Program-made: the position numbers and the translations under genes | Notes under the pieces: generated by a model | What the model was told of the DNA's origin: nothing | The model's input: the letters and a program-made list of their open reading frames with translations, nothing else | The model's database searches: none | Assembly: GCF_012516375.2 (NCBI RefSeq) | Contig: NZ_CP051204.2 | Span: 1,116,001 to 1,180,000 of the forward strand | Length of the DNA: 64,000 bases | Origin: Chitinophaga oryzae | GTDB lineage: Bacteria > Bacteroidota > Bacteroidia > Chitinophagales > Chitinophagaceae | Direction: 5' to 3' | In this document: one piece after another, positions 1 through 64,000 of the stretch | How positions within the stretch are numbered: position 1 is the stretch's first letter | Layout of the letters: the number at the start of each line of letters is the position of its first letter

Positions 1-609
1 GCTAATGGTGGCGCTCTCCGTAAAATCACACCGCAGGGCGATGTGACGACCCTCAGGAGTGGTTTGCCCAATGACGTTGGTACGGTGACGATAGACAAAA
101 AAGGTAACCTCTATTACACGCAGTTGTATAAAGGTGTATTTCGGGTATCTCCCAATGGCATATCGGAAAATGTGTTTGCCCGGACAGCAGAGGCAACGCG
201 GATGGCCATTAGCGGTAACAATGATCATCTGTTTGTGGTAGGAGACAAATATGAACCTACTTTCTACTGGCAACAGTTCAGTAACAGCAAGTTGACCTGG
301 GTTGGGTCATCCGCTGGCTACCAGGACGGGCCGGTGTCTTCTGCACTGTTTGGAGGCACTATCGGTGCATTGCTGATAGATCATGAACAAAACCTGCTGA
401 TCGCAGATGTGCATAACTATGCGTTGCGTAAGCTGGATCCGTCTACGGGGCAGGTGAGCACCGCGGCGAAACTGTCAAGAGGTTTTGAAGATGGCAGCCT
501 GGATAAGGCGAAGATCGGTTTGATGGCGGACCTGGCGATCGACAAGGAAGGAAGTATTTATATCTCTGATCCGAATAACAGGGCTATCAGAAAAATTGTG
601 CTTAAGTAA
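1..609 (+). CDS. NHL-repeat protein, C-terminal part
   Basis: The frame is open from the first base of the window, so the start lies upstream. About 200 residues are visible. They form repeated beta-propeller blades of the NHL type: phrases such as GALRKITP, YALRKLDP and RAIRKIVLK recur, each following a stretch like NLLIADVHN or SIYISDPNN. Such repeats in Bacteroidota usually belong to secreted or surface proteins, often following IPT/TIG domains, and act in binding rather than catalysis. The protein ends right after its last blade, with no visible sorting domain. A terminator hairpin follows 25 bases later. The function is unknown; the family call is secure, the role is not. Confidence 0.8.
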   Translation, partial: ANGGALRKITPQGDVTTLRSGLPNDVGTVTIDKKGNLYYTQLYKGVFRVSPNGISENVFARTAEATRMAISGNNDHLFVVGDKYEPTFYWQQFSNSKLTWVGSSAGYQDGPVSSALFGGTIGALLIDHEQNLLIADVHNYALRKLDPSTGQVSTAAKLSRGFEDGSLDKAKIGLMADLAIDKEGSIYISDPNNRAIRKIVLK

Positions 610-633
610 GGGTGCTTGCATTTCAGAGAGGGT

Positions 634-658
634 AGGGCTGCTCCGGAAGGGCAGCCCT
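634..658 (+). terminator. Hairpin terminator after the NHL gene
   Basis: AGGGCTGC and GCAGCCCT form a perfect 8-bp stem, followed by GCGTGTTTTG. It lies 25 bases after the NHL stop codon. The T tract is short, so the strength is uncertain. Confidence 0.6.
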
Positions 659-997
659 GCGTGTTTTGCAGAAGTCCGCGCCGGTTTACTATGAGAAAGG
701 TATGCATAAACATATCATGTTTTTAATTGTCTGAATGTTGTCGCTTTTATACTATTCCTGAACAGGATCGTTAAATAATTTCGTATACTGAAAATATGTT
801 TTAGTAGTTGACGGACTGTAGTATACCATTTTCCGGCTACAAAGACAGTAATCAAAATAACCATCAGTTCGCTCCGGGGCTTGTAATCCGTATTGTTGGC
901 CTTTACCGGAATACTATGCATATTATCTCCTGCTAATACTATCAAATATTCTATTGGTTCCACGTTTATTATTTCACTTTTTTAACCCACTTATTTT
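659..997. other. Intergenic region without a recognised gene
   Basis: This AT-rich stretch of about 340 bases separates the NHL gene from the lipoprotein at 998. An 82-codon minus-strand frame exists but resembles nothing and lacks convincing composition. It presumably holds the promoter of the next gene, but I see no clear TAnnTTTG box. Confidence 0.4.
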
Positions 998-2191
998 ATG
1001 AAAATCAATTTAATGCTCTGCACAGGTTTGCTGTTAATGTTTGTCTTTCTGTCCTGTAAAAAGGAGGCAAGTGTCAAAGAAAGTGAACCAGTGGCAAAAG
1101 ACAGTCCTGTTAAAGTAGTCGATGGTGTACTGCACTTCTCTGACGATCAGACTTTCGTTCAGACAATGTTGGCAATTAATTCAATGTCTGCGGAACAGCG
1201 ACAGGCATGGGAGAAGGAGATTGGTTTCACTTCCCTGAGATCGGTTTACGACAAATTCAATCAGGAGCTTGATAAAATGGAAGCCGCACAGAATAAAGAC
1301 GGCTTTTTTACCGTGAAGAACAAGTATGATCGGGTTGTAGTGTGGAATAGTGCCGGCACTTCTTATGATATCAACTGCCGGGGTATTCTGGAAGCGGGTG
1401 TAGTAAATGCAGAAGGCCTGGTTCGGATAAATGACCAGCTTTTGCAATACAGCCATGATCAGATTACGACTTCTTCTATTCAGGCAGAAGGTAGCATTGG
1501 TGGCAGAAAAGCAAATGAGCATACTATTATTTGGGCAAGAGACAAGAAAAATACATTAGCAAGAGATGTCACTGTCTTTGATCAGTCTGCGCTGGTTGCT
1601 TATGGACAGGCACCCGTTTTGAATCAACTTAAAATGGGAGAAGGCAGTTTTGCCAATGCGTCTCCGATGGAATCCGGCGTGGAGGCGGCAGCTCATGCAC
1701 AGGTTAAGATTTACAACTTTTTGTTGAACGGACAAAACAGGGGCTTTTGCACGGTTTACTATTTTGCGGAACATAGAAACTGGCTTGGTATTTTACGAAG
1801 GGTAAATACTATCAATAGCGGTTTTGTAGGGGATCATGCCGTTACGCTGAACAATCAGGGAGAACATATGATTTACAGTGTCGGCGATTTCGGCGGGAAC
1901 TGGGTGAAAGGTCCCAACTGGAGCCACGGGCTTGCCACGGAGCATGAAGTGGTGATTATCGCATCCGCTGCGCTGAAAAGCAATCCGACGACGGTAAGTT
2001 ATATTCCGCCGTCTTTGAATAATCAGTTTGTGAATGCAGACTATGCGATAACGGAGGACGGCTCTTCCAATAATTACTGGAAGAAATACGTACCGTTTGG
2101 CGCTCTGGGATATCCGCTTCGGATTAAGATCCATAGTGTAGGAACTTACCCAAGTCCGGACACTCATTCGTATATTCTTGAATTTAAATAG
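998..2191 (+). CDS. Lipoprotein of unknown function
   Basis: This 397-residue protein starts with a lipoprotein signal: a positively charged start, a hydrophobic stretch, then FLSC followed by KK, giving the lipidated Cys at about residue 20. No catalytic motif was recognised. The C-terminal half is rich in aromatic residues and Gly, with runs such as GNWVKGPNWSHG and SSNNYWKKYVPFG, suggesting a beta-rich extracytoplasmic domain. The gene stands alone and ends in a bidirectional terminator at 2198. Export and lipidation are well supported; no function is proposed. Confidence 0.75.
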   Translation: MKINLMLCTGLLLMFVFLSCKKEASVKESEPVAKDSPVKVVDGVLHFSDDQTFVQTMLAINSMSAEQRQAWEKEIGFTSLRSVYDKFNQELDKMEAAQNKDGFFTVKNKYDRVVVWNSAGTSYDINCRGILEAGVVNAEGLVRINDQLLQYSHDQITTSSIQAEGSIGGRKANEHTIIWARDKKNTLARDVTVFDQSALVAYGQAPVLNQLKMGEGSFANASPMESGVEAAAHAQVKIYNFLLNGQNRGFCTVYYFAEHRNWLGILRRVNTINSGFVGDHAVTLNNQGEHMIYSVGDFGGNWVKGPNWSHGLATEHEVVIIASAALKSNPTTVSYIPPSLNNQFVNADYAITEDGSSNNYWKKYVPFGALGYPLRIKIHSVGTYPSPDTHSYILEFK

Positions 2192-2197
2192 TGATAT

Positions 2198-2225
2198 AAA
2201 GGGCTGAACCCCGGTTCAGCCCTTT
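2198..2225. terminator. Bidirectional terminator between lipoprotein and lanthipeptide genes
   Basis: AAAGGGCTGAACC and GGTTCAGCCCTTT form a perfect 13-bp stem with a 2-base loop. It has A-rich and T-rich flanks on the two sides, so it can end transcription from the lipoprotein (plus strand) and from the precursor gene at 2233 (minus strand). Confidence 0.8.
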
Positions 2226-2232
2226 ATTGTGT

Positions 2233-2388
2233 TTATTGAACGCAGTCAATCGTCCGGATGCAGCCGGGACAGGTAGTTTGATCGAAAGATGTCAGGCAGA
2301 TGAACGCTTTCTTGGGTTGGGTAGCATTCAGGTCAGCGATTTTTACTTTTGCCAGCTGGAGTTTTTTGGGAAATGTGTTCTTTTTCAT
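2233..2388 (-). CDS. Class I lanthipeptide-type precursor, copy 1
   Basis: This 51-residue peptide was found by reading the minus strand. The leader begins MKKNTFPKKLQLAKVKIADL and carries the KKLxLxKxxIAxLN pattern typical of Bacteroidota class I lanthipeptide precursors. The predicted core has Cys at 31, 40, 43 and 49 and Ser/Thr at 33, 34, 38, 39 and 46. Family knowledge: LanB dehydrates Ser/Thr and LanC adds Cys thiols to give lanthionines; Chitinophaga pinensis makes pinensins this way. The peptide aligns without gaps in its Cys/Thr spacing to the second copy at 2495. No LanB, LanC, protease or exporter gene occurs in the window, so maturation would need enzymes encoded elsewhere. The modified state is inferred, not shown. 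Confidence 0.72.
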   Translation of the reverse strand: MKKNTFPKKLQLAKVKIADLNATQPKKAFICLTSFDQTTCPGCIRTIDCVQ

Positions 2389-2415
2389 AATTGGAGGATT
2401 ACAATAGATAGTCCC

Positions 2416-2463
2416 CTCCTGTCTTTAGCCGGGAGGCAATGCCATGGAGCGGATGTTCAGCAT
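2416..2463 (-). repeat. Conserved leader block upstream of precursor copy 1
   Basis: This 48-base block matches the block at 2681-2728 at 45 of 48 positions. It lies about 28 bases upstream of the precursor start. In mRNA sense it begins ATGCTGAACATCCGC and contains a 12-codon open frame (MLNIRSMAL..G, stop TAA) in both copies. It is either a small leader ORF, an RNA element, or simply the trace of a recent tandem duplication. Confidence 0.6.
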
Positions 2464-2494
2464 TGAAGTGTGACGTGCGGTTGGTCCTTACCTG

Positions 2495-2650
2495 TTAAAG
2501 GCAAAGGATAGTTTCCACGCAGTTACGGCAAGTAGTTTCTGCATAAGAAGTTTCGCAGATAAATTCTTTCTGTTTGAGCTGGTTGGGATTCAGGATGGCG
2601 ATTTTCATTTTTGCCAGCTGCAGTTTTTTCGGAAAAGTTTTCTTTTTCAT
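2495..2650 (-). CDS. Class I lanthipeptide-type precursor, copy 2
   Basis: This 51-residue peptide begins MKKKTFPKKLQLAKMKIAIL. It shares the leader of copy 1 and the core pattern FICxTS(Y/F)xxTTCxxC(V/I)xTIxC, with Cys at 32, 41, 44 and 50. The two genes lie in tandem on the minus strand about 106 bases apart, each preceded by the same 48-base block. Leader conservation, together with core variation that is confined mostly to non-Cys and non-Thr positions, is what one expects of paralogous lanthipeptide precursors. It is the promoter-proximal copy. No modification enzyme is nearby. An alternative is a non-modified Cys-rich small peptide, but the leader argues against that. Confidence 0.72.
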   Translation of the reverse strand: MKKKTFPKKLQLAKMKIAILNPNQLKQKEFICETSYAETTCRNCVETILCL

Positions 2651-2680
2651 AATAGCGGATTACATTAAACAGATGTTCCT

Positions 2681-2728
2681 CTCCTGTCTTTAGCCGCGGA
2701 GCAATGCCATGGAGCGGATGTTCAGCAT
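2681..2728 (-). repeat. Conserved leader block upstream of precursor copy 2
   Basis: This is the partner of the 2416-2463 block, with three substitutions in 48 bases. It again carries a 12-codon frame starting at 2728 and ending in TAA at 2690. It lies about 30 bases upstream of the precursor start. Confidence 0.6.
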
Positions 2729-2921
2729 AAGAAGGCAGCATATTTATATCAGGGGAAAGAAATGAGCAAGTGGGTTGTTACCTGCATACGTTTAGTATTT
2801 TGAGGAATTTGAAAGAAAAACGTCGTGCTGGTCTAATTTAGGAGAATTTTATTCAATGTTATAACATTGACGGTTTTTGTTGTGAGAAATTGTTTTGAAG
2901 AGCGCTTTCATAACTTGAAAC

Positions 2922-2972
2922 GCCCAACCTTAGCGGAACTAAGGTTGGGCATTTTAAATTAAAAAGTGGCCC
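2922..2972. other. tRNA-Lys-type terminator hairpin with att-like sequence
   Basis: GCCCAACCTTAG and CTAAGGTTGGGC (2922-2950) form a perfect 12-bp stem. The stem is followed after 10 bases by AAAAAGTGGCCCT. The hairpin downstream of the tRNA-Lys gene (24290-24320) has the same left arm and differs by one base in the right arm, and it too is followed by AAAAAGTGACCCT. The resemblance suggests that this is the old flank of the tRNA, displaced by integration, and so a candidate outer left boundary of the island. It may also act as a plain terminator. Confidence 0.45.
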
Positions 2973-3001
2973 TATTATGCTTTTGGTAATCCTGGTAGTG
3001 G

Positions 3002-3754
3002 TTATATCTCGTAGGTGACTACCAGTTTCGGACGGCCACTGACGTTGGTATGACGGGGCCCGGTGAAGATCACGCAGCGGTAGTAAGCTTCGGTCTGCAG
3101 TTGCATGCTGAAACCGTTATTCTGTCCGCTGTTGATGAGATCCTGTACCAGCGCTGTAACGTTGAGGGTTACACTGTAATTCCATTGTGAGGTGGATGCC
3201 GGTACAGTCACTGCGTAGGTAGTGGTAGTAGTGGGTTGATTGTTCCAGGTGATGGTGCTGGCTGTCCACGAGCCTGTTACGCGTTTTATCCAGGCAGGGT
3301 TGGTGCCGGAAGAATTGTATGGAGATCCCGGGTAATAGGAGTTGCCCTGCGGGGCCGCCAGGCTGCTGGTCACACCTGTCAGTGTGAGTATTGCAGAAGT
3401 GATGGTAGTGCCTGCAGGGATGGTGCTAAGGCCATTGAACCGGAAGAACTGCCGGCCAGTGCCAGGAACACCCTGATAGGTCCAGGAAGAGGCGAGGAAA
3501 TCTGTTGAGGAACTGAAGTTGACATTCACCCACTCAGGTTTGTTGTAAACAACAGCGTCATCCTGGGTGCCGGCGCCTCTTTGGAGGTCGTCGCCGATGC
3601 CGAGTGTAATGGTTTTTGAGCCATCATTAATCTCTGTTTTGAGCGCTTGGGTGTTTTGCTGCGGATTCGTAGCGGTTGCCAGGTCCTTACGGCAGCTGGT
3701 CATCGTGAATATAGATGATACAATAAGGGGCAGGAAAAGATGAGAGATCTTCAT
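3002..3754 (-). CDS. DNRLRE-domain lipoprotein
   Basis: This 250-residue protein has a signal ending TSC, giving a lipidated Cys at about residue 21. The body matches the DNRLRE type of beta-sandwich seen in secreted Bacteroidota proteins. The cues are an early GDDLQRGAGTQDDAVVYN segment, FFRFNGLSTIPAGTTITSAILTLTG, a WTASTITWNNQP segment, NVTALVQDLINSGQNNGFSMQLQ, and the terminal GRPKLVVTYEI. Such domains occur on surface-anchored proteins; a carbohydrate-related role is possible but unproven here. The gene stands alone, and it is more GC-rich than its AT-rich surroundings. Confidence 0.75.
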   Translation of the reverse strand: MKISHLFLPLIVSSIFTMTSCRKDLATATNPQQNTQALKTEINDGSKTITLGIGDDLQRGAGTQDDAVVYNKPEWVNVNFSSSTDFLASSWTYQGVPGTGRQFFRFNGLSTIPAGTTITSAILTLTGVTSSLAAPQGNSYYPGSPYNSSGTNPAWIKRVTGSWTASTITWNNQPTTTTTYAVTVPASTSQWNYSVTLNVTALVQDLINSGQNNGFSMQLQTEAYYRCVIFTGPRHTNVSGRPKLVVTYEI

Positions 3755-4107
3755 ACAGTAAAGGTTAAAGAGAGTGAAAAAATGGGTAAATGAACAGGGA
3801 GTGATACTTTGGTATAATAGGGCTTTTAATAAGTTTTCGGGTTATTTTGAGTTGCTGAGATATGGTATTTTTGATACCATCTGTATAAAGATAGTGATTC
3901 AGTTTTCTTGAAATTTGAAAAAATAAGCTGGATAATTTTGTGTAATCAGTAACTATGTATAGACCGGTTGCCCGCGGGTTGCAGGCATAATGTGAATTAA
4001 TGAAACAGAATTTCTGTTATCCTGATTGGAAGCCGAGTGATGTTGCATTTGATATATGGACATATCGGGTAGTGGTTTAGCGGAGAGAAACTATAAAATC
4101 GAAGACT
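3755..4107. other. AT-rich intergenic region, no gene seen
   Basis: About 350 bases of AT-rich sequence separate the DNRLRE gene start from the small frame at 4108. I see no RNA gene, repeat or convincing ORF in it. Confidence 0.4.
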
Positions 4108-4206
4108 ATGAAAAATGATATATTGGGGTTTGATTGTGAAGAAGTGATAGTAATTAACATAACAGATCCTTTTGAGCTAAATGATACGGGACATAGTGAT
4201 AGGTAA
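4108..4206 (+). CDS. Possible short ORF preceding an unknown gene
   Basis: A 32-codon frame starts MKNDILGFDCEEVIVIN and overlaps the start of the next frame (4181) by 26 bases. It could be the true N-terminus of that gene, separated by a one-base frame break, or a short translationally coupled leader. The coding evidence is weak. Confidence 0.3.
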   Translation: MKNDILGFDCEEVIVINITDPFELNDTGHSDR

Positions 4207-4681
4207 CATGGATATCGCTTTCGAATTTTTGTTACCAGTTAATTCAGTAATACCATCTGTTAAATTTGACGTGCCCGAATTTGAATGGCAGGGAGAGAAG
4301 TATCCACAAGGTCCTGAGGAGGCATATGTCTATCAATTTAAACTGGTAAAGTCACCTGTTACTCAATATATTCTACCATTGTTGCCTGAGAGTCTTAGGA
4401 GTGAAGGCTGGCAGTGTATTGCTGTAATGGAAGGGGTTGATGAGCTGGCACAGCGGTTGATAAACGAAGGGCAGGAGGTAAAAAAGAAAGATACCGATTT
4501 GTTTGCTTTACTAACGATATTAACTCAGCACGAGGAGAGATGGGTGATTGTTTTTGAACCAGACTGCGATCAGATTGATTTCGTAGCCGAAGGTGGTTTG
4601 CAGATGGTTTATAACAATATTATTGAGTCTTTGACTATAGAAAAGCGCGGTTTTGTGATTTGGTTTGATGGCTTTCAGTAG
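4181..4681 (+). CDS. Hypothetical protein
   Basis: This 166-residue soluble, acidic protein has no signal peptide and no recognised motif. It has the look of a small alpha/beta protein: a central SLRSEGWQCIAVMEGVDELAQRLINEG segment and a C-terminal WVIVFEPDCDQIDFVAEGG segment. Its size and composition recall the immunity or adaptor proteins common on islands, but nothing here proves that. The start may lie further upstream (see 4108). A hairpin at 4776 follows. Confidence 0.45.
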   Translation: MIRDIVIGNMDIAFEFLLPVNSVIPSVKFDVPEFEWQGEKYPQGPEEAYVYQFKLVKSPVTQYILPLLPESLRSEGWQCIAVMEGVDELAQRLINEGQEVKKKDTDLFALLTILTQHEERWVIVFEPDCDQIDFVAEGGLQMVYNNIIESLTIEKRGFVIWFDGFQ

Positions 4682-4775
4682 AGAAGTTTTGCCATAAAGT
4701 CTGTCCAAAAGTAATTAGGTTGCTTAGTTATTGGGGTAATTTCGAGCTATAATGGAGTAATGTTAGCACACATAA

Positions 4776-4823
4776 AAAAGCCTTGCAGTGAATCTGCAAG
4801 GCTTTTCAATTTTTTAGTGACCC
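4776..4823. other. Hairpin followed by att-like AGTGACCC
   Basis: AAAAGCCTTGCAG and CTGCAAGGCTTTT form a 13-bp stem with a 5-base loop (4776-4806) and T-rich flanks, so it is a good terminator. AGTGACCC follows at 4816-4823. It matches the first eight bases of the AGTGACCCTGTAGGG sequence at the tRNA-Lys end. Hairpin plus att is the layout also seen at 15667 and 24290. It is a candidate left end of the element carrying the primase and mob genes. Confidence 0.4.
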
Positions 4824-4947
4824 CTTCGGTACTTTTTTCGAACTTTTTTATGGAAGATTTAAAGAGGCTCGCAAGCATGGTGGTTTAGTAACCGGCCTGC
4901 GGGCCTTTTCTGTATATGATTATTTGTGAACCTGAAAATTGTGTTGT

Positions 4948-5844
4948 ATGTTAAAGTTATCATGTAAAGAGGCAAGGGAACTTGACTTGGTTGACTACCT
5001 GGCTTCCCTTGGCCATCATCCCCAAAAGATCAGAAACCAAGATTATTGGTATTTATCCCCATTGCGGCAGGAAAGAACCCCCTCCTTTAAGGTTAGCCGT
5101 CGGCTGAATATGTGGTATGATCACGGCATTGGCAAGGGAGGTAATCTTATAGACTTCGGGTTGCTCTATTTTAACTGCCCCGTTTCCGACTTTTTGCAGC
5201 GCCTTGCTCAGTACCGACCATCCCCAACTTTTTCTTTTCACCCGCCATCCCCGGCGTCCTTTGCTGGTGAAAAAAAAGAACCCGGTGAGGATAAAATTGT
5301 GGTTGTTGTCACCCGCCCCCTAAATGATGCGGTGCTGTTGGGGTATATTCACAAGCGGCGTATACCCGTAGAAATTGCCCGCCGTTTCTGTGAGGAGGTG
5401 GATTTTCTTTTATATGGAAAGAAGCATACCGCTATCGGTTTCCAAAACAACGCGGGAGGATATGAATTGCGGAACGAAAATTTTAAAGGCAGCAGCGCCC
5501 CAAAAGAAATAACCTTTGTAGACAACCACACTGAACAGATAGTCGTTTTTGAAGGATTCTTTAGCTTCCTATCTTTTTGCACCATCAACAGAAACCAACA
5601 AGCCCCTTTGACAAATTGTCTTGTTTTAAATTCCCTTTCCTTCTTTGAAAAAAGCCGTCCACTGATGGAGCAATACAAGCAGGTACATTTGATTTTAGAC
5701 AGAGATACAGCCGGAATGAATCACACCCGAAAAGCCTTGCAATGGGATGAAAATAAGTACATAGACCGGAGCGATTTTTACCACAGCCGAAAGGATTTAA
5801 ACGACTGGCTTATTCATCATCACCATAGCCGAAAAGAAAGCTAG
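4948..5844 (+). CDS. CHC2 zinc-finger/Toprim primase of a mobile element
   Basis: This protein of about 298 residues starts at ATG 4948 (MLKLSCKEARELDLVDYL). The N-terminus matches the CHC2-type primase zinc-finger region of Bacteroidota mobile elements: DYWYLSPLRQERTPSFKV, then MWYDHGIGKGGNLIDFGLLY. The second half has a Toprim-like layout with IVVFEGFFSFLSF and VHLILDRDTAGMNHTRKAL. This supplies the acidic metal-binding residues (E in VFEG, DxD in LDRD). Such primases prime replication of the transferred single strand and typically precede mob genes, as here. Confidence 0.85.
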   Translation: MLKLSCKEARELDLVDYLASLGHHPQKIRNQDYWYLSPLRQERTPSFKVSRRLNMWYDHGIGKGGNLIDFGLLYFNCPVSDFLQRLAQYRPSPTFSFHPPSPASFAGEKKEPGEDKIVVVVTRPLNDAVLLGYIHKRRIPVEIARRFCEEVDFLLYGKKHTAIGFQNNAGGYELRNENFKGSSAPKEITFVDNHTEQIVVFEGFFSFLSFCTINRNQQAPLTNCLVLNSLSFFEKSRPLMEQYKQVHLILDRDTAGMNHTRKALQWDENKYIDRSDFYHSRKDLNDWLIHHHHSRKES

Positions 5845-5876
5845 AGGAAAGGAAGAAGGCTTTAACTCGCTTAGGT

Positions 5877-5963
5877 AGCCAGCTATGTTTTGGTAAAACC
5901 AAAACTACTGGCTCACCCATGCTACCGCATTCGGTGAATAGCTTTTTTCATGCTATCGCATTC
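5877..5963. other. Candidate oriT region: hairpin and direct repeats before mob genes
   Basis: An interrupted hairpin (AGCCAG...GTTTTGGT / ACCAAAAC...CTGGCT, 5877-5913) is followed by two near-identical 15-mers, CATGCTAYCGCATTC, at 5918 and 5949. It lies directly upstream of mobC, where mobilisable elements of this phylum usually keep oriT. The nick site cannot be assigned by eye. Confidence 0.45.
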
Positions 5964-5986
5964 AAGAATCTAAAGTGAAGTAGACT

Positions 5987-6367
5987 ATGACGCAGGAGAA
6001 CGAACAATTCAAAAAGAAGGGTGGCCGGCCCCGCAAAGGAATCAAAAGAGATCAATTCCTGGCCATCAAATGTAATCAGTGGGAACGGTCCATTATTGAG
6101 ACTAAGGCAAGAACTTCAGACCTTACTATATCGGAATACCAGCGAAAAATGGGCGTTGCCTGAAAAATTGACAGACGGGAAAAGGTATTCCCTAAAGAGG
6201 TATTAGAGTTAACCGGAACACTGAACCACCTTGCAGCTAACCTCAATCAGATTGCTAGAATACGGAACGGTATAGAGCAATTATCCCTAACGGAACTAGT
6301 GGAACTGAAAATTCAATCAGGTGACCTGAAAAAGCTAGCGGAACAGATTAAAAAGTATTTCCAATGA
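5987..6367 (+). pseudogene. mobC: Mobilisation protein MobC, interrupted by an in-frame stop
   Basis: The frame starts MTQENEQFKKKGGRPRKGIK. It runs through the family's DQFLAIKCNQWERSIIETKA and DLTISEY segments to GVA, then meets TGA. The same frame then continues with KIDRREKVFPKEVLELTGTL, NHLAANLNQIARIRNG and a C-terminal LKKLAEQIKKYFQ. In related MobC proteins a Gly occupies the stop position, so one GGA-to-TGA change explains the break. MobC proteins are accessory relaxosome proteins that bind near oriT. The stop codon overlaps the start of the relaxase gene (ATGA), showing tight coupling. Confidence 0.8.
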
Positions 6368-7406
6368 TAGGTTATGTAGGTACAGGAGGTTCTTTCCTTG
6401 GCTGTATTCAATATTGCCTGAATGATAAAGAAGAACTTTCTGAAAAACAAAAAGAGCAGCTTTCACGGCTGGATGGCTTGCAACATAGTGGTCGAGCAGA
6501 AATCCTATCGTACAACCGGTGTTTTGGAAATCCGAAAGAGTTAGCCCAACAATTCAGAGATGTGGCTAGATTAAGTAAGCGGGTAGAGAAACCGGTATTC
6601 CATTTTTCGTTGCGGCTGGCTCCGGGAGAATCCCTTAACTGCAATCAATTGGAGGAGATAGGGTATGAATGTGCAAAGGAGTTTGGGGTAGCCAATAACC
6701 AATATATCTGTGTATTGCATAAGGATACCAGTGAGCAGCATATTCACATCGTGGCTAATCGCGTTGGACTGGACGGAAAGGCCGCCAGTGATAGCAATAG
6801 TTATAAGCGGATGGCGGCGCTTTGTCGGAGGCTGGAAAAGCAATATCATTTGCAGGAGGTATTAAGTCCTAAAGCTTTTTTGTCTGCCAATGAGCGATTA
6901 CTACCCCGACATGATTCACGGAAAACCCAATTACAAAAAGATATTCGGCAAGCATTGACAGATGTTAATCATTTTGATCAATTTACAGAACGAATGAAAG
7001 ACCTGGGGTATACCGTTCTTAAAGGCCGGGGTATTGCTTTTATTGATAATAAGAAAGTGAGGATTAAAGGTAGTGAAGTAGGTTTTTCTTTGTCCAAGAT
7101 AGAGCAAATACTCAACCTGAAACAGAAGTTGGAAATCAATGTAAAAGAGCAGGAGAATTATAGACAGGCTATAGAACGAGGTATGGCGGGCGGAAATCTT
7201 TTACCACCACACAAAGGCTGTTATTGGACACAAAGGTAGATGCCTTGATGGAGCGTTCGCCTTTTGTTCCTATCATAAAGGAAATTGCTAGTATATTAAA
7301 TGATCTTCTAAGGCCGGAAGATTCTTTTAATTTATTGCCTTATGAGTTGACAGCTGAAGGGTATAAGAAAAGAATGAAAAAGGGACGACGGCAAAGACTA
7401 CATTGA
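6364..7406 (+). pseudogene. Relaxase/mobilisation nuclease (MobA/VirD2-like), frameshifted near the 3' end
   Basis: The intact part (6364-7239) holds the relaxase nuclease domain: MIGYVGTGGSF at the start, a Tyr-containing GYVG/QYCLN segment, and the histidine motif SEQHIHIVANRVG at about 120-132. The family's C-terminal region (SFTTTQRLLLDTKVDALMER ... PYELTAEGYKKRMKKGRRQ) sits in another frame and ends at 7406. The switch maps to about 7185-7195 in GGCGG; one missing base would explain it. The protein would nick oriT and pilot the strand during mobilisation. Whether the break is real or an assembly error is open (see findings). Confidence 0.8.
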
Positions 7407-8150
7407 ATTGGAGAATGCTATGACATTTGAAGGCATTCTTAAAACCTCTTTTAAATAAATATCAATGAACTTAGATATGTGGAATGGACTTCTTTGATCT
7501 ATAATCAAACCTAGATCTCGCAACCTAAATTCTATGGCTTGTTTTGAAACAGCTAGTAGATCGCTCAATCCTATTATAATGTTATTATAATCTTTAATAT
7601 TTCCATATTGAATATCCAGAAAAATAATGCCTTGTTTACTTATTCCATTCTTGGCTTGAATTTTAATGAGGCTAGCTTTAATCAAGTTAGGAGGCATTAA
7701 TAAGGAAGATGCTAGATAATTGGCTTGCCATTCCATCCAATCATAGTCTGTATGGAGCTTTCTTGGCCCGTTTCCGATTATTGTGGAATCATCCGTGATT
7801 ATATCGGAGCGATTTCCAAGTATCTTTACATTTCGATGTAATAGCCAATGACCAATTTCGTGGGCAAGAGTGAAGTTAAAGCGTTTTTCATTAGAAGCTA
7901 GTTCCGAGTCAATTAATATTAGCTTTTTGCTAAACACATATGCTCCTAGCAAATTGCTACCTGCTGATAAGGGAAATTTGGCCTGGAAATCAAAACTAAT
8001 ATTATAATTGGCTCGTAAATATTCCACAACCTTCATTATAGGAATGGCTGTCGGTCGATCGAGATAGTTAGGACATACTTTTTCTAACAATTCAACAGCA
8101 CGTTGTGTAATTTGGAACTTGGATAGCTTCTCAAGACCAGATATATTCAT
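7398..8150 (-). CDS. ImmA/IrrE-family metallopeptidase
   Basis: This 250-residue protein has the zinc-binding HEIGH motif at 97-101 within FTLAHEIGHWLLHR. It is followed by an E-rich WMEWQANYLASSLLMP segment that supplies the third ligand, as in ImmA/IrrE peptidases. Family members cleave repressors or regulate stress and mobile-element switches. Most pair with an XRE repressor; here the C-terminal third (LSDLLAVSKQAIEFRLRDLGLI) looks helical and may be a winged/HTH-like tail. It converges on the relaxase gene, overlapping its corrected end by nine bases, and is divergent from the nuclease gene at 8206. Confidence 0.82.
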   Translation of the reverse strand: MNISGLEKLSKFQITQRAVELLEKVCPNYLDRPTAIPIMKVVEYLRANYNISFDFQAKFPLSAGSNLLGAYVFSKKLILIDSELASNEKRFNFTLAHEIGHWLLHRNVKILGNRSDIITDDSTIIGNGPRKLHTDYDWMEWQANYLASSLLMPPNLIKASLIKIQAKNGISKQGIIFLDIQYGNIKDYNNIIIGLSDLLAVSKQAIEFRLRDLGLIIDQRSPFHISKFIDIYLKEVLRMPSNVIAFSNSM

Positions 8151-8205
8151 AAGAAAATAAAGTACTTAATTTTAAAATGTCTTTTATTTTTCATGTATTA
8201 TTGTT

Positions 8206-8805
8206 ATGAATACAAAAGCTAAAGGCGATACATTTGAAAATAGGGTTTACGACCTAATTCTAGATAGCATAAACAGGGAAACATTCAATGTGCCTGTGAA
8301 AAATTTCAAAATATATAAAAACAAAAAATATCTTTCAAAAGATCAATCATTTTCAGCTCGAATCGATATATCTATCGAATCCTATCGGAAGGGGGCCGAA
8401 CATCCATCCTTATATATTTTCATTGAATGTAAGGATTATAATTCAGCTGTGGGAATTGACAAGATAAAAAAATTTAATGCTGATGTTGTTGAACTTCGAG
8501 GAATTGGTTTAAATGCTAAGGGAATATTTATCACAAAGTCAGCGGTGCAAGAAGGACTATTGAACTATGCCCGATCTAATGGAATTGCTGTGGTGAGAGT
8601 TATGGATGATGATACTATGGATACTATAGTTGAAAGAAAAGAAAAAAACTCCTTAAAGGATGCTGCGACATTGGCTGTAATAAATGTTTTCAATGCCCTT
8701 ACACATGAAAACTTTGTTAGCACAACAGGCATTACTTATGCTTTCTATAAAGATAAGCCCTTCACTCGTCTGACCGATTTACTAAAGGAGATTACGAGTG
8801 GATAG
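8206..8805 (+). CDS. Predicted PD-(D/E)xK (Mrr-type) nuclease
   Basis: This 199-residue protein has the layout of a restriction-endonuclease-like fold: an N-terminal helix (KGDTFENRVYDLI), then Asp at about 54 (SARIDISIE), then IFIECKDYNSAVGIDKIKKF with Glu74 and Lys76, and a later KGIFITKSAVQEGLLNYARSNGIAVVRV segment. This order matches Mrr-like enzymes, which cut foreign or modified DNA. The gene is divergent from the ImmA/IrrE gene with a 55-base gap, so the two may share control. The cut specificity is unknown. Confidence 0.7.
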   Translation: MNTKAKGDTFENRVYDLILDSINRETFNVPVKNFKIYKNKKYLSKDQSFSARIDISIESYRKGAEHPSLYIFIECKDYNSAVGIDKIKKFNADVVELRGIGLNAKGIFITKSAVQEGLLNYARSNGIAVVRVMDDDTMDTIVERKEKNSLKDAATLAVINVFNALTHENFVSTTGITYAFYKDKPFTRLTDLLKEITSG

Positions 8806-8889
8806 CCAGTAATACCATTTCAAAATTGTCAAGAGGAAGTTTGTAATATAATATTGAAGCGCTATTCCGCGTTGATAGGAGTGAGAATG

Positions 8890-10278
8890 TCAGAAGTAAG
8901 TTATGCTTAGCTCTAGCCTTTTTTCTACCATTCTTAAATTGATTATGCAGTCATTACGCTCCCAATTTCTACCGGTCCAATATCCTTTTTCTGGTTCCTT
9001 AAATTCTTCATCTAGCTTTAGCTCTCCAAGCCCTAAACTATCGATGCCAAATAGATTTATACACTTTCTTGTGATTTCAATTATGATTTTAGCGTATACA
9101 CGATTTTGGAGATATATAGGATCTTCCTTTTTGAAAAGAATTTTTTTTGTATTGAACTGTGTAATATAAACCACGGTATTAAAATAGCTTAAATAGTGAT
9201 GATCAATCTTGTATTCAAGCTCCTGCTTATTCCCAATAACATTATGTCTCTTAATTAAACAGTTTTTAACATCAAAATCAAGCTTTTTGATGAAGTCGGT
9301 CTCACTATTTTCGATGCTTATTTCAGCTTTGAATGCTTCTGCAAGAAACTCTTCGGGTAAAAGTACTTTAGTACTGATGCCTAGCAACTTATACAATGCT
9401 CTTGATTTTATCACAAAACCATGATCGTTTGAAACGACATAATCAAAGTGAGCCCCAAAATATGAATGGTTTGCGTCAACTAAAAGGTTGTTAAATTTTA
9501 CTTTTTTGTCCATATTCAGGCCGAGAATATCAAGCCCAACATATGCGGCGGTATGATGATCATATCGTAGGATTTCATCGTTTTCGCCTTTGTCTAATGT
9601 TATTCTTACATATTCTAGAAAAGATTTTTGTAATGGAGATCCCTTTAAATCCTTGTCAAAGTCGATTTTTTCCAGATCTATGGTGAATTTACCTTTATTG
9701 ATAGTGTCATTAGATATGCTACGGAACTCTCGATAAATAGAATTATTTTGACTAAACTCCCTCAACTTGAGATAGCTCTCCCTAAGCAAATCATTAATCG
9801 AGAGTTGAGCTATATCGGTCGGAAAAACTTTATCTAATAGAGAGAGGTTCTTTTCGTCAATTTTCTCATTCATCTCCGATTTTTCCCAGTTTTTCTTTAG
9901 TTGTTCAAGCTGCTCCTTTATTTCAGGCGTTAAAAACATGTCTAACCCATCTAGTTGAATTAATTTGTCAATAATTGGAAGTAGGTCTTCTTGACAATCA
10001 AAAACCTCTTTGGGGGTATAAAATCCCACACAAAATTTGTTCTTGTTTGAATCATAATAGCAATAATTATTCTTTGCGATTTTTTCGATTATGGCCAGAT
10101 TTTGGCCAATCATTGTGCTACTGGATTGCTTTAAATCTTCTATATGCGCATATGAATAAAATACCAGAAAGTTAGATACATTGCTATTTAGGTAATCTAA
10201 AAACCTCTGATATGTAGGATCGATAGGTGTACTCAGAAAATAGCTGTAGATGTTTTTATCCAGATAAACAGTCAACAT
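8890..10278 (-). CDS. Predicted PIN-like nuclease with a large insert
   Basis: The protein is 462 residues if started at the ATG at 10278 (MLTVYLDKNIYSYF); an upstream GTG would add eight residues. The N-terminal YLDKN and the later HIEDL give the first acidic residues of a PIN fold. The closing PIN segment, FDYVVSNDHGFVIKSRALYK followed by a VLLPEEFL segment, appears only at about residues 275-325. Roughly 200 helical, charged residues are therefore inserted into the fold. About 130 further residues follow it and are of unknown fold. PIN proteins are metal-dependent RNases. No antitoxin-like partner is adjacent, so a defence or regulatory role is more likely than a simple toxin module. Confidence 0.55.
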   Translation of the reverse strand: MLTVYLDKNIYSYFLSTPIDPTYQRFLDYLNSNVSNFLVFYSYAHIEDLKQSSSTMIGQNLAIIEKIAKNNYCYYDSNKNKFCVGFYTPKEVFDCQEDLLPIIDKLIQLDGLDMFLTPEIKEQLEQLKKNWEKSEMNEKIDEKNLSLLDKVFPTDIAQLSINDLLRESYLKLREFSQNNSIYREFRSISNDTINKGKFTIDLEKIDFDKDLKGSPLQKSFLEYVRITLDKGENDEILRYDHHTAAYVGLDILGLNMDKKVKFNNLLVDANHSYFGAHFDYVVSNDHGFVIKSRALYKLLGISTKVLLPEEFLAEAFKAEISIENSETDFIKKLDFDVKNCLIKRHNVIGNKQELEYKIDHHYLSYFNTVVYITQFNTKKILFKKEDPIYLQNRVYAKIIIEITRKCINLFGIDSLGLGELKLDEEFKEPEKGYWTGRNWERNDCIINLRMVEKRLELSITYF

Positions 10279-10428
10279 TGTTATAAACTTTTGCGATCTC
10301 ACTAAATATCCATGACACTCACAGACATATAGTGTCGAAATCTATCTATGAAAATAGAATTTCTAAGTTTTTTAAATTATTATTGATTCGTTGGAGAGAC
10401 ATCTAGAGCATAAATTTACCTTAGGTTG

Positions 10429-10914
10429 TTAATCATTATATAAAGGACCTAATATTGAAATTGCGAAATGCTCTAACAAAAGAATATCCGTATGGAGGTA
10501 CTCGTAAAACTTAAATTTATATGTATTACGAATAGCGTCATTTACAGACTTCTGATCTCTTTTGAATGCTTCTAACGTCAAAATCCCACTTTCCAAGAGC
10601 TGCTTTTTGGAAGTATTTGAAAGAACATGAACTACTATCTCCTTTTCTCGAAATCGTTGTGCTAACAATTTTCGGTTAAAGGAGTGGCTTCTAAAATCAG
10701 TTGCTAACTCTCGCATTCTCTTTGTGCTTCTTGTCGTTTGGCCGATGTATTGAAATTCCATATCACCTTCTGTATTCTCAAGGTATATGAAGTATAGGCC
10801 TACTTTATTGATTTTGCATATCTCTTTATAAGTAAGAGGTGGATTTTCTATGGCTTGGATAAGATGCTTTTGTAACCATGCTATACGTTTGTCAATATGC
10901 TCAAATACTTTCAT
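10429..10914 (-). CDS. GIY-YIG-type nuclease domain protein
   Basis: Started at the ATG at 10914, the protein has 161 residues. The GIY-YIG core is visible as GLYFIYL (about 39-45) and FQYIGQTT (54-61), followed by an Arg-bearing RELATDFRSHSFNRKLLAQRF helix. A late Glu and Asn in LLEHFAISILGPLYND match the metal-binding Glu and terminal Asn of the fold. The gene is last in a probable three-gene minus-strand unit with the metallopeptidase (10971) and the HTH protein (11727). The family cuts DNA in repair, homing and restriction; the specific job here is unknown. Confidence 0.7.
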   Translation of the reverse strand: MKVFEHIDKRIAWLQKHLIQAIENPPLTYKEICKINKVGLYFIYLENTEGDMEFQYIGQTTRSTKRMRELATDFRSHSFNRKLLAQRFREKEIVVHVLSNTSKKQLLESGILTLEAFKRDQKSVNDAIRNTYKFKFYEYLHTDILLLEHFAISILGPLYND

Positions 10915-10970
10915 GTTTTTAAGGTTAAATGAAAGGTCTCTATACTGGCGCAAAGTTCTATTATAAAAAC

Positions 10971-11702
10971 TTAAAAGCTAACCTCTTTCAAAGCTCCGTC
11001 ACCATCAGGTGCAAGATATTTTCCAGGAGTACCCAGATTCAGAAGTACGATTAGTGCCCGCATCATTTGGGGATGGTCTTTCGGCTCCATTTTTTTTCTG
11101 CTTTTTATCCATTCATATACTGTTTTAAAGCTGTTATCCAGCCGTGGATAAAATTGTACTCCATACTGTCGTATGTCTTTTATTGCCTTTTCTGATTGCT
11201 TAGCTCCAACAGAGCCAAGATGATTTTTTGTGATTACATTTCTGATGTATTCGTAAATCCACCAACCCATTGCTTCTTTAGATTCTCTTTTATAATCAAT
11301 TGTAAATCCTCCTGCTAAAAAGGTTTCCAAATGATAGCCCATTTCCAAGAAATCGGGAAGAATCAGATCATGCTCTGCCATATTATTATAAACAGCAAAA
11401 AAATTTTGGGGGTCCTGCCTAGTCTTTTCCATTGTATATAGTCCTGTTTTCAACGGTAGGGCTAAATGTAATAGCTCGTGAACTAATCCTTCTTCGATAT
11501 TTCCCTTTGTAGTTAGTTGTATTTTGCCCAATGGAACAATTTTCCCTTCCTGATCTTTTATTTCCCTAGCGAAGGTACTTTGTACATCATCAGTTCTAAC
11601 CAATTCAAGATTCTCACGGTAAAATCCAATTACTTTATTTATTAACGGTTCGACTACGCTTATTTTTTCATTTGAAATATGATCAAGAAAAGTTTGCTTC
11701 AT
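10971..11702 (-). CDS. Predicted zinc metallopeptidase (HELLH)
   Basis: This 243-residue protein has HELLH at 75-79 within EEGLVHELLHLALPL. A conserved-looking NNMAEHDLILPDF segment lies about 35 residues further on and could supply the third zinc ligand. There is no signal peptide, so it acts in the cytoplasm. It does not look like classical ImmA/IrrE, M48 or M23 peptidases, and I cannot name the family. It sits 24 bases downstream of a small HTH gene, the same regulator-peptidase order found in ImmR/ImmA pairs. It is followed by the GIY-YIG gene. Confidence 0.5.
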   Translation of the reverse strand: MKQTFLDHISNEKISVVEPLINKVIGFYRENLELVRTDDVQSTFAREIKDQEGKIVPLGKIQLTTKGNIEEGLVHELLHLALPLKTGLYTMEKTRQDPQNFFAVYNNMAEHDLILPDFLEMGYHLETFLAGGFTIDYKRESKEAMGWWIYEYIRNVITKNHLGSVGAKQSEKAIKDIRQYGVQFYPRLDNSFKTVYEWIKSRKKMEPKDHPQMMRALIVLLNLGTPGKYLAPDGDGALKEVSF

Positions 11703-11726
11703 AAGAAGAATTTAAACTAGAGATAG

Positions 11727-12008
11727 TTAAGTGGTTTTAGGCTTTTTATTTTTCTGCTTCCTACTGGCTTCAATTATAAGCTTAGCCACCACCAAATCCT
11801 CTACCCCAATCAACTCCGCCATTTTCATTATCTCCTTCACCGTAAACCGGCTACAATCCGCCTGCCTTTTCGTAAAATTATTATAATTAATGCCCAAGTG
11901 CCTCGCCATCGTTGACGGCGGCATAATATCAAAGATTTTGTTGAAATCTGTGATACCACCACGTTCTATCAACTCCTTGATTGCATTATATCGTTTATCT
12001 TTCGCCAT
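11727..12008 (-). CDS. Small HTH-type DNA-binding protein
   Basis: This 93-residue basic protein has a helix-turn-helix-like centre (MPPSTMARHLGINYNNFTKR) and a second helix pair (FTVKEIMKMAELIGVEDLVVAKLI), ending in a Lys-rich tail. It resembles phage Cro/CI-like regulators of Bacteroidota islands. It heads the minus-strand unit with the HELLH peptidase and GIY-YIG protein, and is the likely repressor of that unit. Confidence 0.55.
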   Translation of the reverse strand: MAKDKRYNAIKELIERGGITDFNKIFDIMPPSTMARHLGINYNNFTKRQADCSRFTVKEIMKMAELIGVEDLVVAKLIIEASRKQKNKKPKTT

Positions 12009-12129
12009 ACATTTAAAGTAGCAAAAAATATCCTAAAGCATAATGAAATGATTATTAATAGTAATTGATTTGTTTAATTTTAATTATCAAATTGATTATC
12101 ATTAGTCGCATTCCATTTGGAATGTTCCT

Positions 12130-12137
12130 TATCTTTG
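12130..12137 (+). promoter_or_regulatory. Predicted -7 box (TATCTTTG) for a long-leader transcript
   Basis: TATCTTTG fits the Bacteroidota -7 consensus TAnnTTTG. A transcript started near 12142 would carry about 270 bases of leader, including the large hairpin at 12243-12336, before the gene at 12413. No good -33 TTTG at 19 bases is visible. Confidence 0.45.
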
Positions 12138-12239
12138 TAGTGTTATAGGGCCTGAAACACTGTTTTAGGTATAATTAATAAAAATATTAGCTTTGCGGGT
12201 CTTCGTAAATGAATTATCCGCATTGCCATCGTTCTCATT

Positions 12240-12339
12240 CCCGTACGCCTTCGGAAGCCCGGGAATAGAGTAGGGCGGTGCCTGCACCTTATGGCGCAGG
12301 CTCGCTTGTTGGTTACCTGGGCTTCCGAAGGCGTACAGG
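12240..12339. repeat. Large structured inverted repeat (18-bp perfect stem with inner hairpin)
   Basis: GTACGCCTTCGGAAGCCC (12243-12260) and its exact complement (12319-12336) can pair. Two more G-C pairs lie outside one mismatch. Inside the 58-base loop a second hairpin, GCCTGC/GCAGGC (12280-12301), can form. It lies between the HTH unit and the gene at 12413, in GC-rich sequence unlike its AT-rich flanks. It may be a structured RNA leader, an attC-like or replication element, or a repeat family; the sequence alone does not decide. Confidence 0.6.
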
Positions 12340-12412
12340 TACCGCAAGTTGAGTTCTGCGCTATTTTTGTGCGCAGTGGTCAACTATTATCTAACATTTA
12401 CCCCCTTTCTTT

Positions 12413-12661
12413 ATGAACAGGATGATAGGACCACCGGATAATTTACTGGGTGAAATCTATTCAAAATTGATTGCCTTACCCTGCTCCTTCCGTGAGAAGA
12501 TAGAGGAGGAATGTGCATGGAGTGCACCTACTTTTTACCGCAAACAAAGGTTGATTACAGGTTTGAGCAATGCTGAAAAGGAAAAGATTGCCGAGATTTT
12601 TGAAGATGTGATTAAAAGTATTGCAAGCGACTGTGATAAATATCGTCGACCCAAACGGTGA
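12413..12661 (+). CDS. Small hypothetical protein of the island
   Basis: This 82-residue helical, charged protein (MNRMIGPPDNLLGEIYSKL) has no recognised domain. A CAWSAPTFYRKQRL segment could be the recognition part of a small HTH fold. It precedes the receiver gene at 12697 by 35 bases, so the two are probably one unit. Confidence 0.5.
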   Translation: MNRMIGPPDNLLGEIYSKLIALPCSFREKIEEECAWSAPTFYRKQRLITGLSNAEKEKIAEIFEDVIKSIASDCDKYRRPKR

Positions 12662-12696
12662 TTTGATAGCATCCCATATGTGAAAAACCAACCACA

Positions 12697-13056
12697 ATGG
12701 AAGCACTTTATATTGAAGATAATTTGATAGAACAGCGACTAATGACGCTCTATATGGGTGATCTTGGCATAAAGTTGCACATAGCCGGAACTGGTTCGGA
12801 AGGCTGGACAATGGCGCATAAGGTGTTTCCATCTTTTATTATGATGGATATGGGAATGCCCGATATGGATGGTGAAACATTATTGAAGTTATTGAAAGCT
12901 GATCATCGGTTACGTCACATACCATTGATCGTAATAACAGCAAATTTATTGATTGATAGAAAGTTGAATATTTGGGATATGGGGGTTGTCGGATGCGTGA
13001 TTAAACCGGTCAGCAAAAGTAGGCTTGCTGATTTACTAAAACAGCTATTTCCATAA
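12697..13056 (+). CDS. Single-domain response regulator receiver (CheY-like)
   Basis: This 119-residue protein consists of one receiver domain. All key residues are present: the acidic pair in YIED (7-8), the phospho-acceptor Asp51 in MMDMGMPDMDG, Thr in VITAN, and Lys in VIKPVS. No output domain is attached, so it should act through protein contact after phosphorylation by an unlinked histidine kinase. Such stand-alone receivers are frequent passengers of Bacteroidota islands. Confidence 0.85.
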   Translation: MEALYIEDNLIEQRLMTLYMGDLGIKLHIAGTGSEGWTMAHKVFPSFIMMDMGMPDMDGETLLKLLKADHRLRHIPLIVITANLLIDRKLNIWDMGVVGCVIKPVSKSRLADLLKQLFP

Positions 13057-13225
13057 AGGAGAGTGAGTAAAGTTCTTTGACATATTGAATAGATTTTTAG
13101 GCTAATAATCTATTGTATTATAAATGTGGGGGAAATAATGACCTGTTGCCCGTGGAGGTTCAAGTCAATAACCGTTGAAATATGTATTGGTTGCGTGTTA
13201 TTGGCTAGGCCTCCGTGGGAAAGGG

Positions 13226-13909
13226 CTATATATGATCTATATATCGCTCTATCGCCTTTTTTACCTCAGCTATTTTGTATTCGGGAAAGGACGCCGATAG
13301 AAAATTCTCCAACGCTGCCGCTGTCCCCAACTGCTTCCATTCAAAAACAGGGAAGCTGATTAAACCTTTAGGATGCTGTTGCCGGACAAAGGCCACTAAG
13401 GGGATATATGGAGGAGCGTAATAGATAGCATGTTCTATCATTTTGTTATATAGTTCAGGTTTGAAACCCTCTTTAAAAGTTTCAACTATTTGTATAACTG
13501 TTAAGCTATCATAAATGGCCCTTACTATCCCTGCATATCTGGGAATACCTTCATCCATAAAGAAATCTACAAGATAGTCCTTGAAACGTTCGTCCATTAG
13601 ATCAAATAGGTCAGTAGATAAATATTTGTATTCTTGGGCAAACTGTTCAAGTGAGAAGGTGTCAGTATTTTTATCTACGATGTACTCGATCAGGCGGCTT
13701 TCCTGTTCCTTGATCTGTTCTATACTTGTCTCCAGCTCCGCGTATTTGGGGCGGGCAAATAGATCAAAGTAGTAGCTTTTAAAGAATATAGATTTCCGGT
13801 CAAAGGTAACCTGCATGTACAAGGGATGAACATCCTTGCCATGAAACCGGACCGGCTTAATCCGTTCGTTGAAGTACGGTTTATAAGTGACTTTATATGT
13901 CTTTGCCAA
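13226..13909 (-). CDS. Hypothetical island protein
   Basis: The protein has 227 residues. The only plausible start in this frame is TTG at 13909 (MAKTYKVTYKPYF). The N-terminal 60 residues (VHPLYMQVTFDRKSIFFKSYYFDL) faintly recall the arm-binding beta domain of Bacteroidota integrases. The rest is helical with no motif and no recombinase catalytic residues. It lies between the receiver gene and the serine recombinase. I cannot assign a function. Confidence 0.5.
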   Translation of the reverse strand: MAKTYKVTYKPYFNERIKPVRFHGKDVHPLYMQVTFDRKSIFFKSYYFDLFARPKYAELETSIEQIKEQESRLIEYIVDKNTDTFSLEQFAQEYKYLSTDLFDLMDERFKDYLVDFFMDEGIPRYAGIVRAIYDSLTVIQIVETFKEGFKPELYNKMIEHAIYYAPPYIPLVAFVRQQHPKGLISFPVFEWKQLGTAAALENFLSASFPEYKIAEVKKAIERYIDHI

Positions 13910-14059
13910 TACTTACCTCATTTTACATTGTTACACGAATTTAAGAATAAAAGTTTTACCAAAAATATATTTTCATCAAAACTTTCGTATATTGGTATTC
14001 ATAGCCCTGCTCTATGGGGAAATTGTGGTGGTTAGGTAACGTGAAAATGAAAATGGGTT

Positions 14060-14257
14060 ATGGAAAGAATGAAGCCGGACACGGCAGTAGAAATACTGCG
14101 AAAGTATGGATTACAGGTAAGCAGGGAAGAAGCCGTATTGATCTTAGAATTTATTTATGCTATGGCACAAATTGCCATAGCTCAATGTTTACGTGATGAA
14201 AACAGCAGACTTATACATTCGGGTGAGTACAGACGAGCAGGCGGAGAAGGGTATAGC
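14060..14257 (+). CDS. Small helical protein overlapping the recombinase start
   Basis: A frame starting MERMKPDTAVEILRKYGLQV runs through EEAVLILEFIYAMAQIAIAQ. It then overlaps the recombinase start at 14196. As sequenced it reads on into the recombinase body. If the missing base near 14251 is restored, it would stop at a TAG after GGEG, giving about 65 residues. Small helical ORFs coupled to serine recombinases are common in this phylum; their role is unknown. The apparent fusion is most likely artificial. Confidence 0.45.
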
Positions 14258-15717
14258 CAGCGTAATCAGGAAGAAATGCTTCGCAGGTATTGCGAATTAA
14301 ACGCCATCCAGGTACGCAAAACTATATACGAAGACCATTCCGCCAAAACCTTTAATCGCCCGGAGTGGCAAAAGCTGCTGGCTGATCTGCGTAAACATAA
14401 AGGTCAGGCTGATTTAATCCTGTTTACAAAATGGGATCGATTCAGCCGGAATGCAGGAGACGCCTACCAAATGATTAGCCTGTTAAGGACAGTAGGAGTT
14501 GAACCGCAGGCCATTGAACAACCTTTAGATCTATCTGTCCAGGAAAACAAAATGATGCTGGCGTTTTATCTCGCCGCACCGGAAGTAGAAAATGATCGCA
14601 GGGCTTTAAATACCTTTTCAGGTATGCGCCGCGCAAAGAAGGAGGGGAGATGGATGGGAACAGCGCCATTCGGTTACGCCAACAAGGTGACGGAAGTCGG
14701 CAAGAAATACATTACCCCTAAACATCCACACGCGGAGATTATCCAATGGGTATTTGAAACAATCGCCAAAGGCATATTTACTACGGAACAGGTTTGGAAA
14801 CAAGCGAAGGCAAAAGGACTGCGTATCTGTAAGAACGGCTTTTGGGTGCTGGTGCGTAACCCGGTTTATTGTGGAAAGATTTTTATTCCTAAGTACAAAG
14901 AGGAAGAAGCGCATTTTGTGAAAGGACAACATGAACCAATCATTTCAGATGCACTTTATTATGAAGTACAAGATGTATTGGACGGTAGAAAAAGGAAACA
15001 GCGGGTACAAATTGAGGTAGACGAAAATTTGCCGCTCCGTGGTTTCCTTGTCTGTCCCCGCTGTGGGAGGCTGCTAACCGGCAGTGCATCAAAGGGAAAA
15101 TACAGATACTATCATTACTATCATTGCTCCTCTTCTTGTGGTAGCCGATTTAGAACAGATGCGGTCAACAAACTATTTATCGTAGAGTTGAAGAAGCTGG
15201 TTCCGCATCCCGGTATGATAGAGATATATAAATCAGCCATTATCAGTGAGTATAACAGCAAGACTAAAGACCACATGAATGGTCGCAGGTTGATGTTAGA
15301 GCGACTGGAAGAATTAAACAAACAGCTTGCGAAAGCGAGGCGACGATGTTAAAGGAAGAAATTACACCTGCTGAATACCGCGAAATAAAAGCAGAATATC
15401 AACCCGAAATAAATTCCTTAGAGGCACAAGTATTGAATTGCTCAACACCCTCCAATAAGATTGACGACTTGATTAACAAGGCCGTGGATAACGTTTCCAG
15501 AATGGATTGCCTGTATGAAAATAGAACGGTGATAGAAAAGCGTTTGATCGTGAGTTCGATCTATCCGGAAAAATTGACTTTTGATGGTTTCAATTATCGA
15601 ACTCCTCGTATCAATGAAGCGGTTCGTTTAATATGTAGTCTGGACGAGGCTTTCGGGGAAATAAAAAAAGGACATTCCAGCAATAATACCGAAATGTCCT
15701 TTAAGGTGACCCTGTAG
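14196..15717 (+). pseudogene. Serine recombinase (resolvase/invertase type), two frame breaks
   Basis: The true N-terminus is MKTADLYIRVSTDEQAEKG at 14196, with the catalytic Ser in RVS. The next segment, GYSQRNQEEMLRRYCELN, is in another frame; one base lost in GGT(T)AT at about 14251 explains it. The body carries LILFTKWDRFSRNAGD, a Recombinase domain (GTAPFGYANK) and a Cys-rich zinc ribbon (CPRCGRL ... CSSSCGS). A second break near 15338 (AGG|CG) moves the coiled C-terminus (TMLKEEITPAEYREIKAEYQ) to a third frame that ends at 15717. It would integrate or excise its element. The stop codon lies inside the att-like GTGACCCTGTAGGG. Confidence 0.8.
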
Positions 15718-15719
15718 GG
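15667..15719. other. Hairpin plus att core shared with tRNA-Lys
   Basis: AAAGGACATT and AATGTCCTTT (15667-15702) form a perfect 10-bp stem. It is followed by GTGACCCTGTAGGG (15706-15719), an exact 14-base match to the 3' end of the tRNA-Lys gene (24334-24347). This is the direct repeat expected at the far end of an element integrated by the tyrosine integrase at 22874. It also marks the junction between the serine-recombinase element and the integrase element. Confidence 0.65.
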
Positions 15720-15780
15720 GTTATTTTTGATGTTCTGAATCATTTGATAATCAATTTTTTATGTGTATTTTTAACGGCAT

Positions 15781-15801
15781 GGGGTACACGTAGGGGTACA
15801 C
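15781..15801. repeat. Paired GGGGTACAC repeats, left end of the integrase element
   Basis: GGGGTACAC occurs at 15781 and 15793, a 12-base period. The same pair with the same spacing and orientation occurs at 24200 and 24212, next to the integrase start. They are probable arm-type binding sites for the integrase or its partner. Confidence 0.6.
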
Positions 15802-15863
15802 ACGCTGTCTACTTTCAACAATTTACCCTGACAAAACCTTACATCCAAGAATAAAATACAGGA

Positions 15864-16247
15864 TTATTGTTTATGTGGTAAGTACTTCCCGATAACTTCA
15901 ATCAGGTAGCCCGGCCCGCACATGGGTTTAATAATATAATCGTCAGCTCCTGCCTCCGTGATGGCGTGTATATCGGTTGGCCCCCTACCGATGAAGGTGA
16001 TTACGATGATGGGAATGGAGGCGTTTTGTTCCCGTATTTTCCTGACAACTCGTAAGGACTTCGCCAAAATACTCATGTGAACGATTACTACCCCATATTC
16101 ACGCTCCTGGTCAGCAAAGGCTTCTATACAAGTGTATATATTCGGCCGTCTGTCTATGATATAGTTCCTGTTTATCAAATAAGGAACAAAACCAGTGCTA
16201 CATGGGCACTCGTTAGCGGCATCAACTAAGAGAATGTCTACTTTCAT
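15864..16247 (-). CDS. Degenerate receiver-domain protein (no phospho-acceptor Asp)
   Basis: This 127-residue single receiver fold opens with DILLVDAAN, has EYGVVIVHMSI at strand 3, PIIVITFIG at strand 4 and DDYIIKPM at strand 5. The strand-3 Asp that is normally phosphorylated is His57, and the acidic pair is reduced to Asp9-Ala. Thr and Lys remain. It should therefore not be a normal phospho-switch and may bind partners constitutively. It lies just inside the left end of the integrase element, upstream of a small membrane protein and reading the same way. Confidence 0.75.
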   Translation of the reverse strand: MKVDILLVDAANECPCSTGFVPYLINRNYIIDRRPNIYTCIEAFADQEREYGVVIVHMSILAKSLRVVRKIREQNASIPIIVITFIGRGPTDIHAITEAGADDYIIKPMCGPGYLIEVIGKYLPHKQ

Positions 16248-16260
16248 GAGGCAATGTTGA

Positions 16261-16512
16261 TTATCGGGTTGAAACTATTTTTTGTGGTAAATCCAGTAGG
16301 AGGTTGTGGATAAAGCTGTCCTGCTCGGTGATAATCCAGATACAAAAGGCTAGCGCAACGGTTAGACACAGGGTAATCCCACATAGAAAGCCAATGAGAA
16401 TGTCAAAGGGGATTTTGTTAAGGGTTTTGGCGGCGGCTTTAACGTTCATATCAAAGTGAGGTTTGGTGAGGTAGAACGCGCCGGAAATATATGAAAAAGG
16501 CGCGGAACTCAA
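16261..16512 (-). CDS. Small membrane protein
   Basis: It has one clear membrane segment, ILIGFLCGITLCLTVALAFC, flanked by charged residues. The likely start is the internal MNVKAAAKTLNK at 16449, giving about 62 residues; the longer frame gives 83. It ends 13 bases upstream of the receiver gene start, so the two are probably co-transcribed. The function is unknown. Confidence 0.5.
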   Translation of the reverse strand: MSSAPFSYISGAFYLTKPHFDMNVKAAAKTLNKIPFDILIGFLCGITLCLTVALAFCIWIITEQDSFIHNLLLDLPQKIVSTR

Positions 16513-16520
16513 CTTGCCGC

Positions 16521-16611
16521 CCGACCCGCCAAGGTGGACACGGACAAGAAGAGCCCGCGCACTAAGGTGGCGGGCTTCACTCTTACCCCGTGTCCTATTT
16601 TGGCGGGTCGG
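16521..16611. repeat. Long imperfect inverted repeat with nested hairpin
   Basis: The arms at 16521-16543 and 16588-16611 share CCGACCCGCCAA and GACACGG in inverted orientation. Inside, GAGCCCGC pairs with GCGGGCTTC. The whole 91-base unit is GC-rich in an AT-rich setting. It sits directly upstream of the small membrane protein gene and may be a MITE-like or REP-like unit, or a strong hairpin insulating the flanking genes. Confidence 0.55.
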
Positions 16612-16684
16612 ACAGGATAAAAGCGATGCCTTTTTAATTATTTATGGGATCGCAAATATAGACTAAGATACTAAAAATATCATT

Positions 16685-16712
16685 CCATGTGTAATTACAC
16701 ATGGTTTTTTTT
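16685..16712 (+). promoter_or_regulatory. Perfect palindrome with T run upstream of the XRE gene
   Basis: CCATGTGTAATTACACATGG is a perfect 20-base palindrome followed by eight T residues. It lies 44 bases upstream of the XRE start at 16749. It fits an operator bound by a dimeric HTH protein, though the T run also makes it look like a terminator. Confidence 0.5.
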
Positions 16713-16748
16713 ATAAGGATTGGACAGATTGGGACGAACTCGACAAAG

Positions 16749-16976
16749 ATGATTAAAGATTCCAAAGAAGTACTGGCAACACTCGGTCAAACACTGAAAA
16801 AATATAGAGAACAGGCAAAGCTTAGTCAAGATAAGCTTGCTGCTAAATGTGATACGGAACAGGCAGATATTAGCCGGATTGAGGCCGGATTGTTGAATCC
16901 TGGTGTTCTAGTTATCGTTGATTTGGCCCGTGGGTTAGGTATTACTCCTGCAACGCTTTTAGAAGAAATCCAATAG
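16749..16976 (+). CDS. XRE-family transcriptional regulator
   Basis: This 75-residue protein is one complete Cro/CI HTH domain: LGQTLKKYREQAKLSQDKLA, then CDTEQADISRIEAGLLNP, then VLVIVDLARGLGITPATLLE. The ATG at 16749 (MIKDSKEVLATLG) is preferred, because the upstream start at 16701 would fall inside the palindrome. It probably controls genes of the integrase element, and itself through the palindrome at 16685. Confidence 0.82.
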   Translation: MIKDSKEVLATLGQTLKKYREQAKLSQDKLAAKCDTEQADISRIEAGLLNPGVLVIVDLARGLGITPATLLEEIQ

Positions 16977-17144
16977 TTGCATAAATATCAATTCTATTCG
17001 ATACTATTGCTCGATTGTTGTTCTTTCTTTTAGCTGTGTACCTAAATTGGATAAATTATAAGTTGGTAAGATCAGTGGATTCAGATTAGCTACGGAGGTT
17101 AAGGTTGTAATGAACGCTCTTAAATAGGGGAATACTAAGGCGAT

Positions 17145-18375
17145 TGAAAGCTTCCCATTAAAACGTAACGGTTAAAAATATCGAATAATCGTTAAATTTA
17201 ATGGGTATGAAAAAATCAAAATTTACAGAAAGCCAGATTATTGGGATTCTAAATGGCCAGGAATCAGGCAAATCGGTAGCCGACATCTGTCGTGATCATG
17301 GAATAAGCCAGGCGACATTTTATCAGTGGAAGTCGAAATACTCCGGGCTTGAAGTCAATCAGTTAAAGAAACTGAAGGATCTGGAGTCGGAACTTGCCCA
17401 GTACAAAAAAATAGTAGCGGAACAAGCCTTTCAGATCACCGTAATGAAAGATGTCATAGAAAAAAAGCTCTAACGCCTGCAGATAAGCGTGAGTTGGTGG
17501 ATTATGCCCGTGATAGCCATAAAATGAGTATCCGGCAGGCGTTAAGATTGTTTCAAATCCATCCTTCTGTTTACTATTATAAACCATTGCCAGACGGTGA
17601 CGAAGATATTCGGGAGAAATTATCTGAATTGTCGCAATTGCATAATCGCTGGGGATTCTGGATGATGCACCATTATCTGCGTAATCTGAACCACAAATGG
17701 AATCACAAGCGGGTATACAGGGTCTATACAGAGATGGGACTCAATATGAGGCGTAAGCATAAAAAACGCCTACCAGCAAGAATAATGGAGCCATTGCTAC
17801 AGCCTCTCAGACCTAATATAACCTGGTCCATGGATTTTATGCATGACACACTAAGCAATGGTGTTACTTTCAGATCATTTAATATCATCGATGACTATAA
17901 CAGAGAGGCTCTAAACATCACTATTGATACCAGCTTAACCAGCAAGCGTATTATCAGGCAGCTGGACCAATTGATTGCCTGGCGTGGACAACCGTTAAAG
18001 ATCAGAGTCGATAATGGGCCGGAGTTTGTTGCTGAAGCACTCTCTCAATGGGCTGAGATCCGATGTGTCGAACTCAAATTCATCCAGAAGGGTAAACCTT
18101 TCCAGAATGGTTATATGGAGCGCTTCAATAGAAGCTACCGCGAGGAAGTATTGGATGCATTTTGTTTTACCCGCCTGGGGGAAGCTCAAATACTTTCAAA
18201 CGCCTGGATGTGGGTGTACAACAACCAAAGACCACACAAGGCACTGGGTTACAGATCGCCAATAGATTTTCTATGTCGGCATCAAAAAACCAACACATTT
18301 CCTACTCTTCAAAAAGATGAAGGATTTGAGTGGGAAACCTTAGTTGAAAACGTTACTGTCTGAGGGAAGCTTTCA
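17145..18375 (+). mobile_element. IS3-family insertion sequence
   Basis: The ends carry inverted repeats beginning TGAAAGCTTCCC (17145-17156) and, in inverted orientation, GGGAAGCTTTCA (18364-18375). Internal similarity (AACGT) extends further in. Length is about 1231 bases, usual for IS3. The two transposase frames fill the element. I see no obvious target duplication at the borders. On the right it interrupts a minus-strand gene (18353-18526). Confidence 0.85.
17201..18363 (+). CDS. IS3-family transposase, OrfA and OrfB joined by -1 frameshift
   Basis: OrfA (17201-17473, 90 residues) has the HTH SESQ-like start (KSKFTESQIIGIL), ADICRDHGISQATFYQWKSK and a coiled C-terminus. OrfB (to 18363) is the rve-type integrase core: SMDFMHDTL gives the first Asp, RVDNGPEF the second, and NGYMERFNRSYREEVL the Glu, so DDE is complete. 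The frames overlap at A-AAA-AAG (17460-17466), the classic slippery site, and OrfB lies in the -1 frame. The frame switch is therefore programmed here, unlike the other frame breaks in the window. Both frames look intact, so the copy may be active. Confidence 0.92.
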
Positions 18376-18526
18376 CAATGCCCACTCCTTCAATAAAAAA
18401 ATATACTCCGTCGCCAATCCACATATCATGGTTTAAGGATTCTCGAAAATTATTGGTGAGTATACTTTCAATGTTTTCGGGGTACGTTCCATGATAGCCG
18501 GTATATTTAGGACTTACTTTATACAC
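18353..18526 (-). pseudogene. 5' fragment of an ADP-ribosyltransferase-like gene cut by the IS
   Basis: Reading from GTG 18526 the frame gives VYKVSPKYTGYHGTYPENIE, then SILTNNFRESLNHDMWIGDG and VYFFIEG. It then runs into the IS end and stops at 18353. YHGT near the start, followed by a NNF..S....W.GDGVYFF segment, recalls PARP/ART-like domains found in Bacteroidota and Firmicutes island proteins. About 50 native codons remain, and the rest was not found left of the IS. The family call is tentative. Confidence 0.5.
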
Positions 18527-18653
18527 ATTATATTTTTATAATACCTAAAGTAACGAAAGGATTAAAAATAAAAAAATTAAGTTGCAATAAGCATAAACGA
18601 ATGAATAGAAATACACGTCACGTATTTAATTACTTTTACCAATTTCTAGGATG

Positions 18654-19931
18654 TCATATTATGTCATAGGTAAATAGACAATTGATATCGTTTAATCTCC
18701 CTGGCATAATCATCTTTCCCATACGCGCGTATATGATTGCGGAAAAATCTTCCGGCTGAGGAATCAACTCACCGGCGGCTGTATATAAAACCTCGCAAAA
18801 CTTAGCATTTCTTAACATATAAGTCACGATTTTATAATCGTCAATTTCTGTTATGACCGCTATAGCATTGATTTCATGCTCCTGTCCATCGATGGTAAGC
18901 GTGTATTTGTCCTCCGGTGGTGGTGCTGGATGAAACTGCTGAAGGTCAAATCGGGTAAGATAATCCCGTAAATCTAATCCTTGGGCGCGCTCGGTTACGG
19001 TTGCACCGCGTTCCAGGAGGTCGGATACTGTTACAGCGGCAATACCGGCCAGTTCTTTAGCCTTGCTATTCCATAAAGTGAACGCCCTGCCATCAGGGGA
19101 AAGATCAGGAAAGAGAAACACTTGTCTACCGGTAAGCGCCTGACACCGTTCAACAGTAAGGTAAGACAGACTCCCGGCAGCCAGCCAAATAAAAGCAGGA
19201 AGATAGACGCTTGCAACAATGGCCGTTGCCGGCGCTTCCACAATAGCGACCGGTTTACCGAGGCTGCTAGGCAATAGGTATTCCCCGAAAAGACAGCCGA
19301 CGAAGTTGCCCGCTTGTTCTAAATAAGCAGCCAGCCAGCCGGGAAGGCACTCCCCTTTGGTTTCATGGTTGTATTTTAAAATACTGTGTATCCATGTTGT
19401 CCGGGAATTGCCATCTTGAGATTTGGCCGTATGGCCGGTATGATCAAACTGTTTTACTTGTCCGGCCCTAACGTTGCCGGATACATCGATCCACCAAAAT
19501 ACAGTAGCTCCCGGCCATCGGCTGCCGGAGGTGCCTATCTGGTATAGCTGAATTAATTCATGGGTTATTTCGCTTCCGAAAAGAGAATGCAGGTAGGTTA
19601 CAAAGCTATTTGTTTCAAATCCTTGCTGGCTTTGATTTAGAACATCAATAGGTATATAAGCCGGTGATCTGTTGGTTTCCTGTCTTTTGTAGTGCTGGCT
19701 ACGATGTAATGGTGTATGATGGCCCTTCCCCGCCTCATTTAACTGTGCCATTGTGCCAAAATCCGGTTTGAGGAAGTAGCCACAATTTACTTCCCTGTCA
19801 CATCGCCCATACTCTGTCGGCAGATATTCCCCTGTTTCTGTATCAATGAACCTTACAAACCGCTTCTTTCCACAACTGGGACAGATATGTTTTTTATTGC
19901 CCCTTTCTAACGTGTACCTGTAAGTATGCAT
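18654..19931 (-). CDS. DUF6371-type zinc-ribbon/Toprim-like protein of integrative elements
   Basis: The start was placed at ATG 19931 (MHTYRYTLERGNKKHICPSC). The longer frame to 20024 merely translates the inverted repeat upstream. The protein has 425 residues. It opens with a zinc ribbon (CPSCGKKRFVRF, then YGRCDREVNCGYFLKP). It then has DUF6371-like segments with FWWIDVSGNVRAGQVKQFD, an EYLLP...VAIVEAPATAIVAS stretch recalling a Toprim Glu, and FLFPDLSPDG. It follows the helicase gene in the same direction. The pair resembles primase-helicase functions split over two genes; a replicative role is inferred. Confidence 0.75.
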   Translation of the reverse strand: MHTYRYTLERGNKKHICPSCGKKRFVRFIDTETGEYLPTEYGRCDREVNCGYFLKPDFGTMAQLNEAGKGHHTPLHRSQHYKRQETNRSPAYIPIDVLNQSQQGFETNSFVTYLHSLFGSEITHELIQLYQIGTSGSRWPGATVFWWIDVSGNVRAGQVKQFDHTGHTAKSQDGNSRTTWIHSILKYNHETKGECLPGWLAAYLEQAGNFVGCLFGEYLLPSSLGKPVAIVEAPATAIVASVYLPAFIWLAAGSLSYLTVERCQALTGRQVFLFPDLSPDGRAFTLWNSKAKELAGIAAVTVSDLLERGATVTERAQGLDLRDYLTRFDLQQFHPAPPPEDKYTLTIDGQEHEINAIAVITEIDDYKIVTYMLRNAKFCEVLYTAAGELIPQPEDFSAIIYARMGKMIMPGRLNDINCLFTYDII

Positions 19932-19949
19932 AAAAAAAATTGTTTTTGG

Positions 19950-20016
19950 CCCTGCATATGCTACATATGCTACATAGCGTGACTGGCACCATGTAGGATA
20001 TGTAGCATATGTAGGG
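19950..20016. repeat. 26-bp near-perfect inverted repeat between helicase and DUF6371 genes
   Basis: The arms 19950-19975 and 19991-20016 match at 24 of 26 positions when inverted; the inner 16 bases CTACATATGCTACATA are exact. Each arm is itself built of GCTACATAT-like units. It lies in the short gap before the DUF6371 start. It may be an origin, an operator or an RNA hairpin. Confidence 0.6.
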
Positions 20017-20027
20017 CGGAACAAACA

Positions 20028-21626
20028 TTATTTTTCTAAGTAGACTACCATTCCCGGTGTCTTCCGCTCCATTTCATACCCTTGACTACGGAGTCTTTCG
20101 CTGACAGTTTTAGCCGAACAGACCCGATAACCGTTATCCGAACAGAATATTTTATACTGTGTATAAAGGTTTTTCAAGAGCAAAAACGCTATCCGTGATG
20201 GCCGGTAACCCTCATCTTCCAGGAACATCAACAGGCTATCAGATTGCTGTTGATACTGCTGTAGCTGCTGTGTGGCCGCATCGCAAGGAGAAAATTTTTT
20301 TTGTTCCATGAGCCGGCGAAGGCCTGCCAGTACCCAATTGAAAACGCCGGAAAGCTCCTGCTGAATGATCTTTTTAGAAAGTTCTTTGTCTTGGGCTTCC
20401 GGTGGTATCGTCACGTCAAAAGGGATGATCAGGAAGCGCCGGAAATAGGCGTTAGTATGTTCAACATCTCTGGGCAGTTCATTACAGTTAAAAATGAGCT
20501 TTGCGTAATGGGTGAGGTTAAAGGCTTGGCCGTATGGCTGCCGTGCCTCTACCGGCTCCCCGCTGGCCAGTTGCTTAAAGATGGACGCTTCCATATTTCC
20601 GTTGATTTCACTGGCATAGTTTACCAGTTTATTAGCCAGGTTAGCGCGGTAGTATCCGGTGGTGTCTGTAAGGCTTTGCAGGCTATAACTACAGACGTTT
20701 TCAGAGCCTAGCAGCGCGTTTATGACCTCAAAGAAGACAGACTTGCCGTTGGCTCCTGAGCCATATAGTAACAACGATTTCTCCAGTTTAAGCGTGCTGG
20801 GATGGATGAATACGTACCCGATGTATTCCGCTAACACGGTTTGACGCTGTACATCCGGTAACACAGTATTTAAATACTGTGTGAAAAGCGGGGCCGTCGC
20901 TGCTTTATCGAAAGCAAATGGAAGCTGGTAGGTAATGAAATCCTCGCGTCGGAAGTCCCGTAATTGGGTGCCTTCAGGCGTTATCTCAAACGTGCCGTTT
21001 TGCAGATTGATAAAAACAGCATTGTCGGGAACTATCGGGCTGGGTAGGTAGGCGGTATCAAAGAACTGTTTCAGCAGGTGATCGCGGAACATGTAGAACC
21101 GGCTTTTAAACTTGTCTATCCCCATTTTCTCGCCGCATTTTCCCAGAAAGGTTTTTAGCTCGTTGGTGTTAAGCTCCGACCAGTACGCGCCATTGTACAG
21201 ATATATAAAGTCCTGATGCCGGCATATTCCCCAGCGGTTGGCGGTAGCCGTCCTTAATATTTCCTCCACACAGATGATCAGGTAATGGGCTTGTTTGAGC
21301 TTACATTTACTTATGCTGGTGCGCAGGCTTTGAGCCTTCTCCCGGATGATTGGATCATCTTTCATCGCTCCGTTACCGGCAGACATCTGTTGTTCCACTA
21401 ATTCCAAGTCTTCCCGCAACGCTATAACGTGCGGGAAGGCTATGCCTTGGAAGTCTATTAAATCTACTTTTTCCAATAGCTGGTTTAGAATCAGTTGATG
21501 TGCCAGCGGCTTCCCCTGGGCCAACAATTCCCGGCTATGTTCCAGGATATCGGCAACAGTCAGTCTTTTTATAGTGTCGGAAAACTCTGGTTTGGTTGGG
21601 GGAGTGGTTACCTTACTTTCTGTCAT
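20028..21626 (-). CDS. D5/P4-type SF3 helicase (primase C-terminal ATPase)
   Basis: This 532-residue protein has a D5_N-like middle (DDLLKQFFDTAYLPSPIVPD to VFINLQNGTFEI). An SF3 helicase core follows, with Walker A YGSGANGKSVFFEVI at about 285-297, Walker B-like LVNYASEING, and motif C AKLIFNCNELP. A winged C-terminus follows, ending SAKTVSERLRSQGYEMER. This family unwinds DNA at the origin of phages, plasmids and satellite-like elements. It overlaps the preceding HTH gene by 14 bases and precedes the DUF6371 gene, forming the replication module of the integrase element. Confidence 0.88.
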   Translation of the reverse strand: MTESKVTTPPTKPEFSDTIKRLTVADILEHSRELLAQGKPLAHQLILNQLLEKVDLIDFQGIAFPHVIALREDLELVEQQMSAGNGAMKDDPIIREKAQSLRTSISKCKLKQAHYLIICVEEILRTATANRWGICRHQDFIYLYNGAYWSELNTNELKTFLGKCGEKMGIDKFKSRFYMFRDHLLKQFFDTAYLPSPIVPDNAVFINLQNGTFEITPEGTQLRDFRREDFITYQLPFAFDKAATAPLFTQYLNTVLPDVQRQTVLAEYIGYVFIHPSTLKLEKSLLLYGSGANGKSVFFEVINALLGSENVCSYSLQSLTDTTGYYRANLANKLVNYASEINGNMEASIFKQLASGEPVEARQPYGQAFNLTHYAKLIFNCNELPRDVEHTNAYFRRFLIIPFDVTIPPEAQDKELSKKIIQQELSGVFNWVLAGLRRLMEQKKFSPCDAATQQLQQYQQQSDSLLMFLEDEGYRPSRIAFLLLKNLYTQYKIFCSDNGYRVCSAKTVSERLRSQGYEMERKTPGMVVYLEK

Positions 21627-21927
21627 AAAGCCCCCCTTTTTGTTTAGCAGACCTGATTTGCATTAAAGACTGTTCCAGCTCTTCGCGCTTATAGCGTACC
21701 CTGGTACCCAGACGGTAGCCGGTAATTTTTCCCGACTTGGTATAATCTAACAGGGTAGGTAGGGAGATCCCTAATAATTGGGCCGCCTCTTTACGGGTTA
21801 ATAATTCCGCCGTCTTAGGAGACTGGCTTTTTACCTCTAAGTGTTTGGACAATTCACAACGAACCGTATCAGAAATCACATTTTTTAATTCCTCTAAAGG
21901 AATAGAAGAAAGAACTAAATTTTCCAT
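21613..21927 (-). CDS. Excisionase-like helix-turn-helix protein
   Basis: This 104-residue protein has the HTH_17/MerR-like winged motif LTRKEAAQLLGISLPTLLDY followed by KITGYRLGTRVRYKREELEQ. Proteins of this type bind att arms or promoters in Bacteroidota elements and promote excision or activate replication genes. It overlaps the helicase gene start, so the two are translationally coupled. Confidence 0.85.
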   Translation of the reverse strand: MENLVLSSIPLEELKNVISDTVRCELSKHLEVKSQSPKTAELLTRKEAAQLLGISLPTLLDYTKSGKITGYRLGTRVRYKREELEQSLMQIRSAKQKGGLYDRK

Positions 21928-22012
21928 TTGTCTAAACTTTGTTTTGTTTAAACAAATTTCACTTAGTCGGCCCTGGTTTACTTTCTGACTTGTTTCGTTC
22001 TACTTTCGCAGG

Positions 22013-22807
22013 TTATTTTAGATGCTCTTTTTTGGGCAAGGAAAACTTCAATTTGTTTTCAGCACAAAGGGAGTTGGTGCGGTCGCTCAATTCTTTGGCG
22101 AGGGTCGCGGGCGTGGTGTCAATATCGAAAATTTGCAGGTAGACAGCTGCGTCTTTCAAATAGGATGAAGTTGGCCGTTCCATATAACCTTTGGAAATCA
22201 GTTCTTCTATGATGCAACCCAATAAGGCGGGCGATCCCTTCCACTTAATTTTTACCGGAGGATCTGTTGTTATTTGGTTGGCCGGAAGTTCCTTTAGTTC
22301 CGTCAGTTTATTTGTTAATTCACGCAGTATTTGCGCGGCTGTGGCTATCTTTTTAATCTTGAAAAGCCATTTCCTGAAAAGGTCATCAAATATGTTATCG
22401 TAGCCAGTGTAATAATATGGTCTAATGAAATAATATAAATACGGTTTTATTAACTCTCTTTTCTCCGATAACGAATAGTCTTTACCCAATAGTGTATCCT
22501 CGATAATGACTTGCTCAAGTAATTGTCTCTTTTTTGAACAAAGCTGTTTTTTATGATTAGCAATGATTTCCGACAGTCTTTCTATTTGAAAAGTTGTTGC
22601 ATGTGGGGCAATCTTCTTGTATATTTTACCGGTTTCTTCGTTAACAATGTCGATTATAGGAAGGTCTGACATCTTCGAGTAAAGATTCAGCCCGTTAAAA
22701 TATATCTCAAATAGCTGTTCAAATATTCCTTTATTATTTTGAGGAATAACCATTTGCAACTCATTCTCAAGACTATCTCTGCGGGATACAAAATAATTTC
22801 TTGACAT
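22013..22807 (-). CDS. RteC-like protein
   Basis: This 264-residue protein has an N-terminus (LENELQMVIPQNNKGIFEQL) and an Arg/Tyr-rich centre, and its C-terminus resembles RteC: KIKWKGSPALLGCIIEELIS, then a KDAAVYLQIFDIDTTPATLA segment. RteC regulates excision of CTnDOT-type elements in Bacteroides. The gene lies between the integrase and excisionase-like genes, all read leftwards, which fits a role in control of excision. The similarity was judged by eye. Confidence 0.6.
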   Translation of the reverse strand: MSRNYFVSRRDSLENELQMVIPQNNKGIFEQLFEIYFNGLNLYSKMSDLPIIDIVNEETGKIYKKIAPHATTFQIERLSEIIANHKKQLCSKKRQLLEQVIIEDTLLGKDYSLSEKRELIKPYLYYFIRPYYYTGYDNIFDDLFRKWLFKIKKIATAAQILRELTNKLTELKELPANQITTDPPVKIKWKGSPALLGCIIEELISKGYMERPTSSYLKDAAVYLQIFDIDTTPATLAKELSDRTNSLCAENKLKFSLPKKEHLK

Positions 22808-22873
22808 CTTAATAGGGGTTAACTTTCTGCCTCTTAATCTTACTTAATCTAATTTACTAATTTTTTTAGCATT

Positions 22874-24169
22874 TCAAAAAACTTTTTCTGGTTCTTCCTT
22901 TTTATTACTTCTTTTTTCCCAATGCATTTTGAGTAGTACCGCGTGTTCTTTAGGTGTCAGTTTAATATACTTCATGAACATTTTTTCCGTGGTATGCCCG
23001 GTTATCGCCATAATGGTAAGCGTTGGGGTACCGGCCAAATACTCGTTGGTGGCAAAGGAGCGCCGGGCAGTATGAGAGCTGATCATTTTCCATTTGGGAG
23101 ATAATAGCGTTTCTGTCACACCTCCCTTTGTATAGGTCTTACTACATTCCTTTTCCAGCGCCGGAATCATTTCCCCCAGATCTTTCAGGTAAGCATTGGT
23201 TTTTTGGTTGCTGATGGACTTGGGAAGCTGGCCATTATATTTATCCAGTATCTTTTTGACAACCGGGTGTTCCGGTATAACCACCGGTTTACCGGTTTTT
23301 GTTTGCCGTATCTCTATAAAGCCGTCTTTGAAATCTTCCGGTTTCAACGTGGAATAATCGGAATAGCGCAGGCCGGTATAGCAGCCTATCAGGAACAGAT
23401 CACGTACCCTGTCAAGTTTGGGATGGCTGGTAAGGTCTATTTCTTCCAGTAGGGACAATTCAGTTTGATCAAGGTAAACATTATCGGTTTCTTCTGAAGG
23501 CTTAAAAAAGTAGCCACTTTCAAAAGATGGGTTGACATTGATACCTAGCCTTTTTGCATCGCCCAGGATAACGATAATCCGTTTGATGTGATCGCCTATG
23601 GTGTTATTGCTTAGGCTGACTTTATTTGTCAGGTAGGCAATGTAGTCGTTGTGAAACTGCAAATCGATGGTGTCAAAGTCAATTTTCCGGTTGTATACAG
23701 CCTTGAATTTCTTCAAATGGTTTAATGTCGTCGTATAGCCCTTATTGGTGGTTAGTGCTATCTTCTTCTTTGTCTTTGGGCTTAATCGTTCGCCCTTGGA
23801 AGTGCGGGTTACAAAGTCTTCAAAGTATTGAAAGAAATCTTTGTTCAGCACAGATGTTTTCTTGCCAAAGGTAATATCTAGCAACTCTTTAAGCTGCGCC
23901 GGCATGGGGATTTTGTTCTGATTGTCATTCTGGAATTTGCGCAGTGTGTTTTTGATCGTTTGGGCAATGTTGTCCAGGCGTGCGTTAAACTCCGAAAACT
24001 CCGGAAACCTTTTTGTTTCTCTGGCTCTATGTGTATCCGGATTCCAGTACTGTGGATCAATTTTCTCCGGAATGTAGTATTTCAGTTTCCCACCTTCATA
24101 AGTGATACGGGCGAAGATGGTTGTAATGGCTGTCGCGTCTGGGCGTTTGAGATAAAACTGTAAATCCAT
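22874..24169 (-). CDS. Tyrosine-type site-specific integrase
   Basis: This 431-residue protein has an N-terminal arm-binding domain (DLQFYLKRPDATAITTIFAR ... KLKYYIPEKIDPQYW) and a SAM-like core-binding domain (GYTTTLNHLKKFK). The catalytic domain has Arg in CYTGLRYSDYSTL, the HxxR box in SSHTARRSFATN, and His and Tyr in ITGHTTEKMFMKYIKL. All catalytic residues are present. It reads away from the tRNA-Lys gene 166 bases to its right. The GGGGTACAC pair lies just upstream of its start. It presumably integrates the element into the tRNA 3' end. Confidence 0.92.
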   Translation of the reverse strand: MDLQFYLKRPDATAITTIFARITYEGGKLKYYIPEKIDPQYWNPDTHRARETKRFPEFSEFNARLDNIAQTIKNTLRKFQNDNQNKIPMPAQLKELLDITFGKKTSVLNKDFFQYFEDFVTRTSKGERLSPKTKKKIALTTNKGYTTTLNHLKKFKAVYNRKIDFDTIDLQFHNDYIAYLTNKVSLSNNTIGDHIKRIIVILGDAKRLGINVNPSFESGYFFKPSEETDNVYLDQTELSLLEEIDLTSHPKLDRVRDLFLIGCYTGLRYSDYSTLKPEDFKDGFIEIRQTKTGKPVVIPEHPVVKKILDKYNGQLPKSISNQKTNAYLKDLGEMIPALEKECSKTYTKGGVTETLLSPKWKMISSHTARRSFATNEYLAGTPTLTIMAITGHTTEKMFMKYIKLTPKEHAVLLKMHWEKRSNKKEEPEKVF

Positions 24170-24199
24170 GGCGATAGGGTTAACGGGTTAAAAAATATT

Positions 24200-24220
24200 G
24201 GGGTACACGATGGGGTACAC
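24200..24220. repeat. Paired GGGGTACAC repeats, right end of the integrase element
   Basis: GGGGTACAC occurs at 24200 and 24212, 30 bases upstream of the integrase start. Unit, spacing and orientation equal those at 15781-15801. They may serve as arm sites and also let the integrase control its own promoter. Confidence 0.6.
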
Positions 24221-24289
24221 GAAACTTTGTTTTCTCTTTACTTCGTTTAATTCCGCTTTCTGCTGAAAGCCGCGCCCGGTAAAGAAAAA

Positions 24290-24320
24290 CGCCCAACCTT
24301 AGTAAAACTAAGATTGGGCG
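24290..24320 (-). terminator. Terminator downstream of tRNA-Lys
   Basis: In transcript sense CGCCCAATCTTAG pairs with CTAAGGTTGGGCG, with one G-T pair, followed by TTTTTC. It lies 14 bases after the tRNA 3' end. It is supplied by the integrated DNA and is nearly identical to the hairpin at 2922. Confidence 0.75.
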
Positions 24321-24334
24321 AATAAGATAAAAAG

Positions 24335-24407
<73 letters not shown>

Positions 24408-24561
24408 AATAATTCCCCGGAAAACGGGTAGCGACAAATTTAACGGTTCTCTCGCATATTTGTGTCCTTAATTTAATTAAATTTGGTTACAAGGTAAAAA
24501 TGTGGATAATTATCCATCATGTTGATAATCTAACCGTTAGCTTATTATAAAATTGTTTTTC

Positions 24562-25740
24562 ATGCAAGAAGCGTACATAGTAGCCGGCTACCGCACTGCG
24601 GTAGGTAAGTCCAAAAGGGGAGGATTTCGTTTTTACAGACCCGATGATCTGGCCGTAGATGTGATTACCGGATTGCTGCAATCCGTGCCACAGCTCGACC
24701 CTAAACGGGTAGATGACCTGATTGTGGGCAACGCCGTTCCGGAAGCGGAACAGGGACTGCAGATCGGCCGCATGATCTCGGTGCGTGCATTGGGAATCGA
24801 TGTGCCGGGAATGACGGTCAACCGCTACTGCGCCTCCGGCCTGGAAACAATTGCTATCGCAACCGCTAAAATACAGACAGGGATGGCCGACTGTATCATC
24901 GCCGGTGGTACGGAAAGTATGAGCCTGGTGCCGGTGGCCGGCTGGAAAACCGTGCCCAACTACACCGTGGCCAGCACCACCCCTGACTACTATATCGGCA
25001 TGGGACTCACCGCTGAAGCAGTGGCCAATGAATTTAAAGTGAGCCGCCAGGACCAGGATGAGTTCTCTTTCAAATCCCACCAGAAAGCGCTGAACGCTAT
25101 CAAGGAAGGCTATTTCAAATCCGGTATACTGCCCATCAACGTGGAAGAAGTATACGTGGACGAAAAAGGTAAAAAACAGAAGCGCACCTTCACGGTAGAC
25201 ACCGACGAAGGACCTCGTGGAGATACTTCCCTCGAAGCGCTGGGCAAACTGAAGCCCGTGTTCGCCGCGGGGGGCTCCGTTACAGCGGGCAACTCCTCGC
25301 AGACCTCCGACGGCGCCGCTTTCGTGATCGTCATGAGCGAAAGGATGGTGAACGAGCTGGGACTGAAGCCTATCGGCCGTTTGGTCGCCTGCGTTTCTGC
25401 CGGCGTACATCCCCGTATCATGGGGGTAGGACCGGTAGCCGCCGTACCTAAAGTGCTGCAACGTGCGGGCAAGACCCTGCAGGACATCGATCTGGTGGAA
25501 CTGAACGAAGCTTTCGCTTCCCAGTCCATCGCTGTGATCCGCGAACTGGGCATCAACCCCGATATCGTGAATATCAATGGTGGCGCTATCGCCCTCGGAC
25601 ACCCGCTGGGTTGTACCGGTGCCAAGCTCACAGTACAGATCCTCAACGACATGAAACGGCTGAATAAGAAATACGGCATCGTGACGGCCTGCGTAGGCGG
25701 CGGCCAGGGGATTGCCGGGATCATCGAAAATATTGCCTGA
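24562..25740 (+). CDS. Thiolase (acetyl-CoA C-acyltransferase type)
   Basis: This 392-residue protein starts at ATG 24562 (MQEAYIVAGYRTAVGKSKRG). The thiolase fold is complete: nucleophilic Cys90 in VNRYCASGLETIA, the GGTESMS segment, the His of NGGAIALGHPLGCTGA, and the second catalytic Cys in TACVGGGQG. It either cleaves 3-ketoacyl-CoA with CoA in beta-oxidation or condenses two acetyl-CoA; the FadA-like start favours beta-oxidation, but sequence alone does not settle it. No other fatty-acid gene is adjacent. A strong terminator follows. Confidence 0.93.
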   Translation: MQEAYIVAGYRTAVGKSKRGGFRFYRPDDLAVDVITGLLQSVPQLDPKRVDDLIVGNAVPEAEQGLQIGRMISVRALGIDVPGMTVNRYCASGLETIAIATAKIQTGMADCIIAGGTESMSLVPVAGWKTVPNYTVASTTPDYYIGMGLTAEAVANEFKVSRQDQDEFSFKSHQKALNAIKEGYFKSGILPINVEEVYVDEKGKKQKRTFTVDTDEGPRGDTSLEALGKLKPVFAAGGSVTAGNSSQTSDGAAFVIVMSERMVNELGLKPIGRLVACVSAGVHPRIMGVGPVAAVPKVLQRAGKTLQDIDLVELNEAFASQSIAVIRELGINPDIVNINGGAIALGHPLGCTGAKLTVQILNDMKRLNKKYGIVTACVGGGQGIAGIIENIA

Positions 25741-25765
25741 TTTTTTTCGTAATACATTATAGCTC

Positions 25766-25795
25766 AAAGCCGCAGGAAGATTTTCCTGCGGCTTT
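25766..25795 (+). terminator. Terminator after thiolase
   Basis: AAAGCCGCAGGAA pairs with TTCCTGCGGCTTT, then TTGTTTG follows. It is a 13-bp stem beginning 26 bases after the thiolase stop. Confidence 0.85.
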
Positions 25796-25902
25796 TGTTT
25801 GATATTATCCCCCGATTTATGATAAATTAATCCCGTTGAATTAAATTTTTTATTAATTTGGCGCCATTAAAGGCCATCCCGCTATCTCAACCATATCGCT
25901 TT

Positions 25903-27525
25903 ATGGATCGCAGACAATTCCTGACCTTATCGCCTGCCCGCAATACGCGGAACAGCAAAGCTGTTGCCCGTACGGCAACCGGATTGACCCCCTACACCGG
26001 CGCCTGGGGCCCCCAGCAGCTCATTCACCTGCTCAAACGGACTACCTTCGGGGCGTCGCCGGAAAGTATCAAAGCCCTCAACGGCCTTGGTATGCAGCAG
26101 GCAGTGGACATACTGCTCACTGCGCAGGCAGATCCCACTCCGCCGGTGAATAATTACGGGGCCGACAGCACCGGCGTAACACCCGGCGCCACCTGGGTAA
26201 GAGCCGCCATGGGCGACGAAAAACTGGAACAAAAAAGAATCGCTTCCTATAAAGCCTGGTGGGTCGGACAGATGATCAACCAACAGACAAGCATACACGA
26301 GAAAATGGTGCTCTTCTGGCACAATCATTTCGTGACGGAAACCACCATGGTAAACGACAGCCGCTTCATCTACCAGTACAACCTGACACTCCGTCAATAT
26401 GCGCTGGGCAATTTTAAGGCGCTGACCAAAGCAATTACCCTGGACCCCTGTATGCTGGTGTATCTCAATGGATACCTGAACTCCAAAGGCGCGGCTGATG
26501 AAAACTACGCCCGTGAGTTACACGAACTATTTACCGTCGGCAAAGGCCCTGATTCGCGATATACAGAAGACGACGTGAGAGCGACCGCCCGCGTGCTCAC
26601 CGGCTTCCGCGTAGACCGTACGGCCATCGTCAGCACTTTTAATACCACCCAACACGATATCGGCAACAAAGAATTCTCCGGTTTCTATGGTAATAAAGTC
26701 ATCTCCGGCCAAACCGGCCCTGAAGGCGCTAAAGAGCTGGATACGCTGCTGGATATCATTTTCGCGCAGCCGGAAGTCGCCAAATTCATCTGCCGTAAAC
26801 TCTATCGCTTCTTTGTATACTACGATATAGACGCTGCCACGGAAACCAATGTGATCCTGCCGTTGGCAGATATCTTCCGGAGCAGCGGTTACGACATTAA
26901 AGTCACGCTCAACGCGCTGTTTACCAGCGAGCATTTCTTTGATCCGCTCAACATGGCCTGCCTGATAAAGAGCCCGGTGGATTTCTGCATCGGCATGTGC
27001 CGCGAATTCGGTGTGACATTCCCCACCGACTATACCACCCAATACCAGCGCTGGGGCGACCTGCATAGCGCCATGGGCGCCATGCTCCAGAATCTGGGAG
27101 ATCCGCCGCTGGTAGCCGGCTGGGACGCTTACTACCAGGAACCAGCTTTCCATGAATTGTGGATCAACACAGCTACACTGCCCCGAAGAAACCAGTTGAG
27201 CGATGGAATGATCGCCGCCGGCTATAAAAACGTGAAGATCGATCCGCTGGCCTTTGCGGATAAGCTGTCCAATCCCGGCGACCCGGTAGCACTCGTCAAC
27301 GACTCGCTGGATATCCTCTATCGTGTAGGCGTGTCCGATAAGGTGAAAGCGTTCCTGAAAGATACCATCCTGCTGGCCGGACAAAGTACCAACGGCTACT
27401 GGACCAGCGCCTGGAACACCTACAAATCCAATCCCGGCGACGCTGCCAACACCAAAGAGGTGACCGATCACCTGCAAGCCCTTTACAAATACATCATGAA
27501 CCTTTCAGAATATCAATTGTCCTGA
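25903..27525 (+). CDS. DUF1800 domain protein
   Basis: This 540-residue protein starts at MDRRQFLTLSP (25903). The N-terminus has a twin-basic DRRQFL look. The DUF1800 body is clear: HLLKRTTFGASPESIKAL, KMVLFWHNHFVT, ARELHELFTVGKG, and VLTGFRVDR. DUF1800 and DUF1501 proteins are almost always encoded together in Bacteroidota and Planctomycetes and are exported; their biochemical role is not established. The DUF1501 gene begins 11 bases after this stop codon. Confidence 0.88.
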   Translation: MDRRQFLTLSPARNTRNSKAVARTATGLTPYTGAWGPQQLIHLLKRTTFGASPESIKALNGLGMQQAVDILLTAQADPTPPVNNYGADSTGVTPGATWVRAAMGDEKLEQKRIASYKAWWVGQMINQQTSIHEKMVLFWHNHFVTETTMVNDSRFIYQYNLTLRQYALGNFKALTKAITLDPCMLVYLNGYLNSKGAADENYARELHELFTVGKGPDSRYTEDDVRATARVLTGFRVDRTAIVSTFNTTQHDIGNKEFSGFYGNKVISGQTGPEGAKELDTLLDIIFAQPEVAKFICRKLYRFFVYYDIDAATETNVILPLADIFRSSGYDIKVTLNALFTSEHFFDPLNMACLIKSPVDFCIGMCREFGVTFPTDYTTQYQRWGDLHSAMGAMLQNLGDPPLVAGWDAYYQEPAFHELWINTATLPRRNQLSDGMIAAGYKNVKIDPLAFADKLSNPGDPVALVNDSLDILYRVGVSDKVKAFLKDTILLAGQSTNGYWTSAWNTYKSNPGDAANTKEVTDHLQALYKYIMNLSEYQLS

Positions 27526-27536
27526 AAAACCTTTCT

Positions 27537-29119
27537 ATGAAAAGAAGAGATTTCCTGAAATATACCGCCCCCGCCGCGATATTGCCCACCATCATCAACG
27601 GCTTTTCGATCAAAGCTTTTGGCACCTCGCCGATGCTGGCGGCGTTAAGCGGCGCTGCTTCGGATAATGACCACGTGCTGGTCATGATCCAGCTCACCGG
27701 CGGCAATGATGGGCTCAACATGGTCATTCCACTGGATATCTATGGGAAATATCAATCAGCCAGGACAAACATTGCTATCCCTGAAGGAAAAGTACTGCGG
27801 CTCGACAACTACCTGAAATCCGGCCTGCACCCTGCCATGAAAGGCGTGCAACAGTTATATAACGAGGGAAAGGTGAGTATCATCCAGAGTGTGGGGTATC
27901 CTTCGCCTAATTTCTCCCACTTTCGCGCAACAGACATCTGGCTCACCGGCTCGGACTCCAACGAAATATTGACCAGCGGCTGGGGCGGCCGTTACCTCGA
28001 TTTCAAATATCCCGGACCGCAGGATAGCTACCCTAATGCCGACAATCCGGACCCGTTGGCCATACAGATAGGCTCCATCGTGTCCCCGGCGTTTCAGGGA
28101 GCAGATGCCAGCAGGGGGATGGCTATTACCAGCGCCACAGATTTCTATAACCTGATAGACGGCGTAACAGACCCCGTTCCCAACACCAAAGCAGGTAAAG
28201 AGCTGGAATATATCCGGATGATCGCCAAACAGGCCAACAGCTACGAGAAAGCGATCAAAGCAGCAGCGTCAAAGGTCACTTCCCAGGGACCGTACCCGGC
28301 CAACAACAGCCTGGCAGACCAGCTGAAGATCGTAGCCCGCCTGGTGGCCGGCGGACTGAAAACCCGCATGTATATGGTGAGCACCGGCGGTTTCGACACC
28401 CATGCCAGCCAGACAGAATCCGGTGACACCACCACCGGCGGCCACGCTAAATTACTCGGTGGCGTGTCCGACGCCATCAAAGCCTTTATGGATGACCTGA
28501 AAGGGCTGAGGGCCTCCCGTCGCGTAGTAGGCATGACGTTCTCTGAATTCGGACGCCGTATCAAATCCAATTTCAGTATGGGTACAGACCATGGCGCAGC
28601 TGCTCCCATGATCGTATTCGGCGACTATGTAAACCAGGGCGTGCTGGGGAACTCCCCCGCCATCCCCGACAATACCAGCGTGGCAGATAACGTGCCCATG
28701 CAGTATGATTTCCGTTCTGTTTACGCTTCTATCCTGGAGCAGTGGTTCTGCGTAGACCAGACCGATCTGAACAAAATTCTTCAAAAAGACTACCAGCGGC
28801 TGCCACTGATCAGCGGTGTGGCCTGCGGCGTTATTACCGGTCTGCCTGACCTGGATACAGACAATAAAAAGCTGATTACCAATAGTCCTAATCCTTTCAC
28901 CAGTGCTACCACCATTACCTATATCACCGGCAGCGGCAATACCATGATACAGATCTTCGATACCATGGGACGGCTGGTGAGCGTGCCGGTGAATAAAGTC
29001 CATACCCCGGCACCTATACTTTCACTTTCGACGCCGAATACCTGGCCAACGGGGTTTATTATGCCCGTTTCCAAAACGGTGCGGTACAACAGGTCCGGCC
29101 GATGCTGAAAGTGAAATAG
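27537..29119 (+). CDS. DUF1501 domain protein with T9SS sorting tail (frame break near the end)
   Basis: The N-terminus MKRRDFLKYTAPAAILPTII is a Tat-type signal (RRDFLK). The DUF1501 (alkaline-phosphatase-like) body follows: VMIQLTGGNDGLNMVIPL, SVGYPSPNFSHF, STGGFDTHASQ, and FSEFGRRIKSN. As sequenced the frame ends at 29108 with a garbled tail. One extra G at about 29011 (CCGG to CCGGG) restores GTYTFTFDAEYLANGVYYAR ... VRPMLKVK, a type A T9SS C-terminal domain, ending at 29119. So the protein is probably secreted to the surface by the type IX system. Co-transcribed with the DUF1800 gene. Confidence 0.85.
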
Positions 29120-29161
29120 TGCAATATAAATGCATCGTTGTTGCAAATGAGTAAAGTTTAT

Positions 29162-29169
29162 TACCTTTG
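29162..29169 (+). promoter_or_regulatory. -7 box TACCTTTG, five bases before a GTG start
   Basis: TACCTTTG matches TAnnTTTG exactly, with a TTG about 20 bases upstream. Only five bases separate it from the GTG at 29175, so the transcript would begin at or next to the start codon. Confidence 0.55.
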
Positions 29170-29174
29170 CTCCG

Positions 29175-29504
29175 GTGTATAAACATTTTCAAAAAATATT
29201 AGCGCTTATCCTGCTGGGAGTATTCACGCTGAATACCGTCCCACGGGAGTTTATACACATCTTCACCAATCACCACGACACGCAGGACACGCATGCCTCC
29301 GCCGGTGATGCCATGTTCTCGGGAGAACACCGCCACTGCGATTTCCTGCAGATAGGAGTGGAGCCGTTTGACCAGTACACTACGACTTTTATAGCGCCGG
29401 TACGACCGGTGATATGGGTGTTTCAACCACGGCAGCTGCCGGAAACCAGCTATGTTACCCACCGAGACCTTTCCCCACGGGCGCCTCCGGTTGAGGTTGC
29501 CTGA
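29175..29504 (+). CDS. Small His/Cys-containing exported protein next to a TonB receptor
   Basis: This 109-residue protein begins at GTG (MYKHFQKILALILLGVFTLN), which is a signal peptide or anchor. The mature part contains HIFTNHHDTQDTHAS and EHRHCDFLQ, so it is rich in possible metal ligands, and ends SPRAPPVEVA. Proteins of this kind are found directly upstream of ZnuD-like TonB receptors in Bacteroidota, as here, and are thought to relate to zinc or copper handling. The function is inferred from ligands and context. Confidence 0.6.
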   Translation: MYKHFQKILALILLGVFTLNTVPREFIHIFTNHHDTQDTHASAGDAMFSGEHRHCDFLQIGVEPFDQYTTTFIAPVRPVIWVFQPRQLPETSYVTHRDLSPRAPPVEVA

Positions 29505-29595
29505 TTTAAGCTTCACATCACAAATAGCTGCTATTGTCATCCGGCAATAACCGGTTGTTGGTATTCACTGTTTTATTATTTTTTATTACTTACGT

Positions 29596-32046
29596 ATGCA
29601 TTATTTGCGTGTATTTATACTCGGATTAATGGGGGCGTTGCTGTTGCTGCAACCTGCCGCCTATGCCATCACTCCCGAAGACGGCACTTTCTCCAATGTG
29701 CTCACCGGGAAAGTGACTGATAAAGTTACTCATACTGTCATCCCCGGTGCTACGGTGTATCTGCCGGACCTGCATGTAGGCGCTGCTGCCGACGCACAGG
29801 GCAATTATACCATCAAAAATCTGCCGAAAGGAAAATATATTGTGGAAGTACACTCCATGGGCTATGCTGCCTATACAGAGACCGTGAACGTCAACGGTAC
29901 TACCACCAGGGATTTTGAGCTGACAGAAACTTTGATCGAAAAAAATGAAGTGGTGATCACCGGCGCTAACCTGGCCACTTCCATGAAAAAGACACCTACG
30001 CCCATCAGCATCATCCGCCGGGACGTGCTGGACCAGAGCATTTCCACCAACATCATCGATGCGATTGCCAAAGTGCCCGGCGTAAGCCAGCTCTCTACCG
30101 GTCCGGCTATCTCCAAGCCTTTCATCCGTGGCCTCGGTTACAACCGCGTGGTGGTTGTCAGCGATGGCACCCGCCAGGAAGGCCAGCAATGGGGCGATGA
30201 ACACGGTATCGAAGTAGATGATTACAACGTCAGCAAAATAGAAATACTGAAAGGCCCCGCCTCTCTCGTATATGGTTCCGACGCGCTCGCCGGTGTGGTA
30301 AACATCGTTCCGCCGGCTCCACTGCCGCAAGGCAAGATAAAAGGAAACGTGGAAGCCAACTATCAGACCAACAACGGGCTGATGGCCTACCATGCTGATA
30401 TCGCCGGTAATAACAACGGCTTCAGCTGGGGCGCCTACATTACCCAGAAACAGGCGCACGACTATAAAAATAAATACGACGGGTATGTGTTCAACTCCCG
30501 TTTCAACAACACTAACTACGGCGCTAACATCGGTATCAACAAACAATGGGGGTTCTCCCGCCTGAGCTTCACTTCCTTTAACCAGCATCTCGGCCTGGTA
30601 GAAGGCGAGCGTAATGAAGAAGGTCGCTTCATCAAACCCATTAATGATAACGGTAATGCCGAAGAGGTACCTGTTACTGACAGCGATAACAAGTCGTACA
30701 GCATGGCGGTGCCCAAACAACAGATCAACCACCAGAAGCTGGTATGGGACAATAGCCTGTACCTGCATAACGGCGGCCGCATCGGATTGACGCTGGGCTA
30801 TCAGTGGAATAACCGTCGTGAATTCGGCGATCCGCTGCACCCGGACGAACCGGAACTCTGGCTGAAGCTGCAGACCTTCAACTACGCTGCCAAATATTAT
30901 CTCCCCGAAATGAACGGCTGGCAGACAACAGTGGGCGTTAACGGTATGCAACAGAAAAATGAAATCTCAGGAGAAGAGTTCCTCATCCCCGCCTACAACC
31001 TGTTTGATATCGGCGCTTTTGCAGTTACAAGCAAAACTTTCAATAGGCTCACCCTCAGCGGTGGCGTACGTTTCGACAGCCGCTCCCTGCGCTCTAAATC
31101 GCTCCATCTCGATGCTGACGGTAAACCTGCAACATCCGGAGAGGCTAAGTTTGATGCCTTCAACCGCAATTTCTCCAATGTGTCCGGTAGCGTAGGACTC
31201 AGCTATGAAGCCAGCGACCGGGTGGTGCTGAAACTGAACGCGGCCCGTGGCTTCCGTGCTCCCAATATCTCCGAGCTGGCCGCCAACGGTGTGCACGAGG
31301 GCACCATCAAATATGAATATGGCAACCAGGAGCTGAAACCTGAAGTGAGCACACAGATCGATGGAGGTATTGAGTTCAATACCCAGCACGTTTCACTGTC
31401 GGCTAACGTGTTCTATAATCACATCAACAACTTCATCTTCTCCCGTAAGCTGGTAAATGCTGCCGGTACGGACTCTATTCCTGCAGATGATAACGCCGAA
31501 GGGTTCGCTGCCTTCAAATATCAACAGGCCAACGCCAACCTGTATGGCGGTGAGCTGATGCTGGATATACACCCGCACCCCATCGACTGGCTGCACTTTG
31601 AGAATACGCTTTCATACGTGAGAGGTACCGCGCTCAATGCTACCGATTCCACTAAAAACCTGCCTAATATCCCGGCTGCCAGATGGCTGTCCGAGCTGAA
31701 AGGCAAGTTCAAAAAAGTGGGCGGTCCACTGCGGAATGCCTATGTAGGGGTACAGATGGATATGAATTTTTCCCAAAACGATGTGTTCTCGGCCTATCAG
31801 ACCGAAACATCAACAGGAAGCTATACGCTGCTGAATGCAGGTCTGGGGTCAGAGTTCGTGAACAAACATAACAGGACCCTGTTCTCCCTGCACTTCGCCG
31901 TGAACAACATCGGCGACGTTGCCTACCAGAATCACCTGAGCCGCTTGAAATATGCACCCGTGAATGAGGTGACTGGCCGCAACGGGGTCTTTAACGTAGG
32001 TCGTAATTTTAGTGTTAAACTGGCTATCCCTATTGATTTTAAATAG
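29596..32046 (+). CDS. TonB-dependent receptor, ZnuD-like (probable metal uptake)
   Basis: This 816-residue outer-membrane protein has a signal peptide (to about 25), then a carboxypeptidase-regulatory-like domain (GKVTDKVTHTVIPGATVYLP). The plug follows, with KTPTPISIIRRDVLDQSIST and KPFIRGLGYNRVVVVSDGTR, then the EGQQWGDEHGIEVDDYNVSK segment typical of ZnuD-like receptors, and EILKGPASLVYGSDALAGVV. The 22-strand barrel ends in NVGRNFSVKLAIPIDFK. The His/Asp-rich neighbour at 29175 supports a metal substrate, most likely zinc; sequence does not prove it. A terminator follows at 32073. Confidence 0.88.
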   Translation: MHYLRVFILGLMGALLLLQPAAYAITPEDGTFSNVLTGKVTDKVTHTVIPGATVYLPDLHVGAAADAQGNYTIKNLPKGKYIVEVHSMGYAAYTETVNVNGTTTRDFELTETLIEKNEVVITGANLATSMKKTPTPISIIRRDVLDQSISTNIIDAIAKVPGVSQLSTGPAISKPFIRGLGYNRVVVVSDGTRQEGQQWGDEHGIEVDDYNVSKIEILKGPASLVYGSDALAGVVNIVPPAPLPQGKIKGNVEANYQTNNGLMAYHADIAGNNNGFSWGAYITQKQAHDYKNKYDGYVFNSRFNNTNYGANIGINKQWGFSRLSFTSFNQHLGLVEGERNEEGRFIKPINDNGNAEEVPVTDSDNKSYSMAVPKQQINHQKLVWDNSLYLHNGGRIGLTLGYQWNNRREFGDPLHPDEPELWLKLQTFNYAAKYYLPEMNGWQTTVGVNGMQQKNEISGEEFLIPAYNLFDIGAFAVTSKTFNRLTLSGGVRFDSRSLRSKSLHLDADGKPATSGEAKFDAFNRNFSNVSGSVGLSYEASDRVVLKLNAARGFRAPNISELAANGVHEGTIKYEYGNQELKPEVSTQIDGGIEFNTQHVSLSANVFYNHINNFIFSRKLVNAAGTDSIPADDNAEGFAAFKYQQANANLYGGELMLDIHPHPIDWLHFENTLSYVRGTALNATDSTKNLPNIPAARWLSELKGKFKKVGGPLRNAYVGVQMDMNFSQNDVFSAYQTETSTGSYTLLNAGLGSEFVNKHNRTLFSLHFAVNNIGDVAYQNHLSRLKYAPVNEVTGRNGVFNVGRNFSVKLAIPIDFK

Positions 32047-32072
32047 GTTTTGTCCGGATTATTCAGTCATAG

Positions 32073-32096
32073 AAGGCTGGCCTGCGGGCCGGCCTT
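32073..32096 (+). terminator. Terminator after the TonB receptor
   Basis: AAGGCTGGCC pairs with GGCCGGCCTT (one G-T pair), followed by TCTTTTG. Confidence 0.8.
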
Positions 32097-32107
32097 TCTT
32101 TTGTCAG

Positions 32108-32545
32108 CTACTGCCGGGCTGTCGTGTCTTTCGTTTTCGTATAGGTGGCCTTGTTATCTTTTATTTTGAATCGGAAAGCATCCTGCCGGATGTTAAACGT
32201 AATAACAGTATCTTTTCCGCTAATGGTCATATAAGGCGTTGGCAGTGTCTTCTCTGCCGCATCTGTCGCACGGATATAGTTGACCAGCCTTTTTGCGTCT
32301 TTTTTGATACTGATCGTTTGTGATGCATCGGCTGTCTGTTCAAACGACACCGTGATACCGGACAGCGCATAGGAAGCACTGCTGCTGTCAGGATGCCCCG
32401 ACTGCAGTTTAAACGCCACCGGTTTACCGGCTTTGGATGAAAAGATAGCGCCAATGCCACGGTTGCCCGGCTGCTCCGACTGATTACAGGCCACTAACGA
32501 TAATACCAGTACAGAAAACGATAAAAGGATAATAGCTTTATTCAC
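32108..32545 (-). CDS. Lipoprotein at the end of the type VI cassette
   Basis: This 145-residue protein starts at GTG (MNKAIILLSFSVLVLSLVAC), with the lipidated Cys at 20. The mature domain is short and beta-rich (GITVSFEQTADASQTISIKK) and matches no family I know. It begins 26 bases after the probable immunity gene and reads the same way, so it may belong to the effector operon as a second immunity protein. Its composition is closer to the chromosome than that of the AT-rich gene before it. Confidence 0.6.
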   Translation of the reverse strand: MNKAIILLSFSVLVLSLVACNQSEQPGNRGIGAIFSSKAGKPVAFKLQSGHPDSSSASYALSGITVSFEQTADASQTISIKKDAKRLVNYIRATDAAEKTLPTPYMTISGKDTVITFNIRQDAFRFKIKDNKATYTKTKDTTARQ

Positions 32546-32571
32546 AATTCAAGGTTAATTTGAATATAAAG

Positions 32572-33015
32572 CTATTGAATTTTTTCGCTTTCCGGGGTAT
32601 GTTTTACCAGATAGGTTTTCGTCGTGTCCTCCAGAATAGCACTGGAAATGATGTAATAGTTGGTGTCTTTTCTGAAGATTTTGAAGAGGGGAACCTCAGG
32701 GTTCCAATACTGCTCTATACCCCGTGTATCGTAGCAAAAGTAACCCAGCAAGGTGTCTTTGCTGGTTCGAAGTGCACATTGTGCGTTAAATGCATATTGG
32801 ATGCCATCAGCTTTGAAGAGGCAGCTGTCTTTATTAGCATCAATTTCGTAAATAGTACCAACCTCCAATCCGTTCATAATTTCGTCAGTTGACACACTCC
32901 ATTCATAATGCCCAGACCAGAATTCTTTATCAGAAACTTGCGAACTATTACACCCTTGAATAAATAGGTTAATAAGAGGTAATACGATAAAATACCTGTG
33001 ATGGTTATTTTGCAT
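32572..33015 (-). CDS. Probable immunity lipoprotein (DUF5991-like) for the type VI effector
   Basis: This 147-residue protein starts at ATG 33015 (MQNNHHRYFIVLPLINLFIQ), with lipidated Cys at 22 in IQGC. The mature part has FWSGHYEWSV, YEIDANKDSCLFKADGIQYA, a second Cys in AQCALRTSKD, and VPLFKIFRKDTNYYI. This order resembles DUF5991. Its start overlaps the effector gene by 11 bases, a coupling typical of effector-immunity pairs. A periplasmic lipoprotein is where an inhibitor of a peptidoglycan-cutting toxin must sit. It is as AT-rich as the effector tip. Immunity is inferred. Confidence 0.65.
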   Translation of the reverse strand: MQNNHHRYFIVLPLINLFIQGCNSSQVSDKEFWSGHYEWSVSTDEIMNGLEVGTIYEIDANKDSCLFKADGIQYAFNAQCALRTSKDTLLGYFCYDTRGIEQYWNPEVPLFKIFRKDTNYYIISSAILEDTTKTYLVKHTPESEKIQ

Positions 33016-36000
33016 ATTGGTTGTCTTTACTAGGGTTGATAATTTGCTCATTATTTAACTCTGTAATGATTTCAAATGGATTTAATCTGCCGTCAAAACC
33101 TCGGCCAACAGGGTCTGTTGTTCTGATCTCAAAATGTAAGTGTTCTTGTTCTGGTTTCATTCCAGCTGCATTGCCAGTCTTTCCTGAGTAGCCAATTACC
33201 TCTCCTGCTGCTACTTCGCTGCCTATATCCCGAAAGGATTGCGCTTGTAGATGCGCGTAGAAAAAGTAATAGTTCTGATCTTCATAATCGCCATTTAGGA
33301 TTACAACGTGACCATATGAGCTTGAATGATAAGATGCTGTTATAGTTCCCTTAACGCAAGCATATATTGGACTTCCAACAGGAGCGTAAAAATCTAATCC
33401 CTGATGCTTGCCGCTTTTTCTGCCTTCAATTATTCCATATTTACTTCTAGAAGGAGCCCAGCAGTCATACCATCCCCGAAGCTGCAACTTATTTGTGGGG
33501 TGGTGCCATTTATTACTTTGATTGGGTGAGTTTGGAATCAAGAGTGGACAGCTCTTACTACATACGTTTTTGTAGTTTATTCCTTCTGTAAACTTTTTAT
33601 GTATTATTACACTAACCTCTTTTTTAGTGATTTGTGTATCTCCGTTGGTGTCCAGCCCACTATTTTTTTGATACCAACTTTTTTTAAACCTTTGGTCTAA
33701 CTCCTCACTAAAGACCACATAATCCTCCCGTTTTCCTACACCATCCGGTTTAAGAATAGTCATGTAAAAATCTTCCAGCGAATTCAACCTCCCTTTGAAC
33801 TCCCGGAGATAATGATAAACATAGTCCAACTGTTCTTCGGCTGACATATGTGCCAGTTTTTTCTTTGTAATACCAAGCTTCCACCGGCTGTTCATCTGAT
33901 TGATTCCTTTCTGCGTAAACTGCACCAACCCCACCGCATGCCTCCCCAACACTCCCTCCGTCAATTTCTCCACTGCCGGCGTATTCCACGGTTTGTGTCC
34001 ACTCAACAAATGCGGTAAAAACGACGCTCCGGTCTCAAACGCCATGCACGTCATCAGGTGATTAGGATCTGCGTGAAGCTTTTTCGCGATGCTGATCACT
34101 TTTTTCCGAAACGCGCAGCTCACTTTACTGCCCCATACCAGCGACTGACAGGCTGCTTGTTCAGATGGAAGATTGACCCGCTCTATGACGGCAGTGGACC
34201 GCGCTTTTGTAGCGGGTGACAGCCGGAGCTGCTGGCCCGGGTATACCAGTAATTGTTGTGAATAAACGGCGTTATGCCCGGGAAGCGTTATCAACGCATA
34301 GATCAGGCTCACAGCTGACAATGATTCCAGCGGAACGGGAAGTAGTGCCGTCCCTGTTTTGTCGATCACTACCTGCTGTGTGCTAATGGTGGCATCTTTT
34401 TCCAGCAGCGGCTTCATGGCGGCTACGGGGTATGGTGTGAGCGGCCGCTGTAGCGGCGGGGAGCCGTTGCGTCGCAGGATGGTGACGCGCAGCTGTTGAC
34501 CGGTGAGGTTGACGGCGTATATTTTCAACGCTATCTGTTGCTGATGGTCGGTGATAAAATACATCCGCTGTTCCTGTGGATCGGTGAAGCAGGCTTTCAC
34601 GATGCAGGGCTTGCGATGCAATAACAACCGGGGATGTGCCTGTTGCCCGATGGGGATGCTGTCTGTCGGGTGTAGCCGGAAGTCGAGTTGAAGCTGTCCG
34701 TTGTCCCATCCTGCCGGAAGCCGGAGGCTGCTGATGGACAACGGGTACGACACTTTGGCTTCCTGCTGTACCTGTAACGAACGGGAATGCACCAACGTAC
34801 TGTGAAGCGCTTGCCGGGCGTATATCTCCAGTAATACTTTTCTTTTTTCAAGGCCGCTGTGTTCAAAATATAAACAAACATCCTGGTCATATCCGGCCTG
34901 GCGGATGATATACCCGTTGGGTGTCGTCCACTGTGCAGCGGACACGGTCGCGTTTTTTACTTCAAAGCGCAGCGCTGCTTCCTGTTGCAGATCGTAGAGA
35001 TATGCGTACAGCGTATAATGCCCGCAATGGGTAAACAGATGCCGGAAAGTGGTTTCCCCCGCACAATGCGTGCTTTCCGGACCTTCGAGTTTCCAGTGTA
35101 ACTTGAGTTGTTCTCTGGGGGTAATATCGGGAAACATTGTTTCGGCAATACTGAATGTCACAACGGCGCCGCTGACAGGGGTACGGTCTGCGTGAATATG
35201 CCGTATCCGGTTGTTGCAGATGGTGACCGATTGTTGCCATACTTCGTCACCGGTGGCGGCACGGACAATATACTGACCGGTTTGCTCAAACGTATATTCA
35301 ATTTCGGGCCCTGTGTGCCGGGTCCCGCTGCGAATCCCTTTTTCATCTGTCCGGTCCCAACGGAAGCTGTCGGCAGCTTCGGCTTCTGCCACGGTAAAAC
35401 GAATACGTTCTCCGGGTCTTGCAGTACGCGATGAGCAAATGATACCGGTGGGCGCGACTTGTATCGTTTGCGTCAGCAGTATGTCTGAGTCTTCTCCGCC
35501 ATAAACGCGCAGGGTGTACTGTCCGTCGTGCATAAAGCGATGAGGAAAAAACTTCTCGCCATGCAGCGAAGCCTCCTGCACGCCCTGGTCATTTTCAAGC
35601 ACCCAGTGTAACACGCTGATGTCTGCGTCAGCGGGAGGACGGTCGAAGAGCGCTTCCCAGGAGCCATTATGCAGCTGGCGGATTTTTGCCGGCCCTTTGA
35701 TACGGACGATGCGGGGAGTGGACGGAGAAAAGTTGATCGACAGTTTATCTGCCGGCGGCTGATTGTCGGCGCTGAACAGGCCGGGGGAATCGGCCGCACC
35801 GGTGGGAAGTTGTCCATGTGTCAGGAAATGCAACCGGCCTCCCCGGAGACATTGCGCCGTTGCATTATCCGGCAGGGGATAGGCGCCGTTGGCCAGCGCA
35901 ATACGCTGTTGCCCCGCTGGTATCTGCCATAACAGCTGTGGCATGCAGGGTGCTGGCTGTCCGCCGGCGAGACAGCTGCTGAAATGCAACGCACGGTAAT

Positions 36001-36166
36001 CATTCTCCCGCGTGGTCACGACGGGTTTGTCGGTGCCTCCGCTGCTGTGAACATAATACCGGTGATGTGATACCACTTTTACGGGCGCCGGCGCTGCGGC
36101 TTTATCGCAGCTGCAAAGGGCGCCTTCACATACCAGGTGTCTGGCCGTACTACAGGATGGTATCAT
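33005..36166 (-). CDS. Type VI effector: PAAR-like, PKD-like, muramidase-like and M23 peptidase domains
   Basis: This 1053-residue protein is built in blocks. Residues 1-110 are a DUF4280/PAAR-like domain with a Cys pattern (LVCEGALCSCDKA ... CLAGGQPAPCMPQ ... CLRGGRLHFL) that caps VgrG. Next come several PKD/Ig-like repeats (RIRFTVAEAEAADSFRWDRT, FEQTGQYIVRAATG) and Bacteroidota linker strands to about 670. About 680-840 is a lysozyme/transglycosylase-like domain (HLMTCMAFETGASFLPHLLS, AVGLVQFTQKG). Then an EF-hand-like DTNGDTQITKKE. About 915-1030 is M23 peptidase with HQGLDFYAPVGSP and HLHFEIR zinc motifs. No signal peptide, as expected for a type VI cargo. It should cut both glycan and peptide of peptidoglycan. 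Confidence 0.8.
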   Translation of the reverse strand: MIPSCSTARHLVCEGALCSCDKAAAPAPVKVVSHHRYYVHSSGGTDKPVVTTRENDYRALHFSSCLAGGQPAPCMPQLLWQIPAGQQRIALANGAYPLPDNATAQCLRGGRLHFLTHGQLPTGAADSPGLFSADNQPPADKLSINFSPSTPRIVRIKGPAKIRQLHNGSWEALFDRPPADADISVLHWVLENDQGVQEASLHGEKFFPHRFMHDGQYTLRVYGGEDSDILLTQTIQVAPTGIICSSRTARPGERIRFTVAEAEAADSFRWDRTDEKGIRSGTRHTGPEIEYTFEQTGQYIVRAATGDEVWQQSVTICNNRIRHIHADRTPVSGAVVTFSIAETMFPDITPREQLKLHWKLEGPESTHCAGETTFRHLFTHCGHYTLYAYLYDLQQEAALRFEVKNATVSAAQWTTPNGYIIRQAGYDQDVCLYFEHSGLEKRKVLLEIYARQALHSTLVHSRSLQVQQEAKVSYPLSISSLRLPAGWDNGQLQLDFRLHPTDSIPIGQQAHPRLLLHRKPCIVKACFTDPQEQRMYFITDHQQQIALKIYAVNLTGQQLRVTILRRNGSPPLQRPLTPYPVAAMKPLLEKDATISTQQVVIDKTGTALLPVPLESLSAVSLIYALITLPGHNAVYSQQLLVYPGQQLRLSPATKARSTAVIERVNLPSEQAACQSLVWGSKVSCAFRKKVISIAKKLHADPNHLMTCMAFETGASFLPHLLSGHKPWNTPAVEKLTEGVLGRHAVGLVQFTQKGINQMNSRWKLGITKKKLAHMSAEEQLDYVYHYLREFKGRLNSLEDFYMTILKPDGVGKREDYVVFSEELDQRFKKSWYQKNSGLDTNGDTQITKKEVSVIIHKKFTEGINYKNVCSKSCPLLIPNSPNQSNKWHHPTNKLQLRGWYDCWAPSRSKYGIIEGRKSGKHQGLDFYAPVGSPIYACVKGTITASYHSSSYGHVVILNGDYEDQNYYFFYAHLQAQSFRDIGSEVAAGEVIGYSGKTGNAAGMKPEQEHLHFEIRTTDPVGRGFDGRLNPFEIITELNNEQIINPSKDNQYAK

Positions 36167-36167
36167 A

Positions 36168-37952
36168 TCAGGACAATTTTATTTTTTCAACACTGTTAAT
36201 AGCAATCGTCCCTGCCGACATCAGCGTCAGGTCTTGCCGGATACTGTTAAGCAGGATGCTTTCTGCCTGCTCTTCCAGCTTGCGGGAGGTGCGGGTAAAA
36301 GTATCCTGTGCCTGTTGTACGATATGTGTAGCCAGAACGGTATGATGATTACCGGCATACAGGCTGATATTTTCGCCGGCGCCCTGTGTGAGATTACCGC
36401 CTGCATGCATGTCCAGCTGGTCCGCTGCCTCGATGCTGATATGATTGGCTTTCAGCAGCAGCTGCCCCGGTGAGGCGATGGTAATATTACCATGATGAGT
36501 GTCCAGCTGTATCATGTTGCCGTTACGGTCATGGATCTGCAGTTGTTCTGCGCCATTGCTGTCATCCAGCTGTATGGTATGCCCGCTGCGCGTTTTAATG
36601 ACCTTCAGGTTGTTCCCGGCGTCGCTGAATTTCGTATTGTCTTTACCGTTATAGGCCGTGCCCACGGCAAAAGGCCGCTCCGGGTTGCCGCCTTCAAAAT
36701 CCACCCACACTTCTTCTCCTTTTTCGGGTATAAAATGGAACCCTTTGCCAGCGCCGCCGTGCGGTGTTATCAGGCGTATCCACGGAGAACTGCCTTGTTG
36801 CTGCCAGTGGTAACGTATCCGGATGCGCCCCATTCCTTCAGGGTCATGATTGTCGGTTACAATAGCGCTCTGTGCTTCGCACAGCGGCGCTATGCCGCTA
36901 TGACCGGAAGGAATGCAGCAATCGGTAGGCGTACAGGTAAACTGGTTGTAATACGCGCCGTCTCCCTGGCAGTGGTGGTCAATACGGGTAACGGTAAAAG
37001 TGCCTTCAAGGTCCGGCGATGCAAGCGAGGCGGCGGCTTCAATGATATCGCCCACCCTGATGCCTGGATGCTCGCTGCGCCCGGTAAGCTGCACAGACGC
37101 TGCCAGCTGCCGCCTTTCGTGCAGCTGTGCCTGTAAGGCAATACCCGCCAGCTGCCGGGACGTCGCCCTGTCAAAACCTTCTTCATGATACAGCTGGCGG
37201 CTGGCCTGCCTCGCACGGGCGGTGAGCGGCCCTGTGCCGGAAGTGCCTGCCAGCGGCGAAGCGCTGCTGACAGCTGTCCCTGTCTCATAGTCATAAGTGG
37301 TAAAGCGCCGGTCCCCGGATGTCAGTTGCAGCCCTATATCAAAATGTACCAGCTCTCCCGGATGGGACAGGACGATTTTAGCGGGCGCATAAGCCCCGAA
37401 GATCATCTGCTGGCCGTTGTAGAAATACCATTCTCCGAAGCGGGCGGCCAGCCGCTGCAGGAAAGCAAAGTTGCTTTCCCTGTATTGGACCAGGTAAGCG
37501 TGATGGGAAAGATTGCCCGGTGCTATCTGCAAATCGATATGCGCCGCTGCCGCCTTCAGGCAGTGACGCGCAATATGCGCCAGCGTCTGCGCTTCATATA
37601 CCCGTAACTGTGGGGCCCCGTCCAGCACAATACCCGGATCGGTACCTTTCAGCACGCAAAAACCCTGCGTGGCATCGCCTTTCTTCCCGGTATGAATGGC
37701 GGTGATCAATCCCTTAAAATGAAGGGTCCCTGTCTGCAATACGCCGGCGGCAGATACTTCCACCCATATCTCCTTCCCCAACAGGTCCTGCCCGTTGCCT
37801 GAAATCTCCGGCCACAGGCTGGTCAGCCACCCCTGGTCAATATGTATCTCAAAAGTATGATGTCCGTCTATCCGCTGCTGTATCAGCAACTCCCGGAAAT
37901 GAGGAAAGGTTTTTCCGTCTATGGTTATTCTGGTGCACGTATTTAAGGGCAT
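36168..37952 (-). CDS. vgrG: VgrG, type VI spike protein
   Basis: The protein has about 594 residues from ATG 37952 (MPLNTCTRITIDGK). It has the gp27-like base, with TDPGIVLDGAPQLRVYEAQT and YLVQYRESNFAFLQRLAARF. The gp5-like OB fold follows (EAQSAIVTDNHDPEGMGRIR, then WIRLITPHGGAGKGFHFIPE) and the repetitive needle (HTIQLDDSNGAEQLQIHDRN). It forms the trimeric spike at the tip of the Hcp tube. The PAAR-like effector starts one base after its stop codon, so the two are matched partners. There is no C-terminal toxin extension. Confidence 0.93.
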   Translation of the reverse strand: MPLNTCTRITIDGKTFPHFRELLIQQRIDGHHTFEIHIDQGWLTSLWPEISGNGQDLLGKEIWVEVSAAGVLQTGTLHFKGLITAIHTGKKGDATQGFCVLKGTDPGIVLDGAPQLRVYEAQTLAHIARHCLKAAAAHIDLQIAPGNLSHHAYLVQYRESNFAFLQRLAARFGEWYFYNGQQMIFGAYAPAKIVLSHPGELVHFDIGLQLTSGDRRFTTYDYETGTAVSSASPLAGTSGTGPLTARARQASRQLYHEEGFDRATSRQLAGIALQAQLHERRQLAASVQLTGRSEHPGIRVGDIIEAAASLASPDLEGTFTVTRIDHHCQGDGAYYNQFTCTPTDCCIPSGHSGIAPLCEAQSAIVTDNHDPEGMGRIRIRYHWQQQGSSPWIRLITPHGGAGKGFHFIPEKGEEVWVDFEGGNPERPFAVGTAYNGKDNTKFSDAGNNLKVIKTRSGHTIQLDDSNGAEQLQIHDRNGNMIQLDTHHGNITIASPGQLLLKANHISIEAADQLDMHAGGNLTQGAGENISLYAGNHHTVLATHIVQQAQDTFTRTSRKLEEQAESILLNSIRQDLTLMSAGTIAINSVEKIKLS

Positions 37953-37993
37953 AAACAATCGGTTTTTCGGGTTAACTGTTATGTATATACGAA

Positions 37994-38386
37994 TTATGAA
38001 CGGGGCCAGGGATTATGATAAACACTCTGGTTCAACGCCAGCTCCCGGGCGGACAATTTTAACCGTACCTGCATAGGGCTCGGCCCGCCGGCGTCAAAAT
38101 GTTCTCCGTACCGGACACAATACGCATCGGAAAACCGCAGCTCTTTCATGCGCGACATCACATCCCGCCGCCAGAAAGTAATAGTACCGCTCTTAGTGCC
38201 GGTATTGGAAATCATCCAGTCGAAAAGCCGGCTGCTGCCGTCTGACTCGATAACAATACGGATAGTGCCCCCTCGGGGCCGGTGGGAAGGCTTGCCGGTT
38301 TCGTCCGTTTCCTGTGAAAAGGTAAAATGACATTCCAGCACATTCATGGTAGCTCCTTCCAACAACAGGGTCGCTTTAAAAGACAT
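37994..38386 (-). CDS. tssD: Type VI tube protein TssD (Hcp family)
   Basis: This 130-residue protein begins MSFKATLLLEGATMNVLECH. It follows the Bacteroidota TssD pattern throughout: FSQETDETGKPSHRPRGGTI, SSRLFDWMISNTGTKSGTIT, RDVMSRMKELRFSDAYCVRY, and MQVRLKLSARELALN. Hexamers stack into the expelled tube. It is first in the cassette, 41 bases before vgrG. No sheath, baseplate or ClpV gene is in the window, so this is an orphan hcp-vgrG-effector cluster that must use a main type VI locus elsewhere. Confidence 0.92.
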   Translation of the reverse strand: MSFKATLLLEGATMNVLECHFTFSQETDETGKPSHRPRGGTIRIVIESDGSSRLFDWMISNTGTKSGTITFWRRDVMSRMKELRFSDAYCVRYGEHFDAGGPSPMQVRLKLSARELALNQSVYHNPWPRS

Positions 38387-38782
38387 ATAATTGCTGATTT
38401 ATTGATGAATAAACAACAAGTATATAAGATGAAGACTGGTAGCGGGTTTGATAGGAGTTTCCTAAGGAAATGGGGCAGCTGCGCGAACAGTTTTGATCCG
38501 GAAAAACAGATCGTCCCTGTTTATACTGAAGTTACAAATATTCTGTTTACAGAACATTTTCAGCGACGTTTTTTTTCTGTTCATCGCAGAAGATTTACCA
38601 TTTATATAAAATTATAGCATTTGTGTTGGGGGATTTTGTAGCTTCGCCTTGCTTTGTAAGATGTGAGATTGATCTTCCCGCCCTGGAGGCTAAGCAGTTT
38701 TCCCTCTGGTTATTTTATTATTGGTTTTTGCTGGTAAAGATTTTCTGACCACCATTGGTTCAGATTTTGGTTGAAAAAGAAA
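38387..38782. other. Intergenic region upstream of the type VI cassette
   Basis: About 400 bases between tssD and the terminator at 38783. It must contain the cassette promoter, but I could not pick a clear -7/-33 pair. A 96-codon plus-strand frame here has no convincing coding features. Confidence 0.4.
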
Positions 38783-38802
38783 GGGGCTGTTTTCACAGCC
38801 CC
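38783..38802 (-). terminator. Terminator after the DUF983 gene
   Basis: GGGGCTGT pairs with ACAGCCCC around a 4-base loop. In minus-strand sense it is followed by TTTCTTTTTC; on the plus side ATATTTTTT follows, so it can work both ways. Confidence 0.8.
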
Positions 38803-38827
38803 ATATTTTTTCAATGATAATCATTTC

Positions 38828-39262
38828 TTAATGATGATGTTGCCGCTCCGGCGCCTTTATCCCCGCTGTACTTTCGTCATAATACACAAAAAAATACAGG
38901 TAGATAACCCTCGAAATACGCATCAGCCAGGGCTGTATCAATACCAGCAAAACGCCGTTGACGGCCAGCCAGATGAAAATACTGTTGTCTCTCCACGTAA
39001 TACCGAAAAACAAGGCATACCAGATAAGATTGAACACACTGAACGCCACCGAAAGCGCGTAACTCACATAACCTGTCCCAAACCAGAAACCCGTCTCCAG
39101 CTCAAACTTCTGGCCACATACAGGGCAATTGTCGTACATGTTGAAAATCCCGGAGAAACTAAGGTGAAACGGATTCTTGTCTTTGTACATATCTCCTCTC
39201 CGGCATTTGGGACATTTCATCGTTAACAGGCTGACGAAATAGTTCGGGCGTTTGTGTTCCAT
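38828..39262 (-). CDS. DUF983 membrane protein with zinc ribbon
   Basis: This 144-residue protein has an N-terminal treble-clef-like ribbon (KCPKCRRGDMYKD, then DNCPVCGQKFELETGF). Two membrane segments follow (YVSYALSVAFSVFNLIWYAL and IFIWLAVNGVLLVLIQPWL). The tail ends in ERQHHH. It matches the DUF983 family of small inner-membrane proteins, whose function is not established. It is encoded alone beside the ABC exporter. Confidence 0.87.
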   Translation of the reverse strand: MEHKRPNYFVSLLTMKCPKCRRGDMYKDKNPFHLSFSGIFNMYDNCPVCGQKFELETGFWFGTGYVSYALSVAFSVFNLIWYALFFGITWRDNSIFIWLAVNGVLLVLIQPWLMRISRVIYLYFFVYYDESTAGIKAPERQHHH

Positions 39263-39305
39263 ATTTTTTACACTGATTCAGTGCAAAAATAAGTTTTTTA
39301 ATTCA

Positions 39306-41084
39306 CTAGACGGTCTCCAGCTTGCGCTCGCCTATCTGCTGACGCCACATGGCATAATATAACCCCTTCTCTTCCAGCAGTTCTTCGTGCCTGCCCGTTT
39401 CTACGATATGCCCTTTTTCAAGCACGTAAATACGGTCTGCGTGCATGATCGTGCTCAACCGGTGGGCGATCATCACCGTGATATGCTGCTTGCTGGCGGT
39501 CACCTGGCGCACCGTTTTGGTGATCTCCTCTTCGGTAATGGAATCCAGCGCGGACGTAGCTTCGTCAAATACCAGTAAACGAGGCTTACGTAATAACGCC
39601 CGGGCAATGGACAACCGCTGCTTTTCCCCTCCGGAGATCTTAATGCCCCCTTCGCCGATCACCGTCTCCAGCCCTTTGTCAGCCCGCGCCAGCAGCGAAT
39701 AACAGGCTGCCTTGCTCAGGGCGTCCATAATCTCTGCGTCTGATGCGCCCGGGTTCACGAACAACAGGTTCTCCCGGATAGTGCCGGCAAACAACTGCGT
39801 GTCCTGCGTTACAAAGCCTACCTGGTGCCGCAGATCGTCCATGTCGGCTTCATTGGCATCTACGCCATTGTACAGGATATGCCCTTCATTGGGTTTGTAC
39901 AGCCCTACCAGCAGCTTTACCAGCGTGGTTTTACCGGAACCGGAAGGGCCTACGAAAGCGATGGTCTCCCCCAGCTGCGCGGAAAAGCTCACCTGGTCCA
40001 GCGCCTTGGTGGCGGCTGTCAGATGCTTGAAGCCCACCTGCCGGAAAGTAAGATCGTCAATGTGATTGATCTTCACAGGGTGCGCCGGCGTCTCTTCCAC
40101 AGGCGTATTCAGAATACCCTGGAAGTTCAGCAGCGATACCTGCGCCTCCCTGTAGTTAAGGATAATATTGCCCAGCTCCTGCAATGGTCCGAAAATAAAG
40201 AAGGAATACAGCTGAAGCGTCATCAGCTGCCCGATGGACACATAATCACGATAGATGTAAAACAACAGCAAAAACAGGATGCTTTGCCGCATCAGGTTCA
40301 CAAAAGTACCCTGTACAAAGCTGATACTGCGGATGCTGCGTACTTTCTTCAGCTCCAGCATCAATATCTTGATGGTGGTGCTGTTCAGCCGGCGGATCTC
40401 CTGGTGGGTAAGCCCCAGGCTCTTCACCAGCTCAATGTTGCGCAACGATTCGGTAGTAGAACCAGCCAAAGCGGTAGTCTCCTTCACGATCGTTTTCTGG
40501 ATCACCTTGATCTTACGGCTCAGCACACTCATCAGGATGGCGAGCAACACACAGCCGATCAGATACACAAACGGCAGGGTCCAGTGTACCATGGTGGCAT
40601 AAACCATCACAAACACCACACCGATCATCGATACAAACAATACGTTCACAAACGAAGTAATGAACTTCTCACAGTCTGTCCGCACCTTTTGCAGGATAGC
40701 CAGCGTTTCGCCGCTGCGCTGGTCTTCAAACTGCTGATAAGGCAGCCGCAGCGAGTGTTTCAGACCGTCGGTATACACCTGGGCGCCGAATTTCTGTACG
40801 ATCACATTCACAAAATAGTCCTGGAACGCCTTCGCGATCCGCGATACCATGGCTACGCCGATAGCAGCGGCAATCAGCCACAGCACACCGGATAAATACT
40901 GCCCCTCCGGCCGCGGAATACCCCCTCCCTTTATAGTGGTGTGCGGATGGGAGGCGAACCGGTCAATGATCCACCCGAATATCATCGGGTCCAATAACGA
41001 AAAAAGCTGGTTGATACTTGCCAGCGCCATAGCCAATACTACGAGCCATTTATATTTCTTCAGATAATGTAGCAACAGTTTCAT
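39306..41084 (-). CDS. ABC exporter, fused membrane and ATPase domains
   Basis: The protein has 592 residues from ATG 41084 (MKLLLHYLKKYKW); the longer frame would start inside the promoter. Six membrane segments fill the first 330 residues. The ATPase follows with Walker A AFVGPSGSGKTTLVKLL, Q-loop FVTQDTQLFAG, signature KISGGEKQRLSIARAL, Walker B LLVFDEATSALD and switch His in IAHRLSTI. It works as a dimer exporting lipids, drugs or peptides; the substrate is unknown. The MsbA/LmrA-like subfamily fits best. Confidence 0.93.
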   Translation of the reverse strand: MKLLLHYLKKYKWLVVLAMALASINQLFSLLDPMIFGWIIDRFASHPHTTIKGGGIPRPEGQYLSGVLWLIAAAIGVAMVSRIAKAFQDYFVNVIVQKFGAQVYTDGLKHSLRLPYQQFEDQRSGETLAILQKVRTDCEKFITSFVNVLFVSMIGVVFVMVYATMVHWTLPFVYLIGCVLLAILMSVLSRKIKVIQKTIVKETTALAGSTTESLRNIELVKSLGLTHQEIRRLNSTTIKILMLELKKVRSIRSISFVQGTFVNLMRQSILFLLLFYIYRDYVSIGQLMTLQLYSFFIFGPLQELGNIILNYREAQVSLLNFQGILNTPVEETPAHPVKINHIDDLTFRQVGFKHLTAATKALDQVSFSAQLGETIAFVGPSGSGKTTLVKLLVGLYKPNEGHILYNGVDANEADMDDLRHQVGFVTQDTQLFAGTIRENLLFVNPGASDAEIMDALSKAACYSLLARADKGLETVIGEGGIKISGGEKQRLSIARALLRKPRLLVFDEATSALDSITEEEITKTVRQVTASKQHITVMIAHRLSTIMHADRIYVLEKGHIVETGRHEELLEEKGLYYAMWRQQIGERKLETV

Positions 41085-41105
41085 AATATGTTCTTTACAG
41101 GTGCA

Positions 41106-41129
41106 CAAAGTTACTGCATGTTGCAACAT
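41106..41129 (-). promoter_or_regulatory. -7 box of the ABC exporter with adjacent palindrome
   Basis: In transcript sense TAACTTTG (41106-41113) matches TAnnTTTG and lies 21 bases before the ATG. Immediately upstream is the perfect palindrome ATGTTGCAACAT (41118-41129), a possible operator between -7 and -33. Confidence 0.6.
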
Positions 41130-41237
41130 ATTACAGGTAATCAAAAGGTCATTTTTTGACCAAAAATCAGTAACTTAATAGTAATAGCTCTTTGTTTGGC
41201 AACGGTGATAATCGATTACCTGATTAAATCTCCACAT

Positions 41238-43364
41238 ATGAAAACGTATGATGAAAAACATATCAAAAACATCGTACTGTTGGGCGCTCCCAAAAGCGGC
41301 AAAACCACCCTCTCCGAAACAATGCTGTTTGAAGCCGGTATCATCAGCAAACGCGGAACAGTAGAAGAGAACAATACTATCTCGGATTACCATGAAATTG
41401 AACACGAACGCGGTAACTCTGTCTATGCCACCACAATGCACTCCGAATGGAAAGACTACAAAATCAATATCATAGACACCCCCGGCCTGGAAGACTTTAT
41501 CGGCGAAGTAATCGCCTCCATCCGTGTATGCGACACCGCAGTACTCCTCTTCAACGCCCAGTACGGCGTGGAAGTGGGGACTGAACTGATCTGGGATTAC
41601 GTGGATAAATACCGGAAACCCACCATCCTGGCAGTCAACCAGCTGGACACGGAACAGGCCAACTTCAACAAAACCGTGGAAGACGCCACCCGTATCCTGG
41701 GCAACGCTGTTACTGTCATGCAGTACCCGGTCAACCAGGGCCCCGGCTTCAACGCCATCATCGACCTGCTCAAAATGACCCTCTACCGCTTCCCGGAAAA
41801 AGGCGGCAAACCGGAAAAACTCCCCATCCCCGACAGCGAAAAGGAAAGAGCGGAAGCACTCCACAACGCACTGGTGGAAAAAGCAGCGGAAAACGATGAC
41901 ACCCTCATGGAACAATATTTCGAAAAAGGCAGCCTCGATGAAGATGAACTGCGCCAGGGCATCAAAATCGGTATGCTCAAACACCAGGTCTTCCCCGTTT
42001 TCTGCCTTTCGGCCAAAAATGATATGGGCAGCGGCCGCCTCATGGGCTTCATCGATAATGTAGCTCCCGCCGCCGCAGAAATGCCCGCGGAAATGACGAG
42101 CGACGGCAGGGAAGTTCCCTGCGACCCCGCCGGCCCCCCCTGCCTCTTCATCTTTAAAACACTGCAGGAGCCACATGTCGGACGCCTCTCTTTCTTTAAA
42201 GTGATGTCCGGCGAAATAAAACCAGGCATAGAGCTGTTCAACGAGGAAACCAACAACACCGAACGCATCAGCCAGATATTCATCGCCGACGGCAAAAACC
42301 GCAACAACATCGAAACCCTCAAAGCCGGCGACATTGGTTGTACCCTCAAACTGAAAAATACCTTCACCAACCAGACCCTCTCCGATAAAAACAAAGCCAT
42401 ACAGATAGATCCCATCCAGTTCCCCACCCCTAAAGTCCGTGTAGCCATAGAGGCTAAAAACAAAGCAGACGACGAAAAACTCAGTGAAGTGCTGGCGGAA
42501 TTACACATGGAAGATCCCACCCTGCTGGTGGAGTTCAACAGGGAACTGAAACAGGTGATCCTCCACGGCCAGGGCGACCTGCACCTGCTGGTGACCAAAT
42601 GGCGCCTGGAGAATATCTACAAAATGCAGGTAGCCTACCTGCCGGCTAAAATACCGTACCGCGAAACCATCCGTAAACCCGCCCTGGCTTCCTACCGGCA
42701 TAAAAAACAATCCGGCGGCGCCGGCCAGTTCGGGGAAGTATATATGAAAATAGAACCCTGGTTTGAAGGCATGCCTCCCCTGAAAGAATATCCCGTGCGG
42801 GAAACGGAAGAAGTACCGCTGCAGTGGGGCGGTAAACTGGTGTTCAATAATTGCATCGTTGGCGGCGCTATCGACAGCCGCTTCCTGCCATCCATCCTGA
42901 AAGGAGTCATGGAAAAAATGCAGGAAGGACCGCTCACCGGCTCCTATGTCCGCGACATACGGGTAAGCGTATACGATGGTAAAATGCACCCGGTCGACAG
43001 CAACGATATCTCCTTTAAAATAGCAGGTATGATGGCTTTCCGCGAAGCTTTCCACCAGGCGGCCCCGCAACTCCTCGAGCCGGTGTTCGATGTGGAAGCT
43101 ACCGCGCCCGATACCATGATGGGTGACATCATGAGCGAATTGCAAAGCCGCCGCAGCGTTATAACGGGGATGGATACACTGAACGGGTACCAGGTGATCA
43201 AAGCCCGCACGCCGCAGGCGGAACTGGACAAACTGTTCGCCGCATTGCGCAACGTCACACAGGGCAAGGCAAAGATCCATTCGGCATTTGCCGAATATGC
43301 GCCCGTGCCCCCGGAAATCCAGAAGAAACTCAGCGATGAATACCTGAAAGAAGAAGTAGTGTGA
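41238..43364 (+). CDS. Elongation factor G-like GTPase (EF-G paralogue)
   Basis: This 708-residue protein starts at MKTYDEKHIKNIVLLGAPKS (41238). The G domain has G1 GAPKSGKTT, a G2 region with HERGNSV, G3 DTPG and G4 NQLD. EF-G domains II-V follow, with the domain IV YRHKKQSGGAGQFGEVYMKI and the domain V GDIMSELQSRRSVITGMDTL. The NQLD in place of NKxD and the divergent switch mark it as the EF-G-like paralogue rather than canonical FusA. Such paralogues act in recycling, under stress or in antibiotic protection. Encoded alone, divergent from the ABC gene. Confidence 0.88.
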   Translation: MKTYDEKHIKNIVLLGAPKSGKTTLSETMLFEAGIISKRGTVEENNTISDYHEIEHERGNSVYATTMHSEWKDYKINIIDTPGLEDFIGEVIASIRVCDTAVLLFNAQYGVEVGTELIWDYVDKYRKPTILAVNQLDTEQANFNKTVEDATRILGNAVTVMQYPVNQGPGFNAIIDLLKMTLYRFPEKGGKPEKLPIPDSEKERAEALHNALVEKAAENDDTLMEQYFEKGSLDEDELRQGIKIGMLKHQVFPVFCLSAKNDMGSGRLMGFIDNVAPAAAEMPAEMTSDGREVPCDPAGPPCLFIFKTLQEPHVGRLSFFKVMSGEIKPGIELFNEETNNTERISQIFIADGKNRNNIETLKAGDIGCTLKLKNTFTNQTLSDKNKAIQIDPIQFPTPKVRVAIEAKNKADDEKLSEVLAELHMEDPTLLVEFNRELKQVILHGQGDLHLLVTKWRLENIYKMQVAYLPAKIPYRETIRKPALASYRHKKQSGGAGQFGEVYMKIEPWFEGMPPLKEYPVRETEEVPLQWGGKLVFNNCIVGGAIDSRFLPSILKGVMEKMQEGPLTGSYVRDIRVSVYDGKMHPVDSNDISFKIAGMMAFREAFHQAAPQLLEPVFDVEATAPDTMMGDIMSELQSRRSVITGMDTLNGYQVIKARTPQAELDKLFAALRNVTQGKAKIHSAFAEYAPVPPEIQKKLSDEYLKEEVV

Positions 43365-43400
43365 ACGTCCAATTTCGTAATTCGTAATTCGTAATTGATT

Positions 43401-44930
43401 TCACCTCCAGCCTTCCCTGTCAAGGCTCCTGTATTGTATGGCTTCCGCCATGTGTGCGGTCCCTATACTGTCACTTCCCGCCAGATCGGCAATGGTGCGG
43501 CTTACCTTCAGTATCCGGTCGTACGCCCGGGCCGACAGCTTCAGTTGCTGAATAGCATTTTTCAGCAACTGGTGACAATTACCCGGAAGGGTGCAATATT
43601 CCCTCAGCTGCTGACTGTTTACCTGCGCATTACAGTAAATACCCGCTATCCCGGCATACCGCGCGGCCTGCACTTCCCTTGCGGCAATCACACGGTCACG
43701 TATAAACGCACTTTTCTCTTCTTCCCGGTGCCCGGTCAGATCACTGAAAGATACCGGCGTTACTTCCACATGCAGGTCAATACGGTCCAGCAAAGGCCCG
43801 GATACCCTGTTGAGGTATTTTTGTACCATGCCCGGGGAACAGGTACAGGCTTTCTCAGGATGGTTAAAATAACCGCAGGGGCAGGGGTTCATAGAGGCCA
43901 GCAACATAAAGCCCGCGGGGAAATCAACGGCGGAGCGGGCCCGTGAAATAGTTACCCGCCGCTCTTCCAGCGGCTGTCGCATCACTTCCAGCACCTGCCG
44001 CTTGAACTCTGGCAGTTCATCGAGGAATAAAACACCATGATGCGCCAGCGAAATCTCCCCCGGTTGTGGCTGGCTGCCGCCACCTACCAGCGCAGTATCG
44101 CTGATGGTATGATGAGGTGAACGGAAAGGCCGCTTCACTACCAGCGACGCATGCTGCGGCAACTTGCCCGCTACGGAATGGATCTTGGTGGTCTCCAGTG
44201 CTTCCTGCAGCGTAAGTGGCGGCAGGATGGTCGGCAGGCGCTGGGCCAGCATGGTCTTTCCTGCCCCGGGAGGCCCGATCAGAATGGCATTATGCCCGCC
44301 GGCAGCGGCTATCTCCAGCGCCCGTTTAATGTTGTGTTGTCCTTTTACATCGCTGAAATCAAGATCAAAAGCCGCCTGTGCCCGCTCCGGCGGCGCTGAA
44401 GGCACCGGTTTCAGGCTTTGCGGGTGACTGAAAAACTGCATCACTTCCGACAGGTGAGATACGCCGTATACTTCCAGCTGCCCCACCATGGCCGCCTCCC
44501 GCGCATTGACCGCTGGCAGTACCAGGCCGCTGAAACCTTCCTGCTGCGCCTGTATGGCCATGGATAAAGCGCCGCGTACAGGCAGTACGCTGCCGTCCAG
44601 CGATAACTCCCCCATCAGCAGGTAACGCTCAAACGCATCAGCAGGTATCTTCCCCGATGCACCCAATATCCCGATGGCAATAGGCAGGTCGTAAGCCGCA
44701 CCAGCCTTGCGGATGGCTGCAGGCGCCATATTGACGACCGTTCTGGTACGCGGCATCCGGAAACCGAGATGACTGATGGCCGACTCAATCCGGCGCTCAC
44801 TCTCCTTGACAGCGCTGTCCGGCAGCCCGACCATGTAAAAACGGTTCCCCTGCTGTGAAACATTTACTTCTATAGTGATGGTAATGGCATCTACGCCGTG
44901 AATGGCGCTGCCGAAGGTTTTAACAATCAT
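43401..44930 (-). CDS. YifB-family Mg-chelatase-like AAA ATPase
   Basis: This 509-residue protein has the N-terminal ChlI/Lon-like domain (MIVKTFGSAIHGVDAITITI; AGAAYDLPIAIGIL). The AAA core has Walker A IGPPGAGKTMLAQRLP, Walker B GVLFLDELPEF and a sensor LASMNPCPCG with extra Cys in CTCSPG. The C-terminal helical domain ends SARAYDRILKVSRTIADL. It is related to ComM/YifB, which in some bacteria helps process incoming DNA during transformation. Encoded alone. Confidence 0.93.
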   Translation of the reverse strand: MIVKTFGSAIHGVDAITITIEVNVSQQGNRFYMVGLPDSAVKESERRIESAISHLGFRMPRTRTVVNMAPAAIRKAGAAYDLPIAIGILGASGKIPADAFERYLLMGELSLDGSVLPVRGALSMAIQAQQEGFSGLVLPAVNAREAAMVGQLEVYGVSHLSEVMQFFSHPQSLKPVPSAPPERAQAAFDLDFSDVKGQHNIKRALEIAAAGGHNAILIGPPGAGKTMLAQRLPTILPPLTLQEALETTKIHSVAGKLPQHASLVVKRPFRSPHHTISDTALVGGGSQPQPGEISLAHHGVLFLDELPEFKRQVLEVMRQPLEERRVTISRARSAVDFPAGFMLLASMNPCPCGYFNHPEKACTCSPGMVQKYLNRVSGPLLDRIDLHVEVTPVSFSDLTGHREEEKSAFIRDRVIAAREVQAARYAGIAGIYCNAQVNSQQLREYCTLPGNCHQLLKNAIQQLKLSARAYDRILKVSRTIADLAGSDSIGTAHMAEAIQYRSLDREGWR

Positions 44931-45025
44931 ATGGCTGTGGGTTAACAGCTGCTAATATAACAAATTACCGGCTTCCCCAGGCTGTTATTACCCGATTGCC
45001 ACCATGCTCCGGCCTTATCCCCCGG

Positions 45026-46354
45026 TCAACGGATCTGGTCCAACAGGTCCAGCACTTTTTCCCGCCTGAGGATCAGGTAACCGATTTTCTCTTTGGCGAT
45101 ACCATCTTTCAGTAAATAAGTAAAATGGAGATCGTCATCGATCACTTCAGACTCGAAGTATTTAAACAATATCCTGGATTCATCCCGTAGTTCTTCCACT
45201 ACTTCATAGAGGTGGGTGGAAAGGATAAAAAGACAGTTGGAACTGCGCAACAGTCCCCGGATAACCGCCAGTGAACAGTTTTTGGCGTCTTCCACATTGG
45301 TGCCTTTAAACATTTCGTCGATCAGCACCAGCCAGTTTTTACCATTGTTGATTTGAAGGATGGTATTTTTAATGCGTTGTACTTCGCTGTAGAAATAACT
45401 TTCTCCTTTGAAGATATTGTCCTGCACCTGGATATTGCTGACGATACCGTGGAAGAAATTGAGTTCCATTTGCTGTGCGGGCACGCCCATGCCGATATGC
45501 GCCATGAAAACGGCGATGCCCACGGCCCTGATAAAAGTAGTTTTACCGGCCATATTGGCGCCGGTCAGAAACATGAAGTGATTGTTTTCATCCAGCGTCA
45601 CATCATACGCCACAGGGTCCTGTAAGATGATATGATACAGCTGTTGGGCTTTCACAACCGGCCGCGCACTGTTGATAAATACGGGAAATTGCAGCTGGTA
45701 GTGTTTTATGGCCTTTGCCATGGCATAATAGGCATCCAGTTGCTGATAGAGGGTCACCAGCTCTTCCACTACTTTTCTGTGTTTTTTCCGGATATAGTTG
45801 TCATAACGAAGTATTTCCACAAAATTCATCTTCCCGGCGGCATCCAGTTCCAGTATCTCGTTGAATTCTTTTTTATGCAACAGGTGCTGGGCCCTGTCCA
45901 GTAATACTTTCAGAACTTTGGGGGTCTGATCGGAATTGAATACGTCAACAAAAGTGCGGAAACCCCGGAGCAGGTTGACCAGCTGGGTAAACGAAAATTT
46001 GATGAAGCCGAAGTCCGGCGCATACAGTGTTTTGTTGATGACAGCCTGAAGCCGCAATGCCAGCCCCTCTGTGTTGGAAATAGGCTCTATCTGGGCTTCC
46101 ATATAGTTTTCCACCACTACAATGGTACCATTGGAGATGATGGAGGGCCAGCTGCCTTCCAGCTCAAGGATGTACCGGAGGGCTTTCTGCCGTTGTTCGA
46201 TAGCGGGGATGTCCTGTAAAGGGGAGCTGAAAAGCTGGCGCAGATAGTCTCTTCCGCCTGCAGTGGTGGTGAAGTCCAACCGGTGAAACAAAGAAAACTC
46301 CTCATCGCGGTTGAAAATGGAAAGGTCGTAATAGGATGTTTTGTCCAGCTGCAT
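45026..46354 (-). CDS. Short MutS-related ATPase
   Basis: This 442-residue protein has only the MutS core helices and the ATPase. The ATPase has Walker A LTGANMAGKTTFIRAV, the ESYFYSEVQRIKN helix, Walker B WLVLIDEMFKGTN and LFILSTHLYEV. The mismatch-recognition domain with its Phe-x-Glu is absent, so it is not canonical MutS. Similar short proteins are common in Bacteroidota and their role is not settled. It is followed by an intergenic gap and YifB in the same direction. Confidence 0.85.
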   Translation of the reverse strand: MQLDKTSYYDLSIFNRDEEFSLFHRLDFTTTAGGRDYLRQLFSSPLQDIPAIEQRQKALRYILELEGSWPSIISNGTIVVVENYMEAQIEPISNTEGLALRLQAVINKTLYAPDFGFIKFSFTQLVNLLRGFRTFVDVFNSDQTPKVLKVLLDRAQHLLHKKEFNEILELDAAGKMNFVEILRYDNYIRKKHRKVVEELVTLYQQLDAYYAMAKAIKHYQLQFPVFINSARPVVKAQQLYHIILQDPVAYDVTLDENNHFMFLTGANMAGKTTFIRAVGIAVFMAHIGMGVPAQQMELNFFHGIVSNIQVQDNIFKGESYFYSEVQRIKNTILQINNGKNWLVLIDEMFKGTNVEDAKNCSLAVIRGLLRSSNCLFILSTHLYEVVEELRDESRILFKYFESEVIDDDLHFTYLLKDGIAKEKIGYLILRREKVLDLLDQIR

Positions 46355-46442
46355 GCAATACTATTTTGGTTAATATATAGGGGAAGATGCAATCATCAGA
46401 ATTTTCCACACTCCATTTTGATATTTTAAAATTTTGATATTT

Positions 46443-46520
46443 GGTTATTTGGATATGATCCTAAGGTTGCAAGGCCTCAAAAGATAAGCCAGGCATACTT
46501 AGGATCATATCTAAATAACC
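46443..46520. repeat. 23-bp inverted repeat upstream of the MutS-like gene
   Basis: Arms 46443-46465 and 46498-46520 match at 22 of 23 positions when inverted (core GATATGATCCTAAG), with a 32-base loop; weaker pairing extends outward. It lies just after the dihydroorotase stop codon (46527) and before the MutS-like gene. It may serve as a terminator-like hairpin or belong to an intergenic repeat family. Confidence 0.6.
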
Positions 46521-46526
46521 AGATAG

Positions 46527-47870
46527 CTAAATTTCAAAATGTAAGCGGTGGCCTTTGGTGGTCTCATTGAACTGACCGTTGGCATAAGCGAGGTGACCGC
46601 TGACGAAGGTATGTGTGATGGCAGCCGGGAACGTATGGCCTTCAAACGGGCTCCAGCCGCACTTATAGTAAATATTTTCTTTGGCTACCGGTGTTTTGTC
46701 CTGCATGTCCACGATCACGCAGTCGGCAAAGTAGCCCTCCCGCAGGAAGCCTCTTTCTTTGATGCGGAAGCAGATGGCCGGTGCATGGCTCATTTTTTCT
46801 GCTACTTTCTCAATGCTGAGCGCGCCTTTTTTCACGTATTCCAGCATCAGCAACAGGCTGTGTTGTACCAGGGGTACGCCTGACGGCGCTTGCTGATAGG
46901 GCTGTTGTTTCTCTGTCCAGGTATGTGGTGCGTGGTCGGTGGCGATGATGTCCAGCCGGTCGTCGAGAAGGCCCTGCCACAGTGCGGTTTTGTTTTCCGG
47001 TGCTTTAATGGCGGGGTTGCATTTTATCAGGTTGCTGTACAGTTTATAGTCGTCGGAGGTGAAGTGCAGGTGATGCACACATACTTCGGCCGTGATACGT
47101 TTCTGCGCCAGCGGCATCATGTTGGTGAACAGTTGCAGCTCTTTGGCGGTGGAGATATGGAGGATATGCAGGCGGGAGTCGTGTTTTTTGGCAAACTGCA
47201 CGGCTGTCCAGGACGATTCAAAGCAGGCTTCCACACTGCGGATCAGCGGGTGGTCGGCAGCGGTGAGATGATCGCCTTTTTCCTGTTTGAACGCTTCCAT
47301 ATTGGCGCGGATGATTTTTTCATCTTCGCAGTGGGTGGCGATGAGCATTTCCGTTTCGGAGAATATTTTCTCCAGTGTCAGGAAATTATCTACCAGCATA
47401 TTACCGGTGGACGAGCCCATGAATATTTTAATACCGCATACACGGTCTTTTTTGGCGTTGGTTTTCAGTACTTCTTCCGCATTGTCGTTGGATACGCCCA
47501 TGAAGAAAGAGTAGTTGGCCAGGGAGTGCTGTTGTGCAATATCGTATTTATCTTCCAGCAGCTCCTGGGTAAGGGCGGCGGGTTTGGTATTGGGCATTTC
47601 CATGAAGCTGGTGGTGCCGCCGGCTACGGCAGCGCGGGCTTCGGTGTAAATGGTGGCTTTTTCGGTGAGCCCCGGTTCCCGGAAGTGCACCTGGTCATCG
47701 ATCACACCGGGCAGGAGGTATTTGCCTTCACCGTTGATTTCTTCGTAATTGCCGCTCACAGTGAGGCTGGGTCCCATTTTGGCGATGCGGCTGTCTTTAA
47801 TCCATACGTCCTGTACGGTGGTCTTTCCTTCGTTGACCACGGCGATATTCCTGATGAGATATTGTTGCAT
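46527..47870 (-). CDS. pyrC: Dihydroorotase
   Basis: This 447-residue amidohydrolase closes carbamoyl-aspartate to dihydroorotate in pyrimidine synthesis. Visible sites are PGVIDDQVHFREPG (55-67), the lysine region CGIKIFMGSSTGNML, THCEDE, LHILHIST, and the catalytic Asp in ATDHAPHT. The usual HxH metal pair reads Q60-V-H62 here. The same DDQVHFREPG wording occurs, to my knowledge, in other Bacteroidota dihydroorotases, so this looks like a lineage variant, not a dead enzyme. Encoded alone. Confidence 0.9.
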   Translation of the reverse strand: MQQYLIRNIAVVNEGKTTVQDVWIKDSRIAKMGPSLTVSGNYEEINGEGKYLLPGVIDDQVHFREPGLTEKATIYTEARAAVAGGTTSFMEMPNTKPAALTQELLEDKYDIAQQHSLANYSFFMGVSNDNAEEVLKTNAKKDRVCGIKIFMGSSTGNMLVDNFLTLEKIFSETEMLIATHCEDEKIIRANMEAFKQEKGDHLTAADHPLIRSVEACFESSWTAVQFAKKHDSRLHILHISTAKELQLFTNMMPLAQKRITAEVCVHHLHFTSDDYKLYSNLIKCNPAIKAPENKTALWQGLLDDRLDIIATDHAPHTWTEKQQPYQQAPSGVPLVQHSLLLMLEYVKKGALSIEKVAEKMSHAPAICFRIKERGFLREGYFADCVIVDMQDKTPVAKENIYYKCGWSPFEGHTFPAAITHTFVSGHLAYANGQFNETTKGHRLHFEI

Positions 47871-47917
47871 GGTTACAAAGATAATTCACACCGTGCTTAT
47901 GAAAAGAAGTAAAATGC

Positions 47918-48619
47918 TTATCCTTCGAGGTGAATGGAAAATACGATCATCCGGGATTGCAGTTTGTCGATCACATTGGCGTAACGGAGGTTGGGGTCTT
48001 TTACCAGCACGTTGCCGAAACCGTTGCTGATCTTGAATTCGGGGGCGAAAATGAAGCTTTCGAAGTAAAACTCGAACCCGGCGCCTGCTTCATAGCCATA
48101 ATCGCTCTTCTGTATTTTGATCAGGTTCTCCGCCCGGCGGGCCCGTGCGTTGGAAGCCAGGTCGTAATCGTATTTCAGGCCGCCGATCACATATACCCGC
48201 ATATTACCGATACGGTCTGATTTGAATTTCAGCTGTAGGGGAAAGCTCAGCAGGATGGATTCTATCTTTTTTTCGGTGTTCTCCGGTTTGGGATAGGTAT
48301 CGCGGTAATAGAGGTTTTTAGAGGCAAAAAGCAGCTGCGGATTGAAACGGAGGTCAAAATGCTCCGACAGACGGGCATTGGCCAGCAATCCGAGGTTAAA
48401 CCCCATTGTTTTCAGCGGTTCCGCGATCATAGTCGAATCATCGGCCAGGAATGCGGTGGAGTGCTGAAGCTTGAAAAAAGACTGGTTGGCGGCCAGTGTA
48501 ATGCCGAAATAATAGGGTTTTGCATCGTGGTCTATCATATTCAGGTTGGTCTGTGCTGTTGCCGGCAGCACAAACAGGATCAACAGGGATATCAGCGCGT
48601 AGCGCAGTAGATAGAACAT
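47918..48619 (-). CDS. PorT-like outer-membrane beta-barrel protein
   Basis: This 233-residue protein starts at ATG 48619 ([20 protein letters not shown]) with a signal peptide ending ATAQ. The mature part is an eight-stranded-type barrel with KPYYFGITLAANQSFFKLQH, LGLLANARLSEHFDLRFNPQ, and a last strand RMIVFSIHLEG. PorT is a component of type IX secretion. The gene overlaps ubiE/menG by 28 bases. The neighbourhood and length fit PorT, and the DUF1501 protein at 27537 carries a type IX tail. Confidence 0.78.
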   Translation of the reverse strand: MFYLLRYALISLLILFVLPATAQTNLNMIDHDAKPYYFGITLAANQSFFKLQHSTAFLADDSTMIAEPLKTMGFNLGLLANARLSEHFDLRFNPQLLFASKNLYYRDTYPKPENTEKKIESILLSFPLQLKFKSDRIGNMRVYVIGGLKYDYDLASNARARRAENLIKIQKSDYGYEAGAGFEFYFESFIFAPEFKISNGFGNVLVKDPNLRYANVIDKLQSRMIVFSIHLEG

Positions 48620-49338
48620 ATGCCGAAAGTGAGCGTTTTGCATGTAACGGCCGGGAATCCTGTGTTAAGTAATATGGTTCGCATTTCTTCGCCCTGCGGG
48701 AACACTTTCACGGATTCTGGCAGATAACTGTAGGCCGCTTTGCTTTTGGCTACAAATTTCCCGATCAGCGGTACGATAAGGCGAAAATACGAATTATATA
48801 ATTGTTTAATGGGAAAAACTGTTGGGTTCGAAAACTCGAGAATCACCAGTTTTCCGCCTGGTTTCAGTACCCGGCGCATTTCGGCCAACCCTTTTTCGAG
48901 GTTTTCGAAATTGCGGACGCCAAAGGCCACTGTTATGGCATCAAACGTCTCGTCCGCGAAACTTATTGTCTCACTATCGCCCAACTGCAGGGTGATTTTA
49001 TGTTCCAGCCCCAGTTTTTTGATTTTTTCCCGTCCGTGGGACAGCATACCCTCGGAAATGTCGATGCCGGTAATATGCTCGGGATGCAGCTTTTTGTTGG
49101 CCATTACAGCAAAATCACCGGTACCAGTGGCCACGTCCAGCATTTTTTTAGGCTGCAGGCTTTTCAGGTATTTCAGGGCCTTACGGCGCCAGATCACGTC
49201 AATCCCCAGCGACATAAAATGGTTGAGGAAATCATACCGGTAAGCAATATCATCAAACATGGAGGCTATCTGCTCCTTCTTGCTTAATTTTGACCCTTCA
49301 AAGGGTACGATCTTCTGGACGTGTGTATTCGCTGACAT
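48592..49338 (-). CDS. ubiE: Demethylmenaquinone methyltransferase (UbiE/MenG)
   Basis: This 248-residue SAM methyltransferase begins [16 protein letters not shown]. Family signatures are [20 protein letters not shown], motif [41 protein letters not shown] and [12 protein letters not shown]. It methylates demethylmenaquinone, giving menaquinone for respiration. A -7 box ends five bases before its ATG. Its 3' end overlaps the PorT-like gene, so the two are co-transcribed. The divergent neighbour is engB. Confidence 0.92.
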
Positions 49339-49343
49339 GGCCG

Positions 49344-49372
49344 CAAAGTTAAGTCATCTGAAGGAATGCAAA
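49344..49372 (-). promoter_or_regulatory. Promoter of ubiE with -7 box adjoining the start codon
   Basis: In transcript sense TAACTTTG (49344-49351) fits TAnnTTTG. TTTG at 49369-49372 is a -33 box with a 17-base spacer. Only CGGCC separates the -7 box from the ATG, which predicts a leaderless mRNA. Confidence 0.6.
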
Positions 49373-49393
49373 CAGGAAGATGCGGGATTTTTA

Positions 49394-50019
49394 ATGGAAC
49401 AAAACAATATCATGGTTATTAAATCTGCAGAATATCTGATCAGCAGCCCCGACTGGGAAAAATGCCCCGCGCCGAACATGCCGGAATATGCTTTCATAGG
49501 CCGGTCCAATGTGGGGAAGTCTTCCCTGATCAATGTTTTGGCCAACAATGAAAAACTGGCCAAAACATCCGGTACGCCCGGAAAAACGGTGATGATCAAC
49601 CATTTTATCGTCAACAAAGAATGGTACCTGGTGGACCTGCCCGGATACGGCTTCGCTAAAAGGAGCATGTCGCAGCGCAGACAGTGGGAGCAGATGATCG
49701 AAAACTACCTGCGTAAAAGGACCAACCTTGTCACCATCTTCGTGCTGATCGACAGCCGTCACAGCCCGCAGAAAATCGACATTGATTTTATTAACCAGTT
49801 GGGGAATGGAACATCCCTTTCAGCCTCGTGTTCACCAAAGCGGATAAAAGCACGCAGGCGGAAGTCAGCCGTAACGTGAAATCGTTCCTGAATAAAATGC
49901 GGGAGACCTGGGAGTTCCTGCCGCCTCACTTCGTTACTTCCACGGTTAAAAAATCCGGTCGCGATGCGATCCTGGGCTACATCGAAGAATTGAATGCACA
50001 ATTCCGGGCTATCGCCTGA
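49394..50019 (+). CDS. engB: Ribosome biogenesis GTPase EngB (YihA/YsxC), frame break in a G run
   Basis: The frame from [19 protein letters not shown] has G1 [16 protein letters not shown], a G2 region [10 protein letters not shown]3 [10 protein letters not shown], and then [13 protein letters not shown]. At 49801-49806 the sequence TTGGGGAATGG shifts frame. One more G would give [20 protein letters not shown] (G4 TKAD), followed by the [20 protein letters not shown] tail ending at 50019. EngB is needed for large-subunit assembly and is essential in most bacteria tested, so the break is probably a sequencing error. A terminator follows at 50045. Confidence 0.88.
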
Positions 50020-50044
50020 TCAGCTGCATTGTAAAATATGCCGG

Positions 50045-50079
50045 GCCTGACGTTTATACAATAACGTTAGGCTTTTTTT
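50045..50079 (+). terminator. Terminator after engB
   Basis: GCCTGACGTT pairs with AACGTTAGGC around an 8-base loop, followed by seven T residues. Confidence 0.88.
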
Positions 50080-50202
50080 ATGGTCAAAGGGGCCGGAAAA
50101 CAGGTGGTAAATCGGTTGGGTTAGGGGGAGACAACCACATGGCGTGCGGGACACGTCAAAATTTGAGGCAGATACAATTTACTTTCAGGTGGGAGACCTT
50201 GC

Positions 50203-50676
50203 TTAATTTACAATTTTATTGGCGCAGCTGCTGCTGGCGAAGGCCTCCGGCTTTGCTTTGAAGGCGAAGCCCATACCAAGGATATAGCCCATCGCTTCCC
50301 GGAGGGCCAGGTTGCTTTTGAACTGCGGATTGGTATTGATATCGGCGTGTACTTCCATGTCTACGTCATATTCGGTAAACAGGTCGCACAGTTCGTACGC
50401 AATTTCAATACTTTTGGCCACTTCCACCAGCATACGCTCCTTGATGGAATAACAATCCTTGGTTTTCTCATTGTGGATAAACATAAATCCGCCATGACCT
50501 TCCCGAAGGAAGACGATCACCGTAGCGAATTCGGTATCCAGTCCTTTTACCTGGGAATCCGTGCCTATGCAAACCTTCAGGCGATAACCCCGGGCGGTTT
50601 CCCGGATGATGGCCTGCCGCACTTCTTCCTTGACCGGAAGGTGGATAACCTCTCCATTAAATCTTCTCCATTGCAT
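50203..50676 (-). CDS. YkuK-like (DUF458) predicted RNase H-fold protein
   Basis: The protein has 157 residues from ATG 50676 (MQWRRFNGEVIHLP). Matches to the YkuK/DUF458 family are VCIGTDSQVKGLDTEFATVI, the Glu-bearing RMLVEVAKSIEIAYEL, VDMEVHADINTNPQFKSNLA and the end GYILGMGFAFKAKPEAFASS. The acidic residues (D in GTDSQ, E in LVEV, D in HADIN) suit a two-metal nuclease-like site. The role is unknown. Encoded alone. Confidence 0.8.
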   Translation of the reverse strand: MQWRRFNGEVIHLPVKEEVRQAIIRETARGYRLKVCIGTDSQVKGLDTEFATVIVFLREGHGGFMFIHNEKTKDCYSIKERMLVEVAKSIEIAYELCDLFTEYDVDMEVHADINTNPQFKSNLALREAMGYILGMGFAFKAKPEAFASSSCANKIVN

Positions 50677-50887
50677 AAAATATATATTAAAGGGTGAACA
50701 TGCAATTGTGTCGGATAGGATATTGCCAGCCAGATGAAGTAATGCCAAGCTATTTGGGTCAACAAGATGGAATCAGTCCATTGGGGGTTAAACGGCAAAC
50801 ATATATTTATCGAATATACGAAAAGCTGCCGGTTATTTGCCAACAGCTTTCCATTATATTTTTTTTCGGGAGATGTGTACCTGCGGA

Positions 50888-51265
50888 TTAATACTGTCCG
50901 GTGCTCAACAGCACGAGGGTGCAGGCTTCCTGCGGCTTGATATTGTGCTGCCGCGCCAGTTCCTCCAGTTCATCGTTTTCGGTTCCGGGATTAAATATAA
51001 TGCGCCGGGGCCGCAGCTGCAGGATATAGTCATAATACTCTTTCTGCAGGAGCGGGTTCATATATAAAGTCACGGTGTCTACATTTTCCAGGGGGGGATG
51101 TGCTGTAATGATGGGCACTTCTCCGATGGCGGCGGCTCTTTTACCGATAGCGACCACCGGGTGGCCGTGAGCGGTCAGCCGGTTCACCGCCAGGTAGCTG
51201 TATCGTTCCGGATTGGGCGATGCGCCCAGCACAACTGTCAGTTTCTTATCGTTGGTGGTTTCCAT
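50888..51265 (-). CDS. CoA-binding (Rossmann) domain protein
   Basis: This 125-residue single CoA-binding domain has the start KKLTVVLGASPNPERYSYLA, then NRLTAHGHPVVAIGKRA, DTVTLYMNPLLQKEYYDYIL and IFNPGTENDELEELARQHNI. It is like the CoA-ligase N-terminal domain found as a stand-alone protein. The ligand and role are unproven. It is followed by the YkuK-like gene downstream and preceded by the epimerase, all on the minus strand. Confidence 0.85.
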   Translation of the reverse strand: METTNDKKLTVVLGASPNPERYSYLAVNRLTAHGHPVVAIGKRAAAIGEVPIITAHPPLENVDTVTLYMNPLLQKEYYDYILQLRPRRIIFNPGTENDELEELARQHNIKPQEACTLVLLSTGQY

Positions 51266-51283
51266 GTACCTAAGGTACGAATT

Positions 51284-52231
51284 TCAAAACAAGTGGTAAG
51301 CGCTTCGGGGCATATGGGCCAGGATGTCGGGGAAGGCTGTTTCCAGGACAGGGTACTGAAAAACAAAGCCTTCCTGCAGGGCACGGGTGGGCAGTACCCA
51401 CCTGCTTTTCAGCAGCAGCTCTGTTTCGGTGCCGATGAGCGCAGCGCCGATGCTCAGCAGGGGTGCCGGTGCCGGCAGTCCGAACAGATGGCCGGCAGTC
51501 TTACGGAGCAACCGCATAAAGGTGCGGTTAGGCACAGGGTGCGGGGAAGTGCAGTTATATACGCCGCTGGCATTGTCATTGTCGTACAACCAGTTGATCA
51601 TGCGGCATACATCGTTGATATGTACCCAGGTAAACATCTGCCGGCCGCTGCCCTGATGGCCGCCCAGCCCGAATTTTACAAGATTCAGGTAGGGATGCAT
51701 CACACCGCCGGGCTGCCATCCCAGGGTAACGCCTATACGCAGAATAGCTTTCCGTGTATGCTGCAGCGTTATCCCGTTAAAAGCCGCCTCCCAGCGCTTG
51801 CATACCTGCACGGAAAAGTCGTTGGCTATTTCTCCGGTAAATTCGTCCATCGGGCGGTCTTCCGCATGCCGGTAAATGGTGGCGCTGGCCGCGTTGACCC
51901 ACAGCCGCGGTGGCTTTTCCAGCGTTTGCACCACTTCGCCCAGGATAAGGGTAGCGTCTGTGCGGCTGTTAAAGATGGCCTGCCGGTTGGCGTCATTATA
52001 GCGGCAGTTGACGCTCTTGCCGGTCAGGTTGATCAGCAGATCTGCACCTTCCAACGCAACGGCCCAGTCCCCACGGGTGCGGCCGTCCCACGTCATATAC
52101 TGTACCCGGCCGCTGGCCGGCAGCGGCCGGCGGGTCAGTATCACAATATCGTTGTCTTCCCCGAAATATTCCACAAGGCCCTGCCCGATGAAACCTGTGC
52201 CGCCGGCGATGATGATGCGCTTGTTTTTCAT
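51284..52231 (-). CDS. TIGR01777-type NAD-dependent epimerase
   Basis: This 315-residue SDR-type protein has the nucleotide motif IIIAGGTGFIGQGLVEYFGE, ADLLINLTGKSVNCRYND, the WVNAASATIYRHAEDRPMDE segment, a FSVQVCKRWEAAFNG helix, and a DUF1731 tail ending PTRALQEGFVFQYP. The family is widespread and has no firmly assigned substrate. Eighteen bases separate it from the CoA-binding gene. Confidence 0.9.
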   Translation of the reverse strand: MKNKRIIIAGGTGFIGQGLVEYFGEDNDIVILTRRPLPASGRVQYMTWDGRTRGDWAVALEGADLLINLTGKSVNCRYNDANRQAIFNSRTDATLILGEVVQTLEKPPRLWVNAASATIYRHAEDRPMDEFTGEIANDFSVQVCKRWEAAFNGITLQHTRKAILRIGVTLGWQPGGVMHPYLNLVKFGLGGHQGSGRQMFTWVHINDVCRMINWLYDNDNASGVYNCTSPHPVPNRTFMRLLRKTAGHLFGLPAPAPLLSIGAALIGTETELLLKSRWVLPTRALQEGFVFQYPVLETAFPDILAHMPRSAYHLF

Positions 52232-52295
52232 TTTTTATTATTTTATAGTTCAGAACTTTCAGTAAATATTGAAATATAATAGCAAAAAAATAAGC

Positions 52296-52802
52296 CTACT
52301 TGATAAGCTTAAGCAGGCTGCTGTAAAACCAGTTCTCTTCCGATTTAATGAAAGCGCTGATGGTTTTATCGGTTTGCTGGGCAAACTTGTTGATATTGGA
52401 AATGGAATCCTTGAAAGCTTTCAGCTCTCTGTCTTTGGGATCACCCTCCGCCTGTTGCAGTTGCAACAATACTTTCATAATAGGGTCCAGCTCCCGTTTT
52501 TTCCTTTCGCGGGCAATATAAGTGGCTACTTTCCAGATATCTTTTTCCGCCACAAAAAACTCCTTGCGCTCTCCAGGGATCAGTACACGTTCCACCAGCC
52601 CCCAGTTGATCAGTTCCCGCACGTTCATATTGGTATTACCACGGGAAATATTCAACTCCGCCATAATATCATCGGCGCTCAACGGGTCAGGCATCACCAG
52701 CAATAACGCATGGATCTGGGCCATAGTGCGGTTGATACCCCATTGTGCTCCCAGTGATCCCCAGGTTTGAATAAACTGCGCTTTTGCATCCGCTAAATTC
52801 AT
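52296..52802 (-). CDS. GbsR/MarR-family transcriptional regulator
   Basis: The protein has 168 residues from ATG 52802 (MNLADAKAQFIQTWGSLGAQ). The winged HTH is MADIMAEL-like: PDPLSADDIMAELNISRGNT, then NMNVRELINWGLVERVLIPG and ERKEFFVAEKDIWKVATYI. This matches GbsR-type regulators. The C-terminal 60 residues are helical and may mediate dimer formation. A good promoter and an overlapping dyad lie just upstream, suggesting self-control. Confidence 0.87.
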   Translation of the reverse strand: MNLADAKAQFIQTWGSLGAQWGINRTMAQIHALLLVMPDPLSADDIMAELNISRGNTNMNVRELINWGLVERVLIPGERKEFFVAEKDIWKVATYIARERKKRELDPIMKVLLQLQQAEGDPKDRELKAFKDSISNINKFAQQTDKTISAFIKSEENWFYSSLLKLIK

Positions 52803-52826
52803 GTAGGTTCTGATTTTGTTGTGCGT

Positions 52827-52858
52827 CAAAAATACACCAAGTTTTTGAACTTTCAAAA
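52827..52858 (-). promoter_or_regulatory. Promoter and dyad operator of the GbsR-type gene
   Basis: In transcript sense TATTTTTG (52827-52834) is the -7 box and TTTG (52854-52857) the -33 box, with exactly 19 bases between. The perfect dyad TTTTGAA-AG-TTCAAAA (52843-52858) covers the -33 box, an ideal place for repression. Confidence 0.7.
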
Positions 52859-52989
52859 GTTTATGAAACAAAATATGTGAAACGGGTGGCGTCCCGGTTT
52901 TTCGTTGCTGGGTCCGGAGGCAGTTTGTCGGTCTGGAAGTAGCTTACAGGTTAGGGAAGTGCTGATCATGACGTGATACACTGTGCAAT

Positions 52990-53265
52990 CGGGTTGTTGG
53001 CTACCGGGAAACGGCTTATTAATCTGGAAGGCATGTTGTTGGTTACAGGAAATTGTTCTTTGATCTGAAAGCAGGTTGTTGGTTACAGGAAACTGGTTGT
53101 TGGCCTGGAGACAGGTTGCAGGTCTGAATGCAGCTTTTAGGTTAGGGAAATAGGTTGTTAGCTACCGGGAAACGGTTATTAATCTGGAAAGCATGTTGTT
53201 GGTTACAGGAAATTGTTTTTTGATCTGAAAGCAGGTGGTTGGTTACAGGTAACCTGATTGTTAAT
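52990..53265. repeat. Tandem degenerate repeat, about 161-base period
   Basis: A block beginning GTTGTTGGCTACCGGGAAAC at 52993 recurs at 53154 as GTTGTTAGCTACCGGGAAAC. Similarity covers at least 100 bases with few changes. Within each block the phrase TTGTTGGTTACAGGAAA is repeated. No ORF is convincing. It lies between the regulator and the PDH gene. Confidence 0.7.
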
Positions 53266-53360
53266 CAGGAAAGCGGGTGGCTGACCACAAGAAAATTGAA
53301 TGCTGACCATTTTACCATTTGCGGAAAAACAGCCTGAATAACATCGTTGCCCCGGGCGTG

Positions 53361-53480
53361 AGCCCGGGGAGGGGGATCAGGGGGACCAGAGGGAATCCAG
53401 AGGGAATCCAGGGGGGATCAGGGAATCCAGGGGGAACCCAGGGAAGAACCCAGAGGGGAACCAGGAAGAAACCAGGCCCT
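53361..53480 (+). repeat. G-rich short direct repeats
   Basis: About 120 bases consist of G runs of three to six spaced by ATCCA/AACCA, with the unit CAGRGGGAATC repeated several times. The frame running through it looks collagen-like only because of the repeat. It could form G-quadruplexes on the plus strand. A hairpin CCCCGGGC/GCCCGGGG precedes it. Confidence 0.65.
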
Positions 53481-53497
53481 CCTGGCCCCAAAAAACA

Positions 53498-53522
53498 AAG
53501 ACCGAAGCATTGCTTCGGTCTT
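53498..53522 (-). terminator. Terminator after PDH E2
   Basis: AAGACCGAAGC pairs with GCTTCGGTCTT around a 3-base loop. In minus sense it is followed by TGTTTTTTGG. It lies 35 bases after the stop codon of the E2 gene. Confidence 0.85.
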
Positions 53523-53557
53523 CATTTATATTCATAATAAACAAATGCTGTCGGGAA

Positions 53558-55189
53558 CTACACCAGCATGGTTACCGGATTTTCCAGGTAAGTCTTCAGG
53601 GTAGCGAGGAAACGGGCGCCTACGGCTCCGTCCACGCTTCTGTGGTCGCAGCTGAGGGTCAGTTTCATGATATTGGCGATTTTCACCTGGCCTTTTTCCA
53701 CGATAGCGGTTTCTTTAATGCCGCCTACAGCGAGGATAGCAGAATCCGGCGGGTTGATGATGGCAGTGAACTCGTCGATGCCCAGCATACCCAGGTTGGA
53801 AACGGTGAAAGTGTTACCGGTAAAGTCCTGTGGCTGCAGTTTTTTGTTTTTGGCTTTGTCGTACAGGCCTTTGGCTTCACCGGCGATCTGGCTCAGTGTT
53901 TTCTGGTCTGCAAAACGGATAACCGGTACAATCAGGCCGTCTTCGATCGCTACGGCGGAACCGATATGTACGTGCTGGTTGTGACGGATAAAGTCGCCCA
54001 TCCAGCTGCTGTTGACATCCGGATGCTGACGCAGTGCCAGGGCGCAGGCCTTGATCACCATGTCGTTGAAGGAGATTTTCACCGGAGACACCTCGTTAAT
54101 TGCTTTACGGGCATCCATGGCTTTATCCATATTCACATCTATTTTCAGGTAGAAGTGAGGCGCAGTGAATTTGCTTTCGCTCAGGCGTTTGGCGATCACT
54201 TTACGCATCTGTGTGAGCGGCGTATCGGTGTAACCTTCCTGGCCGGCAGGTACGAAAGCAGGTGCTGATGGGGCAGCAGCGCCGGTTTTGGCGGCGGGGG
54301 CTGCAGCCGGTACGAAGTTGTCCACATCTTTTTTCACGATACGGCCGTTGTCGCCGGAACCGGCAACCTGGTTGATATCGATACCTTTTTCGGCAGCCAG
54401 CTTACGTGCCAGCGGAGATGCTTTCACGCGGCCATCGGAAGAAGCGGCGGCAGCGGGCGCTTCGGCAGGTGCAGCGGCGCTGGTGGCAGCGGGAGCAGCG
54501 GCTTCAGCCGGAGCTGCTTTGGCAGGAGCAGCGTTCTCGCCCGCCAGGATTGCGTCCACATTAGTGCCCGGTTTACCCACGATAGCGATAATGCCGTTTA
54601 CCTTGGCGGCTTCTCCTTCTTTTACGCCAACATACAGCAGTGTACCATCCGCATAACCCACCACTTCCATGGTAGCCTTGTCGGTTTCTACTTCTGCCAG
54701 TACGTCGTCACTTTTTACTACGTCGCCTACTTTTTTATTCCAGGCAACTATCTTTCCTTCTGTCATCGTATCGCTCAGCAGCGGCATACGGATAACAGAC
54801 GCGTTTTTCAGTGCTTCTTTTAATGCAGCATCATCAGCAGCAGGCGCGGCGGCGGCCGGTGCAGCTTGTGGTGCCGGTGCAGCGGCTTGCTGGGCAGGTG
54901 CCGCAGCTGTATCGCCGGAATTTCCTTCCAGCAAAGGCTTATAATCTTCGCCTGGTTTACCAACAATGGCAATAATACCATTCACTTTGGCTGCTTTGCC
55001 TTTTTCCACACCAATGTACAGTAACGTGCCCTCTACGTAGCCTATTACTTCCATCGTCGCCTTGTCCGTCTCCACTTCAGCAATAACATCGTCTGCCTTT
55101 ACTTGATCGCCCACCTTTTTATGCCATTCCGCAATCACCCCTTCCGTCATCGTATCACTCAGGAGGGGCATTCTGATAACTTCTGCCAT
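53558..55189 (-). CDS. pdhC: Pyruvate dehydrogenase complex E2 (dihydrolipoyl acetyltransferase)
   Basis: This 543-residue protein has two lipoyl domains, each with the VETDKATMEV lipoylation site (about 45 and 175). Ala/Pro linkers join them to a peripheral-subunit-binding domain (KASPLARKLAAEKGIDINQV, then GSGDNGRIVKKDV). The acetyltransferase core ends with the catalytic SCDHRSVDGAVGARFL. It transfers the acetyl group from lipoyl to CoA at the core of the complex. E1 and E3 are not in the window. The duplicated lipoyl domain is common for E2 proteins. Confidence 0.95.
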   Translation of the reverse strand: MAEVIRMPLLSDTMTEGVIAEWHKKVGDQVKADDVIAEVETDKATMEVIGYVEGTLLYIGVEKGKAAKVNGIIAIVGKPGEDYKPLLEGNSGDTAAAPAQQAAAPAPQAAPAAAAPAADDAALKEALKNASVIRMPLLSDTMTEGKIVAWNKKVGDVVKSDDVLAEVETDKATMEVVGYADGTLLYVGVKEGEAAKVNGIIAIVGKPGTNVDAILAGENAAPAKAAPAEAAAPAATSAAAPAEAPAAAASSDGRVKASPLARKLAAEKGIDINQVAGSGDNGRIVKKDVDNFVPAAAPAAKTGAAAPSAPAFVPAGQEGYTDTPLTQMRKVIAKRLSESKFTAPHFYLKIDVNMDKAMDARKAINEVSPVKISFNDMVIKACALALRQHPDVNSSWMGDFIRHNQHVHIGSAVAIEDGLIVPVIRFADQKTLSQIAGEAKGLYDKAKNKKLQPQDFTGNTFTVSNLGMLGIDEFTAIINPPDSAILAVGGIKETAIVEKGQVKIANIMKLTLSCDHRSVDGAVGARFLATLKTYLENPVTMLV

Positions 55190-55211
55190 AGTGTTTATTA
55201 AAAATTTTGCT

Positions 55212-55243
55212 CAAACCTACATGTTTTTGCGCAAAAACGCAAA
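55212..55243 (-). promoter_or_regulatory. Promoter of the PDH E2 gene
   Basis: In transcript sense TAGGTTTG (55212-55219) is the -7 box and TTTG (55240-55243) the -33 box, with a 20-base spacer. The ATG lies 22 bases downstream of the -7 box. Confidence 0.6.
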
Positions 55244-55306
55244 GAAGGAATGCTAATCGGTTTAAAAATGTCTAATGATCGTTAAGATATAATAAGTAAA
55301 ACGCAA

Positions 55307-57325
55307 TTAAAAATCCAGCTCCATATTAAGCCGGTCTTTTAACTCTTTTACCAGCGGATATTTCTCCGACATATGCTGGAATTGTTCCCTGCTGGAGAGC
55401 GGTGCCGGTCCCAGGTCCTGTACCTGCTGGCTCTCGTCCAGCTGAAGGGTCAGCACAAGGGTCGGATTATTGAATTTCTGCTTGAAAAACTCGGAAATCG
55501 CCATTTTCTCCTCTTCCATAAACCGGTGCTGCACAATGTTGCGGCTCACAATACCTATCTCGGTCGCACCCAGCAATTTCAACACTGCCAGCGCCAGGTT
55601 GCTCACCACGGTCATTTTGTTGGCCTGGCGGAACCGGTCAATGAACTCCTCCCAGTAAACTTCCAGGGCGCCTGCTGTCAGCGGAATGCTCTGTACCTGC
55701 GCATTCGTCTGCTGTTTGGCGGCCAGCGCTTCTTTCATCGCTGCCAGCCCGGTCAGCTTGCTGGCCGGCGCGGCTGGTTTGGCGGCTGTGGCGGCGCCAG
55801 CCTGACTGCCGGTGGCATATGCCGTCGCCTGTGTGTTTGGCGTGGCCACGGGCGCAGCGCCAGCGGCTGCCGGAGCAGGACGGGCAGGTGCGGCCGTGTT
55901 ATCAGAAATAGGAGTACTGCTGGCAGATGCGCCGTTGGCCGGATGCCCGGCAGGCGCTCCGGTATTCATCCCGGCAGCGGCGGTGTTGGCTGCCTGGCCG
56001 GGATTGCCCGCGGCCGGCGCTGGCGCCTGGGCCTGAACAGCAGCTGCAGGAGTGCTGTCTACAGTCAGCCGCGCCGTTTCGGGCGATTGGGCCGCTATAC
56101 TGGCAGTGGTAGCCGGTTTGGCGGCCACGGGCTGCGGGCCCGGGGCTCTTAACCGCTGTGGTGGCGTACCGTCAGCTACCAGCTTTTTTTTTAATACCTC
56201 TCCGTTGTTATCGTCACTCACAAGGCTGACAGCCTGCTGCAGGTAACAAAGCTTGATCAGCGCCATCTCCACATGCAGGCGTTTGTTGCGGGCCAACCGG
56301 TAGTTGATCTCCGTCTCATTGAGCAGGTGAAGGGCGGTAATCAGGTAAGCCGGGCTGATTTTACCGGATAATTGTTTATACCGGTCTTTCAGGTTGCCGG
56401 ACACTTCTACCAGGTGAAAAGCTTTCTCCTCCTTACTGAGCAACAGGTTGCGCAGGAATTCGGCCCAGCCGTTCAGGAAGTTGTCCCCCTCAAACCCTTT
56501 CTGTAAAATTTCATCAAATATTAACAGCGCGGTAGACACGTCCTGCTGTAACACGGTGTCCATGATCCGGAAGAAATAATCGTAATCCAGGATGTTCAGG
56601 TGCTCCAGCGTATTCTGATAGGTAAGGTGCCCGCTGGTAAAACTCACGATTTTGTCCAGCGTGCTCAGCGAATCGCGCATGCAGCCGTCCGTCTTCTGGG
56701 CTACCAGGTGAAGGGCGTCGGCATCTGCCTGGATATGCTCTTTCTCACAGATCTCTTTCAGGTGGTCTACCGTATCCTGTATGGTAATACGTTTAAAGTC
56801 AAATATCTGGCACCGGCTGAGAATCGTCGGTAATATCTTGTGCTTCTCCGTGGTGGCCAGGATAAAGATCGCATAGGAAGGCGGCTCCTCCAGCGTTTTC
56901 AGGAACGCATTGAAGGCAGATGAACTCAGCATGTGCACCTCATCTATGATATAGATCTTGTATTTGCCGGCCTGTGGCGAAAAACGGACCTGCTCCACCA
57001 ACGTCCGGATATCGTCTACCGAGTTGTTGGAAGCGGCATCCAGCTCATGGATGTTGAAGGAACTGCCCTCGTTGAAGGATTTACAGGAATGACATTCATT
57101 ACAGGCTTCCCCGTCCGGCTGGAGGTTCTCACAGTTAATGGTTTTAGCCAGAATACGGGCACAGGTGGTTTTCCCTACTCCGCGTGGCCCGCAGAACAGG
57201 AAAGCGTGCGCCAGCTGATTATTGCGGATGGCATTCTTGAGCGTGGTGGTGATATGTGCTTGTCCTACAACTGTTGAAAAGTTCTGTGGACGGTATTTAC
57301 GGGCTGAAACGATAAAATTCTCCAT
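55307..57325 (-). CDS. dnaX: DNA polymerase III subunit gamma/tau
   Basis: This 672-residue clamp-loader ATPase starts MENFIVSARKYRPQNFSTVV. It has Walker A FCGPRGVGKTTCARIL, a four-Cys zinc module (CENLQPDGEACNECHSC), Walker B IYIIDEVHML and sensor ILATTEKHKILPTILSRC. Residues 385-540 are a low-complexity Ala/Pro/Thr linker, longer than usual. A C-terminal tau-like domain follows (LEVYWEEFIDRFRQANKMTV). It loads the sliding clamp and ties the polymerase to the replisome. Confidence 0.95.
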   Translation of the reverse strand: MENFIVSARKYRPQNFSTVVGQAHITTTLKNAIRNNQLAHAFLFCGPRGVGKTTCARILAKTINCENLQPDGEACNECHSCKSFNEGSSFNIHELDAASNNSVDDIRTLVEQVRFSPQAGKYKIYIIDEVHMLSSSAFNAFLKTLEEPPSYAIFILATTEKHKILPTILSRCQIFDFKRITIQDTVDHLKEICEKEHIQADADALHLVAQKTDGCMRDSLSTLDKIVSFTSGHLTYQNTLEHLNILDYDYFFRIMDTVLQQDVSTALLIFDEILQKGFEGDNFLNGWAEFLRNLLLSKEEKAFHLVEVSGNLKDRYKQLSGKISPAYLITALHLLNETEINYRLARNKRLHVEMALIKLCYLQQAVSLVSDDNNGEVLKKKLVADGTPPQRLRAPGPQPVAAKPATTASIAAQSPETARLTVDSTPAAAVQAQAPAPAAGNPGQAANTAAAGMNTGAPAGHPANGASASSTPISDNTAAPARPAPAAAGAAPVATPNTQATAYATGSQAGAATAAKPAAPASKLTGLAAMKEALAAKQQTNAQVQSIPLTAGALEVYWEEFIDRFRQANKMTVVSNLALAVLKLLGATEIGIVSRNIVQHRFMEEEKMAISEFFKQKFNNPTLVLTLQLDESQQVQDLGPAPLSSREQFQHMSEKYPLVKELKDRLNMELDF

Positions 57326-57408
57326 ATGACTGCAACGCTTTCGCGAGCGTCGAAAATACGCACAAATTCAGTAAGAGAAAAATAGAAGCCACCAGTGCGG
57401 CTTTTGAC

Positions 57409-59517
57409 TCAGCCTTCGGGCTCCATGGTCAGCAAAAACTCCAGGAAGGATTTGCGCAGCAGGATATTGCTGTTATTGTACTGCTCCATCACTGTGGAAA
57501 TGATCTCGTGCAACTCCTGCAAGGCCACATAATCCGGTACCTGGTCCTGCATAAAAATACAGTCCTGCGCGGCAAACCGTTGTACTTTATCATACACTTC
57601 CGGGGAAAGGCAACTGGTATACCCGGGTGAGGTGGTGACCTCATGCAGCAACCGCCGGAATTTCCAGCACTCGGCCCGCAGCTCTTCCATCCACGGCTCC
57701 AGCATGGCAATGGCGTCATGCCCGGTATTGAAAACCTGGCTGATAGCATGGATAACCCTGATCACCTGGTCGTTCAACCGGTTGGCAAACTCCTGGTGTA
57801 TCAGTATCTGCTGGTACCGGGTGATCAGCAGGCGCACTGCCTCCGGCCCCTTTTCCTGCGCCCGCTGGTAGTGATAGGAATACGCCAGCTGGTCGTGTTG
57901 CTGCAGCCAGCGCTGTTCTTCCGCTACCTGTCCGGCCAGTTTCCGGGCCAGCTCCCGGGCGTCGGAAGCTTTCTGCGGCTGCCCGTCAAACTCAAAGACA
58001 CGGGTCTGAAACTGCCCCGTGGCAATGGCCTGCAATGTTTCTACGTCCTGCTTGTCGCGGTAATAACTCCTGATCCGCCATACCACGTCCGGATGATACA
58101 GCTGCGCCATACCGGTAACGCCGGTGACAGACAGGGCCCGCTCACCTTCCGTAGTAACAGCAGTAAACGCGCGGTTATCATAATAATCATGGAACGCGGC
58201 AGGATATTCGTACAGGCGGTGCCGGCGGGTGATCGCCGCCACAAACTCGGCAGGACTGATCATGTCGCCGCTGCATCCCGGCGACAACACATCGTATACC
58301 TGCCGGGTGCTTTGTTCCTGTAACAGCTCAGGGTTGTTGAACAATTGCCATGCGCTGGCGGTAACCTGCGCGCAACGGATACCGGCAGCGAGATAACGCT
58401 GCTCCCGGTCTTCCCGCGTAGGATGTGTGGTCCATTGTTCCCGCAGCTGTACCCTGCTTTTCAGAAAAGTGTGGAAATAACTGTCGGGTATCAGGGGCAG
58501 CCCCGCCGTGTCGGTCTCCAGGAGGTTCTGCCGGGCATAATAATCGATGACGGCACGGTGAACATGGAAGATATTCCTGAAGCGCTGCCCGCCGGTTTCC
58601 AGGTCAGACAGCTTATGCATACAGTGGTCCAGGCAATAAGTGCCCATCTCCACCCGGCGACCGCCACTCACAGCGGCTTCGGTGCCTGCCAGCGATACCG
58701 CCAGCGCATCTGCCTGAAATTCCATTTCCCGGCTCAGCTCAAGATATTGCCGGTTGATAAGCCGGTAAACTTTACGAAGCAAAAACAGGATGCTGTTGAC
58801 CACCATGGTGGTCACATGAGCGAGAAATCCTGCCAGGCCGCCATTACTGCTCCATCGCATGGCGAGATCGTTCCAGCTGTCGTTCTCATACAGCATATTA
58901 TACAGGATTTTATTCCACATATAAGCATAGCTGCCGAATTTCATGCTCCGCCTGGAGAAATGTGCAAACTCCTGCGCCAGCACCATTTTAAACTCGCTGA
59001 TATTGACACTGTTCACCAGCCCCAGCCCGATTTCCAGGTTCATCCGTGCGGGCCATAGCAAATTAAAAAAGCTGGCGTTGTAAAAAACAGAAACATTTAC
59101 CTCGGGCACCACAAACACTTTCTCCGGAAAACGGATACGGGTTTCCTGTACCAGCTTCGAGATAAAATCAAATAACCGGGGATGATCGTCAGCATCGATA
59201 GGGGCACGATAAGGATTTACCGGCGGGCGCCGGTAAAAGAGAAACCGGACCAGCAAAAACAGTATCAGGCCGCCCAGTATGATCAATACAGGGCCGGCAA
59301 TAAACGTAAAGATACCGGGATAATATCCGGTAAGGGCTATACCGGCTGTAACAAAAGCTGCGCCCAGCGCTACGGCTGTCAACAATACCAATGCGTACAA
59401 CAGAAAAAAGAGCAATATAAATCCAATCACTTTTACTATCTGTAGCCTAAACGCTGCCGTGGGTTGAAAGACCGCGGGATCTTTAATCCCTGGACTTGCA
59501 GGATATAAGTTGGTCAT
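57409..59517 (-). CDS. M48-like membrane protein with altered zinc motif
   Basis: This 702-residue protein has two strong membrane segments (about 27-62 and 68-95), then an M48-type region (PRLFDFISKLVQETRIRFPE, VFVVPEVNVSVFYNASFF). The expected HExxH reads QEFAH at 182-186 (MVLAQEFAHFSRRSMKFGSY), so the first zinc-binding His is Gln. The third-ligand region EMEFQADALAVSLAG is kept. The C-terminal 300 residues are helical. It may be inactive or bind metal differently. The codon CAG at 58972-58974 is one base from His. Confidence 0.82.
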   Translation of the reverse strand: MTNLYPASPGIKDPAVFQPTAAFRLQIVKVIGFILLFFLLYALVLLTAVALGAAFVTAGIALTGYYPGIFTFIAGPVLIILGGLILFLLVRFLFYRRPPVNPYRAPIDADDHPRLFDFISKLVQETRIRFPEKVFVVPEVNVSVFYNASFFNLLWPARMNLEIGLGLVNSVNISEFKMVLAQEFAHFSRRSMKFGSYAYMWNKILYNMLYENDSWNDLAMRWSSNGGLAGFLAHVTTMVVNSILFLLRKVYRLINRQYLELSREMEFQADALAVSLAGTEAAVSGGRRVEMGTYCLDHCMHKLSDLETGGQRFRNIFHVHRAVIDYYARQNLLETDTAGLPLIPDSYFHTFLKSRVQLREQWTTHPTREDREQRYLAAGIRCAQVTASAWQLFNNPELLQEQSTRQVYDVLSPGCSGDMISPAEFVAAITRRHRLYEYPAAFHDYYDNRAFTAVTTEGERALSVTGVTGMAQLYHPDVVWRIRSYYRDKQDVETLQAIATGQFQTRVFEFDGQPQKASDARELARKLAGQVAEEQRWLQQHDQLAYSYHYQRAQEKGPEAVRLLITRYQQILIHQEFANRLNDQVIRVIHAISQVFNTGHDAIAMLEPWMEELRAECWKFRRLLHEVTTSPGYTSCLSPEVYDKVQRFAAQDCIFMQDQVPDYVALQELHEIISTVMEQYNNSNILLRKSFLEFLLTMEPEG

Positions 59518-59696
59518 AACAAAACATCAGGTTAAATACGATAGTCGCTGCAAAAGGGATTTAAATATAACCAATATTCAGGGATTTATTGCCGGTGGCG
59601 GCGGTGCCGGATATTGATATGATGTTTCCGGAAGGGGTGCTGTGGCGGGGAAGGAGGCGAAAGAGAAATGTAAAGTTGTCATGCGGGGGCTAAAAA

Positions 59697-59724
59697 AGCC
59701 CGGCGCTTTTTTGGCTGCCGGGCT
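59697..59724 (-). terminator. Terminator after the acyltransferase-like gene
   Basis: AGCCCGGC pairs with GCCGGGCT; in minus sense TTTTTTAG follows. It starts 16 bases after the stop codon at 59740. Confidence 0.85.
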
Positions 59725-59739
59725 ATATCGTTTAGCACA

Positions 59740-60906
59740 TTATTCCAATATCGGATGCCTTTCTACCGGCATATTAGGATCAAACATATAACGGTAGGTG
59801 GTCAGTTTCCTGGAAGGGGTAGCGCCCAGGCTGGCTGCCACATTCAGCATACGGGGATTGAAATCGCCGATCCACTGCATTTCATATGATTCGTAAGGCA
59901 TGCTCCTGGGTTGTATCACCTTGGCGCCCTCCACGATAAGATAAGCATCCACACCTTTGCTCTGGAATTCCGGAACAACGCCGAAAATGATGCCCACCAT
60001 CTTATGACACTGCCTGGTCAGCTTCATCCAGAGAAAAATCAGCTTGCCCCACCAGTTCATTTTCCCGTTCATGTGTTTGATGTACTGGTTCAGGTCCGGC
60101 AGGTTAAGCCATATAGCTATCGGCTCGTCCTTGTAATAGGCAAACCAGGCGATCTTCTCATCCATCAATGGTTTCATTTGGTTGAAAAGATTCAGTACCT
60201 GTCCTTTGTTCATTTCCTTTCCGCCTGCATGCTGGGCCCAGGCCTTATTGTAGACAATGCTGAAATCCTGGGCGAACTTCTCCAGCTGGTTCTTTTTAAT
60301 ATGCCGCGCGGTAAAATCCGGGTCCTGGCTAATGGCAGCATGACGGGAGTAGAACTTGTCCGCCAGCGCACCCCGGGAACCCATGCCATAACAAATCTGG
60401 TTAAAGAACAGCCGGAAGCCATAGGTCTCGAACAACCGGATATAATAGGGCGGGTTGAAGTTCATGCTGTATAAGGGTTCATGGTAACCTTCTGTCAGCA
60501 GCCCCCACCAGTTGTTACGCTCGCCGAAGTTGATGGGGCCATCCATGGCGCCCATCCCTCTCTCCTGTAACCATTGTTTGGCCGTGTTGAATAAGAGGTT
60601 GGCCGCCTCCTGGTTGTCTATACAGTCAAAGAAGCCCATACCGCCCACTTTCACTTTATCGCCTTTATTGGTATACTTCCTGTTGACAAATGCGGCCACT
60701 CTGCCGATCAGGTTGCCCTGCTGGTCTTTCATGATCCACCGTGCACACTCCCCAAAACGGAACGCTTTGTTCTTCTCAGGGTCAAAAACAGCTTCAATGT
60801 CCTTGTCCAGTGGTCTGATCCATCCGGGTACGTCCTTGTTTAACCTGATGTGTACTGCTAGAAACTCCGCCGCTTTTCGGGCATTGTCAACTAAAATCAA
60901 TTCCAT
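59740..60906 (-). CDS. Predicted GNAT-fold acyltransferase-like protein
   Basis: The protein has 388 residues from ATG 60906 (MELILVDNARKAAEFLAVHI). The first half looks like a GNAT domain: GRVAAFVNRKY, GGMGFFDCIDNQEAANLLFN, and QWLQERGMGAMDGPINFGER. The second half has GIIFGVVPEFQSKGVDAYLI, a second acyl-CoA-binding-like strand-helix. Double-GNAT proteins of this size are found across Bacteroidota, mostly unnamed. The substrate is unknown. Encoded alone. Confidence 0.72.
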   Translation of the reverse strand: MELILVDNARKAAEFLAVHIRLNKDVPGWIRPLDKDIEAVFDPEKNKAFRFGECARWIMKDQQGNLIGRVAAFVNRKYTNKGDKVKVGGMGFFDCIDNQEAANLLFNTAKQWLQERGMGAMDGPINFGERNNWWGLLTEGYHEPLYSMNFNPPYYIRLFETYGFRLFFNQICYGMGSRGALADKFYSRHAAISQDPDFTARHIKKNQLEKFAQDFSIVYNKAWAQHAGGKEMNKGQVLNLFNQMKPLMDEKIAWFAYYKDEPIAIWLNLPDLNQYIKHMNGKMNWWGKLIFLWMKLTRQCHKMVGIIFGVVPEFQSKGVDAYLIVEGAKVIQPRSMPYESYEMQWIGDFNPRMLNVAASLGATPSRKLTTYRYMFDPNMPVERHPILE

Positions 60907-60930
60907 GGATACTATTTGTGCAAATTTGCG

Positions 60931-60938
60931 CAAAAATA
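60931..60938 (-). promoter_or_regulatory. -7 box of the acyltransferase-like gene
   Basis: TATTTTTG in transcript sense fits TAnnTTTG and lies 24 bases before the ATG. The palindrome GCAAATTTGC (60920-60929) lies between box and start codon, near the transcription start. Confidence 0.5.
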
Positions 60939-60979
60939 AGAAAAACAGCCGTTGGCATTATTTTTTCTGCTGATATCTT

Positions 60980-61597
60980 ATGAAGCGAAACTATATCTTC
61001 CCGCTAATCCTGTGTATATTCACCATTATCCTCGCATTGGGCTATTGCCGGCAGCAAACGGAAGTAAGAAGAGTACTGACGGAAAACCAACGGCTGTGGA
61101 ACGAAAACCGCGACCTGCGCAAAAGCCTGGAACAAAGTAATAACATAAGCCGTCAGATCGATGACCGCCAGGCCGTTCAACAGCGGGTGGCGGGGCAGTT
61201 TGTGGAAAGACGGGCCTATTACCGCCGCAACTGGCAGCAGTTTATCACCGTTACCACCAGCGATTATCGCACCGGCTTCCTGGGGGGCATCAAAAACCTT
61301 AGCATCACCGTCCGTAATCAAACAGAATATCCGGTAGACAATGCAGTGGTAACGGTGCAGTATATGCGCAATAACGGAGAGGTGTTCAAAACGGAACAAT
61401 ACACTATCAATAATATCCCCGAGAAAAGTGAGCGCAGCGTGGCTGCCTCCAACAGCCGCAAGGGCAGCAAGGTAAATGTGAAACTGGTGAGCATTACCAG
61501 TCAGGCCATGAATTTCTGCTGGGCCGCCGGCAAACCCGCGCCGGCCGGTAACCCCGACCCGTTTGAATGCGTGCCCTCCCCGCCGAAGAATCCTTAA
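60980..61597 (+). CDS. Membrane-anchored hypothetical protein
   Basis: This 205-residue protein starts MKRNYIFPLILCIFTIILAL, a single N-terminal anchor. A coiled-coil-like stretch follows (EVRRVLTENQRLWNENRDLR), then a beta domain (GFLGGIKNLSITVRNQTEYP, VDNAVVTVQYMRNNGEVFKT) resembling small FxLYD-like domains. It ends with Cys/Pro-rich PDPFECVPSPPKNP. The function is unknown. It probably shares a transcript with the acetyltransferase that starts nine bases later. Confidence 0.65.
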   Translation: MKRNYIFPLILCIFTIILALGYCRQQTEVRRVLTENQRLWNENRDLRKSLEQSNNISRQIDDRQAVQQRVAGQFVERRAYYRRNWQQFITVTTSDYRTGFLGGIKNLSITVRNQTEYPVDNAVVTVQYMRNNGEVFKTEQYTINNIPEKSERSVAASNSRKGSKVNVKLVSITSQAMNFCWAAGKPAPAGNPDPFECVPSPPKNP

Positions 61598-61606
61598 CTT
61601 TGGCGC

Positions 61607-62122
61607 ATGATCACATTACAACAGGTAGCCATCCCCGGTGAAGCCATAAAAGAACTGTATGAAGAAGCTTTCCCCTATGAAGAAAGAAGGGACTGGCCGG
61701 TGGTACTGTCGCTGCTGGACAGCGGTAAACTGAAAATGCTGCGGCTGGAAAAAGCAGGGGCTTTCGCCGGATTTGTCTGTTACTGGCCTTTACCGGACTA
61801 CACTTTTGTAGAATACCTGGCCATCCATGCATCTGCCCGGGGCGGTGGCATCGGTACACATATCATGGGAGAACTGGAAAAACGTTTTGCCCCGCTGGTG
61901 CTGGAAGTAGAACCGCCGCTTACGGAGCAGGCGAAACGCCGCATCGTTTTTTATGAAAGACTGGGCTATCAGGCTTTTGATCAACCCTATTACCAGCCTC
62001 CTTACCACGAAGGACTCCAGCCGCTGGAACTGCGCTTAATGCAGAAAGGTTCCACCCATGACGGTGAAACCTTTCTGAAAATAAGAAATCAGATTTATCG
62101 TTTTGTTTACAACATCAGTTAA
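61607..62122 (+). CDS. GNAT-family N-acetyltransferase
   Basis: This 171-residue GNAT domain has an EAFPYEERRDWPVVLSL start, KAGAFAGFVCYWPLPDYTFV, the acetyl-CoA loop HASARGGGIGTHIMGELEKR and the YERLGYQAF segment near the end. It transfers acetyl from acetyl-CoA to an unknown amine. Its last four bases overlap the end of the convergent gene at 62119. Confidence 0.88.
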   Translation: MITLQQVAIPGEAIKELYEEAFPYEERRDWPVVLSLLDSGKLKMLRLEKAGAFAGFVCYWPLPDYTFVEYLAIHASARGGGIGTHIMGELEKRFAPLVLEVEPPLTEQAKRRIVFYERLGYQAFDQPYYQPPYHEGLQPLELRLMQKGSTHDGETFLKIRNQIYRFVYNIS

Positions 62123-63561
62123 CCTCTTCTGACCCTTTCTCCGTTGCCACTGCCGCCGCCGTTACCGCCACCGGATTCTCCGCCGCGGGAAGGACGGGAC
62201 TGTTGCTGCTGTTGTTGTTGCTGTTGTTGCCTTTGCATTTGCTCCTGTTGCTGGCGTTGTGCCCTCTCCATCTGTTGTTGCTGTTGCTGCTGCTGGCGCA
62301 TCTGCTGCTGTTGCTGTTCACGCTGTGCCCTTTGCTGTTGTGCCCTTTGCTGTTGTTCCATTTGCTGTTGCCTCATCTGCTGATCGCGCTGCATCTGCTG
62401 TTCACGTTGTATCCTCTGCTGTTGTTGCTGTTGTTGCTGTTGTTGCTGTTGTTCCTGCTGCTGCTGGCGGATCTGTTGCTGTTGCTGGTCACGCTGTGCC
62501 CTTTGCTGTTGTTCCATCTGCTGCTGTTGCCTGATCTGCTGATCGCGCTGCATCTGCTGGTCCCGTTGTATCCTTTGTTGTTGCTGCTGTTGTTGTATCT
62601 GTTGCTGTTGTATCTGTTGCTGATTGTTGTTCGGTACTCTGGACGGACGATCGTATCCGGGCTGAACACCGCCGCGGTTATTGGTGTTGTTATTATTGCT
62701 ATTGCCGTTGTTATAGTTCGGCTCACGGGAAACACGGCCGCTGTTGTTGTTATTGTTATTTCCGTTGTTGAAATTTCCGTTGTTGCCATTATTACCGTTT
62801 ACTACGCGGCTGGGCCTTCCGGCGTCGCCTCTGTTGAGAGAGGAAGCATCGGGACGGAAAATCTGCAACTGGTTGTTTTGTATCCTGCCTGCGCCGGGTC
62901 TGTCGCTATTGGCTACTCTCACAGGTCTTACGCTGCTGCCGGTATAACGCTCCACTTCCCGTACGTTAGGTCCTCTGGATATTCTGCCATTACCATAGTT
63001 ATTGTTGATAATGGTAGTGTTATTGATGATGGTGGTGTTCCGGCTGTTGTTAATATAGTAATTGTTGATCTGCCGGCTGCCGATATATCTCCTGGGAACG
63101 AAGGCCCAGTAGGAAGTCGGCATATTGTAGGATGAGGGGCCCATCGGCGCCCATCCGTAATAATCTCCTCCACTTCTCCAGTCTACCCATGCCGGACCCC
63201 ACTCGTTGCCGGGTATCCACATCCATCCATACATGCCGTCAAACATCCAGCGGCCGTAGTGGAAAGCTGCCCATCCCCAGGAATAGTCAGACATCCAGGT
63301 CCATCCGTAATCGGTGTAAACCCAGTGCCCGCCGGTGTAATAAGGACGAAAGTCCGGTCCCGCGTTAGGTATCCAAACCTGGCTGTAGCCGGGGTAATTC
63401 ACCCAGCGGCCGTAGGGACTCAATTCATCATAGAAGGAAATAGAAGCCCCCACCTGTACCTGTGGCCCCGGGCTGTAGGCCGAATAGGTGCTGGCGCAGC
63501 TGCCCAGGAAGAAGGATATAAGTAAAAGAGATAATCCTGTGTTTTTAATTAATCTGTTCAT
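62119..63561 (-). CDS. YXWGXW/DUF6600-type lipoprotein with Gln-rich tail
   Basis: This 480-residue protein has a lipoprotein signal (LLISFFLGSCASTYSAYSPG; lipidated Cys near 22). The first domain is full of aromatic repeats: YDELSPYGRWVNYPGYSQVW, GWTWMSDYSWGWAAFHYGRW, WIPGNEWGPAWVDWRSGGDY. This is the YXWGXW/DUF6600 type. An Asn-rich linker with NNYYINNSRNTTIINNT follows. The last 170 residues are almost pure Gln with Arg, Met and Glu, then GGGNGGGSGNGERVRRG. It is probably an extracytoplasmic, disordered-tailed protein of unknown role. Confidence 0.8.
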   Translation of the reverse strand: MNRLIKNTGLSLLLISFFLGSCASTYSAYSPGPQVQVGASISFYDELSPYGRWVNYPGYSQVWIPNAGPDFRPYYTGGHWVYTDYGWTWMSDYSWGWAAFHYGRWMFDGMYGWMWIPGNEWGPAWVDWRSGGDYYGWAPMGPSSYNMPTSYWAFVPRRYIGSRQINNYYINNSRNTTIINNTTIINNNYGNGRISRGPNVREVERYTGSSVRPVRVANSDRPGAGRIQNNQLQIFRPDASSLNRGDAGRPSRVVNGNNGNNGNFNNGNNNNNNSGRVSREPNYNNGNSNNNNTNNRGGVQPGYDRPSRVPNNNQQQIQQQQIQQQQQQQRIQRDQQMQRDQQIRQQQQMEQQQRAQRDQQQQQIRQQQQEQQQQQQQQQQQQRIQREQQMQRDQQMRQQQMEQQQRAQQQRAQREQQQQQMRQQQQQQQQMERAQRQQQEQMQRQQQQQQQQQQSRPSRGGESGGGNGGGSGNGERVRRG

Positions 63562-64000
63562 ACTCCTGTTTTTTAGTCCTGATTGGTTTCGCTGTTATTA
63601 GACTTTGCGGAGATTCTATGGCTTGTTTTTACGTGTTCCGGTTTATACTTCAATGATCTGCTACCAGTGTCGTGTGGTGTTTCAAACGCGGTCTAAATGC
63701 AGTTAGTCATTAAGGCGAAATGTTAAACAAAATTGTTAAAATTTTTATAACGCCTTTTCGCTGCAGATAGAGCGTTATAACCGCTATCAGGCAAAAATGA
63801 TTCCAATTTATTTACCTAAATCTAAGTCATACTGGTACAATGTTTTAGGAATTGCGTATTATTGCTGTGTGAATGATTTTCCTAATGTAAGATTTTGTTT
63901 AACTGTCAATGCCCCCTTGTCATATTTTTGAATGCTTTTTTTTACCCAAAAACCTATAATTCCATGTCTGTTTTGCCAACGTTGAAGTATAAACGAATTT
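63562..64000. other. AT-rich intergenic end of the window
   Basis: About 440 bases upstream of the YXWGXW gene show no ORF, RNA or repeat I can support. The sequence is strongly AT-rich near 63720-63960 and may hold promoters for genes on either side. Confidence 0.4.

Follow-up and report, generated by a model that had tools for sequence, protein, structure and literature searches.

A covarying RNA element upstream of orphan class I lanthipeptide-type precursor genes in Chitinophaga

A tandem pair of lanthipeptide-type genes

The window studied here, a stretch of 64,000 nucleotides from Chitinophaga oryzae, is part of a one-contig genome of 8,363,885 bases (8.36 Mb). A preliminary description, made from the sequence alone, had reported two small lanthipeptide-type genes near one end of it. 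The pair is real: two open reading frames of equal length lie in tandem on the minus strand (Table 1), and they share the leader KKLQLAKxKIAxLN and a core, C-x-T-S-x3-T-T-C-x2-C-x2-T-x2-C, in which four Cys and five Ser/Thr occupy identical positions, as had been claimed. LxLxKx5L is present in both leaders, the cores are rich in Cys and Thr/Ser, and both genes score above the cut-off of the NCBIfam model NF038153 ('class I lanthipeptide'), which bears out their assignment to lanthipeptide-type precursors. A GG cleavage motif was found in neither gene. The two genes are probably carried on a common transcript. A sigma-70 promoter scan gave no match, which is little informative for this phylum, and the hairpin directly 3' of gene 2, read on the minus strand, has no T-run that passes the terminator scan.

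Table 1. Features at the tandem pair, and precursor genes of the genome that carry the RNA element
Feature	Position	Strand	Remarks
Orphan class I lanthipeptide precursor gene 1	2495..2650	-	51 codons; NF038153 23.2 bits (cut-off 22); family HMM 80.4 bits
Orphan class I lanthipeptide precursor gene 2	2233..2388	-	51 codons; NF038153 27.3 bits (cut-off 22); family HMM 93.0 bits
RNA element copy 1, long form, P1 + P2	2676..2726	-	3' end 25 nt from the ATG of gene 1; 72.3 bits with model R1, E 6.0e-14 (own genome); one of seven training copies
RNA element copy 2, between both genes	2411..2461	-	3' end 22 nt from the ATG of gene 2; 74.6 bits with model R1, E 1.6e-14; one of seven training copies
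14-pair hairpin, directly 3' of gene 2	2196..2227		Terminator-like for the converging plus-strand gene 998..2191, possibly shared; listed for the plus strand only
Seven element-bearing precursors of the genome	Both window genes; 2039119, 4275435, 4280564, 5857127, 5858151

The same description held that the window contains no lanthipeptide synthetase and no exporter. For the synthetase this stands, as neither LANC_like nor Lant_dehydr_N has a match in the window; the absence of an exporter has to be qualified, since a 612-aa ABC transporter ORF (39306..41144) aligns with two C39-type exporters of the genome, over 290 and 505 aa. Between positions 4939 and 7239, putative ORFs for a relaxase, a primase/toprim protein and a small mobilisation protein suggest a mobile element near the orphans.

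Missing from that first account was a repeat. It came to light when gene 1, together with the sequence upstream of it, was used as a DNA query: the upstream stretch recurred before other precursors. Within the window its first 25 nt occur twice, against 0 expected, and the two copies of element plus gene are 78% identical.

Structure and distribution of the RNA element

Further copies of the leader exist, as NF038153 gave 29 rows genome-wide. We counted 28 precursors (27 above the cut-off plus 2879078, which lies beside a LanC; row 1817986 was dropped), and a regular expression located a further one at L051:10826. When the ~100 nt upstream of the 28 were read, a GCTGAA...CCATGGC...AAGACAGGRG-like block was apparent before seven (Table 1), the remaining 21 being without the element. 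Two of the seven, 5857127 and 5858151, lie within a cluster that holds LanC, LanB and a C39/ABC exporter. By eye, a stretch AACCYGTAAA is seen near the start codon of several element-less precursors (e.g. C1:4756691, 4756931, 5857914, 4280799, 6509322 and 6509622).

The element measures ~51 nt and comprises a nearly invariant 5' GCUGAA, a hairpin, P1, and usually a second hairpin, P2, which distinguishes a long form from a short one. P1 pairs CC-N-CYCC with GGRG-N-GG and encloses the conserved loop ANGGC / AAGACA; besides GCUGAA, the nearly invariant unpaired positions are ANGG and AGACA. In a MAFFT alignment of the seven copies, with the structure taken from single folds, 93.5% of the cells were paired against at most 58.1% when slid, and both sides had changed in 7 cells against at most 1. 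Alignments of 96 and 120 rows, which were fitted to the covariance model and so favour its structure, gave 103 both-side-changed cells (at most 14 when slid) and 140 (at most 22 when slid; 0 of 500 shuffles reached 140), respectively. RNAalifold alone kept only four P1 pairs, and single element sequences were not more stable than shuffles (z -0.67 to +0.72). In P1, a G/A change tracks its pairing partner, the pair being U-A in 50 of 114 distinct copies and C-G in 63. All together, the element is a structured RNA with two covarying helices, and its covariation exceeds that of the controls. The loop often reads CATGG; an upstream ORF within the element was discarded as a candidate because only 71 of the 114 distinct copies have that ATG. 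Searched against Rfam 15, eight element-bearing loci contained no family at gathering score, a multi-copy array (L125) matched nothing at E up to 5, and the surroundings of the window genes gave sub-threshold matches only.

A covariance model of the seven own-genome copies (R1) recovered them at E 1.8e-5 or better, followed by a match at E 0.786 (150 of 1567 candidates scored); as the seven are the training set, this search shows only the absence of further clear copies. Across the genus, 95 copies were found in 26 of 60 genomes, 88 of them outside the own genome. With the downstream ORFs partly assigned by eye, 92 of the 95 stand before a lanthipeptide-type precursor with an LxLxK-type leader (one of them, in genome G022, is degenerate and doubles another copy ahead of its gene), two before other GG-leader peptides (G002, G039) and one before a broken precursor (G046); for the 88 copies the figures are 85, 2 and 1. 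As a rough control, 20,000 positions were drawn at random from the fetched loci, themselves precursor-rich; for 105 of them such an ORF began within 60 nt. For KKL-type leaders the ATG follows the element by 17-26 nt in 87 of 91 cases. The element occurs before clustered and orphan genes alike, and in arrays such as L125 and L135 it occupies the gap that separates a precursor's stop codon from the next ATG; copies between cistrons lie within about 40 nt of the preceding stop. Intact-looking elements also stand before broken precursor genes at L152:8038-8088 and L316.

A family search (model R2, 394 genomes, 15 candidates scored per genome) matched 13 genomes in 8 of 101 genera. The 34 newly seen copies precede 25 LxLxK-type leaders (by eye), five other GG-leader peptides, two small proteins whose N-termini resemble signal peptides and two doubtful cases; 24 of the 25 come from three genomes of Taibaiella (family Chitinophagaceae). 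Relaxing the search in 11 of these genomes gave 11 further sites, and the 12 sites examined, G119:C14 included, comprised six LxLxK-/LxFxK-type leaders, one broken leader, three proteins whose N-termini resemble signal peptides and two sites without a fitting gene. Matches regarded as doubtful were G073, a plain hairpin, L321 (E 0.009) and L322, identical to G119:C14, where the script found no ORF. Among the seven loci with other GG-leader peptides (two in the genus, five in the family), five hold a C39/ABC-type homologue. In genus g61, a variant of the element precedes genes for proteins with a signal-peptide-like N-terminus that are not RiPP precursors (L211:7280-7319, 12059-12098, L318 and L319), and the theme may therefore be exported products in general.

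An exact pattern applied to 84,980 species genomes matched 46 stretches, 44 of them in Chitinophaga or Taibaiella and one in an uncultured Bacteroidetes MAG with a GG-leader peptide downstream; a match in an Alphaproteobacteria MAG appears inside coding sequence and was judged to be chance. In the class search (model R3, 395 genomes, 15 candidates scored per genome), which had limited sensitivity, only four matches in three genomes were obtained besides the own genome (E 0.005-0.007), a chance level because E 0.01 per genome yields about as many.

The orphan peptide family and its candidate synthetase

Located through the element, the orphan family comprises 41 genes (37 unique) in 22 genomes, one member having a deviating core (G051:C24). 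Cys and Thr are kept in 20 aligned members, and the 292 of 666 pairs that were neither too close nor saturated have a median dN/dS of 0.24; the family is under purifying selection. With the element ignored, a family HMM detected 46 genes at 49 bits or more in the 60 genus genomes, 41 of them with the element; as the HMM was built from element-bearing genes, distant element-less members may be under-counted in this figure. The five without it are one internal array gene (G016) and four distant members (G053, G008), and the element is thus dispensable for the peptide family. The 46 matches and the dN/dS value together indicate that the window pair is more than a chance occurrence. A protein search gave five matches, both source-named ones being from Chitinophaga and one named class I lanthipeptide. 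Homologues of LanB, LanC or an exporter were found in 0 of 25 element-bearing loci of the family (~15-16 kb each; tblastn, E 1e-8). The orphan state is a stable arrangement across species, and the RNA tag finds such precursors directly.

Genome-wide, LANC_like has six matches and Lant_dehydr_N four, two of the latter in one frame at 6.458-6.460 Mb. LanB and LanC are both present outside the window, so the complete absence that the preliminary description had considered is not what the genome holds. Another orphan group was noticed at C1:4754995-4757026 (L049), where nine GG-type lanthipeptide precursors stand in tandem; its 18-kb locus contains no LanB, LanC or exporter homologue and no RNA element. 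At C1:6509322-6511060 (L053) two precursors adjoin a LanC, in a 19-kb locus with no LanB homologue and no RNA element.

Two alternatives had been offered for the pair, a distant synthetase acting in trans or a new subgroup. Both find support, the former in a LanB/LanC cluster at 2.88 Mb whose precursors have the same leader class, KKLxLxKIKxAxL, and the latter in the distinct orphan core, IC-x-TS-x3-TTCPxC; the shared RNA element had been missed. The 2.88-Mb cluster presumably resembles pinensin clusters. Its own precursors differ from the orphans in their cores (PTYTGCSL-x-KC-PP and SQGAPICSxDSC). We fetched 34 further clusters around LanB of this type, and in each of the 35, including the own one, a KKL-type leader, mostly KKLxLxKIKxAxL, is found on at least one precursor; none of the 35 has the element. 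Among hand-chosen representative orphans, 15 of 15 leaders were closer to 14 leaders of the 2.88-Mb type than to 12 GG-type leaders, mean leader identity being 0.59 to the 2.88-Mb type and 0.425 to the class of another cluster, at 5.85 Mb. LanB of the 2.88-Mb type (at least 48% identity) is present in 21 of 21 orphan-family genomes and 17 of 39 others (Fisher 3.6e-6, kinship ignored), and any LanB in 26 of 26 element genomes and 18 of 34 others (1.5e-5, kinship again ignored). This leader match and co-occurrence suggest that the orphans are likely modified in trans by the 2.88-Mb LanB/LanC.

Given the absence of the element from those 35 clusters, the leader points to 2.88 Mb and the element to 5.85 Mb. 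Modification by the LanC-LanB-C39/ABC cluster at 5.85 Mb instead would agree with the element carried by two of its five precursors and with the 16 genomes in which element-bearing clusters of this type occur. However, its precursors belong to another leader class, as the identities above show, and clusters of this type that bear the element occur in only 12 of the 21 orphan-family genomes, against all 21 for the 2.88-Mb LanB type, which makes the 5.85-Mb cluster a somewhat unlikely modifier. A link of the element to LanB chemistry as such was rejected, given that it is also found ahead of GG-leader peptides below every NCBIfam cut-off and is missing from the 2.88-Mb-type clusters. Three clusters of the latter type (L271, L272 and L273, in genomes G049, G046 and G024) have a C39/ABC homologue and precursors mostly with a GG leader end; the orphan precursors have the GG end in G046 and G024 and not in G049.

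Possible role of the element and relation to known systems

The joint explanation that we favour, with modest confidence, is that the peptides are class I lanthipeptide precursors kept away from their enzymes and modified in trans, each cistron bearing a folded RNA element through which a trans-acting binder co-regulates scattered and clustered peptide genes. Each cistron of the window pair carries its own ~51-nt element, whose end lies 22-25 nt from the start codon, and the binder would read the conserved loops. The element would most likely act on translation or processing, cistron by cistron, and scattered and clustered genes could thereby be co-regulated; the LanB/LanC pair at 2.875-2.881 Mb would then dehydrate and cyclise the peptides in trans. 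The recurrence between cistrons and the near-fixed distance to the ATG make action at the level of the mRNA, separately for each gene, the most likely mode. Chitinophagaceae soil bacteria place it almost only before exported-peptide genes, and it could serve as a switch linking scattered peptide genes. More specifically, a single trans-acting factor (protein, small RNA or ligand) might recognise GCUGAA / ANGGC / AAGACA; the element would then represent a new class of mRNA-borne regulator, and an RNA tag rather than clustering would define a dispersed peptide regulon of lanthipeptides and bacteriocin-like GG-leader peptides. We put this forward tentatively, as something short of an even chance.

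Other roles have to be weighed against a trans-acting binder. The conserved unpaired GCUGAA, ANGG and AAGACA around a covarying stem, kept in long and short forms alike, resemble a binding pocket, and each precursor could be translated under the control of a riboswitch for a small molecule or the mature peptide. By eye, however, the stretch from element to ATG shows neither a terminator nor a conserved alternative pairing, so that no expression platform is seen, and no Rfam riboswitch matches; we consider a riboswitch unlikely. The purine-rich 3' strand of P1, GGRGAGG, looks like a Shine-Dalgarno sequence, and ribosome binding sites are unusual in the host phylum; the strand could be a site hidden in P1 that only specialised ribosomes of the phylum would read. 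Yet more than 20 nt separate it from the ATG and its G/A change follows the pairing partner, and such a reading is improbable.

Being short, conserved and upstream of genes, the element could also work as DNA, as an operator or part of a promoter. The covarying helices, the copies between cistrons so close to the preceding stop and the spacing fixed to the ATG speak against this, and we give it just as little credence as a hidden Shine-Dalgarno site. Finally, the arrays clearly arose by duplication and the window copies are alike together with their genes, as expected if a functionless element were merely carried along with duplicated precursors. But compensatory changes preserve the helices, in other genera the element stands before peptides whose cores and leaders are unrelated, and it is absent from precursors of the 2.88-Mb type despite the same leader class, which leaves passive carriage the slimmest prospect among these.

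Should the element prove regulatory, it would constitute a family of cis-acting RNAs that mostly serve exported peptide natural products; it would offer a means of activating silent Chitinophaga peptides and a way to test the co-expression of scattered RiPP precursors. In searches of open-licence PMC papers on lanthipeptides, Chitinophaga, RiPP and structured RNAs, we recognised no description of it; an article on the regulation of bottromycin, a RiPP, uses the word riboswitch once (PMC7113386). A large lanthipeptide survey looked no farther than seven genes from a LanC gene and would thus miss such orphans (PMC7268733).

Like the cis-regulatory families of Rfam 15, the element is a short structured RNA before a gene, with covariation; unlike them, it reaches no family's gathering score in the eight loci. 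Bacteroidetes class I lanthipeptide precursors have LxLxKx5L leaders (PMC7268733), and the orphans resemble these precursors in that leader, in exceeding the NF038153 cut-off and in a Cys- and Thr/Ser-rich core; they differ in loci without LanB/LanC (0 of 25), in the missing GG motif of the window genes and in a core of their own. Prochlorosin-type systems, which are class II, likewise have precursor genes far from the enzyme (PMC7268733), whereas the orphans described here are of class I, have another leader type and bear an RNA element on each gene.
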